This document shows, piece by piece, positions 1-64,000 of a stretch of 64,000 nt of DNA. The notes beneath the pieces were generated by a model, which worked only from the letters and a program-made list of their open reading frames with translations, was not told the origin of the DNA and ran no database searches. Positions within the stretch are counted from its first letter, which is position 1; each line of letters starts with the position of its first letter. A program made the position numbers and the translations under genes. Source of the DNA: Burkholderiaceae bacterium (GTDB taxonomy: Bacteria > Pseudomonadota > Gammaproteobacteria > Burkholderiales > Burkholderiaceae_C); the NCBI GenBank assembly GCA_017992055.1, contig JAGOPK010000001.1:558001-622000 (forward strand). Reading direction: 5' to 3'.

Positions 1-1
1 T

Positions 2-622
2 CGCCGTCCCGATTCCATCGGCAAGGCCATCCCCAATGCCGAGATCCTGGTGCTGCGCGAGGACGGCAGCGAATGCGCGCCCGACGAGCCCGGCGAACTG
101 GTGCACCGCGGTGCCCTGGTCGGCCAGGGCTACTGGAACGACGCCGAGAAGACCGCCGAGCGCTACAAGCCGCTGCCGGCGGGCGTGGGTGGGCGCGAGG
201 CCGGGCTGATGCTGCCGGAAATCGCCGTGTACTCGGGCGACACCGTGCGCCGCGATGCCGAGGGCTATCTGTACTTCATCGGCCGGCGCGACGAGATGAT
301 GAAGACCTCGGGCTACCGCGTCAGCCCGACCGAGGTGGAAGAGGTGCTGTACGCCAGCCAGCGCGTGGGCGAATGCGCAGCCTTCGGCGTCGACCATGCG
401 ACGCTGGGCCAGGCCATCCAGGTCATCGCCACGCCGCCCGCCGGCGCGGACACGGTGGACGTGGCCGCGCTGCTGGCCGACTGCAAGACGCGCATGCCGG
501 CCTACATGGTGCCGCATGGCATCGAGGTGGTGGCCGGGCCGCTGCCGCGCAATCCCAACGGCAAGATCGACCGCAAGGCGCTGTCCACCCAGTGGGTGGA
601 GCGCCACCCGCCGCAGGCCTGA
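2..622 (+). CDS. Acyl-CoA ligase (AMP-forming), exosortase A-associated type, C-terminal part
   Basis: This is the last 206 codons of an acyl-adenylate-forming enzyme, and its start lies outside the window. The C-terminal subdomain is clear: a GDTVRRDAEGYLYF block, then GRRDEMMKTSGYRVSP (the hinge and A8 region), and near the end NPNGKIDRKAL, which carries the conserved A10 lysine that closes on the acyl-adenylate. The family activates a carboxylic acid with ATP and then thiolates it. The assignment to the exosortase-A subgroup is inferred from the PLP decarboxylase at 3183-4445, which usually accompanies it in PEP-CTERM polysaccharide loci, and from the PEP-CTERM proteins near 32-38 kb. The acyl substrate is unknown. 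The gene converges on the epimerase gene, with 24 bases between the stops. Confidence 0.8.
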   Translation, partial: RRPDSIGKAIPNAEILVLREDGSECAPDEPGELVHRGALVGQGYWNDAEKTAERYKPLPAGVGGREAGLMLPEIAVYSGDTVRRDAEGYLYFIGRRDEMMKTSGYRVSPTEVEEVLYASQRVGECAAFGVDHATLGQAIQVIATPPAGADTVDVAALLADCKTRMPAYMVPHGIEVVAGPLPRNPNGKIDRKALSTQWVERHPPQA

Positions 623-646
623 GCTGCAGGCCCGCGGCGCGGGGCT

Positions 647-1654
647 TCAGGCCTTGAAGTAGCTGCGGTACCAGGCCACGAAGCGGCCCACGCCTTCGTC
701 GATGGGCGTGGCCGGGTGGAAGCCGGTCCAGCGCTCCAGCTCCGACACATCGGCAAAGGTCGCCGGCACGTCGCCGGGCTGGATGTCGCGCAGCTCCTTC
801 ACCGCGGTCTTGCCGGTGTGGCGCTCGATGGCCGAGATGAAGTCCATCAGCTGCACCGGGTTCTGGTTGCCGATGTTGAACACGCGGTACGGCGCCCAGC
901 TGCTGGCGGTGTCGGCCGCCACCTTGTCGTAGCCGGCATCGGCCTGCGGCGGGCGGTCCAGCGTGTGCACCACGCCGGCGGCGATGTCGTCGATGTAGGT
1001 GAAGTCGCGCACCATCTTGCCGTGGTTGAAGACCTGGATCGGCTCGCCGGCCAGGATGGCGCGGGTGAACAGGAACAGCGCCATGTCCGGCCGGCCCCAG
1101 GGGCCGTAGACGGTGAAGAAGCGCAGGCCGGTGGTGGGCAGGTTGAACAGATGGCTGTAGGTGTGGGCCATCAGCTCGTTGGCCTTCTTGGTGGCCGCGT
1201 ACAGGCTCACCGGATGGTCTACGCCATGGTGTTCGGAAAACGGCATCTGCGTATTGCCGCCGTAGACGCTGGAGCTGGACGCGTACACCAGGTGCTGGAC
1301 GCCCGAGTGCCGGCAGCCTTCGAGGATGTTGGTGAAGCCGACGATGTTGCTGTCGATGTAGGCATGCGGGTCGACCAGCGAGTGGCGCACGCCGGCCTGG
1401 GCCGCCAGGTGCACCACGCGGTCGAAGCGCTGGCGCTGGAACAGTTCGGCCATGCCCGGGCGATCGGCCACGTCCATCTGCACGAAGCTGAAGCCCTTGC
1501 CGCCGCTCAGCCGCGCCAGCCGGTCATGCTTGAGCTTGGGGTCGTAATAGGCGTTCAGGTTGTCCAGGCCGACCACGGTGTCGCCGCGGTCGAGCAGGAT
1601 GCGGGCGACATGCGAGCCGATGAAGCCGGCGGCGCCGGTGAGCAGGATGTTCAT
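647..1654 (-). CDS. NAD-dependent epimerase, probable UDP-glucuronate 4-epimerase
   Basis: This is a 335-residue short-chain dehydrogenase/reductase of the extended type. The nucleotide-binding GAAGFIGSH motif is at residues 7-15, the catalytic serine lies in ASSSSVYG near residues 125-132, and the Tyr-X3-Lys pair is Y152/K156 (YAATK). The later segment [16 protein letters not shown] is typical of UDP-glucuronate 4-epimerases, which turn UDP-glucuronate into UDP-galacturonate. The start is the ATG at 1654, because the upstream in-frame extension has no family similarity. The gene is divergent from the UDP-glucose dehydrogenase gene, which makes its likely substrate, so the two probably feed one uronic-acid-containing polysaccharide. 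A dTDP-glucose-type epimerase is a less likely alternative. Confidence 0.88.
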
Positions 1655-1827
1655 GGGGAAGCCACAGCAGTTTGCTGCGCATTGTCTGCCAGCCCCAGGC
1701 GCTGCAACGCTGCTGTGCGCTTGCCGTCCGTGGCAGGTGCCACGGCTTGGGGGGCCCGGCAAGCCCTGATCTGCAGGCGCCTGAATGCACAATCCGCGCA
1801 GTCTCTCCTTCTGAGGTCCTTGCAGCG

Positions 1828-3168
1828 ATGAAGATCACCGTGGTTGGCGCCGGTTATGTCGGTTTGGTGACGGGTGCCTGCCTGTCGGAAATGGGCAACC
1901 ATGTGGTCTGCCTGGACGTGGACCCGCGCAAGATCGACATGCTCAATCGTGGCGAGATCCCGATCCACGAGCCGGGGCTGGACGCCATCGTGCAGCGCAA
2001 TGCCAAGGCAGGGCGGCTGCAGTTCACCACCGATGTGGCGGCGGCCGTGGCCCACGGCACCATCCAGTTCATCGGCGTGGGCACGCCGCCGGACGAAGAC
2101 GGCTCGGCCGACCTGCAGTACGTGCTGGCGGCCGCGCGCAACATCGGCCGCCACATGACCGACTACAAGGTCATCGTCGACAAGAGCACGGTGCCGGTGG
2201 GCACGGCCGACAAGGTGCGCGCGGCGATTGCCGAGGTGCTGGCCGAGCGCGGTGTCAGCATCGACCATGCGGTGGTCAGCAACCCCGAGTTCCTGAAGGA
2301 GGGCGCGGCGGTCGAGGACTTCATGAAGCCCGACCGCATCATCGTCGGCAGCGAGGACGAGCGTGCCACGCTGCTGATGCGTGCGGTGTACGCGCCCTTC
2401 ATGCGCAACCACGACAAGCTGGTGGTGATGGATGTGCGCAGCGCCGAGTTCACCAAGTACGCGGCCAATGCCATGCTGGCCACGCGCATCAGCTTCATGA
2501 ACGAGCTGGCCCTGCTGGCCGACCGCGTGGGCGCCGACATCGAATGGGTGCGCCGCGGCATCGGCAGCGATCCGCGCATCGGCACGCACTTCCTGTATGC
2601 CGGCACCGGCTACGGCGGCAGCTGCTTTCCCAAGGACGTGAAGGCGCTGATCCGCACCGGCGCTGTCAACGGCCTGAACCTGCAGGTGCTGGAGGCGGTG
2701 GAAGCCGCCAACGAGCGCCAGAAGCAGGTGCTGGTGGACCGCGTGGTGCAGCGTTTCGGCGACGACTTGACGGGGCGCAGCTTCGCCGTCTGGGGCCTGG
2801 CCTTCAAGCCCAACACCGACGACATGCGCGAGGCGCCGAGCCGGGTGATCGTGGCCGAGCTGGTCAAGCGTGGCGCACGGGTGCAGGCCTACGATCCGGT
2901 GGCCATGGACGAGGCGCGCCGGGTCATGGGCGAGACGCCGGGCCTGGCCCTGGTGTCCAGCCAGGAGGCGGCGCTGGAAGGCGCCGATGCGCTGCTGGTG
3001 GTGACCGAGTGGAAGGAATTCCGCAACCCCGACTTCGAGCGCATCAAGGCCGAGCTGAAGCAGCCGGTGATCTTCGATGGCCGCAATCTCTACGATCCCA
3101 AGCTGATGCAGGCCTTTGGCATCGAGTACCTGGGCGTCGGCCGGGGCGTCCTGCCCACGCGCGCCTGA
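1828..3168 (+). CDS. ugd: UDP-glucose 6-dehydrogenase
   Basis: This 446-residue cytoplasmic enzyme oxidises UDP-glucose to UDP-glucuronate with two NAD+. It starts with [12 protein letters not shown], a Rossmann dinucleotide-binding motif at residues 7-12. The catalytic cysteine is C266 in [12 protein letters not shown], and the C-terminal NAD/UDP-binding half contains [16 protein letters not shown]. The length is normal for the family. The ATG at 1828 is chosen because the conserved N-terminus begins exactly there; an in-frame upstream stretch has no similarity. The PLP decarboxylase follows 14 bases after the stop, so the two are probably one transcript serving exopolysaccharide precursor supply. 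Confidence 0.95.
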
Positions 3169-3182
3169 TCCGGCACACGGCA

Positions 3183-4445
3183 ATGAGCCATCCTGCTCCG
3201 TCACCCGCCCTGCGCAAGCCCCCGGAGCATGCGCCGATGGCGCAGTTCCCTGTCCGCGATGGCGAGCTGGTGGTCGGTGGCGAGCGCCTGTCGACGCTGG
3301 CCGCTCGCGTTGGCAGCACGCCGTTCTATGCCTACGACCGGGGCCTGATCCGCGCCCGTGTGGCCGAGTTGCGCACGGCCCTGCCGGCCCAGGTCAAGCT
3401 GCACTATGCGATGAAGGCCAACCCGATGCCGGCCGTCGTCGGCCTGCTGGCCGGCCTGGTCGATGGCATCGACGTGGCCTCGGGCGGCGAGCTGAAGGTG
3501 GCGCTGGACGCCGGCGCCGATCCGGCCGAGATCAGCTTTGCCGGGCCCGGCAAGCGCGATGCCGAGCTGCGGCAGGCCGTGGCCTCGCGGGTGCTGGTGA
3601 ATGTGGAGTCGGCGCGCGAGCTGGACGTGCTGGCCCGGGCCTCGCAGGAGCTGGGCCTGCCCGCACGGGTGGCCGTGCGCGTCAATCCGGACTATGAGCT
3701 CAAGGGCTCGGGCATGAAGATGGGCGGCGGGCCCAAGCAGTTCGGCATCGACGTCGAGCAGTTGCCCGAGGTGCTGGCGCGCATCGGCGCCCTGGGCCTG
3801 GACTTCGAGGGCTTTCACCTGTTCGCCGGCTCGCAGAACCTGCGCGCCGAGGCCATCTGCGAGGCCCAGTGCAAGAGCTACGAACTGGCCTTGCGGCTGG
3901 CGGCGCTGGCGCCCTCGCCGCTGAAGTTCCTCAACCTGGGCGGCGGCTTCGGCATTCCCTACTTCCCGGGCGAGCAGCGGCTGGACCTGGCGCCCATCGG
4001 TGCCAATCTGGCGGCCCTGGTGGAGCGCGCACGCACCGAGCTGCCCGAGGCGCACCTGGTCATCGAGCTGGGCCGCTACTTCGTCGGCGAGGCCGGTGTC
4101 TATGTCACCCGCGTGCTGGATCGCAAGCTGTCGCGCGGCCAGGTGTTCCTGGTCTGCGACGGCGGCCTGAACCACCATCTGTCGGCCTCGGGCAATTTTG
4201 GCCAGGTGGTGCGCAAGAACTACCCGGCCACCGTGGGCAACAGGGCCGACAGTGCCCAGCGGGAGCCGGCTTCGGCCGTCGGGCCGCTGTGCACGCCGCT
4301 GGACCTGCTGGCCGACCGCATGGATCTGCCGGTGGCCGGGGTTGGCGACCTGGTGGTGATCTTCCAGTCCGGGGCCTATGGCGCCAGCGCCAGCCCCCAG
4401 CCATTTCTCGGCCATCCGTCGGTGACCGAGGTGCTGGTGGGCTGA
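3183..4445 (+). CDS. PLP-dependent decarboxylase, exosortase A-associated
   Basis: This 420-residue fold-type III (alanine racemase/DapDC-like) decarboxylase has its PLP lysine in HYAMKANP (K78), the phosphate-binding glycine run LGGGFGIPYF, and a C-terminal block with CDGGLNHH and FQSGAYGASASP. Its nearest relatives in architecture are diaminopimelate and ornithine decarboxylases, but HLFAGSQN replaces the usual H-x-GSQ and matches the subgroup found beside exosortase loci. The true lysA lies at 61729-63012, so this copy is probably not for lysine synthesis. Its substrate is not known. ATG 3183 follows ugd closely; a second ATG at 3237 would give a protein 18 residues shorter. Confidence 0.85.
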   Translation: MSHPAPSPALRKPPEHAPMAQFPVRDGELVVGGERLSTLAARVGSTPFYAYDRGLIRARVAELRTALPAQVKLHYAMKANPMPAVVGLLAGLVDGIDVASGGELKVALDAGADPAEISFAGPGKRDAELRQAVASRVLVNVESARELDVLARASQELGLPARVAVRVNPDYELKGSGMKMGGGPKQFGIDVEQLPEVLARIGALGLDFEGFHLFAGSQNLRAEAICEAQCKSYELALRLAALAPSPLKFLNLGGGFGIPYFPGEQRLDLAPIGANLAALVERARTELPEAHLVIELGRYFVGEAGVYVTRVLDRKLSRGQVFLVCDGGLNHHLSASGNFGQVVRKNYPATVGNRADSAQREPASAVGPLCTPLDLLADRMDLPVAGVGDLVVIFQSGAYGASASPQPFLGHPSVTEVLVG

Positions 4446-4505
4446 CCCGCCGGGCGGGCCCAAAGCGAGGGCTTCCCGTATCCGTCCCAGGATGCGAAAG
4501 TGGCG

Positions 4506-4532
4506 ATACTCGCAACAGTTGTATCCGAGTAT
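4506..4532. repeat. Nested inverted repeat at the start of the 4531 gene
   Basis: ATACTCG (4506-4512) and CGAGTAT (4526-4532) form a perfect 7-bp inverted repeat, and CAAC-A-GTTG (4513-4521) is nested inside it. The right arm overlaps the candidate ATG at 4531. It could be an operator, or a hairpin that affects translation; nothing else identifies it. Confidence 0.45.
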
Positions 4533-5232
4533 GTCCTCAACCCATTCCCCCACCGGCACCGCGGCGCGTCCTGTTGTGCGCATGCGGTCCATCTCGGTGC
4601 GGCGGCTGCCGCAGCGACTCGCCCTGGCCTGGGCCGTGCTGCTGACCGGGCCGGCCATGGCGGGGCCCGTGACTGGCGATCAGGCCGCCGGCGAGGCTCC
4701 GGCAGTCGGGGCGGCGCCGGACCGCGCGACCCAGCCCGCGGTCTCCACGGGGCACCGCAACCTCGACATGCTGCTGGAGATCCAGGCCCAGTCGGCCGCC
4801 GGCAAGGCCACGGGGGCCGCGTCCTCGGCACGATCCGCGGGACGGCCATTGAACGTGCCGACGCCGAACACCAACCTGTCGGGGGGCGTGCTGGCCGAGG
4901 CGGGCAAGGCGGCCTCGGCGCCGGCGCCGGCGGTCTCGGGTCTGTGGAATGACTTGGGCGGCCTGTCGTCACGCAAGACCTCGGCCGAACCGGGGCAGCG
5001 CGTGCGGGTCGACTGGGGCGGTCAGGGACCGTCGGGTGGCGCCGTTTCCAGCGAGCCGCAAGAAACCGATGCCCAGCGGCCTGCCTCGCGCTGGGTGGAC
5101 GAGCCCGAGTTCATGCGCAGCCTGCGCGAGATGGTCCTCGCCCTGCGTGAGCACCGGTGGAGCGTGCTGTCGGGCATGCTGCTGATGGGCCTGGTCCTGG
5201 GCGGCGTCAAGCTCTACATGCGACGGCGCTGA
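4531..5232 (+). CDS. Hypothetical exported protein with a C-terminal membrane anchor
   Basis: I do not recognise this protein (233 residues from the ATG at 4531). After a basic stretch, MRSISVRRLPQRLALAWAVL (from 4582) and the following GPAMAG look like a Sec signal peptide. The middle is low-complexity, rich in Ala, Gly, Ser and Pro. The last 24 residues (WSVLSGMLLMGLVLGGVKLY then MRRR) form one hydrophobic segment with a positive end, so the C-terminus probably stays at the inner membrane. The ATG at 4582 is an equally good start. It follows the exosortase-associated decarboxylase on the same strand, so a role in that locus is possible but unproven. The C-terminus is not a PEP-CTERM motif. 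Confidence 0.6.
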   Translation: MSSTHSPTGTAARPVVRMRSISVRRLPQRLALAWAVLLTGPAMAGPVTGDQAAGEAPAVGAAPDRATQPAVSTGHRNLDMLLEIQAQSAAGKATGAASSARSAGRPLNVPTPNTNLSGGVLAEAGKAASAPAPAVSGLWNDLGGLSSRKTSAEPGQRVRVDWGGQGPSGGAVSSEPQETDAQRPASRWVDEPEFMRSLREMVLALREHRWSVLSGMLLMGLVLGGVKLYMRRR

Positions 5233-5265
5233 GGCGCGCGGCCGCCTCCGCGGCAGTGGATGGGG

Positions 5266-6108
5266 TCAGGGTGCCCCGGGCCGGGACCAGGACCCGCGGG
5301 TCCAGACAAACTTCCGTGCGCAGCGCCCCCAGGCCTGGCCGGTCACCAGGGCCGAGACCAGGCCCGGCCCGTCGACCACCCAGCTGCCGCCCACGGCGGT
5401 GAGACCACGCTCGAACAAGGCATCGGGCAACAGGCCGGCGCCGGGGCCGATCATCACCAGGGCCCGGGCCTGGCGGAGGAACGGCAGCAGCTCGTCCAGG
5501 GTGTGGTTCAGCAGCACGGTGCTGGTCAACAGCACGGCATCGCAGTGGCGCAGTGCGGCGGGGTCGAGCGTGACCTCGCAACCGGCATGGCGACCGACCA
5601 GGTCCGCGCGCAGTTCCAGCACCGTCAGCCGGGCGCCGCAGCCGGTGACCTGCTTCAGCAGCGGCGGGAACAGGCCGACCATGCCGATGTGATCGCCGGC
5701 GCGCGGTTGCAGGCCGCCGATGGAGTCGGGTGCATCGGGTGGCTCCCGACCGCAGGCATCGAGCAAGTGGCGGCTCAGCGCATTGACGGCGGCAAAGCCC
5801 AGGGCCCGTTCGGCCGGTGTCGGGCCATCGCGCCACAGGCGGGCCAGTTGCAGCGCATCGCTGCCCGACAGCGCCGGCGCCGTGCCGGCCGGGCCGTCCA
5901 GCGCCGCCAGCGTGCCGTCCAGCAGCAGATAGCTCAGGCCCAGCGCCCCCTGCCCGGGCCGGCCGGTGTCGAGCTCGATGGCGCCGAACTCGCCGTCCTT
6001 GCTGCCGTTCCAGGGCCGGGGCGGCAGGTGCAGGGCACGCACCCGCGGCCCGGGCCTGCCGGCAAGCCGTTGTTCGAGCTGGGTCAGCACATCGTCGGCC
6101 AGGCGCAT
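5266..6108 (-). CDS. DUF364 domain protein (putative heavy-metal chelation)
   Basis: This is a 280-residue soluble protein. The N-terminal third resembles the DUF4213 enolase-like region, and the C-terminal half has a Rossmann-like layout: HIGMVGLFPPLLKQV, then CDAVLLTSTVLLNHTLDELL, then VMIGPGAGLLPDALFERG. That pattern fits the DUF364 family, which has been linked to metal or anaerobic metabolism in other bacteria; its biochemical role here is unknown. The gene is alone on the minus strand, between the hypothetical exported protein and htpG. Confidence 0.72.
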   Translation of the reverse strand: MRLADDVLTQLEQRLAGRPGPRVRALHLPPRPWNGSKDGEFGAIELDTGRPGQGALGLSYLLLDGTLAALDGPAGTAPALSGSDALQLARLWRDGPTPAERALGFAAVNALSRHLLDACGREPPDAPDSIGGLQPRAGDHIGMVGLFPPLLKQVTGCGARLTVLELRADLVGRHAGCEVTLDPAALRHCDAVLLTSTVLLNHTLDELLPFLRQARALVMIGPGAGLLPDALFERGLTAVGGSWVVDGPGLVSALVTGQAWGRCARKFVWTRGSWSRPGAP

Positions 6109-6249
6109 CGGCGCATCATGCCTGCTGCGACGTCGTTGCCGGCTTGTGCTGCATCAGGCGGCGGGGCTTGAAACCCCGGGCCTGGGCCCAAAATGCCGGC
6201 CGCGGTCCGGTCGGCTCGGGCCATTCCAACACCGTTTCCTGTCACCTCC

Positions 6250-8142
6250 ATGAGCAAACAAACCCACGCCTTCCAGGCCGAGGTCAAGCAGATCCTGCAC
6301 CTCGTCACCCACAGCCTGTACTCCAACAAGGAGATCTTCCTGCGCGAGCTGGTGTCCAACGCCTCGGATGCCTGCGACAAGCTGCGCTTCGAGGCCCTGG
6401 ACAATGCCGGCCTGTACGAGGATGCGCCCAACCTTGAAGTGCGGGTGTTCTTCGATGACCAGGCCAAGACGCTGACCATCCGCGACAACGGCATCGGCAT
6501 GAGCGCCGACGAGGCCGCCGCCCACTTGGGCACCATCGCCAAGAGCGGCACGCGCGAGTTCATGGCCAAGCTGGAAGGCGACCAGAAGAAGGACGCCCAG
6601 CTGATCGGCCAGTTCGGCGTGGGCTTTTATTCCGGCTTCATCGTCGCCGACCGCATCACGGTGGAAAGCCGCCGCGCCGGCCTGGCTGCCGACCAGGCCG
6701 TGCGCTGGAGCAGCGAGGGCACCGGCGAATACGAGCTGGAAACCATCACCCGCGCCGAACGTGGCACCGACGTGATCCTGCACCTGCGCGACGAGGAGGC
6801 CGAGTTCCTGTCGACCTGGAAGCTCAAGTCCGTCATCGGCAAGTACTCTGACCACATCTCCCTGCCCATCCTGATGCGCAAGGAGGAGTGGGATGCCGAG
6901 GCCTCCAAGCAGGTGCTGAAGGACGAATGGGAGACGGTCAACAAGGCCGCCGCGCTGTGGGCGCGCAGCAAGAGCGACATCACCGACGCCGAGTACCAGG
7001 AGTTCTACAAGCAGATCAGCTACGACCAGGCGGCGCCGCTGGCCTACACCCACAACCGCGTGGAGGGCCGCAGCGAGTACACCCAGCTGCTCTACATCCC
7101 GGCCAAGGCGCCGATGGACATGTGGAACCGCGACAAGCGCGGCGGCGTCAAGCTCTACGTCAAGCGTGTCTTCATCATGGACGACGCCGAGGCGCTGATG
7201 CCGGTGTACCTGCGCTTCGTCAAGGGCGTGATCGACTCGGCCGACCTGCCGCTGAACGTCAGCCGCGAACTGCTGCAGGAAAGCCGTGACGTCAAGGCCA
7301 TCCGCGAAGGCAGCACCAAGCGCGTGCTGGGCATGCTGGAAGGCCTGGCCGACAGCGACAGCGCCGACGACAAGGCCAAGTACGCGGCGTTCTGGAAGGA
7401 ATTCGGCGCCGTGCTCAAGGAAGGCGTGGGCGAGGACTTCGCCAACCGCGAGCGCCTGGCCAAGCTGCTGCGCTTTGCCTCCACCCACGGTGGTGGCGAC
7501 GAGCAGGGCACCAGCCTGGCCGACTATGTGTCGCGCATGAAGGAAGGCCAGGAGGCGATCTACGTCATCACCGCCGACAGCCTGGCCGCGGCCAGGAACA
7601 GCCCGCAGCTGGAGATCTTCAAGAAGAAGGGCATCGAGGTGCTGCTGCTCACCGATCGCGTGGACGAGTGGCTGCTCAGCCACCTCTACGAGTTCGAGGG
7701 CAAGCCGCTGCAGAGCGTGGCCAAGGGCGCGGTGGACCTGGGCCAGCTGCAGGATGAAACCGAGAAGAAGGCCGCCGAAGAGGCCGCCGAGGCCTTCAAG
7801 CCCACGCTGGACCGGCTGAAGGACACGCTGAAGGACCGCGCCAAGGACGTGCGCGTCACCACCCGCCTGGTCGACAGCCCGGCCTGCCTGGTGGTGGAAG
7901 AGGGCGACATGAGCGGCCACCTGGCGCGCCTGCTCAAGCAGGCCGGCCAGACCGCACCGGCCAGCCAGCCCATCCTGGAGGTCAATGCCGAGCATGCGCT
8001 GGTCAAGCGGCTGGCGACCGATGGCGCGCCCTTCGACGACCTGGCCCACATCCTGTTCGACCAGGCCCTGCTGGCCGAGGGTGGCCAGCTCGACGATCCG
8101 GCGGCCTACGTCGCCCGCGTCAACAAGCTGCTGGCGGCCTGA
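6250..8142 (+). CDS. htpG: Molecular chaperone HtpG (Hsp90)
   Basis: This 630-residue cytoplasmic Hsp90 chaperone is of normal length. The N-terminal GHKL ATPase has [21 protein letters not shown] and [11 protein letters not shown], the three nucleotide-binding motifs. The middle domain carries [15 protein letters not shown]-type sequence (here [20 protein letters not shown]), and the C-terminal dimerisation domain is complete. The start is the ATG at 6250 ([14 protein letters not shown]), as in other HtpG proteins. The stop abuts the stop of the convergent srkA gene. I saw no obvious heat-shock promoter by eye. Confidence 0.98.
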
Positions 8143-9210
8143 TCAGTCGCCGAAATCCAGGCCGAAGGGATCGAGCGGTGGCCGCGCCATCGCCTCGATC
8201 TGCTCGCGCAGCTGGGTGGTCTGCTGGCCCCAGTAGGCGGCCGAGCCGAACCACGGAAAGGCCGGCGGGAACGCCGGGTCGGCCCAGCGCTCGGCCAGCC
8301 AGGCGCTGTGGTGCAGCATGCGCAGCGTGCGCAGCGGCTCGATCAGCGCCAGCTCGCGGCTGTCAAAGCGCTTGAACTGCCGGTAGCCGCCCAGCACCGC
8401 GGCCAGCTGCGCGGCCATGGCCTCGGGCTCGCCGGACAGCAGCATCCACAGGTCCTGCACCGCCGGGCCCGTCAGCGCATCGTCCAGGTCCACCAGGTGC
8501 GGGCCGTGGCCGCCGTCGTCCGGATCGCGCCACAGGATGTTGCCGGGATGGCAGTCGCCGTGCAGGCGCAGCGTCGCGGCCGGGCAGGCGGCGAAGGCGG
8601 CGTCGACCCGGTCCAGTGCCTGCGCCGCGGCATCGCGCCAGGCCGGCAGCTGGGCTGGCGGCACGGCCTCCAGCTGCAGCAGGCGCTGCACCGCCGCATG
8701 GCCGAAGCCGCCCGGCTCCAGCCGGCGCCGGTGCTCGAACGGACGCCGCTCGCCCACCGCATGCAGCCGGCCGATGAAGCGGCCCAGCCAGCGCAGCGTC
8801 CGGGCGTCGTCCAGCTCCGGGCCATGGCCGGCGCGGCGCGGATAGGCGGCCACGCGAAAGGGCTGGCCCGCCACGCCCACCGTGGCCAGCGTCGGCACAC
8901 CGGCCACGGTGGCGCCGTGCAGCGGCAGCGGCGCCACCACCGGCACCTCGGCCGCGGCCAGCTCGGCGGCGAAGCCGTGCTCTTCGGCGATCTGCGCGTC
9001 GCTCCAGCGGCCCGGGCGGTAGAACTTGGCCACCACCACCGGGCCGTCCTCCAGGAACACCTGGAACACCCGGTTCTCGTAGCTGTTGAGCTGCAGCAGC
9101 CGGCCATCGCCGCGCAGGCCGCAGCCGTCCAGCGCGTCGAGCACCGCCTGCGGGCTCAGGTGGTCGAAGGGGTGCAGGCCGCCCGCCAGGCGGTGCTGCG
9201 GCGTGCTCAA
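8143..9210 (-). CDS. srkA: Stress response Ser/Thr kinase A (SrkA/YihE/RdoA family)
   Basis: This is a 355-residue aminoglycoside-phosphotransferase-fold kinase. It has the family signature LNSYENRVFQV, the ATP lysine in VVAKFYRPGRW, the catalytic loop LHGDCHPGNILW and the metal-binding VDLDDALTGPAVQDLWM. SrkA proteins counter stress-linked cell death in enterobacteria. A TTG start at 9210 is chosen because it overlaps the upstream TGA (TTGA), which implies translational coupling, and because it places the conserved LHPFDHLSPQ at the usual distance from the N-terminus. The gene is co-directional with the DUF2726 gene. Confidence 0.87.
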   Translation of the reverse strand: MSTPQHRLAGGLHPFDHLSPQAVLDALDGCGLRGDGRLLQLNSYENRVFQVFLEDGPVVVAKFYRPGRWSDAQIAEEHGFAAELAAAEVPVVAPLPLHGATVAGVPTLATVGVAGQPFRVAAYPRRAGHGPELDDARTLRWLGRFIGRLHAVGERRPFEHRRRLEPGGFGHAAVQRLLQLEAVPPAQLPAWRDAAAQALDRVDAAFAACPAATLRLHGDCHPGNILWRDPDDGGHGPHLVDLDDALTGPAVQDLWMLLSGEPEAMAAQLAAVLGGYRQFKRFDSRELALIEPLRTLRMLHHSAWLAERWADPAFPPAFPWFGSAAYWGQQTTQLREQIEAMARPPLDPFGLDFGD

Positions 9211-9983
9211 GTCGGCTGCGGCGAGGCGGCCGCGCCCAGGCCGGCCGGAAAGCCGATGTCGGCCGGCGACGGATCGGCGTCGGTCTGCAGATCGTCCTGG
9301 CCGGCGGCGTCGTAGCGGCGGTCGGCGGTCATGAAGAACGAGTCGGTGAAGGGCAGCGAGTCCTGCCACAGCGTGGTGCGCTCGCGCCGGCGCGAGCTGC
9401 CGGCCAGCGGCCGGGCCTCGGCCGGCGCGGCGGCGGCCGGCAGCGGGATCGCGCTGTCGGCGCTGGCCGGCTGCGGGCCACGGCTGGCGCTGACGCTCTG
9501 CGGCACCAGCAGCTGCAGTTCGGTGACGCTGGGCAGGTGGTCGGCCGGGCAGCGCAGATAGCGCACACGGCAGGCGCCCAGCACCGACTGCTTGATGCGC
9601 GTGGCGCGCGCCGGCGGGCCGCCGCGGTCATAGTGCAGGTCGATCGCCGCCAGCACCCGGCCATTGGTGCTGCACACCGCAAACTGCACCTGGATGCTGC
9701 CCAGGATGCCGTACCAGTAGCGCACCTGCTCCGGATCGGCCGGCTGGCAGAAGCGCACCAGCGGCAGCTTGGCCAGGATGGTGTGGTGCGGCAAGGCCTC
9801 GCGCAGCTGGCGGTACAGGCGGCGCTCGTCCGCGGTGAACACCGGGCGCGGCAGCAGATCCCATTCCACCGGCAACGGCGGCGGGCCGGAACGCACCCGG
9901 CGCGACAGCCACCACCAGGTGGCCAGCGAGGCGGATGCGGTCAGGGCCAGGGCGGCAAGGATCCAAGGAAGGTACGGCGGCAT
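9207..9983 (-). CDS. DUF2726 domain protein with N-terminal membrane anchor
   Basis: This 258-residue protein starts with one transmembrane helix (WILAALALTASASLATWWWL, residues 7-26). A cytoplasmic domain follows, with LLPRPVFTADERRLYRQLRE, LAKLPLVRFCQP and AIDLHYDRGG, which matches the DUF2726 pattern (a restriction-endonuclease-like fold of unknown function). The C-terminal 80 residues are low-complexity. Its stop codon overlaps the TTG start of srkA, so the two are probably translated together. Confidence 0.75.
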   Translation of the reverse strand: MPPYLPWILAALALTASASLATWWWLSRRVRSGPPPLPVEWDLLPRPVFTADERRLYRQLREALPHHTILAKLPLVRFCQPADPEQVRYWYGILGSIQVQFAVCSTNGRVLAAIDLHYDRGGPPARATRIKQSVLGACRVRYLRCPADHLPSVTELQLLVPQSVSASRGPQPASADSAIPLPAAAAPAEARPLAGSSRRRERTTLWQDSLPFTDSFFMTADRRYDAAGQDDLQTDADPSPADIGFPAGLGAAASPQPT

Positions 9984-10139
9984 CGGATCGGCGGCGCGAG
10001 GAAGCGGCCCGTTGCCGCGTACTGCCGCAACCTGCCAAAACTGAAAATCTCGGTCGAACCGATATTACAGCCTGACCGGGCCCGTGCCGGCCCTCCCGGA
10101 CCCCCCCAAGAGGGGCGATCACGGGCCGCCGGATCGGGG

Positions 10140-10880
10140 TCAGTCGCGGCCGGCGCCACCGTTGCGGCCGACCGCGGTCTTGACCTCGCCGATGGCGTCG
10201 ATCAGCGATTCGACGCGCTGGGCCTGGCGCTTGACCTGGTAGTCCAGCGCCGCCGCATGTTCTTCCACCCATTGCTCGACCTGGGAGGCCAGGGTCTCGG
10301 GCGGCAGCGTCAGATAGGCCTCGGACTCGCTGCCGTCGCGCTGCACCTTGGCCCCGGCCCGGCGCGCGATGCGCAGCATCACGGTGTTTTCGCTCAGCGC
10401 ATGGATGAACAGCGTGTCCAGGCCGGCATTGCGCGCATGCAGCATCGCATGCTCGAACAGCCGCGCGCCATAGCCGCGGCCGCGGGCATGGGGCAACACC
10501 GAGCCGCCGAACTCGGCGCCGGGCCGCGTCGCCTGCCCGGCCGGCGCAAAGGCCAGGTGGGCCAGCGCAATCAGCACCAGGTGGTGGTTGTGGATGCCGA
10601 ACACCTGGTCGCGCTCGAAGTCCAGCCCGTCCACATAGCGCTGGATCTGGGCATCGGTGGCGGCATAGCCGAAGCGCAGATAGCGGTCGCGCGCCGGCAG
10701 GGCCAGCAGGTGGGCCAGGATGCGCGGCCGGTGGCGCGGCGCCAGCGAGCGGATCGGCACCCAGGGCAGGGCCTTGGGCGCCGGTGCAGCGGTTTGCGGC
10801 GCCGCCGCGGGCACGGCGGCGTCCAACACGGCATGGCGGCTGGCCAGCGCAGGATCGGCGGACGGCGGGGTGGAGGCCAT
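10140..10880 (-). CDS. GNAT family N-acetyltransferase
   Basis: This is a 246-residue GNAT-fold protein. Acetyl-CoA-binding motif A is GSVLPHARGRGYGARLFEHA in the middle of the chain, preceded by a beta strand HLVLIALAHLAF and followed by HALSENTVMLRIARRAGA. A 40-residue Ala/Pro-rich N-terminus and a C-terminal helical tail flank the domain. The acceptor substrate is unknown. It starts at the ATG at 10880; a 13-bp palindrome (AATAC-TCG-GTATT, 10884-10896) sits just upstream of the start codon. Confidence 0.8.
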   Translation of the reverse strand: MASTPPSADPALASRHAVLDAAVPAAAPQTAAPAPKALPWVPIRSLAPRHRPRILAHLLALPARDRYLRFGYAATDAQIQRYVDGLDFERDQVFGIHNHHLVLIALAHLAFAPAGQATRPGAEFGGSVLPHARGRGYGARLFEHAMLHARNAGLDTLFIHALSENTVMLRIARRAGAKVQRDGSESEAYLTLPPETLASQVEQWVEEHAAALDYQVKRQAQRVESLIDAIGEVKTAVGRNGGAGRD

Positions 10881-11204
10881 GTGAATACTCGGTATTAACC
10901 CTGAGTCTAGTCTTGTTGTCTGCGCTGTGCTGTCGCCTTCGAGATGTCCGCAGCCGGGGCAGGCTGTCCGGCCGCCACGGTTGTGGCTATAATCTGCGGC
11001 TTTCCCGAAGTTGGCGGGGTGGATTGCCTCATGGTCTGAGGCCGGGTTGGATCGCAGCATCCGACATCGGACGCAGCCATGCAAGCCACGGGGTCCGAGA
11101 GGCTGCACACACAAGCAGTTCCGAGGTCCGCGTGGCGTGGCGGCCGAACAGCCAGCGTTTGCGCCGGTGTCCCGTGCTGGGGTGCCGGCGATTGAAAGAC
11201 CCTC
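10881..11204. other. Intergenic leader between the GNAT gene and rplM
   Basis: This gene-free stretch of 324 bases separates two divergent units. Next to the GNAT gene is the palindrome at 10884-10896. A consensus TATAAT lies at 10988-10993 and would give rplM a leader of about 200 nt. I see no open reading frame of coding character and no tRNA in it. The leader contains repeats of the CCGAC/GTCCG kind that could fold, but I could not assign it to a known ribosomal-protein leader family. Confidence 0.55.
10964..10993 (+). promoter_or_regulatory. Probable rplM-rpsI promoter
   Basis: A perfect -10 hexamer TATAAT (10988-10993) stands 18 bases after a weak -35 (CTGTCC, 10964-10969). A full consensus -10 is rare in such GC-rich DNA, and it is oriented toward the ribosomal protein operon. 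Confidence 0.65.
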
Positions 11205-11648
11205 ATGAAGACCTTCAGCGCCAAGCCGGCCGAGGTGACGCACGAGTGGTTTGTGCTCGATGCCACCGACAAGGTGCTCGGACGTGTCGCCAGCGAAGTG
11301 GCACTCCGTCTGCGCGGCAAGCACAAGGCCATTTACACGCCTCACGTCGATACCGGTGATTTCATCATCGTCGTCAACGCCGACAAGATCCGTGTCACCG
11401 GCAACAAGGCCGAGCAAAAGGTGTACTACCGCCATTCGGGCTTCCCGGGCGGCATCTACGGCACCAAGTTCAAGGACATGCAAGCCAAGCATCCGGGCCG
11501 CGCCCTGGAGAAGGCGGTCAAGGGCATGCTGCCCAAGGGTCCGCTCGGCTACGCGATGATCAAGAAGCTGAAGGTCTATGCCGGTGATTCGCACCCGCAC
11601 ACGGCCCAGCAGCCGAAGGTGCTGGAAATTCCAGCGCTGGCAATCTAA
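11205..11648 (+). CDS. rplM: 50S ribosomal protein L13
   Basis: This is a 147-residue L13, slightly longer than the usual 142 because of a short C-terminal tail. It has the family blocks [19 protein letters not shown] near the start, [18 protein letters not shown] in the middle, and [20 protein letters not shown] toward the C-terminus. L13 is an early assembly protein of the large subunit that binds 23S rRNA. rpsI follows after 9 bases, the standard pairing in bacteria. The promoter is at 10964-10993. Confidence 0.98.
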
Positions 11649-11657
11649 GGAGCGGCG

Positions 11658-12050
11658 ATGATCGGCAATTGGAATTACGGCACCGGCCGCCGCAAGTCGT
11701 CGGTGGCGCGCGTGTTCATCCAGAAGGGTGACGGCCAGATCGTGGTCAACGGCAAGCCCGTCGACCAGTACTTCGGCCGCCAGACCTCGATCATGATCGT
11801 CAAGCAGCCGCTGCTGCTGACGAACAACGAGATCACCTTCAACATCAAGGTCAACGTCAAGGGTGGCGGCGAAAGCGGCCAGGCCGGCGCGGTGCGCCAC
11901 GGCATCACCCGTGCGCTGATCGACTACGACGCGACGCTGAAGAGCGAGCTGAGCCAAGCCGGCTTCGTGACCCGCGACGCCCGCGAGGTCGAGCGCAAGA
12001 AGGTCGGTCTGCACGGCGCGCGTCGCCGCAAGCAGTTCAGCAAGCGCTGA
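11658..12050 (+). CDS. rpsI: 30S ribosomal protein S9
   Basis: This 130-residue S9 has [14 protein letters not shown] at the N-terminus, [19 protein letters not shown] in the core, and ends in [11 protein letters not shown], whose terminal lysine-arginine reaches the P-site tRNA. It has normal length and partners with rplM in one operon. The intrinsic terminator at 12110-12145 ends the transcript. Confidence 0.98.
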
Positions 12051-12109
12051 TGCTGCTGGACCGGACTCCCCGCTGCAGGCGTGGGAATCTGGTCTGGAGA
12101 ACCCAGTCC

Positions 12110-12145
12110 AAAGCCGCCGGCAGCCTTGTGCCCCGGCGGCTTTTT
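12110..12145 (+). terminator. Intrinsic terminator of rplM-rpsI
   Basis: The stem AAAGCCGCCGG (12110-12120) pairs with CCGGCGGCTTT (12133-12143). The loop is 12 bases and a run of five T (12141-12145) closes the structure. Confidence 0.9.
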
Positions 12146-12244
12146 CATCATGGGCAAGTCCCCGGTCGCGGCAAGGACAAGGCGCCGCGGGCCATCATGC
12201 ATGGCAAATTGACTTGCATCGCACCGCTTCCAGGAGCCTGAACA

Positions 12245-12619
12245 ATGAATGCCGTGGTCGAAAACCTTGCCGCCGATCCTTCCGAGATGCCCGTGCCGCT
12301 GATCTTCACCGACAGCGCGGCCGCCAAGGTGGCCGATCTGGTGGCCGAGGAGGGCAATCCCGATCTGAAGCTGCGCGTGTTCGTCCAGGGCGGCGGCTGC
12401 TCGGGCTTCCAGTACGGCTTCACCTTCGATGAAATCGTCAACGACGACGACACAGAGATGAAGAAGAACGGCGTCACGCTGCTGATCGACGCGATGAGCC
12501 TGCAGTACCTGATGGGCGCCGAGATCGACTACAAGGAAGATCTGCAGGGCGCGCAGTTCGTGATCAAGAACCCCAACGCCACCACCACCTGCGGCTGCGG
12601 TTCCAGCTTCTCGGTCTGA
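12245..12619 (+). CDS. erpA: Iron-sulfur cluster insertion protein ErpA
   Basis: This 124-residue A-type Fe-S carrier hands clusters to apo-targets such as the isoprenoid enzymes. The three ligand cysteines are visible: one in [15 protein letters not shown] and two in the C-terminal [11 protein letters not shown]. The length matches the ErpA/HesB family, and the genomic position after rplM-rpsI is usual in Burkholderiales. AGGAGC lies just before the ATG as a ribosome-binding site. A hairpin terminator follows at 12640. Confidence 0.95.
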
Positions 12620-12639
12620 GGTTCTCCGCGCTGTGATCG

Positions 12640-12661
12640 ACGGCCGCCTTCGGGCGGCCGT
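12640..12661. terminator. Hairpin terminator between erpA and anmK
   Basis: The stem ACGGCCGCC (12640-12648) and GGCGGCCGT (12653-12661) closes a TTCG tetraloop. It lies between the stops of convergent genes. The downstream T-tract is short (TTGTGCTTTC), so it may act in both directions or be only moderately strong. Confidence 0.75.
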
Positions 12662-12668
12662 TGTGCTT

Positions 12669-13790
12669 TCAGCCGGCCGGATACAGCGCGCCCAGCAGGC
12701 GCGGCCCCGCGGCGCCGGTGACCGCTGGCAGATTGCCCGGCTGCCGGCGCACAAAGGCGGCGGCCAGCCAGGCAAAGGCGGCGGCCTCCACCTGCAGCGG
12801 CGGCAGGCCGGCGGCCTCGGTGGACTGCACCGGGCCCTGCGGCCACAGCGCGGCCAGGCGGCGCATCAGCTGGCCGTTGAGGGCGCCGCCACCGCAGACC
12901 AGCAGGCGCGTGGCATCGGGCTGGTGCTGCTGCAGCGCATCGACGGCGGCGCGGGCGCTGAACTCGGCCAGCGTGGCCATCACGTCGACCGCCGGCACCG
13001 GCTGGCCGTGGGCGGCGAGGTGGGCCTCCAGCCACTCGGCGTGGAACAGGTCGCGGCCGGTGCTCTTGGGCGGCGGGCGCTGCAGAAACGGCTCGGCCAG
13101 CCAGCGTGCGAGCAGGCCGGCATCCACCCGTCCCTGGGCCGCCCAGGCGCCATCGGCGTCGAAGGGCTGGCCGCGGTGGCGCTGGCACCACAGGTCCATC
13201 AAGGCATTGCCGGGGCCGCAGTCGAAGCCGCGCACCGAGCCGTCGCCGCCCAGCAGGGTCAGGTTGGCGATGCCGCCCAGGTTCAGCACCGCCTGGGCCA
13301 GGCCGGGCCGACCGAACAGTGCGGCATGGAAGGCCGGCACCAGCGGAGCGCCCTGGCCGCCGGCGGCGACATCGCGGCTGCGCAGATCGGTGACCACGGC
13401 GATGCCGCTCAGCTCGGCCAGCAGGGCGCCGTTGAGCAGCTGCACGGTGTAGCCGGTGGCATCGAACTCGCCCGGCCGGTGGCGCACGGTCTGGCCATGG
13501 GCGCCGAGCGAGGTGACCTGCGCGGCCGCGATGCCGCCGCGCTCCAGCAGCTCGGCCACCGCCTGGGCATAGGCCCGGGCCACGCCATTGCCGGCCAAGG
13601 CGGCGCGGTGCAGCTCGTTGTCGCCGGGCCGATTCAGCGCCAGCAGCTCCTCGCGCAGCGCGGGGTCGAAGGGCCGGTGCACATGGCCCAGCACCTGCAG
13701 CAGCGCCTGGCCGCTGCCATCGCCAAACTGCGCCAGCACCGCGTCGACCCCGTCCAGCGAGGTGCCGGACATCAGGCCGATGCTCAGCAC
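12669..13790 (-). CDS. anmK: Anhydro-N-acetylmuramic acid kinase
   Basis: This 373-residue ATP-dependent sugar kinase converts 1,6-anhydro-MurNAc, released in cell-wall turnover, to MurNAc-6-phosphate. The signature MSGTSLDGVDAVL is at residues 7-19, LNLGGIANLT and GFDCGPGNALMD lie in the centre, and the C-terminal phosphate motif is LLVCGGGALNGQLMRRL. The start is GTG at 13790. The M23 peptidase gene lies immediately upstream on the same strand (3 bases apart), so both wall-metabolism genes are probably co-transcribed. Confidence 0.95.
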   Translation of the reverse strand: MLSIGLMSGTSLDGVDAVLAQFGDGSGQALLQVLGHVHRPFDPALREELLALNRPGDNELHRAALAGNGVARAYAQAVAELLERGGIAAAQVTSLGAHGQTVRHRPGEFDATGYTVQLLNGALLAELSGIAVVTDLRSRDVAAGGQGAPLVPAFHAALFGRPGLAQAVLNLGGIANLTLLGGDGSVRGFDCGPGNALMDLWCQRHRGQPFDADGAWAAQGRVDAGLLARWLAEPFLQRPPPKSTGRDLFHAEWLEAHLAAHGQPVPAVDVMATLAEFSARAAVDALQQHQPDATRLLVCGGGALNGQLMRRLAALWPQGPVQSTEAAGLPPLQVEAAAFAWLAAAFVRRQPGNLPAVTGAAGPRLLGALYPAG

Positions 13791-13793
13791 GGC

Positions 13794-15200
13794 TTACTCG
13801 GCGTCACCGCGGAAGCCGGTCAGCGTGGCCGCGGCCTCCAGCTGGCGCTGGGTGTCGGCGGCCAGGGCCATGAACTCGGGCCGGGTGGCGGCGTCGATGG
13901 CCACCGCCTCGGCACCGCGGGCGGCCTTCAGCGGGTCCTGGAACTGGCCGTTGACGCGGAATTCGAAGTGCAGGTGCGGGCCGGTGGCCCAGCCGGTGGC
14001 GCCGACGGCGCCGATGCGCTGGCCCTGCTCGATGCGCTGGCCGCGCTTGACGTCGATGCGGCTCAGGTGGGCATAGACGCTGGTCTTGCCGCTGCCGTGC
14101 TGCACCTGCACCACATTGCCGTAGCCACCCTGGCGGCCGGCGAACTCGACCACGCCGTCGCCGATGGTCTTGACCGCGGTGCCGGAGGGCGCGCCGTAGT
14201 CGACGCCGTTGTGCGCGCGCCAGGTCTGCAGGATGGGGTGGAAGCGCATCGCGAAACCGGAGGTCACGCGCGAGAACTCCAGCGGGCTGGCCAGGAAGGC
14301 GCGGCGCCGGCTCTTGCCGTCCGGGCCGAAGTAGGCGCCCTTGCCGGTGCCCTGGCCGTCGAACCACAGCGCCTGGTGGCGGCGGCCGTTGTTGACGAAT
14401 TCGGCCGCCAGCACGCGGCCCGTGCCCTCGTTCCAGGTGATGGGCTGGTCGTCGGCGGTGAGGCCTTCGAACAGCACGCTGAAGGTGTCGCCCTTCTTCA
14501 GCTGGCGATGGAAGTCGATGTCGCCGGAGAAGATCTCGATCATCTGCGCGGCGATGGCGTCGGGCAGGCGGGCGTCGTCGGTGGCGGCCCACATCGAGCT
14601 GCGGATGCTGCCGCTGCCCAGGCGCACCTGGCGCTGCAGCGGCGCGGTTTCCAGCCGGCTGCTGAAGCGGCCGTCGCCGCGCTGCAGCGTCAGCCGGGTG
14701 AAGTGCGTGCCGCTGCGGGCGCTGTCCAGTGCCGGGAAGCGGGCGATCAGCTCCAGCAGGCTGCCGTCGGCGGCGGTGCGCACCTGCACCATCTTGCCAC
14801 CTCGGCCATCGACCAGGCGGCGCGCGTCGGCATCGCTGCGCAAGAAGCTGGCGGCGACCGGGTCGATCACGCCCAGGCGGCGCAGCAGGCTGTCGGCGGT
14901 GTCGCCGGAGCGTGTCAGGTCGCTGCGCGACAGCTGCAGCTCGTGCAGGTCGAGTGCGTCGACCTGGCTGTCCAGGCCGGGGATGCGGATCTCCTCGCTG
15001 ACCAGGCGCTGCGGCAGGTCGGCGGCATCGGGCGCCAGCGGCGCGATACCGAAGGCGGTGACGGCAAATCCGCCCAGCGCAGCCAGCACGGCGGCCGCGA
15101 CGCGGCGCGGATGGCGGTGCAGGGCGGCCTGGGTGGCCTGGAGGCGCTGCCCGAGGGCTTGGCGGGCAGACAACAGCGGTGAACTCGGCGGCAAGGGCAA
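13794..15200 (-). CDS. M23 family peptidoglycan endopeptidase (MepM/NlpD-like)
   Basis: This protein has about 468 residues. After a cytoplasmic basic N-terminus there is one membrane segment (VAAAVLAALGGFAVTAFGIA). A Csd3/OapA-like middle region follows, with SLLRRLGVIDPVAASFL, and then a LytM domain whose zinc ligands are in HNGVDYGAPSGT (H and D) and GPHLHFEFRVNG (HLH). It probably cleaves peptide cross-links in the periplasm. The start is uncertain: no ATG precedes the membrane segment sensibly. TTG 15200 is chosen because it fits the candidate sigma-54 site at 15253-15268; GTG 15230 and TTG 15194 are alternatives. It is followed closely by anmK. Confidence 0.85.
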   Translation of the reverse strand: MPLPPSSPLLSARQALGQRLQATQAALHRHPRRVAAAVLAALGGFAVTAFGIAPLAPDAADLPQRLVSEEIRIPGLDSQVDALDLHELQLSRSDLTRSGDTADSLLRRLGVIDPVAASFLRSDADARRLVDGRGGKMVQVRTAADGSLLELIARFPALDSARSGTHFTRLTLQRGDGRFSSRLETAPLQRQVRLGSGSIRSSMWAATDDARLPDAIAAQMIEIFSGDIDFHRQLKKGDTFSVLFEGLTADDQPITWNEGTGRVLAAEFVNNGRRHQALWFDGQGTGKGAYFGPDGKSRRRAFLASPLEFSRVTSGFAMRFHPILQTWRAHNGVDYGAPSGTAVKTIGDGVVEFAGRQGGYGNVVQVQHGSGKTSVYAHLSRIDVKRGQRIEQGQRIGAVGATGWATGPHLHFEFRVNGQFQDPLKAARGAEAVAIDAATRPEFMALAADTQRQLEAAATLTGFRGDAE

Positions 15201-15252
15201 AACTTCGGCTAACTCGACAGCAGCCCGCACGCCGGGCCATGGACAAAAGCAA

Positions 15253-15268
15253 TGCAGGCTCTGTGCCA
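15253..15268 (-). promoter_or_regulatory. Candidate sigma-54 (-24/-12) promoter for the M23 peptidase
   Basis: On the minus strand the 16-mer is TGGCACAGAGCCTGCA. It has the -24 TGGCAC and the -12 TGC(A) elements at the exact spacing of RpoN promoters. Transcription would begin about 12 bases downstream (near 15242), just before the chosen TTG start. No activator gene is adjacent. Confidence 0.4.
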
Positions 15269-15380
15269 GCGTCGCTGCGGCAGTGTGGATCCGCCCGGGA
15301 CGACCGGGTTCCCTGCCACCGGCCCGCGCGGCGCACCATCGCGGGCGGAGCGCCGGGAGGCGTCCTCTAGAATCCATCGG

Positions 15381-15435
15381 CTTCGCCGGGCTCCGGGCTG
15401 CGTGAATAGATCACGCAGCCGGCTTCCGGGCGAAG
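15381..15435. repeat. 55-base imperfect palindrome
   Basis: The inner arms GGCTGCGTGA (15396-15405) and TCACGCAGCC (15411-15420) are perfect, with the 5-base loop ATAGA. The outer arms begin with CTTCGCC (15381) and end with GGCGAAG (15435) and pair with a few mismatches. No T-tract follows on either side, so it does not look like a terminator. Confidence 0.8.
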
Positions 15436-15509
15436 CGCGAGTATAGCCATCGCCCTTTCTGCACCCCATTGGGGCGAGCACGTACGGGCGGCCCGATCCC
15501 AGCCACGAC

Positions 15510-16748
15510 ATGAGCCCATCAGAATCCGCCGCCGCCCATCCCGTCACCGAGCGCGTGCGCGAGGCCATGGCCATCAGCCTGCGCGGCTGCGAGCAGTTGC
15601 TGCCCGAGGCCGACTGGCTGAAGAAGCTGGCGCGCAGCGAGGCCACCGGCCAGCCGCTGCGCATCAAGCTGGGCCTGGACCCGACCGCGCCCGACCTGCA
15701 CCTGGGCCACACCGTGGTGCTGAACAAGATGCGCCAACTGCAGGACCTGGGCCACCAGGTGATCTTTCTGGTCGGCGACTTCACCAGCATGATCGGCGAC
15801 CCCTCGGGCCGCAACAGCACGCGCCCGCCGCTGACGCGCGAGCAGATCGAGGCCAATGCCCAGACCTACTATGCCCAGGCCAGCCTGGTGCTGGACCCGG
15901 CGCGCACCGAGATCCGCTACAACAGCGAATGGAGCGATCCGCTGGGCGCGCGCGGCATGATCCAGCTGGCCGCCCGGTACACGGTGGCGCGCATGATGGA
16001 GCGCGAGGACTTCAGCAAGCGCTTTGCCGCCAACACGCCGATCAGCGTGCACGAGTTTTTGTATCCGCTGATGCAGGGCTACGACTCGGTGGCGCTGAAG
16101 AGCGACCTGGAGCTGGGCGGCACCGACCAGACCTTCAACCTGCTGATGGGTCGCCACCTGCAGCAGGAATACGGCCAGGAGCCGCAGTGCATCCTGACCA
16201 TGCCGCTGCTCGAAGGCCTGGACGGCGTGGACAAGATGTCCAAGAGCAAGGGCAACTACATCGGCATCACCGAGGAGGCGAACACCATGTTCGCCAAGGT
16301 GCTGTCGATCAGCGATGCCCTGATGTGGCGCTGGTACACGCTGCTGTCGTTCCAGCCCGAGTCGGCCATCGCGGCGCTGAAGGCCGAGGTGGCGGCCGGC
16401 CGCAACCCCAAGGATGCCAAGGTGGCGCTGGCGCGCGAGATCGTCACGCGCTTCCACAGCGCGGCGGCGGCCGATGTGGCCGAGACCGATTTCCACAACC
16501 GCGCCAAGGGCGGCATCCCCGACGACATCGCCGAGGTCACCTTGAGCGGCGCTCCGCTGGGCCTGGGCGCCCTGCTCAAGGCCGCCGGCCTGGTGCCTTC
16601 CACCAGCGAGGCCATGCGCATGGTCGAGCAGGGCGGCGTGCGCATCGATGGTGCGGTGGTCTCGGACAAGGGCCTGAAGCTCGACGCCGGCACCGTGGTC
16701 GTGCAGGTCGGCAAGCGCAAGTTCGCGCGCGTCACGCTCACCGCCTGA
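15510..16748 (+). CDS. tyrS: Tyrosine--tRNA ligase
   Basis: This 412-residue class I aminoacyl-tRNA synthetase has the HIGH-type motif HLGH in [15 protein letters not shown] and the KMSKS loop in [16 protein letters not shown]-terminal S4 RNA-binding domain begins near [16 protein letters not shown]. The version with [15 protein letters not shown] and about 410 residues is the TyrZ-like subtype found in most betaproteobacteria. The ATG at 15510 ([10 protein letters not shown]) is the first plausible start. A CDF transporter gene follows after 31 bases. Confidence 0.97.
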
Positions 16749-16779
16749 GCCGCGGCACACGCCAGGCACCGGACGCCGG

Positions 16780-17670
16780 ATGCAGGTCGCCTCGTACCTG
16801 AAGCTGTCGGTGGCGGTGGCCCTGGCCACCATCGCGCTGAAGACCGGCGCCTGGTGGCTGACCGGCTCGGTGGGCCTGCTGTCCGATGCGCTGGAGTCGC
16901 TGGTCAACCTGGCCGGCGCGATGTTTGCGCTGACCATGGTCACGGTGGCTGCCCAGCCGCCCGATGCCGAGCATCCCTACGGCCACCACAAGGCCGAGTA
17001 CTTCAGCAGCGGCTTCGAGGGCGTGCTGATCCTGGCCGCGGCCCTGGCCATCCTGTGGGCGGCCGGCCAGCGCCTGCTGGCGCCCCAGCCGCTGGAATCG
17101 CTGGGCTGGGGCCTGTCGCTGTCGGTGATCAGCTCGGCGATGAACGGCGCCCTGGCCTGGGCCATGCTGCGCAAGGCGCACGAGCACCGCTCGATGGCGC
17201 TGGAGGCCGATGCGCGCCACCTGTTCACCGATGTCTGGACCTCGGCCGGCGTGCTGCTCGGCCTGGCCGCGGTGCATTTCACCGGCTGGCTGTGGCTGGA
17301 CCCGCTGGTGGCCATCGGCGTGGCGCTGAACATCGTGCGCGAGGGCTGGCGCCTGATCCGCCGCTCGGCCGACGGCCTGATGGACCATGCGGTGGAGGCC
17401 GAGGTGGCGGCGGAGATCCGGCGCACGCTGGACGGCTTTGCCCATGCGGCGATCCGCTTCGACCATGTGGTGACGCGGCGCGCCGGCCAGCGCCGCTTTG
17501 TCGACCTGCACATGCACATGCCGGCCGGCTGGACGCTGGGCCGTGCCGCGGCGCTGCGCAGCTCGGTGGAGCAGGCGCTGATGGCCGCCGTGCCCGGGCT
17601 GCGCGCCAGCATCCAGCTGCTGCCGATGGACGTCGAGGCGCATTTCGACGATCCGCGGGACCCGCTGTGA
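16780..17670 (+). CDS. Cation diffusion facilitator (CDF) family transporter
   Basis: This 296-residue inner-membrane metal/proton antiporter has about six transmembrane helices in the first 200 residues. Helix 2 carries [16 protein letters not shown] and helix 5 [16 protein letters not shown], whose Asp and His residues form the transport metal site in the family. The last 90 residues form the cytoplasmic ferredoxin-like domain ([18 protein letters not shown]). Zinc, iron or another divalent metal is possible; the sequence does not decide. Its TGA overlaps the GTG start of dtd (GTGA), so the two are translationally coupled. Confidence 0.9.
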
Positions 17671-18107
17671 TCGGCCTGATCCAGCGTGTGGCCGAGGCCC
17701 GTGTCAGCGTGGCCGGGCGCGTGGTCGGCGAGATCGGGGCCGGCCTGCTGGTGCTGGTGTGCGCCGAGCCGGCCGATGGCGAGGCCCAGGCGCTGAAGTT
17801 CGTCGACAAGCTGCTGAAGCTGCGCATCTTCAGCGACGAGGCCGGCAAGATGAACCGCAGCCTGGTCGACGTGGGCGGCGGCCTGCTGATCGTCAGTCAG
17901 TTCACGCTGGCCGCCGATTGCTCGGGCGGCAACCGGCCCAGTTTCACCGGTGCCGCGCCGCCGGCCCAGGGGCGGGCGCTGTATGAGCGTGTGCTGCAGC
18001 TGGCGCGCGCCGCCCATCCGGTGGTGGCCAGCGGCGAGTTCGGCGCCGACATGCAGGTGGCCCTGGTCAACGATGGGCCGGTGACGATCCCGCTGCGCAT
18101 CGCCTGA
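17667..18107 (+). CDS. dtd: D-aminoacyl-tRNA deacylase
   Basis: This 146-residue enzyme hydrolyses D-aminoacyl-tRNAs (and Gly-tRNA-Ala), which protects translation. The characteristic [14 protein letters not shown] start, the active-site [17 protein letters not shown] and the cross-subunit Gly-cisPro motif region ([10 protein letters not shown]) are present. Length is normal. The GTG at 17667 overlaps the stop of the CDF gene. It fits functionally with tyrS just upstream, since D-Tyr-tRNA is a classic substrate. Confidence 0.95.
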
Positions 18108-18118
18108 CAGCCAAAAGC

Positions 18119-18142
18119 AACAGGGGCCCGCAGGCCCCTGTT
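18119..18142. terminator. Bidirectional hairpin terminator
   Basis: AACAGGGGCC (18119-18128) pairs with GGCCCCTGTT (18133-18142) around a CGCA loop. It lies between the stops of the convergent genes dtd and the Bug receptor and can serve both. Confidence 0.75.
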
Positions 18143-18164
18143 CCAGATCGGCGCAGCCGCCGGA

Positions 18165-19136
18165 TCAGTCGGCGTACTGGCCGGCGGCCTTGATCGCCGG
18201 GCCCCACTTGTTGATCTCGGACTCGACGAACTTCTTGTGCTCGGCGCCGCCGACGCGGCCGTCGGTCACCAGCACCGCGCCCAGGGCTTCCTGGCGCTTG
18301 TGGAAGTCGGCGTCCTTCAGCGCGGCGCGCAGCGCGGCATTGAGCTTGTCCTGCGCGGCCTTGGGCGTGCCCTTGGGCGCATACAGGCCGTGCCAGATGC
18401 TGACGTTGAAGCCCTTCAGGCCGGCCTCGTCCAGCGTCGGCAGCTTGGACAGCGACGGCGTGCTCAGGCGCTTGGTGGTGGTCACCGCAAAGGCCTTGAC
18501 CTTGCCGGTCTCGATCTGGCCGGTGGTGTTGGTGGTCTGGTCGCACATGATGTCGACCTGGCCGCCTAGCAGGTCGGTCATGGCAGGCGCCGTGCCCTTG
18601 TAGGGCACGGTGGTCATGTCCACCGCCACGCTCTGCTGGAACAGCAGGCCGCACAGGTGCGAGGCGGCGCCCAGGCCGGCATTGGCCAGGTTGATCTTGC
18701 CCTTGTTGGCATTGATCCAGGTGCGCAGCTCGGCAAAGTTGTTGGCCGGCAGGGTGCTGCGGCCGATCAGCGTCATCGGCACCTCGTTGACCAGGCCCAG
18801 GTACTCGAAGTCGCCCAGCGTGTCGTAGGGCAGCTTGCGGTACAGCGCCGGCGAGGTGGCCATGCCGATGTGGTGCAGCAGCACGGTGTAGCCGTCGGGC
18901 GCCGACTTGGCGACCTTGGCCGCGCCCAGCGTGCCGCCGGCGCCGCCGACGTTCTCGATCACGATGGGCTGGTTGTTCAGGTGCTTGCGCAGGGCCTCGG
19001 CCAGGTCGCGGGCGACCTTGTCGGTGGGGCCGCCGGCGGCGAACGGCACGACGATGGTCACCGGCTTCTCGGGGTAGTCGGCCAGCGCGGCGCCGGCCGT
19101 GGCGGCCAGCAGGACGGACAGCAGAAGCTTCTTCAT
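18165..19136 (-). CDS. Bug/TctC-family tripartite tricarboxylate transporter substrate-binding protein
   Basis: This is a periplasmic receptor of 323 residues. The signal peptide is MKKLLLSVLLAATAGAALA, cleaved before DYPEKPVTIVVPF. The Bug hallmarks are FAAGGPTDKVARDLAEAL near residue 32, GGAGGTLGAAKVAKSAPDGYT, and PYKGTAPAMTDLLGGQVDIM. Such receptors are hugely expanded in Burkholderiales, and most have no cognate TctAB nearby, as here. The ligand, probably a carboxylate or a small amide, cannot be read from the sequence. The ATG at 19136 starts at the signal peptide; an in-frame start 10 codons upstream is less likely. Confidence 0.92.
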   Translation of the reverse strand: MKKLLLSVLLAATAGAALADYPEKPVTIVVPFAAGGPTDKVARDLAEALRKHLNNQPIVIENVGGAGGTLGAAKVAKSAPDGYTVLLHHIGMATSPALYRKLPYDTLGDFEYLGLVNEVPMTLIGRSTLPANNFAELRTWINANKGKINLANAGLGAASHLCGLLFQQSVAVDMTTVPYKGTAPAMTDLLGGQVDIMCDQTTNTTGQIETGKVKAFAVTTTKRLSTPSLSKLPTLDEAGLKGFNVSIWHGLYAPKGTPKAAQDKLNAALRAALKDADFHKRQEALGAVLVTDGRVGGAEHKKFVESEINKWGPAIKAAGQYAD

Positions 19137-19252
19137 CGGGTGTCTCCGTGGGGCTTGGTTCATCAAGGCCGGTCATGATAGGCGGCGGCCCATGGCCCTG
19201 CCGCGCGGTTTCTACGTAGCAACAAGGCGGCAACGCGATACTGGGTGCCGCC

Positions 19253-21196
19253 GTGCCGCCGTTGCCCCACCCGCTTTCTGCCACCGCACCCGCCCGACGC
19301 GCCCTGCGCGTGCTGCTGGTGCTGCTGCTGCCGCTGCTGCTGGCCTGGGCCCTGCACCAGGCCAGCCAGGCACCGGCACCGCCGCCGGATGCGCGCCTGC
19401 TGCACCTGGTGGCGGCGCATCGCGCCGATGGCCCCGGCCTGCAGCCACCGGCCCAGGCCGGCCGGCCGCAGAGCCTGCCGCTGCGCCTGAGCCGCGCCGA
19501 TGCCGACGCGCCGGCCGTGGCCACCTGGCTGCGCGTGCTCCTGCCGCCGGTCGATGCCCGGGGCAGCGTGTGGACGCTGGAGCTGCGCTACCGGCCGACG
19601 GTGCTGGTGCTGCTGGACGGCCAGGTGGTCGCGCATTCGGCTGCGCCGCGCGATGGCGACGTGCCGCCGGCCGGCTTTGAGCTGGGCGGGCGCTTGCTGC
19701 GCATCGACCTGCCGCCCGACCGGCTGCAGGGCAGCGGCCACGAGCTGGCCATCCGCATCGGCGCGCCCGGCGCGGCCGGGGCCCTGCTGTCCAGCCTGTG
19801 GCTGGGGCCGCAGGCGGCGATGGCCGAGCGCAGCCAGGCCCAGGCGCTGGAGACCGTGCCGCGCACGCTGACCACCGCCGCGGCCTGCGTGGTGGGCGTG
19901 TTCCTGGTGCTGCTGTGGCTGCTGGTGCGCCACGAGAACGAGTGGCTGTACGGCCTGGCCGGCCTGCACCTGCTGCTGCTGGCCCTGCTGCTGTCGGCCT
20001 ACCTGCCCGAGGTGCCGCCGCTGCCCGATCCCTGGTGGCGGCTGCTGCTGGATGCGGCCGATGTCGGCGCCAAGGCCATCCTGCTGGTCATCGTCGCCCG
20101 GCTGGCCCTGGCCCAGCCGGGCCGCGTCATCGCGCTGGCCATGGCCTATGCACTGGCCGGCCTGCTGATCGACGGCTGGGCCGCCTGGCACATGTTGTCC
20201 TGGGGCGACTTCCGCCATTCCTGGCCCTGGTGGGCCCTGGGCAGCCGGGCCGCGGTGTTCGGCCTGGCCTGGGCCCTGGCCCTGCTGGCGGTGTGGCGCC
20301 GGGCCACGCTGGAGACCCTGGGCACGGCCTGCGCCGTGGGACTGTCGGCCACGCTGTGGGCCTATGTCAGCTGGTTTGCGCTGGTCCGGCCGGGGGCGTT
20401 GGCGGTGGTGGACCTGAACTACGTGGCCCATGCCGGCTGGGTGCTGCTGCTGGGCGTGTTGCTGCTGGGGCGCTTTGCCGGCACGCTGCGCCGCGAGGCC
20501 CGGCTGCGCGCCGAGCTGGCCCAGGCGCTGCGGCAGCGCACGCAGGAGCTGGCCGGCAGCTTCGAGGCCCTGCAGGCCAGCGAGCGGGCCCGTGCCGAGG
20601 CCGAGCGCGCCCGCGCCGTGGCCGACGAGCGCGAGCGCCTGATGCAGGAGATGCACGACGGCATCGGCGCGCAGCTGATCGCCGCGCGCCTGCAGGTGGC
20701 CGCCGGAGGCCTGCCGGCGGCCCAGGCCGCGGCGCTGATCGACGACTGCCTGGCCGAGTTGCGCCTGACCGTGGATGCGCTGTCGCTGGACGACGGCGAC
20801 CTGGGCGCGCTGCTGGCGGCGCTGCGCCAGCGCCTGGCGCCGGGCCTGCGTGCGGCCGGCATTGCGCTGGACTGGCAGGTCCAGCCCACGCCGCTGCTGC
20901 CGGTGCTGCAAGGGCCGGGCGCGCGCGAGCTGCTGCGCCTGGTGCAGGAGGCGGTGAGCAATGTGCTGCACCATGCCCGGGCCACGCGCCTGGCGGTGGC
21001 CACGGCGGTGGTCGATGGCGCGGTGCAGCTCAGCGTGCGCGACGACGGCCTGGGCCGTGCCGCCGATGTGCCGGCCGGCCGCGGCACGCGCTCGATGCGC
21101 AGCCGCGCGCAGCGTCTGGGCGCGCAGCTGGACTGGATCTCGCCGGCCGAAGGTGGGCGGGGCACCGAGGTGCGGCTGCGCTTGCCGCTGCCCTAG
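19253..21196 (+). CDS. Sensor histidine kinase (7TM-sensor, NarL/DesK-type)
   Basis: This is a 647-residue membrane kinase. An N-terminal helix (VLLVLLLPLLLAWAL) leads to a periplasmic beta-rich domain (about residues 40-200). Seven or so transmembrane helices follow to about residue 430, a 7TMR-DISM-like layout. Then come a coiled coil, the HisKA_3 box ERLMQEMHDGIGAQL with the phosphorylated H468, and an HATPase domain (LVQEAVSNVLHHARA, RDDGLGR). The start is GTG at 19253. The likely partner is the LuxR regulator on the opposite strand, whose stop codon overlaps this one. Confidence 0.85.
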   Translation: MPPLPHPLSATAPARRALRVLLVLLLPLLLAWALHQASQAPAPPPDARLLHLVAAHRADGPGLQPPAQAGRPQSLPLRLSRADADAPAVATWLRVLLPPVDARGSVWTLELRYRPTVLVLLDGQVVAHSAAPRDGDVPPAGFELGGRLLRIDLPPDRLQGSGHELAIRIGAPGAAGALLSSLWLGPQAAMAERSQAQALETVPRTLTTAAACVVGVFLVLLWLLVRHENEWLYGLAGLHLLLLALLLSAYLPEVPPLPDPWWRLLLDAADVGAKAILLVIVARLALAQPGRVIALAMAYALAGLLIDGWAAWHMLSWGDFRHSWPWWALGSRAAVFGLAWALALLAVWRRATLETLGTACAVGLSATLWAYVSWFALVRPGALAVVDLNYVAHAGWVLLLGVLLLGRFAGTLRREARLRAELAQALRQRTQELAGSFEALQASERARAEAERARAVADERERLMQEMHDGIGAQLIAARLQVAAGGLPAAQAAALIDDCLAELRLTVDALSLDDGDLGALLAALRQRLAPGLRAAGIALDWQVQPTPLLPVLQGPGARELLRLVQEAVSNVLHHARATRLAVATAVVDGAVQLSVRDDGLGRAADVPAGRGTRSMRSRAQRLGAQLDWISPAEGGRGTEVRLRLPLP

Positions 21197-21894
21197 CTGT
21201 CCAGCAGGCCGCGCCTGCGGGCCTCCAGCAGCGCCTGGGTGCGCGAATGCACCTGCAGCTTGCGGTAGCTGCGCTTGACGTAGGTGCCGATGGTGTGGCG
21301 CGACACACCCATGCGCTCGGCGATCTCGTCGACGGTGTAGCCCAGCGCGCTGTAGCGCAGCACCTCCTGCTCCTTGGGCGACAGCGTGGTGTCGTCGGCC
21401 GCGGCGGTGGACGCAGCGGCGCCACGCGGGCCCAGGCCGGGGGCCGGCGGCAGCTCGCCCAGGCGCGCCATCAGCCGGCGTGCGATCACCGGGCTGACCG
21501 GGCTGCCGCCATTGCGCAGCACGGTGATCTGCGCCACCAGCTCGGCGGCGCTGGCGTCCTTGAGCAGGTAGCCGGTGGCGCCGGCCTCGATGGCCGCCAG
21601 CACGCGCAGCTCGTCGCCCAGCGTGCTGACGACGATGGCCTCGGTGTCCTCGCGCAGCGCCAGCGCGGCGCGGATCAGCTCGATGCCATTGCCGTCGGGC
21701 AGGCCCAGGTCGATCAGCAGCACATCGGGCCGGCAGCGCTGCACCAGGGCCAGGCCGTCGGCCAGGTTGCTGGCCGCGCCCAGCAGGCGCAGGCCACTCT
21801 CGCGCATCACCGCCGAGGCAAAGGCCGCGCGCATGGTCGAGTCGTCCTCGACGATGGCGACGGTCAGCGGTGTGCCGGCGGCGGAATTGGCCAT
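21193..21894 (-). CDS. LuxR/NarL-family response regulator
   Basis: This 233-residue regulator has an N-terminal receiver with the acidic pair EDD (16-18), the phospho-acceptor D62 in VLLIDLGLPDGNG and the lysine in GYLLKDAS. A linker is followed by a C-terminal helix-turn-helix (LSPKEQEVLRYSALGYT, IAERMGVSRHTIGTYV). It is the natural partner of the histidine kinase at 19253-21196, but it is encoded convergently, and both stops share the bases CTAG (21193-21196). It also lies 72 bases after the PaaK-like gene on the same strand, so read-through from the Liv operon is possible. TATACT at 21904-21909 (minus strand) is a likely own -10. Confidence 0.92.
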   Translation of the reverse strand: MANSAAGTPLTVAIVEDDSTMRAAFASAVMRESGLRLLGAASNLADGLALVQRCRPDVLLIDLGLPDGNGIELIRAALALREDTEAIVVSTLGDELRVLAAIEAGATGYLLKDASAAELVAQITVLRNGGSPVSPVIARRLMARLGELPPAPGLGPRGAAASTAAADDTTLSPKEQEVLRYSALGYTVDEIAERMGVSRHTIGTYVKRSYRKLQVHSRTQALLEARRRGLLDS

Positions 21895-21903
21895 GTACGC
21901 CGC

Positions 21904-21947
21904 AGTATAGGAAGCGGGCGGCCGCGGCTGTCCCGCGAACGCGGGAC
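21904..21947 (-). promoter_or_regulatory. Promoter with overlapping palindrome upstream of the response regulator
   Basis: The -10 TATACT (21904-21909, minus strand) places the transcript start only a few bases before the ATG. The palindrome GTCCCGCG-AA-CGCGGGAC (21930-21947) covers the -35 position, where GGGACA can be read at 19-base spacing. It may be an autoregulatory operator, or a hairpin at the end of the upstream gene. Confidence 0.5.
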
Positions 21948-21966
21948 CGTGGCCCTGTCCCGCCAC

Positions 21967-23259
21967 TCAGCGGTAGCTGCGCGCGTCCTCGATGACCTTG
22001 CCGTCGTTGGGCAGGCTGCCCGGGGCCACGGCCACGATGTCGGCGCGCAGCTTGGTCACCTCGCGCACGCTGGCGGCCACGGCCTCGGCCAGGCCCGGCG
22101 GCAGCTGGCCGCCGGCGACCTCGATCTTCAGCGTCATGCGGTCGCTGGCCATCTCGCCTTCGACCACCAAGCGCGCCCGGCCCAGCTCGGCATGGCGGCG
22201 CACGACCTCGGCCACCTGGCTGGCATGCACGAACATGCCACGCACCTTGGTGGTCTGGTCGGCGCGGCCCAGCCAGCCGCGGATGCGGGTGTTGCTGCGG
22301 CCGGTGGGACAGGGGCCGGGCAGCACCGCGCTGAGGTCGCCGGTGCCAAAGCGCACCAGCGGATAGTCGGCATGCAGCACGGTGACCACCACCTCGCCCA
22401 CCTCGCCATCGGGCAGCGGATCGCCGGTGCCGGGCCGCACGATCTCCAGGATCACGTCCTCGTCCAGCACCAGGCCCTCGCGCGCCGCGGTCTCGTAGGC
22501 GATCAGACCGGCGTCGGCGGTGGCATAACACTGGTAGCCGGCGATGCCACGCTCGGCCAGCCAGTCGCGCAAGGACGGCGGAAAGGCCTCGCCCGAGACA
22601 AGGGCCTTGGTGATCGAGGCGATGGACACGCCGCTTTCGGCGGCCTTCTCGACCAGGATCTTCAGGAAGCTGGGCGTGCCGGCATAGGCCTGGGGCTGCA
22701 GGTCGGCAATGGCCTGCAACTGCAGCTCGGTATTGCCCACGCCGCCGGGGATGACGGTGCAGCCCAGGGCCTGGGCGCCGGCGTCCATCATCCAGGCGCC
22801 GGGCGTCAGGTGGTAGCTGAAGCTGTTGTGCACCAGGTCGCCGCTGGCAAAGCCGGCCGCGCGCATGGCCCGGGTGACGCGCCAGCCATCGCCGTGCTGT
22901 CCTTCGGGCTCGTAGATCGGGCCCGGCGACTGGAAGACGCGGCGCGCGCCGGCCATCGGCTGGCCGCCACGCAGCAGGCTGCGCCAGCCCACGGCCGAGA
23001 AGCCGCCGAAGGGATCGCCGCCGCTGGCGCGGCTGGCCTGCTGGCGCTCCAGCAGTTCGTGCTTGCGCAGCACCGGCAGCCGGGCCAGCGCGGCGCGGCT
23101 GGTGACGGTCGCGGCGTCGATGCCGGCCAGCAGCCCGCCCCAGGCCGGGGTGGCCGATTGGGCATGCCGGATGTGGGCCGGCAGTGCGGCCAGCAGCGCG
23201 GCTTCGCGCGCCGCCGGATCGCGGCGTTCCTGCGCATCGGGGGCCAGGGCTTCAGTCAT
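21967..23259 (-). CDS. PaaK-like phenylacetate--CoA ligase family protein
   Basis: This 430-residue AMP-forming ligase of the short PaaK type is thought to act in the cytoplasm. Seen are the N-terminal pattern LARLPVLRKHELLE, the acyl/ATP site HNSFSYHLTPGAWMMD, and the C-terminal GRADQTTKVRGMFVHASQVAE, which holds the hinge. It has the family layout, but the usual SSGTTG phosphate loop is replaced (VFQSPGPIYEPEG), as in many PaaK relatives in such operons, so phenylacetate itself is not assured. It overlaps the preceding small gene by 8 bases and is the last enzyme of the Liv-type operon. It probably activates the imported acid with CoA. Confidence 0.85.
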   Translation of the reverse strand: MTEALAPDAQERRDPAAREAALLAALPAHIRHAQSATPAWGGLLAGIDAATVTSRAALARLPVLRKHELLERQQASRASGGDPFGGFSAVGWRSLLRGGQPMAGARRVFQSPGPIYEPEGQHGDGWRVTRAMRAAGFASGDLVHNSFSYHLTPGAWMMDAGAQALGCTVIPGGVGNTELQLQAIADLQPQAYAGTPSFLKILVEKAAESGVSIASITKALVSGEAFPPSLRDWLAERGIAGYQCYATADAGLIAYETAAREGLVLDEDVILEIVRPGTGDPLPDGEVGEVVVTVLHADYPLVRFGTGDLSAVLPGPCPTGRSNTRIRGWLGRADQTTKVRGMFVHASQVAEVVRRHAELGRARLVVEGEMASDRMTLKIEVAGGQLPPGLAEAVAASVREVTKLRADIVAVAPGSLPNDGKVIEDARSYR

Positions 23260-23557
23260 CGGAATCGCTCCATTGCGCCAGCTGTTTCTTCAGGTCGGCG
23301 ACGAAATCACGCACATCGGCGCTGTGCTTGGCGGTTTTCTCGATCCATTCGGGGCTGCTGCGCGACGGCCGCTTCACGCGCGCCAGCTTCAGCGTCGCGC
23401 CGTCGATGGCGGCGCGGGCCAGTGCCGTGCCGCGGCGCTCGAAGCGGCCTTCGCGCTCGGCCAGGCCCAGCTCGCGCAGATCACGCCGCAGCCGCTGCAG
23501 CGCCTCGTCGGGCTGGAAGGGCGGCGGCGCAAAGCCGAAGTCGTCGTCGGTGCTCAT
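23252..23557 (-). CDS. Conserved small hypothetical protein of the Liv/CoA-ligase operon
   Basis: This 101-residue acidic and basic soluble protein has no signal peptide or membrane segment and no domain that I recognise. It reads as mostly helical (DEALQRLRRDLRELGLAERE; HSADVRDFVADLKKQLAQW). The start overlaps nothing, but the 3' end overlaps the start of the PaaK-like gene by 8 bases, and livF precedes it by 10, so it is clearly part of the operon. Being embedded in this way suggests that it supports the ligase or transporter; the function is unknown. Confidence 0.75.
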   Translation of the reverse strand: MSTDDDFGFAPPPFQPDEALQRLRRDLRELGLAEREGRFERRGTALARAAIDGATLKLARVKRPSRSSPEWIEKTAKHSADVRDFVADLKKQLAQWSDSDD

Positions 23558-23567
23558 CGCGGATCCC

Positions 23568-24377
23568 TCAGGCCAGCCAGCGCTTGCGGCGCTTGTAGCT
23601 CTTCACATCCTTGAAGCTCTTGCGGTCGCCACCGCCCATGCCCAGGTAGAACTCCTTGACGTCCTCGTTCTCGCGCAGGGCCTGGGCCTCGCCGTCCATC
23701 ACGATGCGGCCGTTCTCCAGGATGTAGCCATAGTCGGCATAGCGCAGCGCGATGTTGGTGTTCTGCTCGGCCAGCAGAAAGGTCACGCGCTCCTTGGTGT
23801 TGAGGTCCTTGACGATCTCGAACACCTCCTCGACGATCTGCGGCGCCAGGCCCATGCTGGGTTCATCCAGCAGCACCATCTTCGGATTGGCCATCAGCGC
23901 GCGGCCGATGGCGCACATCTGCTGCTCGCCGCCCGAGGTGTAGGCGGCCTGGCTGCTGCGCCGGGTCTTCAGCCGCGGGAAGTACGCGTACACCTTCTCC
24001 AGCGTCTCGGCCACCGCGGCCTTGCCATCGCGGCGGGTGTAGGCGCCGGTGAGCAGGTTCTCCTCGATGCTCAGGTGGGCAAAGCAGTGCCGGCCCTCCA
24101 TCACCTGGATCACGCCGCGGTCGACCATCTGCGCCGGCGACAGCTTCTCGATGCGTTCGCCACGCAGCTCGATCGAGCCCTTGGTCACGTCGCCGCGCTC
24201 GCCGGCCAGCAGGTTGCTGACGGCGCGCAGCGTGGTCGTCTTGCCGGCGCCATTGCCGCCCAGCAGCGCCACCACCTTGCCCTCGGGCACCTGCAGGCTC
24301 ACGCCCTTGAGCACCAGGATCACGTGGTTGTAGATGACTTCGATGCCGTTGACGTTGAGGAGGGTGGTGTTGGACAT
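23568..24377 (-). CDS. livF: Branched-chain amino acid-type ABC transporter ATP-binding protein LivF
   Basis: This 269-residue ATPase has Walker A GGNGAGKTTTL near residues 39-49, the signature YTSGGEQQMCAIGRALM, and Walker B MVLLDEPSMGLAPQIV, followed by the H-loop replaced region TFLLAEQNTNIAL (Q-N in place of His, normal in LivF). It ends in a lysine/arginine-rich tail. It pairs with LivG to drive the LivHM permease. It is separated from the receptor gene by 147 bases containing strong hairpins, which may lower its expression relative to the receptor. Confidence 0.95.
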   Translation of the reverse strand: MSNTTLLNVNGIEVIYNHVILVLKGVSLQVPEGKVVALLGGNGAGKTTTLRAVSNLLAGERGDVTKGSIELRGERIEKLSPAQMVDRGVIQVMEGRHCFAHLSIEENLLTGAYTRRDGKAAVAETLEKVYAYFPRLKTRRSSQAAYTSGGEQQMCAIGRALMANPKMVLLDEPSMGLAPQIVEEVFEIVKDLNTKERVTFLLAEQNTNIALRYADYGYILENGRIVMDGEAQALRENEDVKEFYLGMGGGDRKSFKDVKSYKRRKRWLA

Positions 24378-24425
24378 GCGTCACCTCGTTGACTCATCGA
24401 AGCACGGCACGCCGCGCTTCGATGA

Positions 24426-24468
24426 GGGCTCCGCGAGGAGCCCATCCCCTCCCGCTTGGCGGGAGGGG
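24426..24468. repeat. Tandem hairpins between the receptor gene and livF
   Basis: GGGCTCC-GCGA-GGAGCCC (24426-24443) is followed at once by CCCCTCCCGC-TTG-GCGGGAGGGG (24446-24468), both perfect. A third hairpin, CCAGTCC-GTCA-GGACTGG (24517-24534), contains the stop codon of the receptor gene. No T-tract follows on the minus strand, so they look like mRNA-stabilising or partial-termination structures. Confidence 0.75.
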
Positions 24469-24524
24469 CAGGGGAGGGTGCCCCAGGACAGGCGCAAGGC
24501 GCGAGTCCGAGGGCGGCCAGTCCG

Positions 24525-25853
24525 TCAGGACTGGCAGTCCGAGGGATCGCGGCGCGAGATCTTCTTCTCGGCCGCGTACTTGTCGGCCGCCGACTTGACC
24601 ATGGGCTTGAGGATGGACTCGTCGGCCTGCAGCCATTCGGAGCTGAACTGCCACTTGGCGCCGTCCCAGGTGTGCACGCGGGCCCAGTTGGCGCCCATGT
24701 GGTCGGCGCAGCTGGTGGACACCGGGCGCATCACGCCGGCAAAGCCCAGCGCGTCCAGCTTCTTCTGGTCCAGCGCCAGGTTCTCGTAGCCCCAGCGCGC
24801 CTGTTCGCCGGTGACCACCTTGCCCTTGCCGAAGCGCTCCTGCGCGCGCTTGACGCCTTCGACCGCGAACATCGCGCTCATCAGGCCGCGCATGTACAGC
24901 ACCTGGCCGACTTCTTCCTTCGGGCCCGTGCCCTGGCCCTTGGCATGCAGCTCCTTCAGCACGTCCTGGGCGATCTTGCTGTTGGTCTCGGTGCCATGCT
25001 GCATGGTCACGGCGTTGTAGCCCTTGGCGCCGGCGCCCACGTCCTTGACATCGGGCTCGGCACCGGCCCACCACACGCCGTACATCTTCTCGCGCGCATA
25101 GCCGGTGGCCACGGCCTCCTTCAGCGCGGTGGAGTTCATCACGCCCCAGCCCCACAGCAGCACATAGTCGGGCCGGCTCTGGCGCACCTGCAGCCAGGTG
25201 CTCTTCTGCTCCACGCCCGGCGCGGCCACCGGCAGCAGCTGCAGGTCAAAGCCGTGCAGCTTGCTGCGCTCCTGCAGCAGCGGGATCGGCTCCTTGCCGA
25301 AGGGGCTGTCGTGGTAGACCAGGGCGATCTTCTTGCCCTTCAACTTGTCCAGCCCGCCTTCCTTCTTGGCGATCTGCTGCACCAGCGCATCGGCGGCCAC
25401 CCAGTAGGTGCCGGCGATCGGGAAGTTCCACTTGAAGACCATGCCGTCGGCCGACTCGCTGCGGCCGTAGCCGGCGGTGATCAGCGGGATCTTGTCGATC
25501 GGCGCCTTCTCGGTCAGCGCGAAGGTGATGCCGGTGGACAGCGGCTGGAACACCGTGGCGCCCTTGCCCTTCAGGCGCTCATAGCACTCCACGCCCTTGT
25601 CGGTGGCATAGCCGGTCTCGCATTCTTCGAAGCTGAGCTTGACGCCGTTGATGCCGCCGCGCGCATTGACCAGCTTCAGATAGTCCACATAGCCGTTGGC
25701 GAAGGGCACGCCATTGGGCGCATAGGCGCCGGTGCGGTAGACCAGCACCGGGAAGAACTGCTCCTTGGCCTGGGCGAAGGCCGGGGTGGACAGGGTGGCG
25801 CTGAGGCCGGCGGAGATCACCGCGGCGCAGAGGGCAAGGGTCTTGATCTTCAT
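24525..25853 (-). CDS. ABC transporter substrate-binding protein (Liv-type periplasmic receptor)
   Basis: This 442-residue periplasmic binding protein has the signal peptide MKIKTLALCAAVISAGLSAT and the following LSTPAFAQA. The type I periplasmic fold begins with FFPVLVYRTGAYAPNGVPFANGY and contains GINGVKLSFEECETGY and KIALVYHDSPFGKEP. Receptors of this length with the VYRTGAYAPNG start belong to a subgroup found next to CoA ligases in Burkholderiales, so the ligand may be a carboxylic acid rather than leucine. The first ATG of the signal peptide at 25853 is taken as the start. Confidence 0.92.
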   Translation of the reverse strand: MKIKTLALCAAVISAGLSATLSTPAFAQAKEQFFPVLVYRTGAYAPNGVPFANGYVDYLKLVNARGGINGVKLSFEECETGYATDKGVECYERLKGKGATVFQPLSTGITFALTEKAPIDKIPLITAGYGRSESADGMVFKWNFPIAGTYWVAADALVQQIAKKEGGLDKLKGKKIALVYHDSPFGKEPIPLLQERSKLHGFDLQLLPVAAPGVEQKSTWLQVRQSRPDYVLLWGWGVMNSTALKEAVATGYAREKMYGVWWAGAEPDVKDVGAGAKGYNAVTMQHGTETNSKIAQDVLKELHAKGQGTGPKEEVGQVLYMRGLMSAMFAVEGVKRAQERFGKGKVVTGEQARWGYENLALDQKKLDALGFAGVMRPVSTSCADHMGANWARVHTWDGAKWQFSSEWLQADESILKPMVKSAADKYAAEKKISRRDPSDCQS

Positions 25854-25893
25854 GTCTGTCTCCTGGGGTTGGGGTTGGACGGGGGATGGAACC

Positions 25894-26952
25894 TCAATGC
25901 GGGAACGGCCACAGGCGCAGCTTCTCTTTGCCGATGGACCACAGCCGGGCCAGGCCATGCGGCTCGACGATCAGGAAGAACACGATCAGCGCACCGAAGA
26001 CCATGAAGGTCAGGTGCGAGGCCAGCGCGGTGTCGAAGCCCACGGCCACGCCCAGGATGTCCAGCATGATGGGCAGCACGACGATGAAGGCCGCGCCGAA
26101 GAAGCTGCCCATGATCGAGCCCAGGCCGCCGATGATGACCATGAACAGCAGCTGGAACGAGCGGTCGATGGAAAACGCCGCCGGCTCCCAGGAGCCCAGG
26201 TAGACAAAGCCCCACAGCGCACCGGCCACGCCGACGAAGAACGAGCTGACGGCAAAGGCGGTGAGCTTGGCGTAGACCGGGCGGATGCCGATCACCGCGG
26301 CGGCCACGTCCATGTCGCGGATGGCCATCCACTCGCGGCCGATGTGGCTGCGCACCAGGTTCTTGGCCAGCAGCGCGAAGATGACCACGAAGCCCAGGCA
26401 GAACAGGTACTTGTCGGCCGGCGTGTTGATGGTCCAGCCCAGCAGCTTCAACTCGGCCACGCTGACCGAGCCCGAGGCCGAGTCGTTGGTGAACCACTTG
26501 ATGCGCAGAAAGGCCCAGTCGCAGAAGAACTGCGCGGCCAGCGTGGCCACCGCCAGGTACAGGCCCTTGATGCGCAGGCTGGGGATGCCGAACAGCACGC
26601 CCACGACCATGGACGCCACGCCGCCCAGCAGGATGGCCAGCACCACCGGCATGCCGTCGATGCGGATCAGGAAGTTGTAGGCCGCATAGGCGCCCACGGC
26701 CATGAAGCCGCCGGTGCCCAGCGAGATCTGGCCGCAGTAGCCGACCAGCACGTTCAGACCCAGCGCCGCCAGCGACAGGATCAGGAACGGGATCAGGATG
26801 GCGCGGAACAGGTATTCGCTGGCCACGAAGGGCACGACCACGAAGGCCGCCGCCACCAGGGCCAGGATCAGCCAGCGGTCCTGGGCGATCGGAAAGATTT
26901 GCTGGTCGGCGCGGTAGCTGGTCTTGAACTGGCCATTTTCCCGGTAGATCAC
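25894..26952 (-). CDS. livM: Branched-chain amino acid-type ABC transporter permease LivM
   Basis: This 352-residue inner-membrane permease has about ten hydrophobic helices. The conserved QISLGTGGFMAVGAYAAYN and the coupling region NLVRSHIGREWMAIRDMDVAA, which contacts the ATPase, are both present. The N-terminal 40 residues are an extension before the first helix (ILALVAAAFVVVPFVA). It lies 27 bases after livH in the same leftward operon. Confidence 0.95.
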   Translation of the reverse strand: MIYRENGQFKTSYRADQQIFPIAQDRWLILALVAAAFVVVPFVASEYLFRAILIPFLILSLAALGLNVLVGYCGQISLGTGGFMAVGAYAAYNFLIRIDGMPVVLAILLGGVASMVVGVLFGIPSLRIKGLYLAVATLAAQFFCDWAFLRIKWFTNDSASGSVSVAELKLLGWTINTPADKYLFCLGFVVIFALLAKNLVRSHIGREWMAIRDMDVAAAVIGIRPVYAKLTAFAVSSFFVGVAGALWGFVYLGSWEPAAFSIDRSFQLLFMVIIGGLGSIMGSFFGAAFIVVLPIMLDILGVAVGFDTALASHLTFMVFGALIVFFLIVEPHGLARLWSIGKEKLRLWPFPH

Positions 26953-26979
26953 GGTGTTCTCCTTGTGGGTGCCTGGCGC

Positions 26980-27909
26980 TCAGACGCGGTCGATGATCTT
27001 TTCGCCGAACAGGCCTTGCGGCCGCACCAGCAGGAAGAACAGCGCCAGCACATAGGCAAACCAGATCTCGATGCCACCGCCCAGCAGCGGGCCGATGAAG
27101 ACCTCGCTGAGCTTCTCGCCCACGCCGATGATCAGGCCGCCGAGGATGGCGCCGGGCACGCTGGTCAGGCCACCGAGGATGACCACCGGCAGCGCCTTCA
27201 GCGCCACCAGGCTGAGCGAAAACTGCACGCCCAGCTTGCTGCCCCAGATGATGCCGGCCACCAGGGCCACGAAGCCGGCCACGCTCCAGACGATGACCCA
27301 GATGCGGTTCAGCGGGATGCCGATGGACTGCGCCGCCTGGTGGTCGTCGGCCACCGCGCGCAGCGCCCGGCCGGTGCCGGTGAATTGGAAGAAGGCCGCC
27401 AGCGCCGCCACCAGCGCCGCCGCGATCAGCGCCGCCGCCAGGTCTTCCTGGTTCACCAGCACGCCGCCCTGGAATGTGCTTTCCAGCAGGAAGATCGGGT
27501 CCTTGGGCAGGCCCACGTCGATCTTGTAGATGTCCGAGCCGAAGATGGTCTGGCCGAAGCCGTCGAGGAAGTAGGTGATGCCCAGCGTGGCCATCAGCAG
27601 CGTGATGCCTTCCTGGTTGACCAGCTTGCCCAGCACCAGGCGCTCGATCAGCCAGCTCACCGCCACCATCACCGCCATCGCGCCGGCAAAGGCCAGCACA
27701 TTGATGACCAGCTTGCTGTCCAGGCCGGTGTACTTGGGGATCCACTCGGCAAAGCGCGCCATCGCCAGCGCCGCGAACAGCACCATCGCGCCCTGGGCGA
27801 AATTGAACACACCCGAGGCCTTGAAGATCAGCACAAAGCCCAGGGCCACCAGCGCATACAGCATGCCCGACATCAGGCCGCCGATGGTCGCTTCGAGAAA
27901 GAATTGCAT
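26980..27909 (-). CDS. livH: Branched-chain amino acid-type ABC transporter permease LivH
   Basis: This 309-residue permease has about eight helices and begins with LEATIGGLMSGMLYALVALG, the standard LivH start. FNFAQGAMVLFAALAMARF and the coupling segment RALRAVADDHQAAQSIGIPL are typical of the family. It forms the channel with LivM. The gene is 23 bases downstream of livG. Confidence 0.95.
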   Translation of the reverse strand: MQFFLEATIGGLMSGMLYALVALGFVLIFKASGVFNFAQGAMVLFAALAMARFAEWIPKYTGLDSKLVINVLAFAGAMAVMVAVSWLIERLVLGKLVNQEGITLLMATLGITYFLDGFGQTIFGSDIYKIDVGLPKDPIFLLESTFQGGVLVNQEDLAAALIAAALVAALAAFFQFTGTGRALRAVADDHQAAQSIGIPLNRIWVIVWSVAGFVALVAGIIWGSKLGVQFSLSLVALKALPVVILGGLTSVPGAILGGLIIGVGEKLSEVFIGPLLGGGIEIWFAYVLALFFLLVRPQGLFGEKIIDRV

Positions 27910-27932
27910 GGTCCGCTGCTCCTGGCCTGCGC

Positions 27933-28721
27933 TCAGTGGGAGGTGCCGAGGTAGGCCTTGATGACCTCCTCGTTGTTGCGCACCTCGTCGGGTGTGCCGT
28001 CGCCGATCTTCTTGCCGTAGTCCAGCACCACCACGCGGTCGCTGATGTCCATGACCACGCCCATGTCGTGCTCGATCAGCACGATGGTGGTGCCGAACTC
28101 GTCGTTGACATCGAGCACGAAGCGGCTCATGTCCTGCTTCTCCTCGACGTTCATGCCGGCCATCGGCTCGTCCAGCAGCAGCACCTGCGGCTCCATGGCC
28201 AGCGCCCGGCCCAGGTCCACGCGCTTTTGCAGGCCATAGGGCAGGCGGCCCACCGGCGTCTTGCGGAAGGCCTGGATTTCGAGGAAGTCGATGATCTGCT
28301 CGACGAAGGCACGGTGCTCTTCTTCCTCGCGCTGGGCCGCGCCCAGGCGCAGCGCCTGCTGGAAGAGGTTGGTCTTCATCTTCAGGTTGCGCCCCGACAT
28401 GATGTTGTCGATGACGTTCATGCCCTTGAACAGCGCCAGGTTCTGGAAGGTGCGGGCCACGCCCATCTCGGCCACCTGGCGACTGCTCATGTGGCTGAAG
28501 GTCTGGCCGCGGAAGCTGATCGAGCCCTCCTGCGGCGCATAGACGCCGTTGATGCAGTTGAGCATGCTGCTCTTGCCGGCGCCGTTGGGGCCGATGATGG
28601 CGCGGATCTCGTGCTCGCGCACATCGAAGCTGATGTCGGTCAGCGCCTTCACGCCGCCAAAGCGCAGGCTGATGTTCTTGACGTCGAGGATGACCTCGCC
28701 GATCTTCTTGTGTTCGCTCAT
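27933..28721 (-). CDS. livG: Branched-chain amino acid-type ABC transporter ATP-binding protein LivG
   Basis: This 262-residue ATPase has Walker A GPNGAGKSSMLNCI, the signature RLPYGLQKRVDLGRALAM (LPYG in place of LSGG, usual in LivG), Walker B VLLLDEPMAGMNVEEKQDM and the H-loop VLIEHDMGVVMDISDRV. It lies 11 bases after the acyl-CoA synthetase gene, consistent with one operon: synthetase, livG, livH, livM, receptor, livF, small protein, PaaK-like ligase. Confidence 0.95.
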   Translation of the reverse strand: MSEHKKIGEVILDVKNISLRFGGVKALTDISFDVREHEIRAIIGPNGAGKSSMLNCINGVYAPQEGSISFRGQTFSHMSSRQVAEMGVARTFQNLALFKGMNVIDNIMSGRNLKMKTNLFQQALRLGAAQREEEEHRAFVEQIIDFLEIQAFRKTPVGRLPYGLQKRVDLGRALAMEPQVLLLDEPMAGMNVEEKQDMSRFVLDVNDEFGTTIVLIEHDMGVVMDISDRVVVLDYGKKIGDGTPDEVRNNEEVIKAYLGTSH

Positions 28722-28732
28722 CGTGGCAATCC

Positions 28733-30688
28733 TCAGGCGGCCTGCTTGGCCACGGTGGCGAAGGTGGGCACGTCCACCAGCTTCAGCGTTGCCGACACGC
28801 TGCCCGTGCGGCCGTCCTCGAACTTGACCGCGGTCTCGATGTACTGCTCGGTCTTGCCCGCATACAGCGCGTCCACCAGCACCTGGTACTTGTCGTTGAT
28901 GAAGCCGCGCTTGACCTTGCGCGTGCGCGTCATCTCGCCGTCGTCGGCGTCCAGCTCCTTGTGCAGCACCAGGAAGCGCGTGATCTGGCTGCCCGACAGC
29001 ATGGCGTCCTGGGCCAGGTCGGCATTGACCTTTTGCACGCAGTCGCGGATCAGCTCATAGACCTCGGGCTTTTGCGCCAGGTCGGTGTAGCCGGCATAGG
29101 GCAGGTTGCGCTTCTCGGCCCAGTTGCCCACGGCCTCGAAGTCGATGTTGATGAAGGCGCAGACGCGCTCGCGCTTGTCGCCGAAGGCCACGGCCTCCTT
29201 GATGAACGGGAAGAACTTGAGCTTGTTCTCCACGTACTTGGGCGCGAACATCGCGCCGTCATTGGGGCCGCCGACGATGCGGCCCACGTCCTTGGCGCGG
29301 TCGATGATCTTCAGGTGGCCGCCGGCATCCAGGAAGCCGGCATCGCCGGTGTGGTACCAGCCCTCGGGTGTCAGCACCTCGGCGGTGGCCGCGTCGTTCT
29401 TGTAATAGCCTTTCAGCAGCCCCGGGCTCTTGACCAGGATCTCGCCCGAGCCGGCCACCTGGATCTGCACGCCGGCGATCGGCACGCCCACGGTGTCGGC
29501 ACGCGCCTCGTGGTCGGGTTGCAGGCAGACGAACACCGCGGTCTCGGTGCTGCCGTACAGCTGCTTGAGGTTGATGCCGATGGAGCGGTAGAAGGTGAAC
29601 AGGTCGGGGCCGATGGCCTCGCCGGCGGTGTAGGCCACGCGCACGCGGCTGAAGCCCAGGGTGTTGCGCAGCGGGCCGTAGATGCACCAGTCGCCCAGGG
29701 TCCAGGCCAGGCGGTCGAGCAGGCCCAGCGGCTTGCCGTCCATGCGGTCGGGGCCGACGCGCCGGGCCACGGCCATGAAGCGCTGGAACAGCCACTTCTT
29801 GAAGGCGCCCGCATCTTCCATGCGGATCATCACGCTGGTCAGCAGGCCTTCGAAGATGCGCGGCGGCGCGAAGTAATAGGTCGGCCCGATCTCCTTCAGG
29901 TCGATGGTCACGGTGGCGCCCGACTCGGGGCAGTTGACCACGTAGCCGCAGGCCAGCCACTGCGCATAGCTGAAGATGTTCTGGCCGATCCAGGCCGGCG
30001 GCATGTAGGCCAGCACTTCCTCGCGCTCGCTGAGCCTGTCGAAGTCGGCGCCGGCCTTGGCGCGGTCCAGCAGCGTGACATGGCTGTGCACCACGCCCTT
30101 CGGGTTGCCGGTGGTGCCCGAGGTGAAGAACATCGCCGCCACGTCGTCGGGCCGGCCGGCGGCCACTTGGCTGTCAAAGAACTGCGGCTCGCGCGCCTGG
30201 CGGCCGCGGCCGGCCTCGATCAGCGCGTCCAGCGAGGCCAGGCCGGGCTCGTCGTACTTGCGCAGGCCGCGTGCATCGTCGTACCAGATGCGGCCCTGCT
30301 GCAGCAGCGCGCACTGCGGGCGGATCTCCAGCAGCTTGTCGACCTGCTCCTGGTCCTCGACCACGGCAAAGCCGATCTCGGCATTGTTCAGCGGGTAGAC
30401 CATCTCGGCGGCCACCGCGTCCTGGTACAGCGGCACGGGAACTGCGCCCAGGCTCTGCGCCGCCAGCATGCTGGCATACAGGCGCGGCCGGTTGTCGCCG
30501 ATCACCACCAGGTGCTGGCCCCGCTGCAGGCCGGCCTCGGCCATGCCGCAGGCCAACAGGCGCACCAGCTCGGCCAGCTCGCGCCAGGCGGTGGTCTGCC
30601 AGATGCCGTATTCCTTCTCGCGCAGCGCCGGCGCGTCGGGGCGGCGCTGCGCATGCTCGAGCATCAATCGGGGGAAGGTCGTCTGCAC
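28733..30688 (-). CDS. Long-chain acyl-CoA synthetase-like AMP-binding protein
   Basis: This is a 651-residue acyl-adenylate-forming ligase. The phosphate loop MFFTSGTTGNPKGVVHS, the A5-type QLYGSTETAVF and the A7/A8 region GWYHTGDAGFLDAGGHLKII are present. The C-terminal lysine lies in MTRTRKVKRGFINDK. The large size and C-terminal insertion match the FAA1/bubblegum-like long-chain group, but the substrate is not shown by the sequence. The GTG at 30688 is chosen because AGGAGG precedes it at ideal spacing; an ATG-less extension upstream is unlikely. It is the first gene of the Liv operon, divergent from the Crp-like regulator. Confidence 0.87.
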   Translation of the reverse strand: MQTTFPRLMLEHAQRRPDAPALREKEYGIWQTTAWRELAELVRLLACGMAEAGLQRGQHLVVIGDNRPRLYASMLAAQSLGAVPVPLYQDAVAAEMVYPLNNAEIGFAVVEDQEQVDKLLEIRPQCALLQQGRIWYDDARGLRKYDEPGLASLDALIEAGRGRQAREPQFFDSQVAAGRPDDVAAMFFTSGTTGNPKGVVHSHVTLLDRAKAGADFDRLSEREEVLAYMPPAWIGQNIFSYAQWLACGYVVNCPESGATVTIDLKEIGPTYYFAPPRIFEGLLTSVMIRMEDAGAFKKWLFQRFMAVARRVGPDRMDGKPLGLLDRLAWTLGDWCIYGPLRNTLGFSRVRVAYTAGEAIGPDLFTFYRSIGINLKQLYGSTETAVFVCLQPDHEARADTVGVPIAGVQIQVAGSGEILVKSPGLLKGYYKNDAATAEVLTPEGWYHTGDAGFLDAGGHLKIIDRAKDVGRIVGGPNDGAMFAPKYVENKLKFFPFIKEAVAFGDKRERVCAFINIDFEAVGNWAEKRNLPYAGYTDLAQKPEVYELIRDCVQKVNADLAQDAMLSGSQITRFLVLHKELDADDGEMTRTRKVKRGFINDKYQVLVDALYAGKTEQYIETAVKFEDGRTGSVSATLKLVDVPTFATVAKQAA

Positions 30689-30757
30689 CTGCTGCCTCCT
30701 GGGTCCTGGGCGCGGGCTTGCGGCCCGTCGCATTGGAGACGCATGCTAGGCAGGGGT

Positions 30758-30787
30758 TTGACGCCAGGTTGTCGGTCCAACGACAAT
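30758..30787 (+). promoter_or_regulatory. Candidate promoter of the Crp/Fnr-like regulator
   Basis: The -35 TTGACG (30758-30763) is separated by 18 bases from GACAAT (30782-30787) as -10. The palindrome at 30769-30786 overlaps it almost completely, which would suit repression or autoregulation. Confidence 0.45.
30769..30786. promoter_or_regulatory. Candidate operator palindrome in the Crp/Fnr-acyl-CoA synthetase intergenic region
   Basis: TTGTCG (30769-30774) and CGACAA (30781-30786) are a perfect dyad with a 6-base spacer, the geometry bound by Crp/Fnr dimers, although the half-site differs from the TGTGA and TTGAT consensus sequences. It lies between the divergent regulator and the operon. 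Confidence 0.5.
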
Positions 30788-30828
30788 TTCCGGGACATCC
30801 CTTTGCGGACATTCCCGGGGCCGACTTG

Positions 30829-31542
30829 ATGCAAGCCAATCCGCGACTGCGTGAACGGGCCCGGCCGCTGATCCAGGCCGAGGCCGACGGCATTCCCTGG
30901 CTGTCGCAGCTGGCGCCGGCCGACCGCGACGAGGCCCTGGCCCATCTGAGCGTGGGCGAGGCCCAGCCCGGCGAGCGCATCTGCCGCACCGGCGCGCCGT
31001 CCAACTACTGGTTCGGCGTCATCGACGGCCTGCTGAAGATGAGCAACGACACCCGCGAGGGCGGCCACATCACCTACACCGGCGTGCCGCCCGGCGCCTG
31101 GTTCGGCGAGGGCACGCTGCTCAAGCGCGAGGTCTACCGCTACAACATCGAGGCCCTGCGCGCCAGCCGCGTGGCCGGCCTGCCCAGCGAGGTGTTCCAC
31201 CGCCTGCTGGACCGCAGCATCCCGTTCAACCGCTTCGTGATGAACCAGCTCAACGAGCGCCTGGGCCAGTTCATCGCCGCACGCGAGATCGACCGCGACA
31301 ACCAGCCCGATGTGCGCGTGGCGCGCAGCCTGGCGGCGCTGTTCCATCCGGTGCTGTACCCGGGCGTGGGCACGCTGCTGCGCATCACCCAGCAGGAGCT
31401 GGCCTGGCTGATCGGCCTGTCGCGCCAGCGGGTCAACCAGGCGCTGACGGCGCTGCAGGCCGCCGACCTGATCCGCGTGGAATACGGCGGCGTGCGCGTG
31501 CTCGACCTGGCCGGCCTGCGGCAGTGGCGGCCGGGCGGCTGA
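30829..31542 (+). CDS. Crp/Fnr-family transcriptional regulator
   Basis: This 237-residue regulator has an N-terminal cyclic-nucleotide-type beta barrel (GERICRTGAPSNYWFGVIDG, GAWFGEGTLLKREVY), a dimerisation helix (RFVMNQLNERLGQFIAAREI) and a C-terminal winged helix with TQQELAWLIGLSRQRVNQAL. It lacks the Fnr cysteine set, so an iron-sulfur sensor is unlikely; the effector may be a nucleotide or an acyl-CoA. It starts at the ATG at 30829. Being divergent from the acyl-CoA synthetase gene, it is the obvious regulator of the Liv operon. Confidence 0.9.
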   Translation: MQANPRLRERARPLIQAEADGIPWLSQLAPADRDEALAHLSVGEAQPGERICRTGAPSNYWFGVIDGLLKMSNDTREGGHITYTGVPPGAWFGEGTLLKREVYRYNIEALRASRVAGLPSEVFHRLLDRSIPFNRFVMNQLNERLGQFIAAREIDRDNQPDVRVARSLAALFHPVLYPGVGTLLRITQQELAWLIGLSRQRVNQALTALQAADLIRVEYGGVRVLDLAGLRQWRPGG

Positions 31543-32363
31543 TGTCCGAACACCGCCCCGCCACGACCACGCCGCCGCTGCGCCCAGCGCCGCGCCAGCG
31601 CGTCAGCGCCGAGAACCTGAACGTGGCCCCGGCCCTGCTGGGCCAGCCGCTGGCGCGGCCGCTGCACCGGCTGGTGGCGGTGGCCATCGACGGCCTGTGC
31701 ATCGCCGCCTTCAATGCCCTGGGCAATGCCTGGGTGGTGCTGGCGCTGGCCGGCCTGCTGCTGTGGCAGTGGCTGCGGCGGCGCCAGGCCGTGGCGGCCG
31801 GGCCGTCGGACGCACGGCCGTGGCGCGCTTTGCTGCTGGCCGCGCTGCTGCTGGCCCTGGGCGCGCTGACCCACGACGACGCACCCTCGACCGCGCCCGA
31901 GCAGCGCGCGGCCGCCAAGGCGGCCGCGGCCGCGGCGGCGGACGTGGCCGAGGACACGGAGGTGCAGCGCCTGCGCCAGCGGCTTCGCGCCCAGCGTGAC
32001 GAGATCGAGCAGCTGCGCAGCCCCGGCCTGGGCGCCTGGCAGGCGCGCATCCGCCACTGGCTGGACGAACTGGGCCAGGGCTGGCTGTGGTCGCTGCTGT
32101 ATTTCACGCTGCTGCCGGCGGGCTGGCTGGGCGGCCGGCCGGGCCAGACCCTGGGCAAGCGCCTGGTCGGCCTGCAGGTGGCCGAGCTGACCGGCAAGAG
32201 CATGACGCCGCTGCTCAATCTGCGGCGCTATGGCGGTTATGCCGCCGGCATGGCCACCGGCGGCCTGGGCCTGCTGCAGCTGCTGTGGGATGCCAACCGC
32301 CAGGCGCTGCAGGACAAGACCGCGCACACGGTGGTGCTGGACCTGCGGCGGCCGGCGGGCTGA
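31542..32363 (+). CDS. RDD family membrane protein
   Basis: This 273-residue inner-membrane protein has the RDD hallmark PLHRLVAVAIDGLCIAAFNA near residue 40. A hydrophobic segment and an acidic/coiled linker (AEDTEVQRLRQRLRAQRDEI) follow, and then a second pair of helices with GQTLGKRLVGLQVAELTGK and NLRRYGGY. Its function is unknown; some family members are linked to Na+/H+ exchange. It overlaps the Crp-like regulator by one base (TGATG), so it is co-translated. Confidence 0.8.
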   Translation: MSEHRPATTTPPLRPAPRQRVSAENLNVAPALLGQPLARPLHRLVAVAIDGLCIAAFNALGNAWVVLALAGLLLWQWLRRRQAVAAGPSDARPWRALLLAALLLALGALTHDDAPSTAPEQRAAAKAAAAAAADVAEDTEVQRLRQRLRAQRDEIEQLRSPGLGAWQARIRHWLDELGQGWLWSLLYFTLLPAGWLGGRPGQTLGKRLVGLQVAELTGKSMTPLLNLRRYGGYAAGMATGGLGLLQLLWDANRQALQDKTAHTVVLDLRRPAG

Positions 32364-32381
32364 GTCCCAGGTGGGTGATCC

Positions 32382-32999
32382 TCAGCCGCGGCGGCGGCGT
32401 GCCGCCAGGCCCACCGCGCCCAGGCCGGCCAGCAGCAGGGCATAGGTGTCGGGTTCGGGCACGGCCGGGGTCACGCTCAGGCCCGACAGCGTCAGCGTGC
32501 TGACGCCGGTGGCATCGCCCACGTCCAGCACCGCAAAAGCCAGCGTGTGCGGGCCGTCGCTGGCCAGCGTCAGCACCAGGCCGCCGCCCACCGTGCCCAG
32601 CGAGGCGAACGAGCTGGCCACGCCGTCCAGCACATAGTAGGCGCGGTCCAGGCAGTCGGGGCAAACCGCATCGGCCGGCGCGCCGTTGAAGCCGAAGTCG
32701 ACGCTGATCTTGGTGCCGGCGGCGGCGCTGAAGCTGGTGAACAGCGCCGAGCCTTCGTAGGTGTCTGCATCGAAGGCCGTGCCCAGCGCCGACTCGAGTT
32801 CGAACCACAGCAGCGCGCTGCCGCCGTACTGCGCGTCCTCGCCGGCAAAACCGGTGGACAGGCTGGCGCTGCTGCTGGTGGCCAGCACATCGCCGAGAGC
32901 CGTCCAGGTGCTGAAGTCGGCGGACTGGGCCTGGGCCGGCAGGGCCGCGGCCAGGCCCAGGGCCAGGGCGACGGCGCTGTGTTGCAGGGAGGACATCAT
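32382..32999 (-). CDS. PEP-CTERM sorting domain protein
   Basis: This is a 205-residue exported protein. The N-terminal signal peptide runs to about LPAQAQS. The C-terminus has the full PEP-CTERM tripartite signal: VPEPDTYALLLAGLGAVGLA and then ARRRRG, that is, a Pro-Glu-Pro motif, a transmembrane segment and an arginine cluster. Exosortase is expected to cleave there and transfer the protein to the outer surface with the exopolysaccharide. The mature part is beta-rich and has no domain that I recognise; it holds a CPDC cysteine pair. No exosortase gene is in the window. Confidence 0.9.
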   Translation of the reverse strand: MMSSLQHSAVALALGLAAALPAQAQSADFSTWTALGDVLATSSSASLSTGFAGEDAQYGGSALLWFELESALGTAFDADTYEGSALFTSFSAAAGTKISVDFGFNGAPADAVCPDCLDRAYYVLDGVASSFASLGTVGGGLVLTLASDGPHTLAFAVLDVGDATGVSTLTLSGLSVTPAVPEPDTYALLLAGLGAVGLAARRRRG

Positions 33000-33049
33000 G
33001 GGAACTGCTCCGTGAAATGAGGGGGCTTCGGCGTGTGATCGGCGTGCGT

Positions 33050-35935
33050 TCAGCGCGCGATGAGGCTGGGCTGGGCGACAAAGGCCGACGGGCTGACATT
33101 GGCCAGCGTGGTCAGGCCACGCCAGGTGCCGGCGCCGGCCGGGCCGTCGGCATCGATCTGCACCGCGGTGCCGGTGCCCGACGCGACGAAGCGCACCCAG
33201 CCTTCGGCCACCGGGTTGCTGCCGCTCCAGCCCAGGCCGGCCAGCAGGGTGCGCAGGTCCAGCCAGTCCTTGCCCGGCACGAAGTCGGTGATCAGGTCAC
33301 CGGCATCGCGCAGCGAGGTGTAGACGAAGACATTGGTGCCGGCCCCGCCGGTCAGCGTGTCGGCGCCGACGCCACCGATGATCTGGTCGTCACCGGCGCT
33401 GCCCACCAGGGTGTCCCGGCCGGCCGTGCCCTGCACGGTCTTGAACAGCGCCAGGCCCACCAGCACCGGATCGTGGTCCGACGCGCGGAACGGCGTGCTG
33501 CTGTCGAACGGATCGGCCGGGCAGGCGCGCGGCGCGGCATCGGTGCCGCAGTTGCTGTCGGTCGGGGCCTTGTCCTCATGGTTGTAGTCCTGGGCCACCG
33601 ACTCGTCGGCATTGATGTGCCATTCGGTCACGCCGGTGACCTTGGGCGACAGCGAGGCCGAGCTGATCGCATGGTCCAGCCGGCCGGCTTCGCCGCTGAA
33701 CACATACGAGTAGCCGAAGCTCTGGAAGCGCGCCACCTGGTCGACGAAGCCGTTGCCGGTCAGCGCCAGGATCGGGTCTTCGGCGGCATAGGCATTGAAG
33801 TCGCCGACCATCAGCACGTCGCTGACGCCGGTGGCCGCCTGGCGCTGGGCGATGAAGCTGCGCAGCCGGTTGGCCTGGGCCAGGCGGGTGGCGTTCCAGC
33901 AGCCCTGGCCGTCGCCGATGTCGGTGTCGCCGGCGCCGGCGCCGCCGCAGCTGCCCTTGCTCTTCAGGTGGTTGGCCACCAGCATGAACTTCTCGCCGTT
34001 GGCCAGCTGGAAGGTCTGGGCCAGCGTGGGGCGGTTGTTGACATCGTCCAGGTCGCTGACCGCCACGCCCACCGGCGACAGCCGGGCCGGCTTGTAGATC
34101 ATTGCCACCTTGATCGCATCGCCGCCGGTGCCTTCGGCCGGATCGGCCACTGCGGCATAGGTGCCGGCACCCATGCGTGCATTCAGCGCCGTCACCAGGG
34201 CCTGCACCGCGTTGTCGGCGGCCACGCTGTTGTGGCGGTTCTGGATCTCCATCAGGCCCACGGCATCGGCATTCAGCGCGGCCAGCATGTTGACGATCTT
34301 GGTCTGCTGGCGCTGGAACTCGGCCAGGCTGTCGGCGCCACGGCAGTTGCCGGCGCTGGTGCCGCTGCTGGTGGTGCAACCCTTTCCGGTCTGGCCGCTG
34401 GCCGTGTTGCCGTTGGTGAAGACGGTGAAGTAGTTCAGCACATTGGCGCCGGCCACGCGCAGGTTGCCGCCCACCGCATCGGGCACCAGCGTGCGCGCAT
34501 TGCCGGTGCTGAAGCTGACGGCGGTGTTGTCCAGCGGCACGATGCGGTAGTCGCCGCCGCTGCTGGTGCTGGTGGTGGTGGGGCCGTAGTCGATCACGCC
34601 GGTGACGCTGGACACGGTGTAGCCGGCGCGCACGGCGGCGGCAAACGGCGTGGTCGCCGGATAGGTCAGCGAGTTGCCGTCGTCCAGCGTGATGCGGCGC
34701 GCCGCATTGGCCGCGGCCAGCGCCGTGCGCTGGGCGGCGGCGCTGGTCGGGTTGTAGACATTGGTCGGCGTCTGCAGCCGGCCGCCGGCCGACAGCGTGA
34801 GCTGGCCATACTGCGACTGGAAGGCGGTCTGCGACACCGTCAGCGGGCCCTGCAGCGTGACCAGCATGCCTTCGTAGCGTTCCAGCTTCAGGTCATGGGC
34901 CACCGGCAGCGAGATGACCACCGGCGTGATGCTGCCGCCGCTGCCCAGGTCGGTGACCGTGGGCGCGCTCAGCTCGGTCAGCGTGCCGCCGCCTGTTGCG
35001 AACTCGACCACCGTGGCGGTGACGCTGACCAGGCGGCCGACCGTGGTGGTGGGCGCGCTGCTGGTGAAGACGAAGATGCCCTCGGAGGTGGCTGGGTCGG
35101 CATCGGGCGTCTGCGACTGCATGTAGAAGCCGTTGTTGGCCAGCTTGGTGACCACGCCCTGGGTGATCACGCTCTGGCCCAGCAGCGGGCTGGTGGCGCC
35201 GCTGCCCTGGATCTGCGCGATGCTGGCGGCGGTGGTCGCCGGCGGCGTGGTGCCGCCTCCGCCGCCGCTGGCCGGGCCGGCCACGTCGCAGGCGCCGGTC
35301 ACGCTGCTGTTGCGCGGGTTGGGTGCCAGCAGCAGGAAGTCGGTGTTGTTGTTGCCGCTGTCGGTGCAGCTGGCGCCGGCCACGCTGCGGCGCAGCGCCT
35401 GGGTGGCGCTGGGCACCAGCGCATTGGCCGTCTCGCTGCAGTTGGCCGTGGTGCCAAAGCCCACCAGGTCGCGGATCGTCGCGTCGCCGGGGCAGGTCAC
35501 GGCCGTCAGGTTGGCCGTGCTTTCGACCAGCGCCAGCTTGCCGGCGCTGGCGCTCATGTTGAAGGTGCCGCTGGCCTCGGCCGCGGGCAGGGCCGTGCCG
35601 ACGCTGCCGCCCGAGCCCAGCTGGATCAGGTAGTAGCCGCCGGCCGGGATGCTGCCGTTGAGCAGCACCTTCTGGTTGGCCCAGGAGCTGCCGGTGGCCG
35701 ACGAGTACTGCAGCGACCAGCCGGCCAGGCTGACCGCGCTGCTGCCGCTGTTGTGCAGCTCGACGAAGTCGTTGAGCCAGGGGGCATTGGCATTGCCACC
35801 GCCACCATAGACCTGGCTGATCATCACCGCGGCCTGGGCCGGCAGGGCGGCGCCCAGCATGGCCAGGGGCAGGGCGGCGGCCAGCGCCGCGAGCAGGCGC
35901 CTGGGCGCCGAGGGAACGGAAGTGTTCAGGTTCAT
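33050..35935 (-). CDS. ExeM/NucH-type extracellular nuclease with lamin-tail and RTX-like C-terminal region
   Basis: This is a 961-residue secreted protein. The Sec signal peptide ends near LPAQAA (residue 36). A lamin-tail domain (AVMISQVYGGGGNANAPWLN onwards) covers about 36-200. A middle OB-fold region (ITQGVVTKLANNGFYMQSQT) follows. The endonuclease/exonuclease/phosphatase domain has VGLMEIQN (catalytic Glu), NHLKSKG, VLMVGDFNAY and RASDHDPVLV. The last 140 residues have RTX-type GSAGDDQIIGGVGADTLTGG and a T1SS-like C-terminus. Known ExeM nucleases degrade extracellular DNA for nutrition or biofilm dispersal. Signals for both Sec and type I export are present together, which is unusual. 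It sits within the PEP-CTERM gene group. Confidence 0.9.
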   Translation of the reverse strand: MNLNTSVPSAPRRLLAALAAALPLAMLGAALPAQAAVMISQVYGGGGNANAPWLNDFVELHNSGSSAVSLAGWSLQYSSATGSSWANQKVLLNGSIPAGGYYLIQLGSGGSVGTALPAAEASGTFNMSASAGKLALVESTANLTAVTCPGDATIRDLVGFGTTANCSETANALVPSATQALRRSVAGASCTDSGNNNTDFLLLAPNPRNSSVTGACDVAGPASGGGGGTTPPATTAASIAQIQGSGATSPLLGQSVITQGVVTKLANNGFYMQSQTPDADPATSEGIFVFTSSAPTTTVGRLVSVTATVVEFATGGGTLTELSAPTVTDLGSGGSITPVVISLPVAHDLKLERYEGMLVTLQGPLTVSQTAFQSQYGQLTLSAGGRLQTPTNVYNPTSAAAQRTALAAANAARRITLDDGNSLTYPATTPFAAAVRAGYTVSSVTGVIDYGPTTTSTSSGGDYRIVPLDNTAVSFSTGNARTLVPDAVGGNLRVAGANVLNYFTVFTNGNTASGQTGKGCTTSSGTSAGNCRGADSLAEFQRQQTKIVNMLAALNADAVGLMEIQNRHNSVAADNAVQALVTALNARMGAGTYAAVADPAEGTGGDAIKVAMIYKPARLSPVGVAVSDLDDVNNRPTLAQTFQLANGEKFMLVANHLKSKGSCGGAGAGDTDIGDGQGCWNATRLAQANRLRSFIAQRQAATGVSDVLMVGDFNAYAAEDPILALTGNGFVDQVARFQSFGYSYVFSGEAGRLDHAISSASLSPKVTGVTEWHINADESVAQDYNHEDKAPTDSNCGTDAAPRACPADPFDSSTPFRASDHDPVLVGLALFKTVQGTAGRDTLVGSAGDDQIIGGVGADTLTGGAGTNVFVYTSLRDAGDLITDFVPGKDWLDLRTLLAGLGWSGSNPVAEGWVRFVASGTGTAVQIDADGPAGAGTWRGLTTLANVSPSAFVAQPSLIAR

Positions 35936-35961
35936 GGCGGAAGAGGGGGTGTCAATGCAAA

Positions 35962-35987
35962 CGCCCGGCGGACCGGTCCGCCGGGCG
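35962..35987 (-). terminator. 26-base perfect palindrome, probable terminator of the upstream PEP-CTERM gene
   Basis: CGCCCGGCGGACC (35962-35974) and its exact complement GGTCCGCCGGGCG (35975-35987) abut. On the minus strand it is followed by TTTGCATT, a weak T-tract. It follows the PEP-CTERM gene 36019-36792 and precedes the nuclease gene, so it may separate their transcripts. Confidence 0.6.
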
Positions 35988-36018
35988 CGGGGCAGCGGCC
36001 GGCGCGGCCGCCGCGGGT

Positions 36019-36792
36019 TCAGGCGCCCTGGCGGCGCCGGCGCGCCATCAGCCCGATGGCGCCCAGGCCGGCCAGCATCAGCGCGTAGGTCTCGGGCTCG
36101 GGGACGGGTGAAACCGACAGGCTGACGTTGTCGATGGCCAGCAGATGATCATTGCCGGCGTTGTTCAGGTCGAACCAGCGCAGCCACAGCGTTTGGCCGG
36201 CGGCCCAGCCGGAGGACAGCGTTACGGTCCCACCGATGTCAGCTTGGCGGTTGACTGCCAGGTTGCCGTCCAGCAGGCTTGCCGTGCCGCCAAACTGGGG
36301 CGAGCTGAAGTCGAAGCCAGTATCGACAAAGCTGACGTCTGCGTAGTTGGTGCCGAAGCCGTACTGGAGCTTGAGCACATGGGCAGCAGTGTTCTGGTTG
36401 CGCCACTGTTCACCGTCGTAGCTGACGGTGAAACTGTCCAGGCTCTGACCGGTGGCATTGCTCAGGGCCAGCGCCATCGATACATGGCCAACGCCCGCCG
36501 CACCGGCGAAGGCATTGGTGGGAATAGCGCCCAGCGCACGATCTGTGCCGCCGCTGGCGCCAAAGCTGTAGAAGCCGGCGGTAGTGCCGTTCGAGCCGGT
36601 GGACAAGCCGATGGTCTCGACCACGGTGCTGGAATTGCTGCTGAGCAGGCTCCAGCCTTCCAACGAGAAGCTGCCGGCCGTGGTCAGCGAATCAAAGTCC
36701 TGGGTGTAGCTGGGTTCGTCTGTGGTCAGGCCGATGGCGGCTTGTGAGCTGCACGCTGCCAGCGTCAGGACCAGAGGCAACAACTTCTTCAT
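36019..36792 (-). CDS. PEP-CTERM sorting domain protein
   Basis: This is a 257-residue exported protein. The signal is MKKLLPLVLTLAACSSQAA; its LAAC could also be a lipobox, but the PEP-CTERM end argues for exosortase sorting. The mature part is a beta-sandwich-like carbohydrate- or cell-surface-type sequence (SYTQDFDSLTTAGSFSLEGW). The C-terminus is VPEPETYALMLAGLGAIGLM and ARRRRQGA. A longer in-frame reading to 37038 lacks a signal and is rejected. The DNA is noticeably less GC-rich than the neighbours in the middle, which may reflect its recent origin. Confidence 0.9.
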   Translation of the reverse strand: MKKLLPLVLTLAACSSQAAIGLTTDEPSYTQDFDSLTTAGSFSLEGWSLLSSNSSTVVETIGLSTGSNGTTAGFYSFGASGGTDRALGAIPTNAFAGAAGVGHVSMALALSNATGQSLDSFTVSYDGEQWRNQNTAAHVLKLQYGFGTNYADVSFVDTGFDFSSPQFGGTASLLDGNLAVNRQADIGGTVTLSSGWAAGQTLWLRWFDLNNAGNDHLLAIDNVSLSVSPVPEPETYALMLAGLGAIGLMARRRRQGA

Positions 36793-36912
36793 GCAATGCA
36801 CTCCTGTAGGGATTCGGTGACAAGGCGATGACGGAACATTCATCGTGTCGCAAAGCCTTGCACGCAGCGCGCCATGCCCGCCCCGCATTCCGGGGGAGGG
36901 CATGCCCGAAGT

Positions 36913-36950
36913 TGACCGTCGGGTCAGGATGCAAGCTGACCGCTTGGTCA
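36913..36950. repeat. Two palindromic TGACC-N4-GGTCA sites
   Basis: TGACC-GTCG-GGTCA (36913-36926) and TGACC-GCTT-GGTCA (36937-36950) are direct copies 24 bases apart, upstream of the PEP-CTERM gene 36019-36792. A GC-rich hairpin (about 36874-36903) lies between them and the start codon. Two identical dyads suggest binding of a dimeric regulator or a folded RNA. Confidence 0.6.
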
Positions 36951-36976
36951 GGACCACGGCGATGCCGGGCCCGGGA

Positions 36977-37696
36977 TCAGCCGCGGCGGCGCCGTGCCGC
37001 CGCACCCACCAGGCCCAGGCCGCACAGCAGCAGGGCATAGGTGCCGGGCTCGGGCACCGCGGTCACGGTGAAGGCGGCCAGGCCCGGAACCTGGTTCTCC
37101 TGGCTGCCACCGACCAGGATGGTCCAGTTGGCGGCGTCGTTGACCAGGGTCCGGTAGTCGGCAAAGCTGGCCAGGCCCGAACGTGGGCCGGCATAGGCGG
37201 CGTAGTCCGTGCTGTTGGTCAGCACGACCGCGCTCTGGCCGGCCGTCAGACCGGCGGGGCCGAGGTTGCTCGTGCCTTCCGACGACACGCCGGCAAGAAA
37301 CACGCTGGGCGAATTGCTGCTGCCCAGGAAGGCATAGATCGTTTCATTGGTGGCGCTGGTGCCGGTGTCGCCGCTGCCGCTGAAGCTGCCCACGCTGGCC
37401 GCCCGTCCGGCCGCATCGGTGCTGCTGAAGCGCACCACGGTGCCGGCGCTGATCACCGCGGCGCCGGAGTTCCAGGTCCACTGGCCTTCGCCGGTGTTGA
37501 AGGCCGAGCCGTTCCACTCGTTGTCGCTGAAGTGGATGGTTGTGTTGGCGGCGATGTCGACAAAGGTCACCAGGCTCCAGCCGTCCTCGTCGGCATTGAA
37601 CGAGGTGAAGGCGACGTCGCCGGTGCTCAGGGCATGGACCGGGGCGGACAGCAGGGTGGCCGCGGCGGCGGCCAGGGCGAGAAGGCTCTTGGACAT
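36977..37696 (-). CDS. PEP-CTERM sorting domain protein
   Basis: This is a 239-residue exported protein with the signal peptide MSKSLLALAAAAATLLSAPV (ends near VHA). The start of the mature part (DVAFTSFNADEDGWSLVTFV) and FSDNEWNGSAFNTGEGQW form an immunoglobulin-like or lamin-tail-like beta domain that I can only describe. The C-terminus is VPEPGTYALLLCGLGLVGAA and ARRRRG. Its promoter should lie in 37697-37913, shared with the divergent diguanylate cyclase gene, where GGGCGATGGGGT is tandemly repeated. Confidence 0.9.
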   Translation of the reverse strand: MSKSLLALAAAAATLLSAPVHALSTGDVAFTSFNADEDGWSLVTFVDIAANTTIHFSDNEWNGSAFNTGEGQWTWNSGAAVISAGTVVRFSSTDAAGRAASVGSFSGSGDTGTSATNETIYAFLGSSNSPSVFLAGVSSEGTSNLGPAGLTAGQSAVVLTNSTDYAAYAGPRSGLASFADYRTLVNDAANWTILVGGSQENQVPGLAAFTVTAVPEPGTYALLLCGLGLVGAAARRRRG

Positions 37697-37913
37697 GGGG
37701 GCTTTCGCTGACGAAGTGGGCGATGGGGTGGGCGATGGGGGTGGGCGCCTTGGCACCCGACCCGCTCACGGTAGGCGGCGGCCATGACGGATCCGTGTCA
37801 CCGGCGGCCGGACCGGCCGGCGCCCCCGCGGATGCAGGGCGGCTCAAGTCCCTGGTGGCCGGGCCGATAGACAGAACAGCCCGGATCCCCAGGGCCTGCC
37901 ACCCCCGTCCCAC

Positions 37914-39671
37914 GTGAACCCTCACCGCCTGCCGTCGCTGCTGCTGCGCCTGTGGCTCCTGGTGTTGGTGCTGCTTGCACCGACCGGTGGCGCCTGGGCC
38001 GGCACCACGCTGGTGCTGGACGACGAGCAGCCGCGCCACCTGGCCTGGCCGGTGGTGCGTGTGCTGGGCGATGCCGAGGGCACGCTGGACCTGGCCGAGG
38101 CGCTGCAGCGCCGGCGCGAGTTCCAGGCGCCGGCCGGCCCCGAGGGCAACCTGGGCGTGCGCCGCGATGTGGTCTGGCTGCTGCTGCCGCTGCGTGTGCA
38201 GTCCGGCAACGGCAAGTGGCTGCTGGACATCGACTACCCGCCGCTGAACCATGTGCAGGTGACGCTGCTGCGCGACGGCCGGCCGCTGCTGACGCGGCAG
38301 CTGGGCAATGCCCAGCCCTTCGACGAGCGGCCGCTGCGCGTGCGCCCGCATGCCATGGGCCTGGTGCTGGAGCCCGGCGTCGACTACGAACTGCTGCTGC
38401 GCGTGCAGACCAGCAGCTCGATGCTGCTGCCGATCAGCCTGGTCAAGGCCGAGGCCTTCCACGAGCAGGAATCGCGCACCCAGCTGCAGCAGGGCCTGCT
38501 GGGCGGCCTGGCGCTGGCCCTGCTGCTGTACAGCCTGGCGCACTGGGCCAGCCTGCGCGAGGCCATCTTCCTCTGGTACGCGGTGATGCTGGTCGGCGTG
38601 GGCCTGTTCTTCGTGGCCTATTTCGGCATCGGCCAGCAGCACCTGTGGAACTCGCAAGCGGGGGCGCTGGACAAGATCGCGCCGCAGGCCATCTTGCTGG
38701 CCCTGGTCGGCGGGGCGCTGTTCGTGCGCGAGTCGCTGGGCACGGTCGCCCGCTCGCCCGGCGTGGACCGCACCCTGATCGTGCTGGCCGCGCTGTCCGG
38801 CCTGGGCCTGCTGGCCTCGCTGGCCGGCCTGCTGGACTACCGCGGCACGCAGACCGTGGCCACGCTGCTGGGGCCGCTGCCGCTGCTGGTCACGCTGCCG
38901 GCCGCCTGCCGCATGGCCTGGCAGGGCGACCGTGTCGCGCTGTACCTGCTGCTGGGCTGGAGCGCCTACACCGTGGGTGCGCTGTGCACCGCCAGCCTGC
39001 TGCGCGGCTGGCTGCCGGTGAGCGACTTCACCCAGCACCTGTTCCAGTATTCGTCGGCGCTGGAGATGGTGCTGTGGACCCGCGTGCTGGGCGTGCGCAT
39101 CGAGGGCGTGCGCCTGGAGGCGCAGCGCAGCGCGCTGGAGAAGGCGGCGCTGATGTCGCTGGCCCACACCGATGCGCTGACCGGCCTGCCCAACCGCCGC
39201 GGCCTGAACCAGGCCCTGGCCCAGGCCCTGCCGCAGGGCCGCAGCGACAGCGCGGTGGCGGTGTTCCTGCTCGACCTGGACGGCTTCAAGCCGGTCAACG
39301 ACCGCCATGGCCACGATGTCGGCGACGAGCTGCTGAAGGCCGTGGCCCAGCGCCTGAAGCGCACGCTGCGCGCCAGCGACCTGGTGTCGCGCCTGGGCGG
39401 CGACGAGTTCGTGGTCATGGCCTGCGGCTTGGCCGGCGAGGCTGAGGCCATGGCCCTGGGCCGCAAGCTGCTCGATGCCTTCGACCTGCCGTTCGAGGTG
39501 GCCGGCCAGCGCTGCAAGGTCGGCCTGACGATCGGCTTTGCGCTGTCGCCGCACGACGGCCTGGAGGCCAACGACCTGCTCAAGCGCGCCGATGCGGCGA
39601 TGTATGCCGGCAAGCAGGCCGGCCGCCACCAGCTGCGCCGCGGTGCGGCCTCGCCGGGGCTGGTCACCTAG
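37914..39671 (+). CDS. Diguanylate cyclase with 7TMR-DISM sensor
   Basis: This is a 585-residue membrane protein. After a signal/anchor (LLLRLWLLVLVLLAPTGGAW), an extracytoplasmic 7TMR-DISMED2 domain covers about 30-190, then seven transmembrane helices to about 400, a short coiled coil and a GGDEF domain. The catalytic motif is GGDEF at 495-499, and an RxxD product-inhibition site (RASD, 486-489) stands five residues before it, so the enzyme should make c-di-GMP and be feedback-inhibited. The start is GTG 37914, without a clear Shine-Dalgarno sequence. It is divergent from the PEP-CTERM genes, which suggests a link between c-di-GMP and surface material. Confidence 0.92.
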   Translation: MNPHRLPSLLLRLWLLVLVLLAPTGGAWAGTTLVLDDEQPRHLAWPVVRVLGDAEGTLDLAEALQRRREFQAPAGPEGNLGVRRDVVWLLLPLRVQSGNGKWLLDIDYPPLNHVQVTLLRDGRPLLTRQLGNAQPFDERPLRVRPHAMGLVLEPGVDYELLLRVQTSSSMLLPISLVKAEAFHEQESRTQLQQGLLGGLALALLLYSLAHWASLREAIFLWYAVMLVGVGLFFVAYFGIGQQHLWNSQAGALDKIAPQAILLALVGGALFVRESLGTVARSPGVDRTLIVLAALSGLGLLASLAGLLDYRGTQTVATLLGPLPLLVTLPAACRMAWQGDRVALYLLLGWSAYTVGALCTASLLRGWLPVSDFTQHLFQYSSALEMVLWTRVLGVRIEGVRLEAQRSALEKAALMSLAHTDALTGLPNRRGLNQALAQALPQGRSDSAVAVFLLDLDGFKPVNDRHGHDVGDELLKAVAQRLKRTLRASDLVSRLGGDEFVVMACGLAGEAEAMALGRKLLDAFDLPFEVAGQRCKVGLTIGFALSPHDGLEANDLLKRADAAMYAGKQAGRHQLRRGAASPGLVT

Positions 39672-39675
39672 AGGC

Positions 39676-40692
39676 CTAGTTCAGAAAGCCCAGTGCGCCA
39701 CGCTTGCCGCTGCCATTGGGCAGATCGGCGACGGTGATCTCGTCGCGGCCGGCCAGCCGGGCATTGCCGAAGGCCGTCATCCAGGCGCGGCGCATCTCGC
39801 GCGGCGCCAGCTCGGCCAGGCGCTCCAGCACCTCGGCGCCGGGTTCGGGCTCGAAGCGCCGGCCCCAGTCGTGCTCGCCGCGGATGCCGCGGTACAGCCG
39901 CGCGGCGATCTGCCGCGCCGCATCGCGGTCGGGCATCTCCACGTGGTAGACGTTGACGCGGTTCAGGATCGGCTCGGGAATGGCCCGCTCGTCGTTGGCC
40001 GTGGCCACCCAGATCACCTGGCTGGCATCCACCGGCACCTCGGCGAACTCGTCGACGAAGGCGCCGGCCGTGTCGTGCTCCAGCAGGCTGTACAGCGCAC
40101 CCAGCGGGTCGTAGGCATGCTCGCCGCGGGCCTTGTCGATCTCGTCGACCACCATCACCGGGTTGGCGTACTGGCCGTCGACCAGGGTCTCGAAGACCTT
40201 GCCGGCGCGTGCGCCCTTCCACTGGCTGCTGGCGCCCGACAGCACCCAGCCGGCGGTCAGCGAGCTCATCGAGACGAAGCCCATGCCGGTGCCCAGCAGC
40301 TGGGCCACCTCGCGCGCGAAGTGGGTCTTGCCCACGCCGGGCGGGCCCAGCAGCAGCATGGGCGTGATCTCCAGCGCGTCGCGGCTGTCGTGGCACAGCG
40401 CCAGCTGGCGGCGGATGTCGTCCAGCACCTCGTGGAAGTTGGGCAGCTGCTCGTACAGGTGGTCCATCGCCGGCAGGCCGCCGGGCTTGACCTGGAAGCG
40501 CTCGGGCCCCTTCTCCAGCATGCGCTCGTAGGTGCTGCGCAGGCTTTCATGCTCTTTGGCCGGCAGCTTGGCCAGGCGCTTTTCCACCTCGTCGCAGCGG
40601 TACACCGGGCGCATCTGCGCGATCGGGATGCCACGCTGCGGCGCAACGGTGACCAGGTCGGTTGACGGGGACGACGCTGAAATGCCAGACAT
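39676..40692 (-). CDS. Lon-type AAA+ ATPase without protease domain
   Basis: This is a 338-residue AAA+ protein. Walker A is GPPGVGKT (116-123), Walker B VVDEIDK (181-187) and sensor 1 VIWVATANDERAIPEPI. The module resembles the ATPase half of Lon (NPVMVVDEIDKARGEHAYD, DPLGALYSLLEHDTAGAFVD), but the chain ends after the small AAA subdomain, and neither the Lon N-terminal domain nor the Ser-Lys protease domain is present. It may act as an unfoldase or adaptor for another protease. It converges on the diguanylate cyclase gene with 4 bases between the stops and has no obvious operon partner. Confidence 0.85.
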   Translation of the reverse strand: MSGISASSPSTDLVTVAPQRGIPIAQMRPVYRCDEVEKRLAKLPAKEHESLRSTYERMLEKGPERFQVKPGGLPAMDHLYEQLPNFHEVLDDIRRQLALCHDSRDALEITPMLLLGPPGVGKTHFAREVAQLLGTGMGFVSMSSLTAGWVLSGASSQWKGARAGKVFETLVDGQYANPVMVVDEIDKARGEHAYDPLGALYSLLEHDTAGAFVDEFAEVPVDASQVIWVATANDERAIPEPILNRVNVYHVEMPDRDAARQIAARLYRGIRGEHDWGRRFEPEPGAEVLERLAELAPREMRRAWMTAFGNARLAGRDEITVADLPNGSGKRGALGFLN

Positions 40693-40818
40693 GCACACCT
40701 CCACGAACAATGCCTGCACATTGCCGCACGCCCGCCGCCCCCGATCCTGCGATCAGCCCGGCCCGCGCCCGGCAATTGCCTGGACGCAAGATTAGCAAGT
40801 CCTGCGCCGCCGTCCCGC

Positions 40819-42045
40819 CTACTTCACCCAGCTGTTGAGCTGGATGATGGGCAGCATCACGGCCAGCACGATCAGCAGCACGATCGCGCCCATGGCCACG
40901 ATCAGCAGCGGCTCCAGCACCGTGGCCAGGGCCATGGCGCGGCGGCTGACCTCGCCCGACAGCTGGCGCGCCGCGCGGTCCAGCATCTGCGGCAGCTGGC
41001 CGGTCTGCTCGCCCAGGCGGGCGAACATGGCCAGCAGGCCCGGAAAACGCTTCTTCGCCGCCAGCGCCGAGGCCAGCGGCGCGCCCTCGCGCACCTGGGT
41101 CAGCGCATCCAGCGCATCGGCGCGCAGCGCGCGGTTGCCCAGGGTCTCGGCGGCGGCCTGCAAGGCGCGCAGGATGGGCACGCCGGCATTCGCCAGCAGC
41201 GACAGCGTGCCGGCAAAGCGCGCGGCGTTGTAGCCGCGCGCCAGCCGGCCCAGCAGCGGCAGGCGCAGCCAGGCGGCATCGAAGCGCTGGCGGAAGGCCT
41301 CGCCGCGCAGCGCCAGGTGCAGCAGCAGGCCACCGCCGGCGGCGCCCAAGGCCACCAGCCAGCCCCAGGCACGCACAAAGGCGCTGATGGCCAGCATGGC
41401 CGAGGTCAGCGCCGGCAGCGACTGCTTGGTGCCGGCAAACACGCCGGCCACCTGCGGCACCACATAGGTGACCAGGATGATGACGATGCCGAGCGCCACC
41501 AGGGACACGATGGCCGGGTACAGGGCCGCGCCAAGCAGCTTGGCGCGTAGCGCCTGCTGCTCTTCCTGGTCGTCGGCCAGGCGGTCCAGCACCCCGCCCA
41601 GCGCGCCGCTCTGCTCGCCGGCGGCGACCACGGCGCGGAACACCTCGTCGAATTCACGCGGCGCGCTGCCCAGCGCGCGCGCAAAGCTGCTGCCGGCATT
41701 GACCTCGGCGCGCAGATGCGCCACCAGCTGGCGCTGGCGCTCGGTCTCGGCCTCGTCGGCCAGCGCGGTGAGTGCACGCTCCAGCGGCAGGCCGGCGGCC
41801 ACCAGGCCGGCCAGCTGGCGTGTCCACACCGTGCGCTGGCTGCGGCTGAACACGCCGCGCAGGGCCAGCCGCGGCGCGCTGCCGTCGCCGCCGGCCGTCG
41901 AGCCGGCGGCCACCGCGGCCACGCCCAGCGGCACCAGGCCCTGGCCACGCAGCTGGCTGCGCGCGGCCTTGGCGTTCTCGGCCTCGACCACGCCCTTGCG
42001 GGCCTTGCCGTCGGCGTCCAGCGCTTCGTAGGTATAGGCCGGCAT
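40819..42045 (-). CDS. gspF: Type II secretion system inner-membrane protein GspF
   Basis: This 408-residue polytopic platform protein has the first cytoplasmic domain MPAYTYEALDADGKARKGVV, two homologous T2SSF domains (about 75-195 and 280-400), and three hydrophobic segments including LYPAIVSLVALGIVIILVTY. Both repeats show the RQLAGLVAAGLPLERAL and FAGTLSLLANAGVPILRAL patterns. It recruits GspE and GspL. It is the last gene of the gspG-to-gspF transcript, 7 bases after gspE. Confidence 0.95.
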   Translation of the reverse strand: MPAYTYEALDADGKARKGVVEAENAKAARSQLRGQGLVPLGVAAVAAGSTAGGDGSAPRLALRGVFSRSQRTVWTRQLAGLVAAGLPLERALTALADEAETERQRQLVAHLRAEVNAGSSFARALGSAPREFDEVFRAVVAAGEQSGALGGVLDRLADDQEEQQALRAKLLGAALYPAIVSLVALGIVIILVTYVVPQVAGVFAGTKQSLPALTSAMLAISAFVRAWGWLVALGAAGGGLLLHLALRGEAFRQRFDAAWLRLPLLGRLARGYNAARFAGTLSLLANAGVPILRALQAAAETLGNRALRADALDALTQVREGAPLASALAAKKRFPGLLAMFARLGEQTGQLPQMLDRAARQLSGEVSRRAMALATVLEPLLIVAMGAIVLLIVLAVMLPIIQLNSWVK

Positions 42046-42052
42046 CGGGGCT

Positions 42053-43477
<1,425 letters not shown>

Positions 43478-43482
43478 GGCGC

Positions 43483-45711
43483 TCAGGGGGCCTTGGCGGC
43501 AGGGGCTGCGGCCGGCGCCGCGGGGGTGCCGGTGGCGCTGGCCGGACGCTCGGGCAGCAGCGGCGCGCCGCCCACGTCCAGCACCGAGCTGGGCGCCGGC
43601 TGGCCGCCCTGCTGGCGGGCGCGGATCTGCTCGTAGCGGTCCAGGCTCAGCGCATTGGCGCTGCCGGCATCGCGCAGCACCACCGGGCGCAGGAACACCA
43701 TCAGGTTGGTGCGCTTGCGGCTGCGGCTTTCGCTGCGGAACAGCGGGCCCACCCAGGGCAGGTCGCCCAGCACCGGCACCTTGCTCTTCTTGTCGGTGTA
43801 GCGGTCCTCGATCAGGCCGCCCAGCACCAGGGTGCCGCCGTCGTCGACGACCACGGTGGATTCGATCGAGCGCTTGTCGGTGGACGGGCCGGCATTCGAG
43901 GTGCCCGGCGCCACCGTCTCGCTGACCGACGACGACTCCTGGAAGATCTGCATGCGCACGGTGCCGCTTTCGCCCACCTGCGGGCGGATGCGCAGCGTCA
44001 GGCCCACGTCCTTGCGCTCGATGGTCTGGAACGGGCTGGTCGTGCCGCTGCCGGTGCTGGTGTACTGGCCGGTGATGAAGGGCACGTTGCTGCCGACGAT
44101 GATCTTGGCCTCTTCGTTGTCCAGCGTGATCAGGTTGGGCGTGGAGACGATGTTGATGTTGCTGTTGCTCTGCAGCAGCCGCGCCAGCGCGCCCAGCGCA
44201 TAGGTGCCGCCGTAGTTGCGCAGCAGGCCGATGTTCAGGCCCTCGCTGAGCGAGGTGCTGGTGCTGCTGGAGGTGCCGGCCAGCGTGGTGCTGAGGTTGA
44301 TGATGTTGGAGCCGCCGATCGACGAGTTGGTGCCGGCGATCAGGCCCCACTTGTCGCCGCTCTGGCCCAGCAGGCCCTGCCACTGGAAGCCGAAGTCGGC
44401 GGCGTTGTCGCCCGAGACCTCGACCACCATGCTCTCGATGTAGACCTGGGCGCGGCGGCCGTCGAGCTGGTCGATCACCGAGCGCATCTGGCGGTACAGC
44501 GGCTCGGCGGCGGTGATGATCAGCGAGTTGGTGGCTGGGTCGGCCTGGATGAAGCCGCCGGTGGACGGCTGGGCCGAGGCCGACAGCGGCGCCGTGGCCG
44601 CGGCCGAGCTGCTGCCCGCGGCATTGCCGGCGGTGGTGGCCGCCGGCGTGGCGCTGGCCAGCGCACTGCCGCCCAGGCTGCTGCCGAAGCCGCCGCTGCT
44701 GCCGCCCGAGCTGCCACCGCCGCTGCCGCCGCCGAAGGCCGCGCGCAGCACCGCGGCCAGCTTGCTGGCCTCGGCGTTTTTCAGGTAGACCACATGGATC
44801 TGGCCCACCGGGCCGCCGACGCCGGGCATGTCCAGGCGCTCGATCAGCGCGCGCGTGGCCGCCAGCCGCGCCGGATTGGCGGCGCGCACGATCAGCGCAT
44901 TGCTGCGTGCATCGGCGGTGATGGTCAGGCCGCCGCCCGCGGCCACCGCACCGGGCACGGCCACCGCGCCGCTGCTGTCGGCCAGCTTCTGCACCAGCGT
45001 CGCCATGTCCGAGGCGATGCCATGCTTCAGCGGCACGATGTCGATGTCGCTGGCCGAAGGCTGGTCCAGCGCGGCGATGATCTTGCCCAGCCGTGCCAGG
45101 TTGTCGGCATAGTCAGTGATCACCAGCGAGCTGTTGCCCGGGTTGGCATTGATGGTGTTGTTGGGGCTGATCAGCGGACGCAGCACCGCCACCAGGTTGT
45201 TCGGGTTCTCGTGGTTGAGGCGGAACACCTGGGTGATGATCTGGTCGCCGCGCGTGGCCGCCGCACCCGGCGCGCCGGCCGGCCCGACGCTGACGGTGCC
45301 GGTCTGAAGCTTGGCCTCGGCCTCGGGCACCACCTTCAGCAGGCCCGAGGCATCGACCACCGCAAAGCCCAGGCCGCGCAGCCCGGCCAGGTACTGGCGC
45401 CAGGCCTCGGCCACCGGCAGCGGCTGCTCGCTGTAGAGCGTGATCACGCCCTTGACCCGCGCATCGACCAGGATCTGGCGGTCCATCATCACCGCCATCG
45501 CCCGGCTCACCGCCTCGATGTCGGCATTGACGAAGTTCAGCGTCACCGGCGCCTGGCGGCCGGCGGCACGGCGGCCCGGCGCGGGCGTGGTCGTCGCCTC
45601 GCTGCCAGGCGGCGGCGGCGTCTGCGCGGCGGCGGGCAGGCTCAGGCCGGCGGTCAGGGCCAGGCAGCACAGGCCCAGGCGCGGGAGGGCTGGCGGGGTC
45701 GTCATGGTCAT
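43483..45711 (-). CDS. gspD: Type II secretion system secretin GspD
   Basis: This is a 742-residue outer-membrane secretin. The signal peptide ends near LSLPAAAQ. An N0 domain ([20 protein letters not shown]) and N1-N3 modules precede the secretin core (about 440-680), with [18 protein letters not shown] near the gate. A glycine/serine-rich linker (about 350-410) separates N2 from N3. The start at 45711 overlaps the gspN stop (ATGA), so it is coupled; the ATG at 45705 is an alternative. The C-terminal Pro/Ala tail is longer than usual. No pilotin gene (gspS) is seen. Confidence 0.96.
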
Positions 45712-46553
45712 CCGATCGAAATGACGGACTGCGCGCCCTGGCGCCGTCCGATGATGTTGAGCAGGTTGGCCAGCGCGGCCTCGTGGCCGGGCGCGGCCTC
45801 GGCCAGGCCGCGGAAACGCCAGCCGGCGCCGGCGGGCTGGCCTTCGCCGCTCAGGCGCAGCGCGCCGCCCAGCGTGGCCAGGTGCAGCCGCGTTGCGCCG
45901 CCGCTGCCTTCCAGCGCCAGCCGGTAGCTGCCCAGCGCCGGCAGCGGCGACAGCCGCGACGAGGCCCGGTGCAGCTCCAGCACCAGGGCGCCGTCCAGCT
46001 GCAGCCGGCCCTGCTGCGACTGCAGGCGCAGCCCGGGCGAATGCAGCAGCAGCTGGCCGCCCAGCTGCAGCGTGTTCCAGGGCGTGCCCAGGCCGGCCAG
46101 CCAGGACGCCGGCCACTGCCATTGCAGCGGTGCCTGCGGCGTGGCCTGCAGCACCAGCTCGAAGCCGCGCCAGCGGGGTGACAGCGCCAGCTGCAGCGGG
46201 CCGCGGCTGTGGCCGGGGTGTTCCAGCGCCAGGTCCAGCGCCGGGGCCAGGCCGCGCCAGGCCGGGCGCAGCCGCCATTGCAGCCGGCCGGGCAGGGCCG
46301 CGGCATCGCGGCTGCCGCTGCCGCCACTGAGCACGGCCACGGCGCTGCCGGTCCACAGCGTGCCCCGTGCCTCGGCCAGCAGCAGATGGCCGCCGCTGGC
46401 CTGCAGCACGGCGCTGGCCAGCCAGCTGGCCGGGGCCTGGCTCAGCAGGCCCAGCAGCGCGCCCAGCAGGGCGCCCCACAGCGCCCAGCGCCGCCCGGCG
46501 CGCTGCTGGCGCTGCCAGCGGCGTGCGGGCGCGGCGCGGTCGGCCAGGCTCAC
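45708..46553 (-). CDS. gspN: Type II secretion system protein GspN
   Basis: This 281-residue bitopic protein has one N-terminal helix (WALWGALLGALLGLLSQAPA) and a periplasmic domain with repeated beta strands (LLLAEARGTLWTGSAVAVLS, SYRLALEGSGGATRLHLATL). That matches GspN, which is found only in some T2SSs. The GTG start at 46553 overlaps the gspM stop (GTGA), and the stop overlaps the gspD start. The GspN role is unclear; it is not essential in some systems. Confidence 0.88.
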   Translation of the reverse strand: MSLADRAAPARRWQRQQRAGRRWALWGALLGALLGLLSQAPASWLASAVLQASGGHLLLAEARGTLWTGSAVAVLSGGSGSRDAAALPGRLQWRLRPAWRGLAPALDLALEHPGHSRGPLQLALSPRWRGFELVLQATPQAPLQWQWPASWLAGLGTPWNTLQLGGQLLLHSPGLRLQSQQGRLQLDGALVLELHRASSRLSPLPALGSYRLALEGSGGATRLHLATLGGALRLSGEGQPAGAGWRFRGLAEAAPGHEAALANLLNIIGRRQGAQSVISIG

Positions 46554-47080
46554 CGGCCAGCTCCTGCGCCCAGGCCCAGCACCAGGCTGCCGTTCCAGGT
46601 GCCGGGCGCGGCCGGCAGCAGCTGGGCCTCGACCACGCGCGCCCGGGCACCGGCACGGGCCTCGCCGACAAAGGCCAGCAGCTGCTCGGCATTGGCGCCG
46701 CGCAGCGCCAGCACCGCGCGCTGCGGGCCCTGCGGCGTCAGCTGGCCGGCCGGGCCCAGGCGCTGGGCCGCGGCCTGCAGCGCCGCCTGGGCCTGCTCGG
46801 GCGCGATGGCCGGCGCGGCGCGCAGGGCCTGGGCCTCGCCGGCCAGGGCGCGCATCTGCTGCAGCTGCAGCTCCAGCGCGGCGCGCTGGGCCGGGGCCTC
46901 GCGCAGCGTGCGCCAGGCCGGCGCCACGCCCAGCGCCCACAGCAGGTACAGGCCCAGCACGGCCGCGGCCAGGCCCAGGCTGCGGCGCTCGCGTGGCGCC
47001 AGCCGGTCCCAGCGCGCCTGCAGCGGCGCCAGCTGCGGTGCCAGCCGCTGCTTCAGTGTCGGTCTGGTGGGCGTGTTCAT
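46550..47080 (-). CDS. gspM: Type II secretion system protein GspM
   Basis: This 176-residue bitopic assembly-platform protein has a cytoplasmic N-terminus (LAPLQARWDRLAPRERRSLG), one helix (LAAAVLGLYLLWALGVAPAW), then a coiled coil and a small periplasmic ferredoxin-like domain ending NGSLVLGLGAGAGR. It partners GspL, whose gene precedes it with an ATGA overlap. Confidence 0.92.
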   Translation of the reverse strand: MNTPTRPTLKQRLAPQLAPLQARWDRLAPRERRSLGLAAAVLGLYLLWALGVAPAWRTLREAPAQRAALELQLQQMRALAGEAQALRAAPAIAPEQAQAALQAAAQRLGPAGQLTPQGPQRAVLALRGANAEQLLAFVGEARAGARARVVEAQLLPAAPGTWNGSLVLGLGAGAGR

Positions 47081-48345
47081 CCCCGTCCCCCGTCGGCGCG
47101 CTGCACCGTCAGCCGGCCCTGGCTGAGCTCCAGCGCCCAGCCGCCGGCCTGCAGGCGGCTGCGCAGCTGCTCGACCAGCGGCGGCGGCAGGGCGCCGGCC
47201 GGCAGCGACAGCCGGCCGGGCTCGAACTGCAGCTGGGCCAGCGGCGGCAGGCCCTCGGGCCAGGCCGCCGACAGCGCCGCCAGCAGCGGCTCGAAATCGC
47301 CGTCGCCGGGCACGCCGGCGGCCTCGCGCAGCAGCGCCGTCTCGCGGCGCATCTGCAGCGGCGCGTCGAGGATGGCACGCACCTGCGGATGGGCCTGGCG
47401 CAGCAGGGCCTCGGCCTGGCTGCGGCCCTGGTCCAGGGCCTGGCGCTGGCGCCAGGCCAGCAGGTTGAGGCCGGCCAGCTGCACCAGCACCAGGGCCACC
47501 AGGCCCCAGCGCAGCGGCCGCAGCGCCGGCGCCCGCCACTGGCCGAGCAGGGCGCCCAGGGCCTGCAGGCCACGGTGCTGCGGCGCCAGCCCGAACTGGC
47601 GCAGCTGCCAGCCGGCACGCAGCATGGCCAGGGCCTGCTCGGCCTCGCTGCGCACGGCCACGGCCGGGCCGCCATCGCTGCCGGCGACGCTGGCCCAGGC
47701 CCGCTCGGCCGCGGCCATGGCCGCCGGCGTGGCCGCCAGCACCAGGCCTTGGCCACGCCCACGCGCCAGCAGCTGCGGCGCCAGCGAGCCGTCCAGCGGC
47801 AGGCTCAGGGCCTGGTCGGCATCGGCCAGCGACAGCCAGGCGTCGCCGGCTTCGTCCAGCGTGACCAGGCCGGTCTGGGCCGGGCTGTCCGGGTCGCGGT
47901 TTTTGTCGGCACCGGCCAGCATCGGCGCCAGCAGCGGCAGCACGCGGTCCACGCCGGCGCCGGCGGCCTGCAGCGCGGCCAGCCAGGCGGCCAGCGTGGC
48001 GCGGTCGGTGGCGGCCACCCAGGCCGGCTGGCCGGCGCGTGCGTCGGGCGACAGCGCCAGGTGCACGGCCTCGTCGTCGGCCAGCAGCTGGTCTTCGAGC
48101 AGGCCGCCAAGCGCGGCGCGCAGCCGGGCGGCCGGGGCCTTGGGCGGGCTGATGCGGTGCCAGGCCAGGGCCTGGGGCGGCAGCACGGCCACGCGCTGGT
48201 CGGCGGCCGGCCATTGCGCGGGCTGGCCCTGGCCGTGGCTGGACAGCGTCAGGCCGTCGTCGGTGCTCAGGGCCCAGGCCAGCGCGGGCACGGGCTCGCC
48301 GGGTGGCGGCGGGCGCTGGGGCAGCAGGATCAGCAGCAACGACAT
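47077..48345 (-). CDS. gspL: Type II secretion system protein GspL
   Basis: This 422-residue protein begins with MSLLLILLPQRPPPPGEPVP. A large cytoplasmic actin-like domain (about 1-245) is followed by a transmembrane segment (LRWGLVALVLVQLAGLNLLA) near residue 280 and a periplasmic ferredoxin-like domain. It links GspE to the inner-membrane platform. It is separated from gspK by 95 bases that contain a promoter-like pair (48380-48409), so gspL-M-N-D-E-F may have extra transcription. Confidence 0.93.
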   Translation of the reverse strand: MSLLLILLPQRPPPPGEPVPALAWALSTDDGLTLSSHGQGQPAQWPAADQRVAVLPPQALAWHRISPPKAPAARLRAALGGLLEDQLLADDEAVHLALSPDARAGQPAWVAATDRATLAAWLAALQAAGAGVDRVLPLLAPMLAGADKNRDPDSPAQTGLVTLDEAGDAWLSLADADQALSLPLDGSLAPQLLARGRGQGLVLAATPAAMAAAERAWASVAGSDGGPAVAVRSEAEQALAMLRAGWQLRQFGLAPQHRGLQALGALLGQWRAPALRPLRWGLVALVLVQLAGLNLLAWRQRQALDQGRSQAEALLRQAHPQVRAILDAPLQMRRETALLREAAGVPGDGDFEPLLAALSAAWPEGLPPLAQLQFEPGRLSLPAGALPPPLVEQLRSRLQAGGWALELSQGRLTVQRADGGRG

Positions 48346-48379
48346 GGTCAGGAATGCGGATGAGGCGCAGGCCGCGCAG

Positions 48380-48409
48380 GTTAGCGGGGCATTGTGTCGC
48401 AGCCGTCAA
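48380..48409 (-). promoter_or_regulatory. Candidate internal promoter before gspL
   Basis: On the minus strand a -35 TTGACG (48404-48409) and GCTAAC (48380-48385) are separated by 18 bases. They lie in the only sizeable gap (95 bases) inside the leftward gsp operon. Confidence 0.45.
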
Positions 48410-48440
48410 GGCCTGCCGGGGTGGTGCACGCGGACGGCCT

Positions 48441-49421
48441 TCAGCGCGACGGCAGCGCGGCGGCGGCCGTCGCGACCTGGGCCACCTGGCGCTCGCGCTG
48501 CACCACCCGCACCTCCAGGCCGCGGCGCTGCAGCAGCGAGCGCTCCTGCAGCACGCGCTCGCCCAGGCGCATGCGGCCGGTGACCTCGAACCAGCTGGAC
48601 TTGACGTCGGCCAGTGGCTGCTGCAGCGTCACGCTGCTGCCCAGCAGGGCCGCGGCGGCGGCCGGATCGTTGAAGGCCGCGCGCTGGCGCGCCTGCACCA
48701 GGCGGTCGGCGGCGCCCAGGTCCAGGCCCGGGATCACCGCCGCCAGCACCTCGCGCGAGGCGGTGTTGAGGTTCAGCGGCGTGGGCTCGGGCAGCAGCAC
48801 CACCAGCGGCGCCAGGCGCTCGCGGCTGACGGCGTCCAGGCCCAGCCAGGCCAGGTCGTCCCAGCGGCGCGGCGCCAGCGGGGCGTCCTCGGCCGCGGCA
48901 TCGCTCTTGCCGTCCACGCCCCAGGCGGCGGCCAGGCCGTCGGCGATCTGCGTGGCCACGGCCGGCGACAGGCCGGCGGCGCTGCACAGCCGCTGCAGCA
49001 TGGCCAGCTGGGCCGGGTCCTTCTTGCCTTCGGGGAACAGGTTGCGCAGGTTGTAGCGCGACTGGGCATCGACGATGCTGCCCGACAGGAAGGCATCGAG
49101 GTCGATGTCGCTGTTGTGGTCCTTGTCGGCGGCCAGAAAGGTCGACAGCCGGGCCTCGGCCAGCGGCGTGGCCCAGGGTTCGAGCAGGCTGGTGGGCTTG
49201 CCCGAGCGCGCGTCCTCGCGCAGGATCAGCCGCGCCCAGTCGAGCGCGCCATGCAGGATCCAGGCGCTTTGCACGCGGCTGCGCTCGGCGGCCTCGATCT
49301 GCACCGCCTTCCACTGCTGCCAGACCATGCCGGCGGCCAGAGTGGCGACCACGCTGACCAGCACCATGGCCACCAGCAGGGCCGCGCCACGCTGTGGCGC
49401 CGGGGTGGGCCGGCGCCTCAT
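48441..49421 (-). CDS. gspK: Type II secretion system minor pseudopilin GspK
   Basis: This 326-residue protein has a prepilin leader (MRRRPTPAPQRG) cleaved before AALLVAMVLVSVVATLAAGM. A large alpha domain typical of GspK follows, with HGALDWARLILREDARSG and SRYNLRNLFPEGKKDPAQL. GspK caps the pseudopilus tip with GspI and GspJ. The start overlaps the gspJ stop (ATGA). The residue at +5 of the mature chain is not the usual Glu, which is normal for GspK. Confidence 0.95.
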   Translation of the reverse strand: MRRRPTPAPQRGAALLVAMVLVSVVATLAAGMVWQQWKAVQIEAAERSRVQSAWILHGALDWARLILREDARSGKPTSLLEPWATPLAEARLSTFLAADKDHNSDIDLDAFLSGSIVDAQSRYNLRNLFPEGKKDPAQLAMLQRLCSAAGLSPAVATQIADGLAAAWGVDGKSDAAAEDAPLAPRRWDDLAWLGLDAVSRERLAPLVVLLPEPTPLNLNTASREVLAAVIPGLDLGAADRLVQARQRAAFNDPAAAAALLGSSVTLQQPLADVKSSWFEVTGRMRLGERVLQERSLLQRRGLEVRVVQRERQVAQVATAAAALPSR

Positions 49422-50083
49422 GAGGCCGAGGGCGCGAGCATCACGTCGCGCGTCAGGCGGCCGGCGGGCAGGGCGATCTGCAGGCGCACGGCGGCGGGCA
49501 GCTGCACCCGCGTCGCCGCGGCCGGGGCCGATTGCGGTGCACTGGCGCCCGAGGCCGGCGGCGGCGGCGGCGCGGCGGCCACCAGGTCACCGCTGGACTG
49601 GGCATTGCTCCAGCCCTGGCCGCGCCAGAAATAGACCTGCCATTCGGCCACGCCCTCGGCCAGCACCAGCTGGCCGCTGCCGCTGCCCTGCAGCAGGCCG
49701 GCCGCGGCCCAGGCCTGGTTGAGTGCGGCGCGGCGCTGCAGCGGCGGCGAGGCCCAGCGCAGCCAGCGGCCCTCGTGCACCCGCCAGGCCACCACCTGCA
49801 CGCCGCTGCCGCTGTCGTCGCCGCCGGTGGCGGCGCGGCGCAGCAGGCGCAGCGAGGCGCCGTCGAAGGCGATGCCCGGCAGCTGGGCATCGTCGACCAC
49901 CGCCTGCAGGTCCTGCTCCCATTGCGAGACCACGGCCGCCAGGCGCAGCGTGCGCTCGCTGGCCTCGGCGCTGATCTCGCGCGCCCGCGCCATCGCCGAC
50001 ACGCCCTGCCAGCCCATCACGGCGATCACCGCCATGATCAGCAGGGCCACCATGACCTCGATCAGCGTGAAGCCGCGGCGCAT
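49418..50083 (-). CDS. gspJ: Type II secretion system minor pseudopilin GspJ
   Basis: This 221-residue pseudopilin begins MRRGFTLIEVMVALLIMAVI, with cleavage after the Gly and Glu at +5. QVVAWRVHEGRWLRWASPPL and the strand-rich C-terminus match GspJ. A Pro/Ala/Ser-rich loop (about residues 168-190) is longer than in enterobacterial proteins. It is 15 bases after gspI. Confidence 0.95.
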   Translation of the reverse strand: MRRGFTLIEVMVALLIMAVIAVMGWQGVSAMARAREISAEASERTLRLAAVVSQWEQDLQAVVDDAQLPGIAFDGASLRLLRRAATGGDDSGSGVQVVAWRVHEGRWLRWASPPLQRRAALNQAWAAAGLLQGSGSGQLVLAEGVAEWQVYFWRGQGWSNAQSSGDLVAAAPPPPPASGASAPQSAPAAATRVQLPAAVRLQIALPAGRLTRDVMLAPSAS

Positions 50084-50098
50084 GCGCTGCCCTTCTCC

Positions 50099-50464
50099 TC
50101 AGTAGCGGCCGAGCACGGTGGACAGGCTGGCCAGCACATGGCCTTGCTCGTCGCGCACCACGGCGTCGATGCGGCGGAAGTTGGGGTTGGGCGTGCCCTG
50201 GCTGCGCAGCGTGCCGCGGTAGTCGCGGCCCAGCTGCTGGCAGGCGAAGTCGCTGTCGCCGATGCCGGGGAACTGGCGCGCCAGGCGCAGCGCGGCCAGC
50301 GCGTTGTCGGCGCACCAGTGCGCCGCCGTGACATCGGCCAGGCGCTGGGCGTTGTCGGTCAGCGCCCCCGAGGCGCGCAGGCCGGCGCCCAATGTGATGG
50401 CCATGATGGCCAGCGCCACCAGCACCTCCACCAGCGTGAAGCCGCGACGCCGGCCGGCCTTCAT
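50099..50464 (-). CDS. gspI: Type II secretion system minor pseudopilin GspI
   Basis: This 121-residue minor pseudopilin starts MKAGRRRGFTLVEVLVALAI, with a class III cleavage site before FTLVE. The short globular part includes HWCADNALAALRLARQFPGI and VRDEQGHVLASLSTVLGRY. The start overlaps the gspH stop (ATGA). It initiates pseudopilus assembly with GspJ and GspK. Confidence 0.95.
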   Translation of the reverse strand: MKAGRRRGFTLVEVLVALAIMAITLGAGLRASGALTDNAQRLADVTAAHWCADNALAALRLARQFPGIGDSDFACQQLGRDYRGTLRSQGTPNPNFRRIDAVVRDEQGHVLASLSTVLGRY

Positions 50465-50976
50465 GGCTGGACCTGCGCGCTGCGCACCGCAAACGGCGCC
50501 AGCCCGTCGCTGGCCACGTCGAGCTGGCGATCGCCCAGGCGCAGGCGCACGCGCTGGGCACCGATCAGCGGTTCGGGGCCCAGGGTCAGGGCCGCGGCGC
50601 CGCTGCGCAGGCCCTCGTCGGTCCCGGTCAGCAACTGGGCCTGCAGGCCGTCGTTGAGCCAGCGTGTCTGCGGCAGCACCTCGGGCGGCAGGCCGGCGAA
50701 GCGAAAGCCCGGCTCGCCCGGGTTCACCGTGGCATCGAGCCGGAACCGCACCACCATGCCGCTGGCGCGGGCCTCGGCGCGGCCGGCCTCCAGCAGCGCC
50801 GCCAGGCGCGCGGCCTCGCGCTCCAGGCGCACCTCGTCGCCGTCGCGCAGCGACAGCGTGGCCGCCGCGGCGGCGATGGCGATCAGCACCAGCACCACCA
50901 GCAGCTCCACCAGGGTGAAGCCGCGGCGGGCGGGTCCGAGCTCACTGCCAGGAGCCGATGTCGGCGTTCTTGCCAT
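50461..50976 (-). CDS. gspH: Type II secretion system minor pseudopilin GspH
   Basis: This 171-residue pseudopilin has the prepilin site RRG followed by FTLVELLVVLVLIAIAAAAA. EREAARLAALLEAGRAEARA and RFRLDATVNPGEPGFRF fit GspH. The start is taken as ATG 50976, which overlaps gspG by 35 bases and gives an 18-residue leader; a start farther upstream would overlap more. No start codon lies closer to the cleavage site. Confidence 0.92.
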   Translation of the reverse strand: MARTPTSAPGSELGPARRGFTLVELLVVLVLIAIAAAAATLSLRDGDEVRLEREAARLAALLEAGRAEARASGMVVRFRLDATVNPGEPGFRFAGLPPEVLPQTRWLNDGLQAQLLTGTDEGLRSGAAALTLGPEPLIGAQRVRLRLGDRQLDVASDGLAPFAVRSAQVQP

Positions 50977-51397
50977 CGCCGCCGGCCTGGCCGTCGGCGC
51001 CGAAGCTGAACACATCGACCTCGCCCTTCACGCCAGGAAACACATACTGGTACGGCCGGCCCCAGGGGTCGGCCGGCAGCTTGTCCAGATAAGGCCGCCA
51101 GGCCGGCGGCAGGGCGCCGGTGCTGGGCTTCTTGACCAGGGCTTCCAGGCCCTGCTCGGCGCTGGGAAAGCGCTGGTTGTCCAGCTTGTACAGCTTCAGC
51201 GCCTGCATCAGGTTGTTGACGTCGGTGCGTGCCGCGGTGGCGCGGGCATCGTCGGTGCGGTCCAGCACATTGGGCACGATCAGCGCCGCCAGCACGCCGA
51301 TGATGACCAGCACCACCAGCAGCTCGATCAGCGTGAAGCCGCGGCGCGACGGCAGGGGGCGGCGGAGGGTGGGGGCGGCGGCGGGCATCGGGTGCAT
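50942..51397 (-). CDS. gspG: Type II secretion system major pseudopilin GspG
   Basis: This is a 151-residue major pseudopilin. The leader ends RRG before FTLIELLVVLVIIGVLAALI, and the core has the calcium-site region DPWGRPYQYVFPGVKGEVDV and DVFSFGADGQAGGDGKNADI, typical of GspG. The start may be ATG 51397, GTG 51400 or ATG 51388. It is first in the leftward operon and divergent from gspC. Confidence 0.96.
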   Translation of the reverse strand: MHPMPAAAPTLRRPLPSRRGFTLIELLVVLVIIGVLAALIVPNVLDRTDDARATAARTDVNNLMQALKLYKLDNQRFPSAEQGLEALVKKPSTGALPPAWRPYLDKLPADPWGRPYQYVFPGVKGEVDVFSFGADGQAGGDGKNADIGSWQ

Positions 51398-51427
51398 CAC
51401 GGAAGGGGTTGGGCCGCTGGCGCGACA

Positions 51428-51456
51428 TGTTGGCGCAACGGGCCGGCGATCATAAT
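51428..51456 (+). promoter_or_regulatory. Candidate promoter for gspC in the gspG-gspC divergent gap
   Basis: CATAAT (51451-51456) stands 17 bases after TGTTGG (51428-51433). On the other strand TATGAT (51449-51454) could be a -10 toward gspG, so the two promoters would overlap back to back in a gap of only 65 bases. Confidence 0.4.
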
Positions 51457-51462
51457 CGGCGC

Positions 51463-52116
51463 ATGGTTGCTCGTTTGTTGACAGGCGCGGTCTGGTGTGC
51501 GGTCGCGGCCACGGCGGTGGGCTGGGGCCTGGCGCTGAGCTCGCGCGGCATGCCGGTGCCCGCCGGCGCCCAGCTGGCCCAGCCGGCGCCGGCGGCCGCT
51601 GGCGACTGGTCGCGCCTGCTGGGCCGTGCTCCGGTGCTGCCGGAGGCCGCGCCCGAGCCGGTGGCCGCGGATGCGCGCTATCGCCTGATCGGCGTGGTCG
51701 CGCCGCGCGCCGGCCAGCGTGGCGGCGTGGCCCTGCTGGCGGTGGACGGCAAGCCGCCGCGCGCGGTGGCGCTGGGCCGCGAGGTCGAGCCCGGCGGGCT
51801 GCGGGTGCTGAGCGTGCAGCACCGCGAGGTCGGCCTGGGCCAGGGCCAGACGGTCAGCGTGCGCCTGGCGCTGGCGCCGCTGGCCGAGGCCGCACGCGGC
51901 CTGCCACCGGGCGCCGGGCCGGCCCTGCCACCCGCCGGTCTGCCGGTGGGTGTGCCCATGGGTGTGCCCCCGGGGGCGCGGCCGCAGCCGCCGGTGCAGA
52001 CCGCGCCGTCGCTGCTGCCGCCGGTGGCCGCGCCGGCCGCGGCCGACGCTGGCCAGCAGGTCGACGGCCACGACGGCGCCGAGCAGCGGCCGCAGCCGGT
52101 GGCGCCCGGCCGCTGA
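51463..52116 (+). CDS. gspC: Type II secretion system protein GspC (short form)
   Basis: This 217-residue bitopic protein has a single N-terminal helix (LLTGAVWCAVAATAVGWGLA) and a periplasmic homology region with ARYRLIGVVAPRAGQRGGVA and LLAVDGKPPRAVALGREVEP, which contacts GspD. The C-terminus is a Pro/Ala/Gly-rich tail with no PDZ or coiled-coil domain, as in the short Xanthomonas/Burkholderiales type. It is encoded divergently from the other gsp genes. ATG 51463 is the start. Confidence 0.88.
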   Translation: MVARLLTGAVWCAVAATAVGWGLALSSRGMPVPAGAQLAQPAPAAAGDWSRLLGRAPVLPEAAPEPVAADARYRLIGVVAPRAGQRGGVALLAVDGKPPRAVALGREVEPGGLRVLSVQHREVGLGQGQTVSVRLALAPLAEAARGLPPGAGPALPPAGLPVGVPMGVPPGARPQPPVQTAPSLLPPVAAPAAADAGQQVDGHDGAEQRPQPVAPGR

Positions 52117-52129
52117 GCGCGGCCCGGGC

Positions 52130-53230
52130 TCAGCCCCGGGCCAGGCCGGGGATTGCCGGCGCGTGCGGATCGTAGAGGCTGCGCACCGCCGGCGCGTCGA
52201 TGCCGGCCGGCTGCGACAGCTCGTCGTCGTCGGCCACCTCGCTGAGCAGGGCGGCGGCGCTTTGCAGCAGCGGCCAGGCCAGGCAGGCACCGGTGCCGTC
52301 CAGCGCTTCCAGGCCGAGGTCCAGCAGCGGCCGGGCATGGAACAGGCCCAGCGCACGGTCCAGCCCCTGGTGGCGGCGGCTGCGCGCGAACACGCAGTAG
52401 TCGACCACCGACGCGGCGATGCGCGAGGCCACCAGCAGGGCCGCGCAGGCGGCCAGGCCGTCGACGACGATCAGATGGCGCTTGCTGGCGGCCACCAGCA
52501 TCACGCCGACCATCACCGCGGTCTCGTAGCCACCGAGTGCGGCCAGCACCTCGACCGCGTCGGCCACGTCGCGGTGCCGGCCCTGGGCGGCCTGCACGAT
52601 GATCATCAGATGCGCCAGCGTCTCGGCCGACATCGTCGGACCGGCATGGACCAGCTCGCGCACCGGCACCTCGGACAGCCGCGACAGCACCAGGGCCGCG
52701 CTTTCGTGCGAGCCCACGCCCAGGCCGGCGCAGACCACCAGGTTGCCACGCAGCGTATCGCCGATCTCCATGCCGGCGCGGATGGCGGCATGGGCCTGCT
52801 CCAGGTTCATGGCCGCGCCCAGGCGCACATTGCGCGTGCCATGGGCGATCTTTCGCTGCAGCAGGTGCTCGTGCGCCGGCACCTGGCTGGCCAGGCCGCA
52901 GTCGACCACCGTCAGCGCCAGGCCCAGGCGCCGGGCAAAGGCCGACAGCGGCTGCTGACCGCCCAGCACCTGCAGCACCACCTCGTCGGTCTGGCGGCCG
53001 CTGGCCGGGTGCAGGCCGTCGACGGCCAGGCCATGGTCGGCGGCGAACAGCAGCAGCTGCGGCTCGCGCAGCCGGGGTTTCAGCGAATGCTGCAGCAGGC
53101 CCAGGCGCAGGGCCAGCGGTTCCAGCTCGCCCAGGCCGCCGGGGTGGCCCGGGCTTTCGTTGCGCCGCTCCAGCTTGTCGAGCAGGGCGCGCTCGAGCAG
53201 CGGATGGGCGGTGGCGGCGATCAGCGACAT
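52130..53230 (-). CDS. CobT-like nicotinate-nucleotide phosphoribosyltransferase, divergent
   Basis: This 366-residue protein has the overall CobT fold pattern. LFAADHGLAVDGLHPASGRQ is near residue 61, LGVGSHESAALVLSRLSEV near 170, and LLDLGLEALDGTGACLAWPL near 302. CobT transfers the phosphoribosyl group of nicotinate mononucleotide to 5,6-dimethylbenzimidazole for the B12 lower ligand. By eye, the canonical GEMGIGNT reads AGLGVGSH here and the catalytic GEGTG reads LDGTG, so both key glutamates are replaced (Gly169, Asp311). It stands between gspC and ilvA without other cobalamin genes. A paralogue with another base or another reaction is possible. Confidence 0.7.
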   Translation of the reverse strand: MSLIAATAHPLLERALLDKLERRNESPGHPGGLGELEPLALRLGLLQHSLKPRLREPQLLLFAADHGLAVDGLHPASGRQTDEVVLQVLGGQQPLSAFARRLGLALTVVDCGLASQVPAHEHLLQRKIAHGTRNVRLGAAMNLEQAHAAIRAGMEIGDTLRGNLVVCAGLGVGSHESAALVLSRLSEVPVRELVHAGPTMSAETLAHLMIIVQAAQGRHRDVADAVEVLAALGGYETAVMVGVMLVAASKRHLIVVDGLAACAALLVASRIAASVVDYCVFARSRRHQGLDRALGLFHARPLLDLGLEALDGTGACLAWPLLQSAAALLSEVADDDELSQPAGIDAPAVRSLYDPHAPAIPGLARG

Positions 53231-53255
53231 GCGGGCCAGTGTAGGCAGGCCGGTG

Positions 53256-54839
53256 TCAGCGCAGGAACAGTTGATACACCGGGTTGCCAGTTTCCTCCAC
53301 ACAGGGGTAGGCCAGCTGGGCCAGGAAGGCCTTGAAGGCGCGGCGGTCGGCGGCGGTGTCGGGCACCTGCAGGCCGACCAGGATGCGGCCGTAGTCGGCG
53401 CCCTGGTTGCGGTAGTGGAACAGGCTGATGTTCCAGTCCGGCGCCATGCTGGACAGGAACTTCATCAGCGCGCCGGGCCGCTCGGGGAAGATGAAGCGGA
53501 ACAGCCGCTCGCTGGCGGCCAGCGGCGTGCGTCCGCCGACCATGTGGCGCACATGCTCCTTGGCCAGCTCGTCGTCGGTCAGGTCGACCGTGGCAAAGCC
53601 CTGGCGGCGGAAGCTGCGCGCGATCTTGTCGGCCTCGTCGCGCTTGCTGATGGCCAGGCCGACGAAGACATGGGCCACGTTCTCGTGCGAGATGCGGTAG
53701 TTGAACTCGGTCACCGCGCGCGGGCCGACCAGCTCGCAGAAGCGCTTGAACGAGCCGCGCTCCTCGGGGATGGTCACCGCGAACAGCGCCTCGCGCTGCT
53801 CGCCGAACTCGGCCCGCTCGGCGACGAAGCGCAGGCGGTCGAAGTTCATGTTGGCGCCGCAGGTGATGGCCACGAAGGTCTGGCCCTTGGGCTTGTGCGT
53901 GGCCACGTACTGCTTGATGGCGGCCACGCCCAGGGCGCCGGCGGGTTCCAGGATGCTGCGCGTGTCCTGGAACACGTCCTTCATCGCCGCGCAGACCTCG
54001 TCGGTGTCCACCAGCACATAGTCGTCGACCAGGGCGCGGGCGACGCGGAAGGTCTCCTCGCCGACCAGCTTGACCGCCGTGCCGTCGGAGAACAGGCCCA
54101 CGTCGGCCAGGGTCACGCGCTTGCCGGCCTGCACCGAGCGGTACATGGCGTCCGAGTCCTTGGTCTGCACGCCGATGACCTTGATCTCCGGCCGCACCGC
54201 CTTGATGTAGCTGGCCACGCCCGAGATCAGGCCGCCGCCGCCGATGGCCACGAACACCGCATCGATGGGCCCGGCGCCGTGCCGCGCCTGGTGCTGGCGC
54301 AGGATCTCCATGGCGATCGTGCCCTGGCCGGCGATCACGTCCGGATCGTCGAAGGGGTGGACGAAGGTCAGGCCCTGGTCCTGCTGCAGCGTCAGCGCAT
54401 GGCCGTAGGCGTCGCTGTAGCTGTCGCCATGCAGCACCACCTCGCCGCCGAGGGCAGCCACGGCGTCGATCTTCAGCCGCGGCGTGGTCACCGGCATCAC
54501 GATCACCGCCCGGCAGCCCATGCGCTTGGCCGACAGCGCCACGCCCTGGGCATGGTTGCCGGCCGAGGCGCAGATCACGCCGCGCTGCAGCTGCTCGGCC
54601 GACAGATTGGCCATCTTGTTGTAGGCGCCGCGCAGCTTGAAGCTGAACACCGGCTGCTGGTCCTCGCGCTTCAACAGCACCTGGTTGCCCAGGCGGCGCG
54701 ACAGCGTCTTGGCCGGGTCCAGCGGCGACTCAATGGCCACGTCATAGACCCGCGCGGTGAGGATCTTCTTCAGGTACTCGGTGGCGACCTGGGCGGGGGA
54801 CGTGGCCGGGCGCGGGGCGCCGGACTTCGCGCGGGGCAT
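53256..54839 (-). CDS. ilvA: Threonine ammonia-lyase, biosynthetic
   Basis: This 527-residue PLP enzyme turns threonine to 2-oxobutanoate, the first step of isoleucine synthesis. The PLP lysine K68 is in VFSFKLRGAYNK, ICASAGNHAQGVALSA lies in the catalytic domain and the phosphate-binding loop is AIGGGGLISG. Two ACT-like regulatory domains fill the last 190 residues (EERGSFKRFCELVG; FRFIFPERPGALMKFL), so isoleucine feedback is likely. The start is ATG 54839, chosen over in-frame extensions because conservation begins there. The small-RNA-like element just upstream (54882-54993) ends 43 bases before the start and may be its leader. Confidence 0.96.
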   Translation of the reverse strand: MPRAKSGAPRPATSPAQVATEYLKKILTARVYDVAIESPLDPAKTLSRRLGNQVLLKREDQQPVFSFKLRGAYNKMANLSAEQLQRGVICASAGNHAQGVALSAKRMGCRAVIVMPVTTPRLKIDAVAALGGEVVLHGDSYSDAYGHALTLQQDQGLTFVHPFDDPDVIAGQGTIAMEILRQHQARHGAGPIDAVFVAIGGGGLISGVASYIKAVRPEIKVIGVQTKDSDAMYRSVQAGKRVTLADVGLFSDGTAVKLVGEETFRVARALVDDYVLVDTDEVCAAMKDVFQDTRSILEPAGALGVAAIKQYVATHKPKGQTFVAITCGANMNFDRLRFVAERAEFGEQREALFAVTIPEERGSFKRFCELVGPRAVTEFNYRISHENVAHVFVGLAISKRDEADKIARSFRRQGFATVDLTDDELAKEHVRHMVGGRTPLAASERLFRFIFPERPGALMKFLSSMAPDWNISLFHYRNQGADYGRILVGLQVPDTAADRRAFKAFLAQLAYPCVEETGNPVYQLFLR

Positions 54840-54881
54840 GCGGACTCCAGTTTGCTGCAGCGCCGCATGATAGCCGCCAAG

Positions 54882-54914
54882 AAAAACGGCCCAGGGCCGC
54901 GAGGCCCTGAGCCG
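54882..54914 (-). terminator. Intrinsic terminator of the ilvA-upstream RNA
   Basis: On the minus strand CGGCTCAGGGCC pairs with GGCCCTGGGCCG around a TCGC loop (12 pairs including one U-G), followed by five T (54886-54882). It is the strongest terminator of this region and points toward ilvA. Confidence 0.88.
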
Positions 54915-54993
54915 AAACCACCATTGAGGAGGTGGAGGAGACAAACGGTGGAATCGTTACCACGCCGAGTCATCAGCGCATCAACGATTCGAT
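54882..54993 (-). ncRNA. Candidate small RNA (or ilvA leader) with CUCCUCC-rich loop
   Basis: The RNA of about 112 nt would start near 54993, seven bases after a good promoter. Hairpin 1 pairs GAATCGTT (54990-54983) with AACGATTC (54958-54951). Hairpin 2 pairs CCACC (54951-54947) with GGTGG (54922-54918) and exposes CUCCUCCACCUCCUC (54940-54926), which could base-pair with Shine-Dalgarno sequences. Hairpin 3 is the terminator. This layout, an anti-Shine-Dalgarno motif in a loop followed by a terminator, resembles the proteobacterial CcsR or cuckoo RNAs. An attenuator leader for ilvA is the alternative. Confidence 0.65.
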
Positions 54994-55000
54994 GGAAGCC

Positions 55001-55029
55001 AGTCTAGCCGCTCGAATGCTGCGCTGCAA
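55001..55029 (-). promoter_or_regulatory. Promoter of the candidate small RNA
   Basis: The -35 TTGCAG (55024-55029) and the -10 TAGACT (55001-55006) are 17 bases apart on the minus strand, near sigma-70 consensus. The expected start (about 54993) is three bases before the first stem. Confidence 0.65.
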
Positions 55030-55200
55030 TATCGTTGGTGCCGCATCGATGTGGATTCCTGCAGATTTCTCTAGGGCAATGCCTCCAGAGCGCGGTGCAT
55101 GGCCGCACAACCATGGTGCGTATGCGGTCCGCGGCCGGGCGAGGCACACTGCGGCCCCTCATCAGCCTGATCGACATGCCGCCTGGCATCGGAGAAGAAC

Positions 55201-55623
55201 ATGGAATGCACGATTCACTGGGTGCCCGGCAGCGGCATGGGCTTCATGGCCGAGACCGGCAGCGGCCATGTGCTGGCGATGGACGGCGCGCCCGACGGCG
55301 GCGGCCGCAACCTGGCGCCGCGGCCGATGGAAACCCTGCTCGCCGGCGCCGGCGGTTGCACCGCCTATGACGTGGTGCTGATCCTCAAGCGTGGCCGCCA
55401 CGAGGTCAGCGGCTGCCAGGTGAAGATGAGTGCCGAGCGTGCGCCGGCCGATCCCAAGGTGTTCACCAAGATCCACCTGCACTTCACCGTCAGCGGCAAG
55501 AACCTGCCCGAGGCCGCGGTGGCGCGGGCCATCGCGCTGTCGCACGAAAAATACTGCTCGGCGACCATCATGCTGGGCAAGACCGCCGAGATCAGCACCA
55601 GCCACGAGATCGTGGCCGCCTGA
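55201..55623 (+). CDS. OsmC/Ohr family peroxiredoxin-like protein
   Basis: This 140-residue protein has the two reactive cysteines of the family, in GAGGCTAYDVVL and HEKYCSATIML, so it should reduce organic hydroperoxides or carry out a related thiol chemistry in the cytoplasm. It is of the YhfA-like OsmC branch rather than Ohr. It starts with ATG 55201. It converges on coq7 with 27 bases between the stops. Confidence 0.9.
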   Translation: MECTIHWVPGSGMGFMAETGSGHVLAMDGAPDGGGRNLAPRPMETLLAGAGGCTAYDVVLILKRGRHEVSGCQVKMSAERAPADPKVFTKIHLHFTVSGKNLPEAAVARAIALSHEKYCSATIMLGKTAEISTSHEIVAA

Positions 55624-55650
55624 CGCGCCGGGCGCCTCCTAGGCGTCGAT

Positions 55651-56289
55651 TCAGATGTGATGTGCGGTGCGGGTCATCACCCGCGCCGCCGCGCGCATCA
55701 GCCAGCGCACCGGCGCCGGCATCGGCGCGGCGCCGGCCTGCTGCGCCTCGTCGGCATGGCGGGCCTCGTCGGCCTGCATCTGCGCCACCACCGCGCGTGA
55801 GGCGGCATCGGCCGCCGGCAGCCGGTCCAGGTGGCCGGCCAGATGGGCCTCGACCTGGCGCTCGGTCTCGACGAGAAAACCCAGGCTGATGCGGTCGCCG
55901 GCCGCACCGGCGGCCAGGCCGATGCCAAAGGCGCCGGCATACCAGAGCGGATTCAGCAGGCTGGGCCGGTCGCCCAGTTCGGCCAGGCGGCGCTCGGTCC
56001 AGGCCAGGTGATCGGTCTCGTCGCGGCCTGCGGCGCGCATCTGCTCGCGCAGCGCCGGATCGCGCGCCGCCAGCGCCTGCGCCGCATACAAGGCTTGGGC
56101 GCAGACCTCGCCGACATGGTTGACGCGCATCAGCGCGCCGGACAGTCGCCGCTCATCGGCATTCAGCACCGTGGGCTCGGCGCCGGCCGGCGCGGCGGGC
56201 CGCGGCATGCTGCGCACTGCCCGCAGGCCGCCGCCCAGCGTGCGCAGGGCCTGGTCGGCGGTGGCGATCAAGGCATCGGTGGCGATCAT
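55651..56289 (-). CDS. coq7: 2-polyprenyl-3-methyl-6-methoxy-1,4-benzoquinone monooxygenase
   Basis: This 212-residue di-iron hydroxylase of ubiquinone synthesis has the ferritin-like metal ligands in [34 protein letters not shown] (ExxH), [17 protein letters not shown] and [16 protein letters not shown] (ExxH). A hydrophobic helix ([17 protein letters not shown]) may attach it to the membrane. This is the Coq7/UbiF-replacing type common in betaproteobacteria. The start is ATG 56289; GTG 56295 is possible. Confidence 0.95.
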
Positions 56290-56393
56290 GCGCACGAGGA
56301 TAGCGCAGCGCCATGGCCGGCCTGGCCGTGGTCAGGCCCGGGATGGCTCGTTGTTGGCAGACAACATCCCACCGCCTTTTTGCCGGCAAAGCT

Positions 56394-56422
56394 TTGCAAG
56401 CCCTGCGGGGGTCTGGTGCAAT
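56394..56422 (+). promoter_or_regulatory. Candidate porin promoter
   Basis: TTGCAA (56394-56399) is 17 bases before TGCAAT (56417-56422). The mRNA would have a 5' leader of about 100 nt in which AGGTTG near 56443 can pair with CAACCT just before the Shine-Dalgarno sequence (AGGAGA). Confidence 0.45.
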
Positions 56423-56529
56423 AGCCGCAACTTCCGATGAGGAGGTTGGCCTGACCGGCCCCCACCGTTCCCGGTGAGAGGGTTCTCTACGGGATCGGGA
56501 CCTCTTGTTCAACCTAGGAGATAGTCGCA

Positions 56530-57540
56530 ATGAAAAAGTCTCTGCTGGCCCTGGCCGTCCTCGGTGCTTTCGCCGGTGCCGCCTCCGCCCAATCCAGCGT
56601 CACCCTGTACGGCCGTGTTGACCTGTCGGTTAACAAGGGCGTTGGCACGGCCAACAAGGGCATCAGCAACGGCTCCGGTAGCCGCTTCGGCGTGCGTGGC
56701 GTGGAAGACCTGGGTGGTGGCCTGCAGGCCCTGTTCCAGATCGAGCACCGCTTCGATGCCGACACCGGCGCGTCGCAGAACTTCAACATCACCCCGGCTG
56801 GCAGCACCACCGCCAACGCCAACCGCTTCTGGGGCGCCCGCTCCATCGTCGGTCTGAAGGGTGGTTTCGGCCAGGTTCTGCTGGGCCGCGAGTACACGAC
56901 GGCGTTCCTGATGTCGCAGCTGGCGGCCGACCCCTGGGGCTGGGACACCGTGGTGTCCGGCACCCCCGGCACCGGCCTGAACCAGGTCATCACCGGCGGT
57001 GGCATCGCCCGCGTGCGCAATGACAGCGCAGTGACTTACAACCTGTCGGTTGGCGGCTTCGCCTTCGGCGCTCAGGTTGCCGAGGCGTCCGACGCCATCA
57101 ACGGTTTCCAGAAGAAGCCGTTTAACTTCGCCGCGACCTACAAGGCGGGTCCGTTCTCGGTTGGCCTGGGCTATGAGAAGACCGGTCAAGTGGCTGCTGC
57201 TTCGGCCAAGTGGCTGACGGTCAATGCGGCCTTCGACCTGGGCATGGTCAAGCTGGGTGGCCTGTACGGCACCGGCAACACCGCCGCCAATGCCGACAAC
57301 AAGTCGCTGCTGATCACCGCCGTGGCGCCGATGGGCCAGGGTGAAGTGCGCGCCAGCTATGGCAAGACCACCTCGGACGGCGCTGGTGCGCTGCCGGAAG
57401 TGTCGCTGGCCAAGGGCTTCGCGCTGGGCTACCACTACGCGCTGAGCAAGCGCACCACGGTCTATGTCGACTACGCGCGCAACACCGCCGTGACGACCGA
57501 GAAGACCGGCTACGACTTCGGCATCAAGCACAACTTCTGA
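56530..57540 (+). CDS. Gram-negative porin
   Basis: This 336-residue outer-membrane trimeric beta-barrel has the signal peptide MKKSLLALAVLGAFAGAASA, the start QSSVTLYGRVDLSVNKG and DLGGGLQALFQIEHRFD, all typical of Burkholderiales general porins (OmpC/Omp32-like). The C-terminus ends in YDFGIKHNF with the terminal Phe needed for outer-membrane insertion. Codon usage and the strong terminators suggest high expression. The next genes encode dipeptide-type ABC permeases, but a double terminator separates them. Confidence 0.96.
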   Translation: MKKSLLALAVLGAFAGAASAQSSVTLYGRVDLSVNKGVGTANKGISNGSGSRFGVRGVEDLGGGLQALFQIEHRFDADTGASQNFNITPAGSTTANANRFWGARSIVGLKGGFGQVLLGREYTTAFLMSQLAADPWGWDTVVSGTPGTGLNQVITGGGIARVRNDSAVTYNLSVGGFAFGAQVAEASDAINGFQKKPFNFAATYKAGPFSVGLGYEKTGQVAAASAKWLTVNAAFDLGMVKLGGLYGTGNTAANADNKSLLITAVAPMGQGEVRASYGKTTSDGAGALPEVSLAKGFALGYHYALSKRTTVYVDYARNTAVTTEKTGYDFGIKHNF

Positions 57541-57550
57541 TGTCCGCAAG

Positions 57551-57573
57551 CAGCCCGGCCACTGGCCGGGTTG
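57551..57573 (+). terminator. First hairpin after the porin gene
   Basis: CAGCCCGGCC (57551-57560) pairs with GGCCGGGTTG (57564-57573), with one G-T wobble, around a three-base loop (ACT). It is not followed by T and probably helps the next terminator or protects the mRNA end. Confidence 0.6.
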
Positions 57574-57582
57574 CTGTAGCGC

Positions 57583-57607
57583 AAGCCGCCTTCGGGCGGC
57601 TTTTTTT
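57583..57607 (+). terminator. Intrinsic terminator of the porin gene
   Basis: AAGCCGCC-TTCG-GGCGGCTT (57583-57602) is followed by seven T in all (57601-57607). Confidence 0.92.
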
Positions 57608-57756
57608 CGTCCCGCCAGCCAGGCCATCGGCGGCCGGCCCCGGGCTTCCCCGCTAGGCACCGGGCATGGGAATTGCGCATGATGCGCTCCCTGTCTTTCG
57701 CGCATCCGGCCACGAGCCGGGCCGCGCCCACGGCCTGAGGGCCGCTCCAGGATTTC

Positions 57757-58740
57757 ATGCTCGCCTTCATCCTCCGCCGGTTGTTCCAGGCCCTGATCGT
57801 GATGTTCACGGTCGCCTTCATCGCCTTCATGCTGTTCCAGTACGTGGGCGATCCGGTCACCAACCTGCTGGGACAGGATGCGACGGCCGAGCAGCGTCAG
57901 CAGCTGCGCCATGACCTGGGCCTGGACCAGCCCTTCGTGGTGCAGTTCGCCACCTTCGTCGGCAATGCCGCCCAGGGCGAGTTCGGCATCAGCCTGCGCC
58001 AGGGGCGCAAGGTGTCGACGCTGATCGCCGAGCGCTTTCCGGCGACGCTGGAACTGGCCCTGCTGGCCGCCGTGATCGGCCTGCTGCTGGGCATTCCGCT
58101 GGGCGTGTACGCGGCGCTCAAGCGTGGCAGCTTTCTGTCGCAGACGGTGATGACCGGCTCGCTGCTGGGCGTGTCGCTGCCCAACTTCCTGATCGGCATC
58201 CTGCTGATCCTGATCTTCGCGGTGCTGCTGAAGTGGCTGCCCAGCTTTGGCCGTGGCGAGGTGGTGGCGCTGGGGCCCATCACCACCGGCCTGCTCAGCG
58301 CCGACGGCATCAAGCACCTGCTGCTGCCGGCGCTGACGCTGAGCCTGTTTCCGATGGCCCTGGTGCTGCGCCTGGTGCGCTCCGAGATGCTGGAGGTGCT
58401 GCGCACCGACTACATCAAGTTCGCACGCGCACGTGGCCTGCCCGACCGGCTGGTGTACTTCCGCCATGCGCTGAAGAACACCCTGGTGCCGGTGATCACC
58501 ATCGCCGGCCTGCAGCTGGGCAACATCATCGCCTTTGCCATCGTCACCGAGACCGTGTTCCAGTGGCCGGGCATGGGCCTGCTGTTCATCTCGGCGGTGC
58601 AGTTCGCCGACGTGCCGGTGATGGCCGCCTACCTGTGCCTGATCGCGCTGGTCTTCGTCAGCATCAACCTGGTGGTGGACCTGCTGTACTTCGCCGTCGA
58701 CCCCCGTCTGCGCATCGAGCGCAGCGCCGGCGGGCACTGA
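57757..58740 (+). CDS. Dipeptide/oligopeptide-type ABC transporter permease (DppB/OppB)
   Basis: This 327-residue inner-membrane permease has six helices. It starts with MLAFILRRLFQALIVMFTVA, the standard DppB start, and has the coupling region DYIKFARARGLPDRLVYFRH and LVPVITIAGLQLGNIIAFAI. It forms the channel with the next gene product. The substrate-binding partner gene is not in the window. It follows the porin by 216 bases. Confidence 0.94.
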   Translation: MLAFILRRLFQALIVMFTVAFIAFMLFQYVGDPVTNLLGQDATAEQRQQLRHDLGLDQPFVVQFATFVGNAAQGEFGISLRQGRKVSTLIAERFPATLELALLAAVIGLLLGIPLGVYAALKRGSFLSQTVMTGSLLGVSLPNFLIGILLILIFAVLLKWLPSFGRGEVVALGPITTGLLSADGIKHLLLPALTLSLFPMALVLRLVRSEMLEVLRTDYIKFARARGLPDRLVYFRHALKNTLVPVITIAGLQLGNIIAFAIVTETVFQWPGMGLLFISAVQFADVPVMAAYLCLIALVFVSINLVVDLLYFAVDPRLRIERSAGGH

Positions 58741-58778
58741 GCCGACGACCTCCCAGAACAAACCAGTTGGGTAGCTTC

Positions 58779-59720
58779 TTGAGTCAAACCACCACCACTG
58801 CGCCGGCGGTGCCCGGCGCCTGGGCGCGCTTCTTCGATGGCGATGTCTGGCACAGCTTCCGCAGCTCGCCGGTGGCCATCGTGGCCGCGCTCATCGCCGC
58901 GGTCTGCGTCATCGCCGCGGCCTTCGCGCCCTGGCTGGCGCCGCACAACCCGATGGACCTGGCCTCGCTGGACCTGATGGATGCGCGCCTGCCACCGGCC
59001 TGGGCCGACGAGGGCAAGGCCAAGTACCTGCTGGGCACCGACGACCAGGGCCGCGACATCCTGTCGTCGCTGATGTACGGCTCGCGCATCTCGCTGCTGG
59101 TGGGCCTGGCCTCGGTGCTGCTGAGCGTGATCTTGGGCGTGGGTCTGGGCCTGCTGGCCGGTTTTGTCGGTGGCCGCACCGACGCCTTCATCATGCGCGT
59201 CTGCGACGTGATGCTGTCGTTTCCGGCGATCCTGATCGCGCTGCTGATCGACGGCGTGGGCCGCGCGATCTTTCCCAATGCCCATGAGACGCTGGCCTTC
59301 TCGGTGCTGATCCTGGCCATCGCGCTGACCGGCTGGGTGCAGTACGCGCGCACCGTGCGCGGCAGCACCCTGGTCGAGCGGCAGAAGGAATACGTGCAGG
59401 CCGCGCGCGTGATCGGCGTGTCGCCGCTGCGCATCATGCGCCGCCATGTGCTGCCCAATGTGCTGGGGCCGGTGCTGGTGCTGGCCACCATCCAGATCGC
59501 CTCGGCCATCATCACCGAGGCCACGCTGTCCTTTCTGGGCGTGGGCGTGCCGCCCACCTCGCCGTCGCTGGGCACGCTGATCCGCGTCGGCCAGGACTTC
59601 CTGTTCTCCGGCGAATGGTGGATCACCATCTTTCCGGGCGTGGTGCTGGTGATGATCGCGCTCAGCGTCAACCTGCTGGGCGACTGGCTGCGCGATGCGC
59701 TGAACCCGCGGCTGCGCTGA
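58779..59720 (+). CDS. Dipeptide/oligopeptide-type ABC transporter permease (DppC/OppC)
   Basis: This 313-residue permease has an N-terminal helix (AIVAALIAAVCVIAAAFAPW), the lumenal LLGTDDQGRDILSSLMYGSR and the coupling loop EYVQAARVIGVSPLRIMRRH. The start is uncertain: TTG 58779 (before SQTTTTAPAV) fits the domain; TTG 58767 would add four residues. It follows the DppB gene by 38 bases. Confidence 0.92.
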   Translation: MSQTTTTAPAVPGAWARFFDGDVWHSFRSSPVAIVAALIAAVCVIAAAFAPWLAPHNPMDLASLDLMDARLPPAWADEGKAKYLLGTDDQGRDILSSLMYGSRISLLVGLASVLLSVILGVGLGLLAGFVGGRTDAFIMRVCDVMLSFPAILIALLIDGVGRAIFPNAHETLAFSVLILAIALTGWVQYARTVRGSTLVERQKEYVQAARVIGVSPLRIMRRHVLPNVLGPVLVLATIQIASAIITEATLSFLGVGVPPTSPSLGTLIRVGQDFLFSGEWWITIFPGVVLVMIALSVNLLGDWLRDALNPRLR

Positions 59721-59731
59721 AGGGCACGACC

Positions 59732-60718
59732 ATGACCTCTGCCCTGCTCGAAGTCCGCCAGCTGCGCGTGGAATTCCCGTCCCGCCGCGGCAATCTGCTG
59801 GCGCTGGACGACATCTCCTTCGACATCGCCCCCGGCGAGATCCTCGGCGTGGTCGGCGAGTCCGGTGCCGGCAAGTCGCTCACCGGTGCGGCCATCATCG
59901 GCCTGCTGGAGCCGCCCGGGCGCATTGCCGGCGGCGAGATCCGGCTCGAAGGCCAGCGCATCGACAACCTGCCGGCCGAGCAGATGCGGCGCCTGCGCGG
60001 CCGCCGCATCGGCGCCATCTTCCAGGATCCGCTGACCTCGCTGAACCCGCTGTTCACCGTCGGCCAGCAGATCATCGAGACGGTGCAGGTGCACCTGGGC
60101 CTGGACGCCGCGGCGGCGCGCCAGCGCGCCATCCGCCTGCTGCAGGACACCGGCATCCCGGCCGCCGAGCAGCGCGTGGACCACTATCCGCACCAGTTCT
60201 CGGGCGGCATGCGCCAGCGTGTGGTGATCGCGCTGGCCCTGGCGGCCGAGCCCAGGCTGATCGTCGCCGACGAGCCGACCACGGCGCTGGACGTGTCCAT
60301 CCAGGCGCAGATCATCGCGCTGCTGAAGAAACTGACCAAGGAGCATGGCGCGGCCGTGATGCTGGTGACCCACGACATGGGCGTGATCGCCGAGGCCTGC
60401 GACCGCGTGGCCGTGATGTATGCCGGCCGCGTGGCCGAGATCGGCCCGGTGGCCGAGGTCATCCACAGCCCGGCCCATCCTTACACCCGCGGCCTGATGG
60501 GCTCGATCCCGTCGATGACCGGCGAGCGCGAGCGCCTGGAGCAGATCGACGGCGCGATGCCGCGGCTGAATGCGATCCCGCCGGGCTGCGCCTTCAATCC
60601 ACGCTGCCCCAGTGCCAGCGAGCGCTGCCGCAGCCAGCGGCCCGAGCTGATGGACGCCGGCGCCACACGCGCCGCCTGCTGGCTGCAGGCCGGCGTGGGC
60701 GCCGAGGTGACGGCATGA
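59732..60718 (+). CDS. Dipeptide/oligopeptide-type ABC transporter ATP-binding protein (DppD/OppD)
   Basis: This 328-residue ATPase has Walker [12 protein letters not shown], the signature [20 protein letters not shown], Walker [20 protein letters not shown] and the H-loop [17 protein letters not shown]. The C-terminal oligopeptide-transport domain has the [14 protein letters not shown] cysteine motif. It lies 11 bases after the DppC gene and overlaps the DppF gene by ATGA. Confidence 0.94.
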
Positions 60719-61725
60719 GCGCGGCCACCCCGGCGCTGGTGCAGGTCGACGGCCTGGCCAAGATCTTCGATGTCTCGGCGCCCTGGCTGAACCGCGTGCT
60801 GGAGCGCAAGCCGCGCCAGCATGTGCATGCGGTCGACGGCGTCAGCTTCAGCATCCAGCGCGGCCAGACCCTGGCCCTGGTCGGCGAGTCAGGCTGCGGC
60901 AAGAGCACGGTGGCGCGGCTGCTGGTTGGCCTGTACCCGCCCAGCCGCGGCGGCGTGCGCTTCGACGGCCAGGACACGGCCGCGGTGCTGGCCTCGGGCC
61001 AGGCCCCGGCGCTGGCGCTGCGCCGGCGCATGCAGATGATCTTCCAGGATCCCTATGCCAGCCTGAACCCGCGCTGGAAGGTGCGCGAGATCGTCGCCGA
61101 GCCGCTGCACGAGCATGGCCTGGTCAGCGATGCCGCGCAGCTGGAAGCCCGCGTCGGCGAGCTGCTGGCCCAGGTGGGCCTGGCGCCGGCCGACCAGCTG
61201 AAGTTCCCGCACCAGTTCTCCGGAGGCCAGCGCCAGCGCATTTCCATCGCCCGCGCCCTGGCGACCCAGCCCGAGTTCCTGATCTGCGACGAGCCGACCT
61301 CGGCGCTGGATGTCTCGGTGCAGGCCCAGGTGCTGAACATCATGAAGGACCTGCAGCGCAGCCAGGGCCTGACCTATCTGTTCATCTCGCACAACCTGGC
61401 CGTGGTGCGCCATGTGGCCGACCAGGTGGGCGTGATGTACCTGGGCCGGCTGGTGGAGCTGGCCGACCGGCGCGCGCTGTTCGACACGCCGCGCCATCCG
61501 TACACGCGCATGCTGCTGGACGCGATCCCGGACATCGCCATGACCGGCCGCCAGCGCACGCCGGTGCAGGGCGAGGTGCCGAATCCGCTGCAACCGCCCA
61601 GCGGCTGCGCCTTCCATCCACGCTGCCCGCATGCCAATGCGCGCTGCCACAGCGAGCGGCCGGAGCTGGTCGAGTTCAAGGGCATCCGCGTGGCCTGCCA
61701 CGCGGTGACCGAAGAACGAATCTGA
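60715..61725 (+). CDS. Dipeptide/oligopeptide-type ABC transporter ATP-binding protein (DppF/OppF)
   Basis: This 336-residue ATPase has Walker A GESGCGKSTVARLL, the signature FPHQFSGGQRQRISIARALA, Walker B FLICDEPTSALDVSVQAQV and the H-loop LFISHNLAVVRHVADQV. The C-terminal CAFHPRCPHANARC motif is complete. With its partners it makes a transporter for peptides or a similar solute. It converges on lysA with 3 bases between the stops. Confidence 0.94.
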   Translation: MSAATPALVQVDGLAKIFDVSAPWLNRVLERKPRQHVHAVDGVSFSIQRGQTLALVGESGCGKSTVARLLVGLYPPSRGGVRFDGQDTAAVLASGQAPALALRRRMQMIFQDPYASLNPRWKVREIVAEPLHEHGLVSDAAQLEARVGELLAQVGLAPADQLKFPHQFSGGQRQRISIARALATQPEFLICDEPTSALDVSVQAQVLNIMKDLQRSQGLTYLFISHNLAVVRHVADQVGVMYLGRLVELADRRALFDTPRHPYTRMLLDAIPDIAMTGRQRTPVQGEVPNPLQPPSGCAFHPRCPHANARCHSERPELVEFKGIRVACHAVTEERI

Positions 61726-61728
61726 GCC

Positions 61729-63012
61729 TCAGCCCGCCAGCAATTCGTCGCGGTACAGATCGGCCAGCTGCTCGCGGCGGCGGATCAGCGTCGCCCGGCC
61801 GTCCTCGACCATCAGCTCGGCGGCGCGCGGCCGGGTGTTGTAGTTGCTGGCCATGGTCATGCCATAGGCGCCGGCCGACAGCACGGCGATGACATCGCCT
61901 TCGCGCAGCGCCAGCTCGCGCTCGCGGCCCAGCCAGTCGCCCGATTCGCAGACCGGGCCCACCACGTCCCAGCGCCGCGCCGGCTCGTCGTGGCGCTGTT
62001 CGCAGGGCTCGATGCGCATCCAGGCCTCGTACATGGCCGGGCGCACCAGGTCGTTCATCGCCGCATCGACGATGCAGAAGTTCTTGCTGCCCTCGCTGCC
62101 GTCGCCGGGCTTGAGCACCAGCACCTGGCTCAGCAGCACGCCGGCATTGCCCACCAGCGAGCGGCCGGGCTCCATCAGCAGCTCGCGCTGGCCGTGGCCG
62201 CGTGCGTCCAGCCGCGCCAGCATGGCCGACACCAGGGCGTCGGCGGCCGGCGGCTGCTCGTCGTCGTAGGTGATGCCCAGGCCGCCGCCCACGTCGATGT
62301 GGTGGATGGCGATGCCATCGGCCTCGATGGCCTCCACCAGGTCGAGCAGCCGGTCCAGCGCGTCCAGGTAGGGCGCGGTGTCGGTGATCTGCGAGCCGAT
62401 GTGGCAGTCGATGCCCACCACCTGCAGCCCCGGCAGGCTGGCTGCCAGGCGGTAGACCTCGCGCGCGCGCTGGTGGGCGATGCCGAACTTGTTGCCCTTC
62501 AGGCCGGTGGAGATGTAGGGATGGGTGCCCGCGTCGACATCGGGATTGACGCGCAGGCTCACCGGCGCCGTGCGGCCCATCGCGCTGGCCACCTGGGACA
62601 GCAGGCGCAGCTCGCTGTCGCTCTCGACATTGAAGCAGCGCACGCCGGCCTGCAGCGCGGCGCGCATCTCGTCGGGCCGCTTGCCGACGCCCGAGAACAC
62701 CACCTTGGCCGGATCGCCGCCGGCGGCGATGACACGCGCCAGCTCGCCGGCCGAGACGATGTCGAAGCCCAGGCCCATGTCGGCAAAGTGGCGCAGCACG
62801 GCCAGGCTGGAATTGGCCTTCATCGCATAACACAGCAGGTGCGGCCGGCCGGCCAGCGCGCGCTGGTAGGCGGCGGCGGCACTGCGCATGGCGCCGCGCG
62901 AATACACATACAGCGGCGTGCCATGCTCGCGGGCCAGGGCCGCCAGGTCGCAGCCGTCGAAGCGCAGGGCATCGCCCTGGCGCGTGAGGAAGGGGGCGCC
63001 GGGCAGGCTCAT
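61729..63012 (-). CDS. lysA: Diaminopimelate decarboxylase
   Basis: This 427-residue fold-type III PLP enzyme is the last step of lysine synthesis. The PLP lysine is in LLCYAMKANSSLAVL, with VGIDCHIGSQITD, DVGGGLGITY and EPGRSLVGNAG in the middle and CESGDWLGRER and LSAGAYGMTMASNYN at the end (the CESGD loop gives the catalytic Cys). The start is ATG 63012, whose ATGA overlaps the stop of lptM. The order lptM-lysA divergent from cyaY is common in proteobacteria. Confidence 0.97.
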   Translation of the reverse strand: MSLPGAPFLTRQGDALRFDGCDLAALAREHGTPLYVYSRGAMRSAAAAYQRALAGRPHLLCYAMKANSSLAVLRHFADMGLGFDIVSAGELARVIAAGGDPAKVVFSGVGKRPDEMRAALQAGVRCFNVESDSELRLLSQVASAMGRTAPVSLRVNPDVDAGTHPYISTGLKGNKFGIAHQRAREVYRLAASLPGLQVVGIDCHIGSQITDTAPYLDALDRLLDLVEAIEADGIAIHHIDVGGGLGITYDDEQPPAADALVSAMLARLDARGHGQRELLMEPGRSLVGNAGVLLSQVLVLKPGDGSEGSKNFCIVDAAMNDLVRPAMYEAWMRIEPCEQRHDEPARRWDVVGPVCESGDWLGRERELALREGDVIAVLSAGAYGMTMASNYNTRPRAAELMVEDGRATLIRRREQLADLYRDELLAG

Positions 63013-63218
63013 CGGGGATTGGCAGCGGGAGTGGCGGGAGGGGCGGCGGCCGAGGCCGCGGCGGCGGGGGCAGGCGGTGCGGGCAGGTAGAGCGCGCCCT
63101 TCTGGCCGCAGCCGGCCAGCAGGGCCAGGGCCATTGCCGCGAGGGGGGCCGCGACCGCACGCCATCCCGGGCGGCGGCAAGGGCCTGGGGCCGTGGCTAC
63201 ACTGGATCGCAGTTGCAT
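63009..63218 (-). CDS. lptM: LptM-like lipoprotein (YifL family)
   Basis: This 69-residue protein has a basic start, a hydrophobic helix and the lipobox LLAGCGQKGALYLP; the Cys would be lipidated and the GQKGPLY-like box fits LptM, which assists LptD maturation. The rest is an Ala/Pro-rich tail. Its stop overlaps the lysA start. It is longer at the N-terminus than the enterobacterial protein, so a start further downstream is possible. Confidence 0.88.
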   Translation of the reverse strand: MQLRSSVATAPGPCRRPGWRAVAAPLAAMALALLAGCGQKGALYLPAPPAPAAAASAAAPPATPAANPR

Positions 63219-63236
63219 TCCGGGATTTTACCGACC

Positions 63237-63626
63237 ATGTCCTCGCCCACTGTCCCGTCCAGCCCGCCCGCGCCGGCGGCCACGCCGCTGACCGACGCCG
63301 AGTTCCACCGCCTGACCGCGGCCGTGCTGTCGGCCATCGAGGCCCAGGCCGACCGCTGGCTGCAGGACGATGTGATCGACATCGACGGCCAGCGCACCGG
63401 CGGCCTGCTGGAGCTGAGCTTTCCCAACGGCAGCAAGATCGTCATCAACACCCAGCCGCCGCTGCACGAACTGTGGCTGGCCAGCAAGGCCGCAGGCCAG
63501 CATTTCCGCCATGTCGCCGGCCGCTGGCTGGACACCAAGGATGGCAGCGAGTTTTTTGCCGTGCTGTCGCTGCAGGCCAGCGCCCAGGGCGGGCAGGCGC
63601 TGCGCTTCGAGCCGCCGGCGGGCTGA
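63237..63626 (+). CDS. cyaY: Iron donor protein CyaY (frataxin)
   Basis: This 129-residue frataxin homologue regulates iron delivery to Fe-S assembly. TDAEFHRLTAAVLSAIEAQA starts the domain, and GGLLELSFPNGSKIVINTQ and ELWLASKAAGQHFR follow as in bacterial CyaY. The acidic helix 1 typical of the family is modest here. The ATG at 63237 is 18 bases from the divergent lptM start, so the two promoters must overlap or lie in the coding ends. Confidence 0.94.
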   Translation: MSSPTVPSSPPAPAATPLTDAEFHRLTAAVLSAIEAQADRWLQDDVIDIDGQRTGGLLELSFPNGSKIVINTQPPLHELWLASKAAGQHFRHVAGRWLDTKDGSEFFAVLSLQASAQGGQALRFEPPAG

Positions 63627-63645
63627 ATCCCGCGGCGCGCCGCAC

Positions 63646-64000
63646 TCAGCGGCGGAAGAGGTCGAGGATGCTCTTCTTCTCGCTCTCGCTGGCCGGCGGC
63701 GGCAGCTTGTCGTCCAGGCCCAGGCTGCTGACGCCGGCGGCGCCGCCGTATTCGTCGAAGACCCAGTCGCCGCCGCGCTGGATCAGGCCGTCGGGCACCT
63801 CGGGCGGGGCCTCGGGCAGCTTCTTCAGCGCCTGGCCCATGTATTCCATCCACACCGGCAGGGCCAGGCCGCCGCCGGTTTCGCGGTCGCCCAGCTTGCG
63901 CGGGTTGTCGTAGCCGACCCAGACCACGGCCACCAGGTTCGGCTGATAGCCGGCGAACCAGGCGTCCATCGAGTCGTTGGTGGTGCCGGTCTTGCCATAC
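63646..64000 (-). CDS. mrcA: Class A penicillin-binding protein (PBP1A), C-terminal part
   Basis: This is the final 117 codons of a bifunctional peptidoglycan synthase; the gene continues beyond base 64000. The active-site KTG motif is visible at the edge (YGKTGTTNDSMDAWF), then NLVAVVWVGYDNPRKLGDRE, typical of the transpeptidase end of PBP1A. The last 40 residues are a disordered tail (PPASESEKKSILDLFRR). It converges on cyaY. Confidence 0.9.
   Translation of the reverse strand, partial: YGKTGTTNDSMDAWFAGYQPNLVAVVWVGYDNPRKLGDRETGGGLALPVWMEYMGQALKKLPEAPPEVPDGLIQRGGDWVFDEYGGAAGVSSLGLDDKLPPPASESEKKSILDLFRR

Follow-up and report, generated by a model that had tools for sequence, protein, structure and literature searches.

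A PhaR-type box at the promoter of an S17/RF02278-type small RNA, and its probable place between PHB storage and solute uptake

The small RNAs of Rfam family RF02278 (Betaproteobacteria toxic sRNA) are known, in the literature covered here, as 'toxic' RNAs or as regulators of carbon use. The double-hairpin RNAs ncS03, ncS05, ncS27 and ncS62 of Burkholderia cenocepacia belong here (Sass et al. 2017, PMC5688073); according to the accessible part of that report, overexpression of ncS27 attenuates growth, the family is named for growth inhibition in E. coli, glucose medium raises ncS03, ncS05 and ncS27 by 8.0, 6.9 and 4.3 fold, and three of the RNAs have a common upstream motif, whose regulator is not named there. 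In Bordetella pertussis, S17 adjoins coq7; its -35 (TTGCAT) and -10 (TACTAT) elements are 17 bp apart, 5'-RACE places the start 7 bp downstream of the promoter, and RNase E-dependent processing yields a 67-nt form that begins near a C/U-rich stretch (Sim et al. 2024, PMC11722255). The available text of the same paper lists 32 transporter-related genes or operons as targets, places S17 under the control of BvgA and Hfq, and reports that E. coli overexpressing S17S kept unimpaired exponential growth; PHB, PhaR and phasin are absent from that text. NcS27, as far as the sources at hand go, has a role in uptake and carbon use. Apart from BvgA, for S17, the literature covered names no transcriptional regulator of RF02278-type RNAs.

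PhaR, the PHB-granule repressor, is titrated away by polyhydroxybutyrate (PHB) granules; phasins are the coat proteins of these granules, and phasin genes are the classical PhaR target. In the accessible portions of the reports concerned, the R. eutropha PhaR site is YTKNTGCRNYGCANMAR, with up to three mismatches allowed (PMC12849132); the PhaR-like PhbF of H. seropedicae gives DNase I protection of TG[N]TGC[N]3GCAA (PMC3206438); and R. eutropha PhaR is a repressor of phaP1 and an activator of phaP3. A PhaR-controlled anti-Shine-Dalgarno RNA has a precedent, since PhaR (AniA) of Sinorhizobium meliloti binds the promoter of the sRNA MmgR in EMSA (PMC12542648); MmgR carries an anti-Shine-Dalgarno motif (PMC7143759), both statements following the available text of those papers.

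The RNA considered here is encoded on the minus strand of the window (the whole stretch of DNA analysed, 64,000 nucleotides), between ilvA and an OsmC-family gene, with coq7 beyond (Table 1). Comparison with relatives makes it probable that this is a trans-acting RNA of the S17/NcS27 type, made from a PhaR-controlled promoter and linking the PHB store to uptake. The gene itself is, on comparative evidence, real: the RNA it specifies is structured, has an anti-Shine-Dalgarno stretch, and is served by a promoter and a terminator of its own, both conserved. An earlier note, made from the sequence alone, had proposed a TTGCAG-N17-TAGACT promoter, an RNA of about 112 nt and a 12-bp terminator with five T, and all three proposals hold: the promoter elements are there with a 17-nt spacer, the span of the RNA agrees, and a terminator search returned the terminator. 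The 112-nt RNA has a folding energy of -56 kcal/mol (z = -6.34), and 0 of 200 shuffles were equally stable. A consensus scan at a 9-of-12 threshold called no promoter; the promoter is accepted all the same, because its geometry is conserved in 44 relatives. There the -35 half of the box discussed below reads TTGC (37), CTGC (6) or GTGC (1), and, with spacers of 15-19 nt allowed, the best -10 falls at a spacing of 16-18 nt; 43 of the 44 box-bearing loci show TAnnnT there. The promoter looks sigma-70-like.

Table 1. Features of the sRNA locus, predicted targets and the phasin sibling (window coordinates unless a locus is named)
Feature	Position	Strand	Basis or remark
PhaR-type palindromic box TATTGCAGCGCAGCA, overlapping the -35	55017..55031	-	strict pattern; contig 613017-613031
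-35 element TTGCAG	55024..55029	-	sequence and conserved promoter geometry
-10 element TAGACT	55001..55006	-	sequence; TAnnnT in 43/44 relatives
Predicted transcription start, A, 7 nt past the -10	54993	-	inferred from promoter geometry
Primary transcript, about 112 nt	54882..54993	-	fold z = -6.34, promoter, terminator
5' leader with hairpin 1, not conserved	54945..54993	-	removal by processing inferred, probable
Conserved core, from UUGUCUCC to the terminator; predicted processed form, about 63 nt	54882..54944	-	RF02278 and R2 matches; S17S equivalent
Seed UUGUCUCCUCC, anti-Shine-Dalgarno	54934..54944	-	GTCTCCTC in relatives
Hairpin with a CCACC/GGUGG stem and a variable loop containing CUC	54918..54935	-	fold and covariation
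Intrinsic terminator, 12-bp stem and TTTTT	54882..54914	-	terminator search
ilvA, threonine ammonia-lyase, downstream, family-specific neighbour	53256..54839	-	gene annotation
OsmC-family protein, conserved divergent neighbour	55201..55623	+	annotation and synteny
coq7, 2-polyprenyl-3-methyl-6-methoxy-1,4-benzoquinone monooxygenase	55651..56295	-	also beside Bordetella S17
Predicted target, Peripla_BP_6 solute-binding protein	24528..25853	-	AGGAGACA ribosome site
Predicted target, TctC-type solute-binding protein	18168..19136	-	GGAGACA ribosome site
Own-genome phasin 3' element	L102:2147-2220		GTCTCCT double hairpin

Not all of the transcript is kept in relatives. The first hairpin proposed earlier is present, as 9 outer and 8 inner base pairs in the minimum-energy fold, and its sequence is not conserved; it was rejected as a conserved part, the leader varying in sequence and, by estimate, from 0 to 86 nt in length, with a length of about zero in two members of the genus (L015 and L018). 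Many leaders of relatives fold stably (z between -2 and -3 relative to simple shuffles), and a generic protective stem is possible. The core, by comparison, is shared. GTCTCCTC is present in 46/46 ilvA-locus RNAs, for which it also served as a search string (the set being L001-L067 less 8 duplicates, 12 loci without an ilvA match and L064, with an ilvA match of 31%), and it is invariant across a 44-row core alignment that took in 44 of 76 cores. The stem (U)CCACC/GGUGG(A) is paired in 98.5% of cells and has 5 compensatory cells against 0.3 in shuffles; the window RNA keeps the five CCACC/GGUGG pairs, the outer U-A being absent. The loop above this stem differs in length and sequence.

Because the conserved stem is CCACC/GGUGG, CUCCUCC is placed mostly single-stranded, 5' of the hairpin. 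The second hairpin as first drawn, CCACCGUU against AAUGGUGG with a large CU-rich loop, had to be given up: it is neither the predicted fold nor the stem that covaries. Of the conservation in relatives to which the earlier note looked, the seed and a stem have stood, in the form CCACC/GGUGG, while hairpin 1 and the loop sequence vary. Since the leader is not conserved and the core is, the working part is most likely the short form 54944-54882, that is, a single-stranded UUGUCUCCUCC, the hairpin and the terminator; the near-zero leaders of L015 and L018 agree with processing to such a form near its C/U-rich start. By eye, CACC or CCAC often stands 2-3 nt 5' of UUGUCUCC, both in the sRNA loci and in the phasin 3' elements described below; it could be a processing signal or a competitor for the GGUGG strand.

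Rfam gives no match in the region at its curated gathering thresholds. In permissive mode RF02278 matches over its whole model (1-64) at 54943-54881 with 47.9 bits (E = 1.3e-8), missing the gathering cut-off of 50 bits by 2.1; formal membership is not claimed. By fold and alignment the features of that family (single-stranded UGUCUCC, hairpin, terminator) are all present, and on sequence homology the window RNA is a homologue of the Burkholderia 'toxic/double-hairpin' RNAs. It shares with the ncS RNAs, so far as the accessible description of these goes, the full-length match, two hairpins and a CU-rich stretch predicted to cover ribosome sites, and differs in its score below the cut-off, its longer leader and the single stand-alone copy found in its genome; searches for a second such copy gave only the phasin 3'-end element, and the idea of a second stand-alone copy was dropped. 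RF02278 matches occur in 53/60 genomes of the family, above the cut-off in 39/60 (a congeneric genome reaches 67.6 bits), and in 56/80 genomes of the order. Weaker matches are to Bp1_781 and to Neisseria NmsRb (RF02877), the latter full-length at 27.1 bits (E = 0.037) and below its cut-off of 52. MmgR (alpha-r8) resembles the window RNA in its PhaR(AniA)-box promoter, its anti-Shine-Dalgarno motif and its tie to PHB, and differs, in the portions available of the papers concerned (PMC12542648, PMC7143759, PMC8401924), in being alphaproteobacterial, in carrying the motif in its first loop, in lowering phasins, directly or not, and in depending on Hfq. Homology to MmgR/suhB was rejected, the suhB model RF00519 matching with only 14.4 bits against a cut-off of 41. 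Two genomes of one family in the order (G030 and G134) have nine RF02278 matches each, a few within some hundred bases of one another, which is, judged from these matches, an amplification of the RNA.

Position ties the window RNA to S17. Among 30 loci of the family fetched via RF02278, 29 have osmC and 25 have coq7. A set of 12 S17-type loci (Bordetella hinzii, Achromobacter deleyi, A. insuavis and nine other betaproteobacterial records) was found by a pattern that fixes only TTGCAT, TACTAT and TGTCTCCTCC; here coq7 is present in 12/12 and osmC in 11/12, the exception, L152, being a short stretch. In the order-level loci (the best 30, one per genome, of 56 genomes with an RF02278 match; 1.5-kb flanks), osmC is found in 19 and coq7 in 7. 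Because the coq7/osmC placement is common to S17-type loci, the window RNA is, on synteny, a positional orthologue of Bordetella S17. The likeness, established through the S17-type loci of relatives and the published description rather than the B. pertussis sequence itself, extends to the C/U-rich core, hairpin, terminator, 17-nt spacer and start 7 bp downstream; S17L, however, is about 190 nt long against about 112 nt here, and the S17 neighbour is a glycosyltransferase gene where the window has ilvA. To this extent the window RNA adds a further example, formally a little short of the Rfam cut-off, to the S17/RF02278 type, and so much is familiar. What is new, as comparison of sequences has it, is a PhaR-type box at an RF02278-type promoter, a sibling in phasin mRNA, and an enrichment of solute receptors among target sites. 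In the literature searched there was no report of the PhaR link to RF02278 RNAs or of the phasin 3'-end sibling; earlier mention is possible.

The palindrome ATRTTGCRNYGCARCAW stands at the -35 in 44 of the 46 ilvA-locus RNAs in the promoter alignment; the two without a site are L048, with only 38 nt upstream, and L052, which has no box. The sites were sought with a TGC...GCA string, which builds in those six bases; the R and Y of the core TGCRNYGCA, outside the search string, are kept in 44/44 sites, and the CA after GCA is kept in 43 and 44 of 44, although it lies inside the promoter spacer. All 44 sites have 0-3 mismatches to the published YTKNTGCRNYGCANMAR, and 15 have three. The window box is one of these, at the tolerance limit of PMC12849132, and confidence in the main reading is slightly lowered because the box uses up that tolerance; it has A where phasin boxes mostly have G. 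With a matrix from the sRNA promoters (the window box being among its 44 sites), it is the top site of the 64-kb window, at 29.8 against 15.9 for the next. In the S17-type loci, whose search pattern did not demand the box, 12/12 continue YGCACAAA after TTGCAT. A second box 58 bp upstream is the best-scoring one in 6 of these 12 (L146, L147, L150, L152, L155 and L156), a spacing close to that of the box pairs before phasin genes.

The own genome encodes PhaR (TIGR01848, 155.2 bits against a cut-off of 109.45) and holds 22 strict palindrome places (40 strand matches), against 0 for the backwards pattern. Two are before phasin (phaP) and one each before phaZ (PHB depolymerase), isocitrate lyase and a glutamate-synthase-like gene (Pfam GATase_2); several others are inside ORFs or without a nearby gene start, by crude gene calls. 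Palindromes also stand before a class-III aminotransferase, an MFS transporter, a CoA-ligase-like gene and an OmpW/carboxyltransferase pair. Together with those before isocitrate lyase and the glutamate-synthase-like gene, these perhaps mark a wider PhaR regulon. Among phasin loci (the best 30 of the matches in 40 genomes), a box is found within 200 bp upstream of the gene in 30/30, scoring at least 15 in 29, and 27 have two or more; the density is 57 sites in 5,955 bp before phasin, against 3 in the 90,466 bp of remaining locus sequence and 5 in 60 control loci totalling 180,870 bp.

An alternative keeps the S17/NcS27-type RNA and lets another regulator read the palindrome, or treats it as a mere promoter preference, so that the link to PHB is coincidental. 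PhaR binding at the box is, after all, a prediction, the window box is three mismatches away from the PhaR 17-mer, and the box and the -35 share the bases YTGC, so that conservation of the box is partly that of the promoter. The right half of the palindrome, however, falls in the spacer, where the CA is kept as described; the core agrees with footprinted PhaR/PhbF sites; and the same palindrome, mostly doubled, precedes phasin in every locus of the set. The distribution of PhaR bears on the question from both sides. In the order-level loci, 16/20 PhaR-positive genomes and 0/10 PhaR-negative ones have TGCRNYGCA in the 150 nt preceding their best RF02278 match (p = 3.3e-5), and with one genome per family the figures are 11/13 and 0/8 (p = 2.2e-4); the downstream control gives 3/20 and 0/10. 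The published core was adopted after the result for the looser TGCN3GCA had been seen, which was 16/20 with PhaR against 3/10 without (p = 0.012). Ten of the 30 genomes, then, keep the RNA without PhaR, and 4 of the 20 with PhaR lack the core upstream; for these two reasons PhaR control is not universal. The core is missing where PhaR is missing. Another reader of the palindrome is unlikely, and of the alternatives this one survives best.

The PhaR-controlled S17/NcS27-type RNA would have company in phasin mRNA. In 24/30 phasin loci, own genome included, the gene is followed by a GTCTCCT double hairpin: the GTCTCCT stretch, starting 8 to 167 nt past the stop codon, then a hairpin whose stem is mostly GGNNCC, then a terminator. 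In 20 loci the GUCUCCU is part of UUGUCUCC (TTGTCTCC in DNA). An alignment of 21 of the 24 (L108, L125 and L127 left out) has 12 compensatory cells against 4.5 in shuffles and a covariation score above all 500; two of five measures do not exceed the shuffles: doubly changed pairs number 2 (shuffles 1.9) and further pair types 9 (shuffles 7.3). A first covariance model, R1, held terminator pairs only and was replaced by R2, which, built on the phaP 3'UTR, finds the window RNA at 54945-54882 (30.2 bits, E = 1.7e-4) and four S17-type loci at 36.6 bits. Conversely, ten genomes of the family have a weak RF02278 match 236 to 377 bp downstream of the phasin domain, on the same strand. Across the order R2 has matches in 30/120 genomes; 8 of the 30 loci closely follow a phasin gene, one of weak similarity, and some of the remainder are places also listed for RF02278. 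The phasin 3' element is, on these comparisons, a candidate 3'UTR-derived sRNA.

The seed is complementary to a AGGAGACA ribosome site. Such sites before a start codon, AGGAGACAN(1-8)ATG, occur 73 times in the own genome, against 31 for the permuted AGGAGAAC in the form AGGAGAACN(1-8)ATG. The first 30 loci in contig order, not a random draw, were read for the genes that follow: two overlap, leaving 29 of the 73 places, of which 15 precede periplasmic solute receptors (9 TctC, 5 Peripla_BP_6, 1 DctP). Of the 31 permuted places 25 were read (5 ORFs below 60 aa dropped, one place without a locus), and 2/25 precede solute receptors, or 3/25 counting SBP_bac_5 (p = 9e-4 and 3.3e-3, respectively); for TctC alone the contrast is 9/29 against 1/25 (p = 0.014), and shared ancestry of the TctC receptors may inflate the enrichment in part. 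The seed-site set also holds an alanine dehydrogenase, two acyl-CoA dehydrogenases and a transketolase-domain protein taken for pyruvate dehydrogenase E1; a single acyl-CoA dehydrogenase turns up in the control set. The preponderance of receptors agrees with the transporter targets of S17 and with the uptake and carbon-use role of NcS27. It also weighs against a second alternative, that this is a CU-rich RNA without specific targets which dampens translation generally, as the name 'toxic' suggests. A seed complementary to Shine-Dalgarno sequences would allow that, as would the attenuated growth under ncS27 overexpression (available text of PMC5688073); but the conserved seed reaches past the Shine-Dalgarno complement into UGU, its sites outnumber the permuted ones and are rich in receptors, and S17S left exponential growth of E. 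coli unimpaired (available text of PMC11722255). General dampening is accordingly given little chance.

The earlier note had also offered an ilvA attenuator, a cis-acting leader whose hairpins choose between termination and read-through into ilvA. The setting invites it: a strong terminator closes the RNA about 42 nt short of ilvA, which is read from the same strand; ilvA follows in 29/30 RF02278 loci of the family; and a reading frame across the core runs CUC CUC CAC CUC CUC in the window. This Leu-rich frame is open with a start codon, and runs from start to stop, in 13/17 loci of the genus, 11 of them with CLLHLL, as the conserved bases dictate. But the frame is missing in the other 4, and start, stop and upstream residues are not shared; because of those four loci a leader peptide is, by sequence, probably not a constant part of the RNA locus. 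An antiterminator is absent from the minimum-energy and centroid folds, the only folds inspected, and the distance from core to ilvA varies from an estimated 52 to 748 nt in the 46 ilvA-locus RNAs. Outside the family, in the DNA covered, ilvA is found in 0/12 S17-type loci and in 1/30 order-level loci, that one from the same family as the window; the RNA persists there beside osmC/coq7. Because it thus occurs without ilvA as the positional orthologue of S17, the attenuator is very unlikely and was rejected. Between the RNA's terminator and the start of ilvA there is a second PhaR-like site, weaker than the first (54852-54868, plus-strand sequence TTGCTGCAGCGCCGCAT, score 15.9), and ilvA itself might be affected by it.

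The loop motif of CcsR RNAs is CU-rich and anti-Shine-Dalgarno, a character that the window RNA shares. Kinship with the CcsR/cuckoo (CIN1) stress RNAs, which the earlier note had offered, is nonetheless extremely improbable and was discarded: no Pfam match, and hence no DUF1127, was found in four minus-strand reading-frame stretches around and upstream of the RNA, the best matches among the Rfam models run are RF02278 and NmsRb, and a sigma-70-like promoter of its own, with a PhaR-type box, serves one stand-alone copy in the genome rather than four in a row beside a DUF1127 gene (PMC10253847, accessible part).

There remains the trans-acting RNA under PhaR, for which the conserved core, the promoter with its box, the synteny, the sibling element and the enrichment of target sites supply the comparative basis. 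In the absence of granules, PhaR on the palindrome over the -35 would keep RNA polymerase out; once excess carbon goes into PHB, the granules would titrate PhaR off the promoter and the RNA would be made, together with phasin, whose mRNA usually ends in the sibling element. The transcript of about 112 nt would then be cut just 5' of UUGUCUCC by RNase E, by analogy with Bordetella S17, to give the form of about 63 nt. Its single-stranded UUGUCUCCUCC would pair with GGAG(G)AGACA ribosome sites, chiefly those of periplasmic solute receptors and of some catabolic genes, and would lower their translation, so that the carbon store feeds back on uptake; the phasin mRNA possibly supplies a second molecule with the same seed. 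Expression, binding of PhaR, processing, use of Hfq and repression of targets are all predicted steps, and the sign of the PhaR effect is not certain, because PhaR activates phaP3 in R. eutropha. The higher ncS03, ncS05 and ncS27 in glucose medium (PMC5688073, accessible part) fits a storage signal.

A broader claim is that PhaR commands an sRNA regulon in betaproteobacteria, with a stand-alone S17/NcS27-type RNA and a phasin mRNA 3' element, sharing a seed, both shutting organic-acid and amino-acid uptake as the carbon store fills; this seems a little better than an even bet. The box and the phasin sibling would supply the family with a signal (the PHB store) and with a purpose (uptake matched to storage). 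The sRNA may be the message on which a cell with full stores ceases to feed, and the 'toxic sRNA' family would become, if this is true, a signal of storage status. PhaR-controlled anti-Shine-Dalgarno RNAs would then have arisen in both alphaproteobacteria (MmgR) and betaproteobacteria. Post-transcriptional control would also enter the PHB physiology of bioplastic model organisms; what riboregulation does in C. necator 'remains undeciphered', according to the accessible part of a 2021 review (PMC8401924). One further gene of the own genome, flavin-monooxygenase-like (C7:107755-107950), has a double PhaR-type box upstream together with a AGGAGACA ribosome site, and dual control is possible there.
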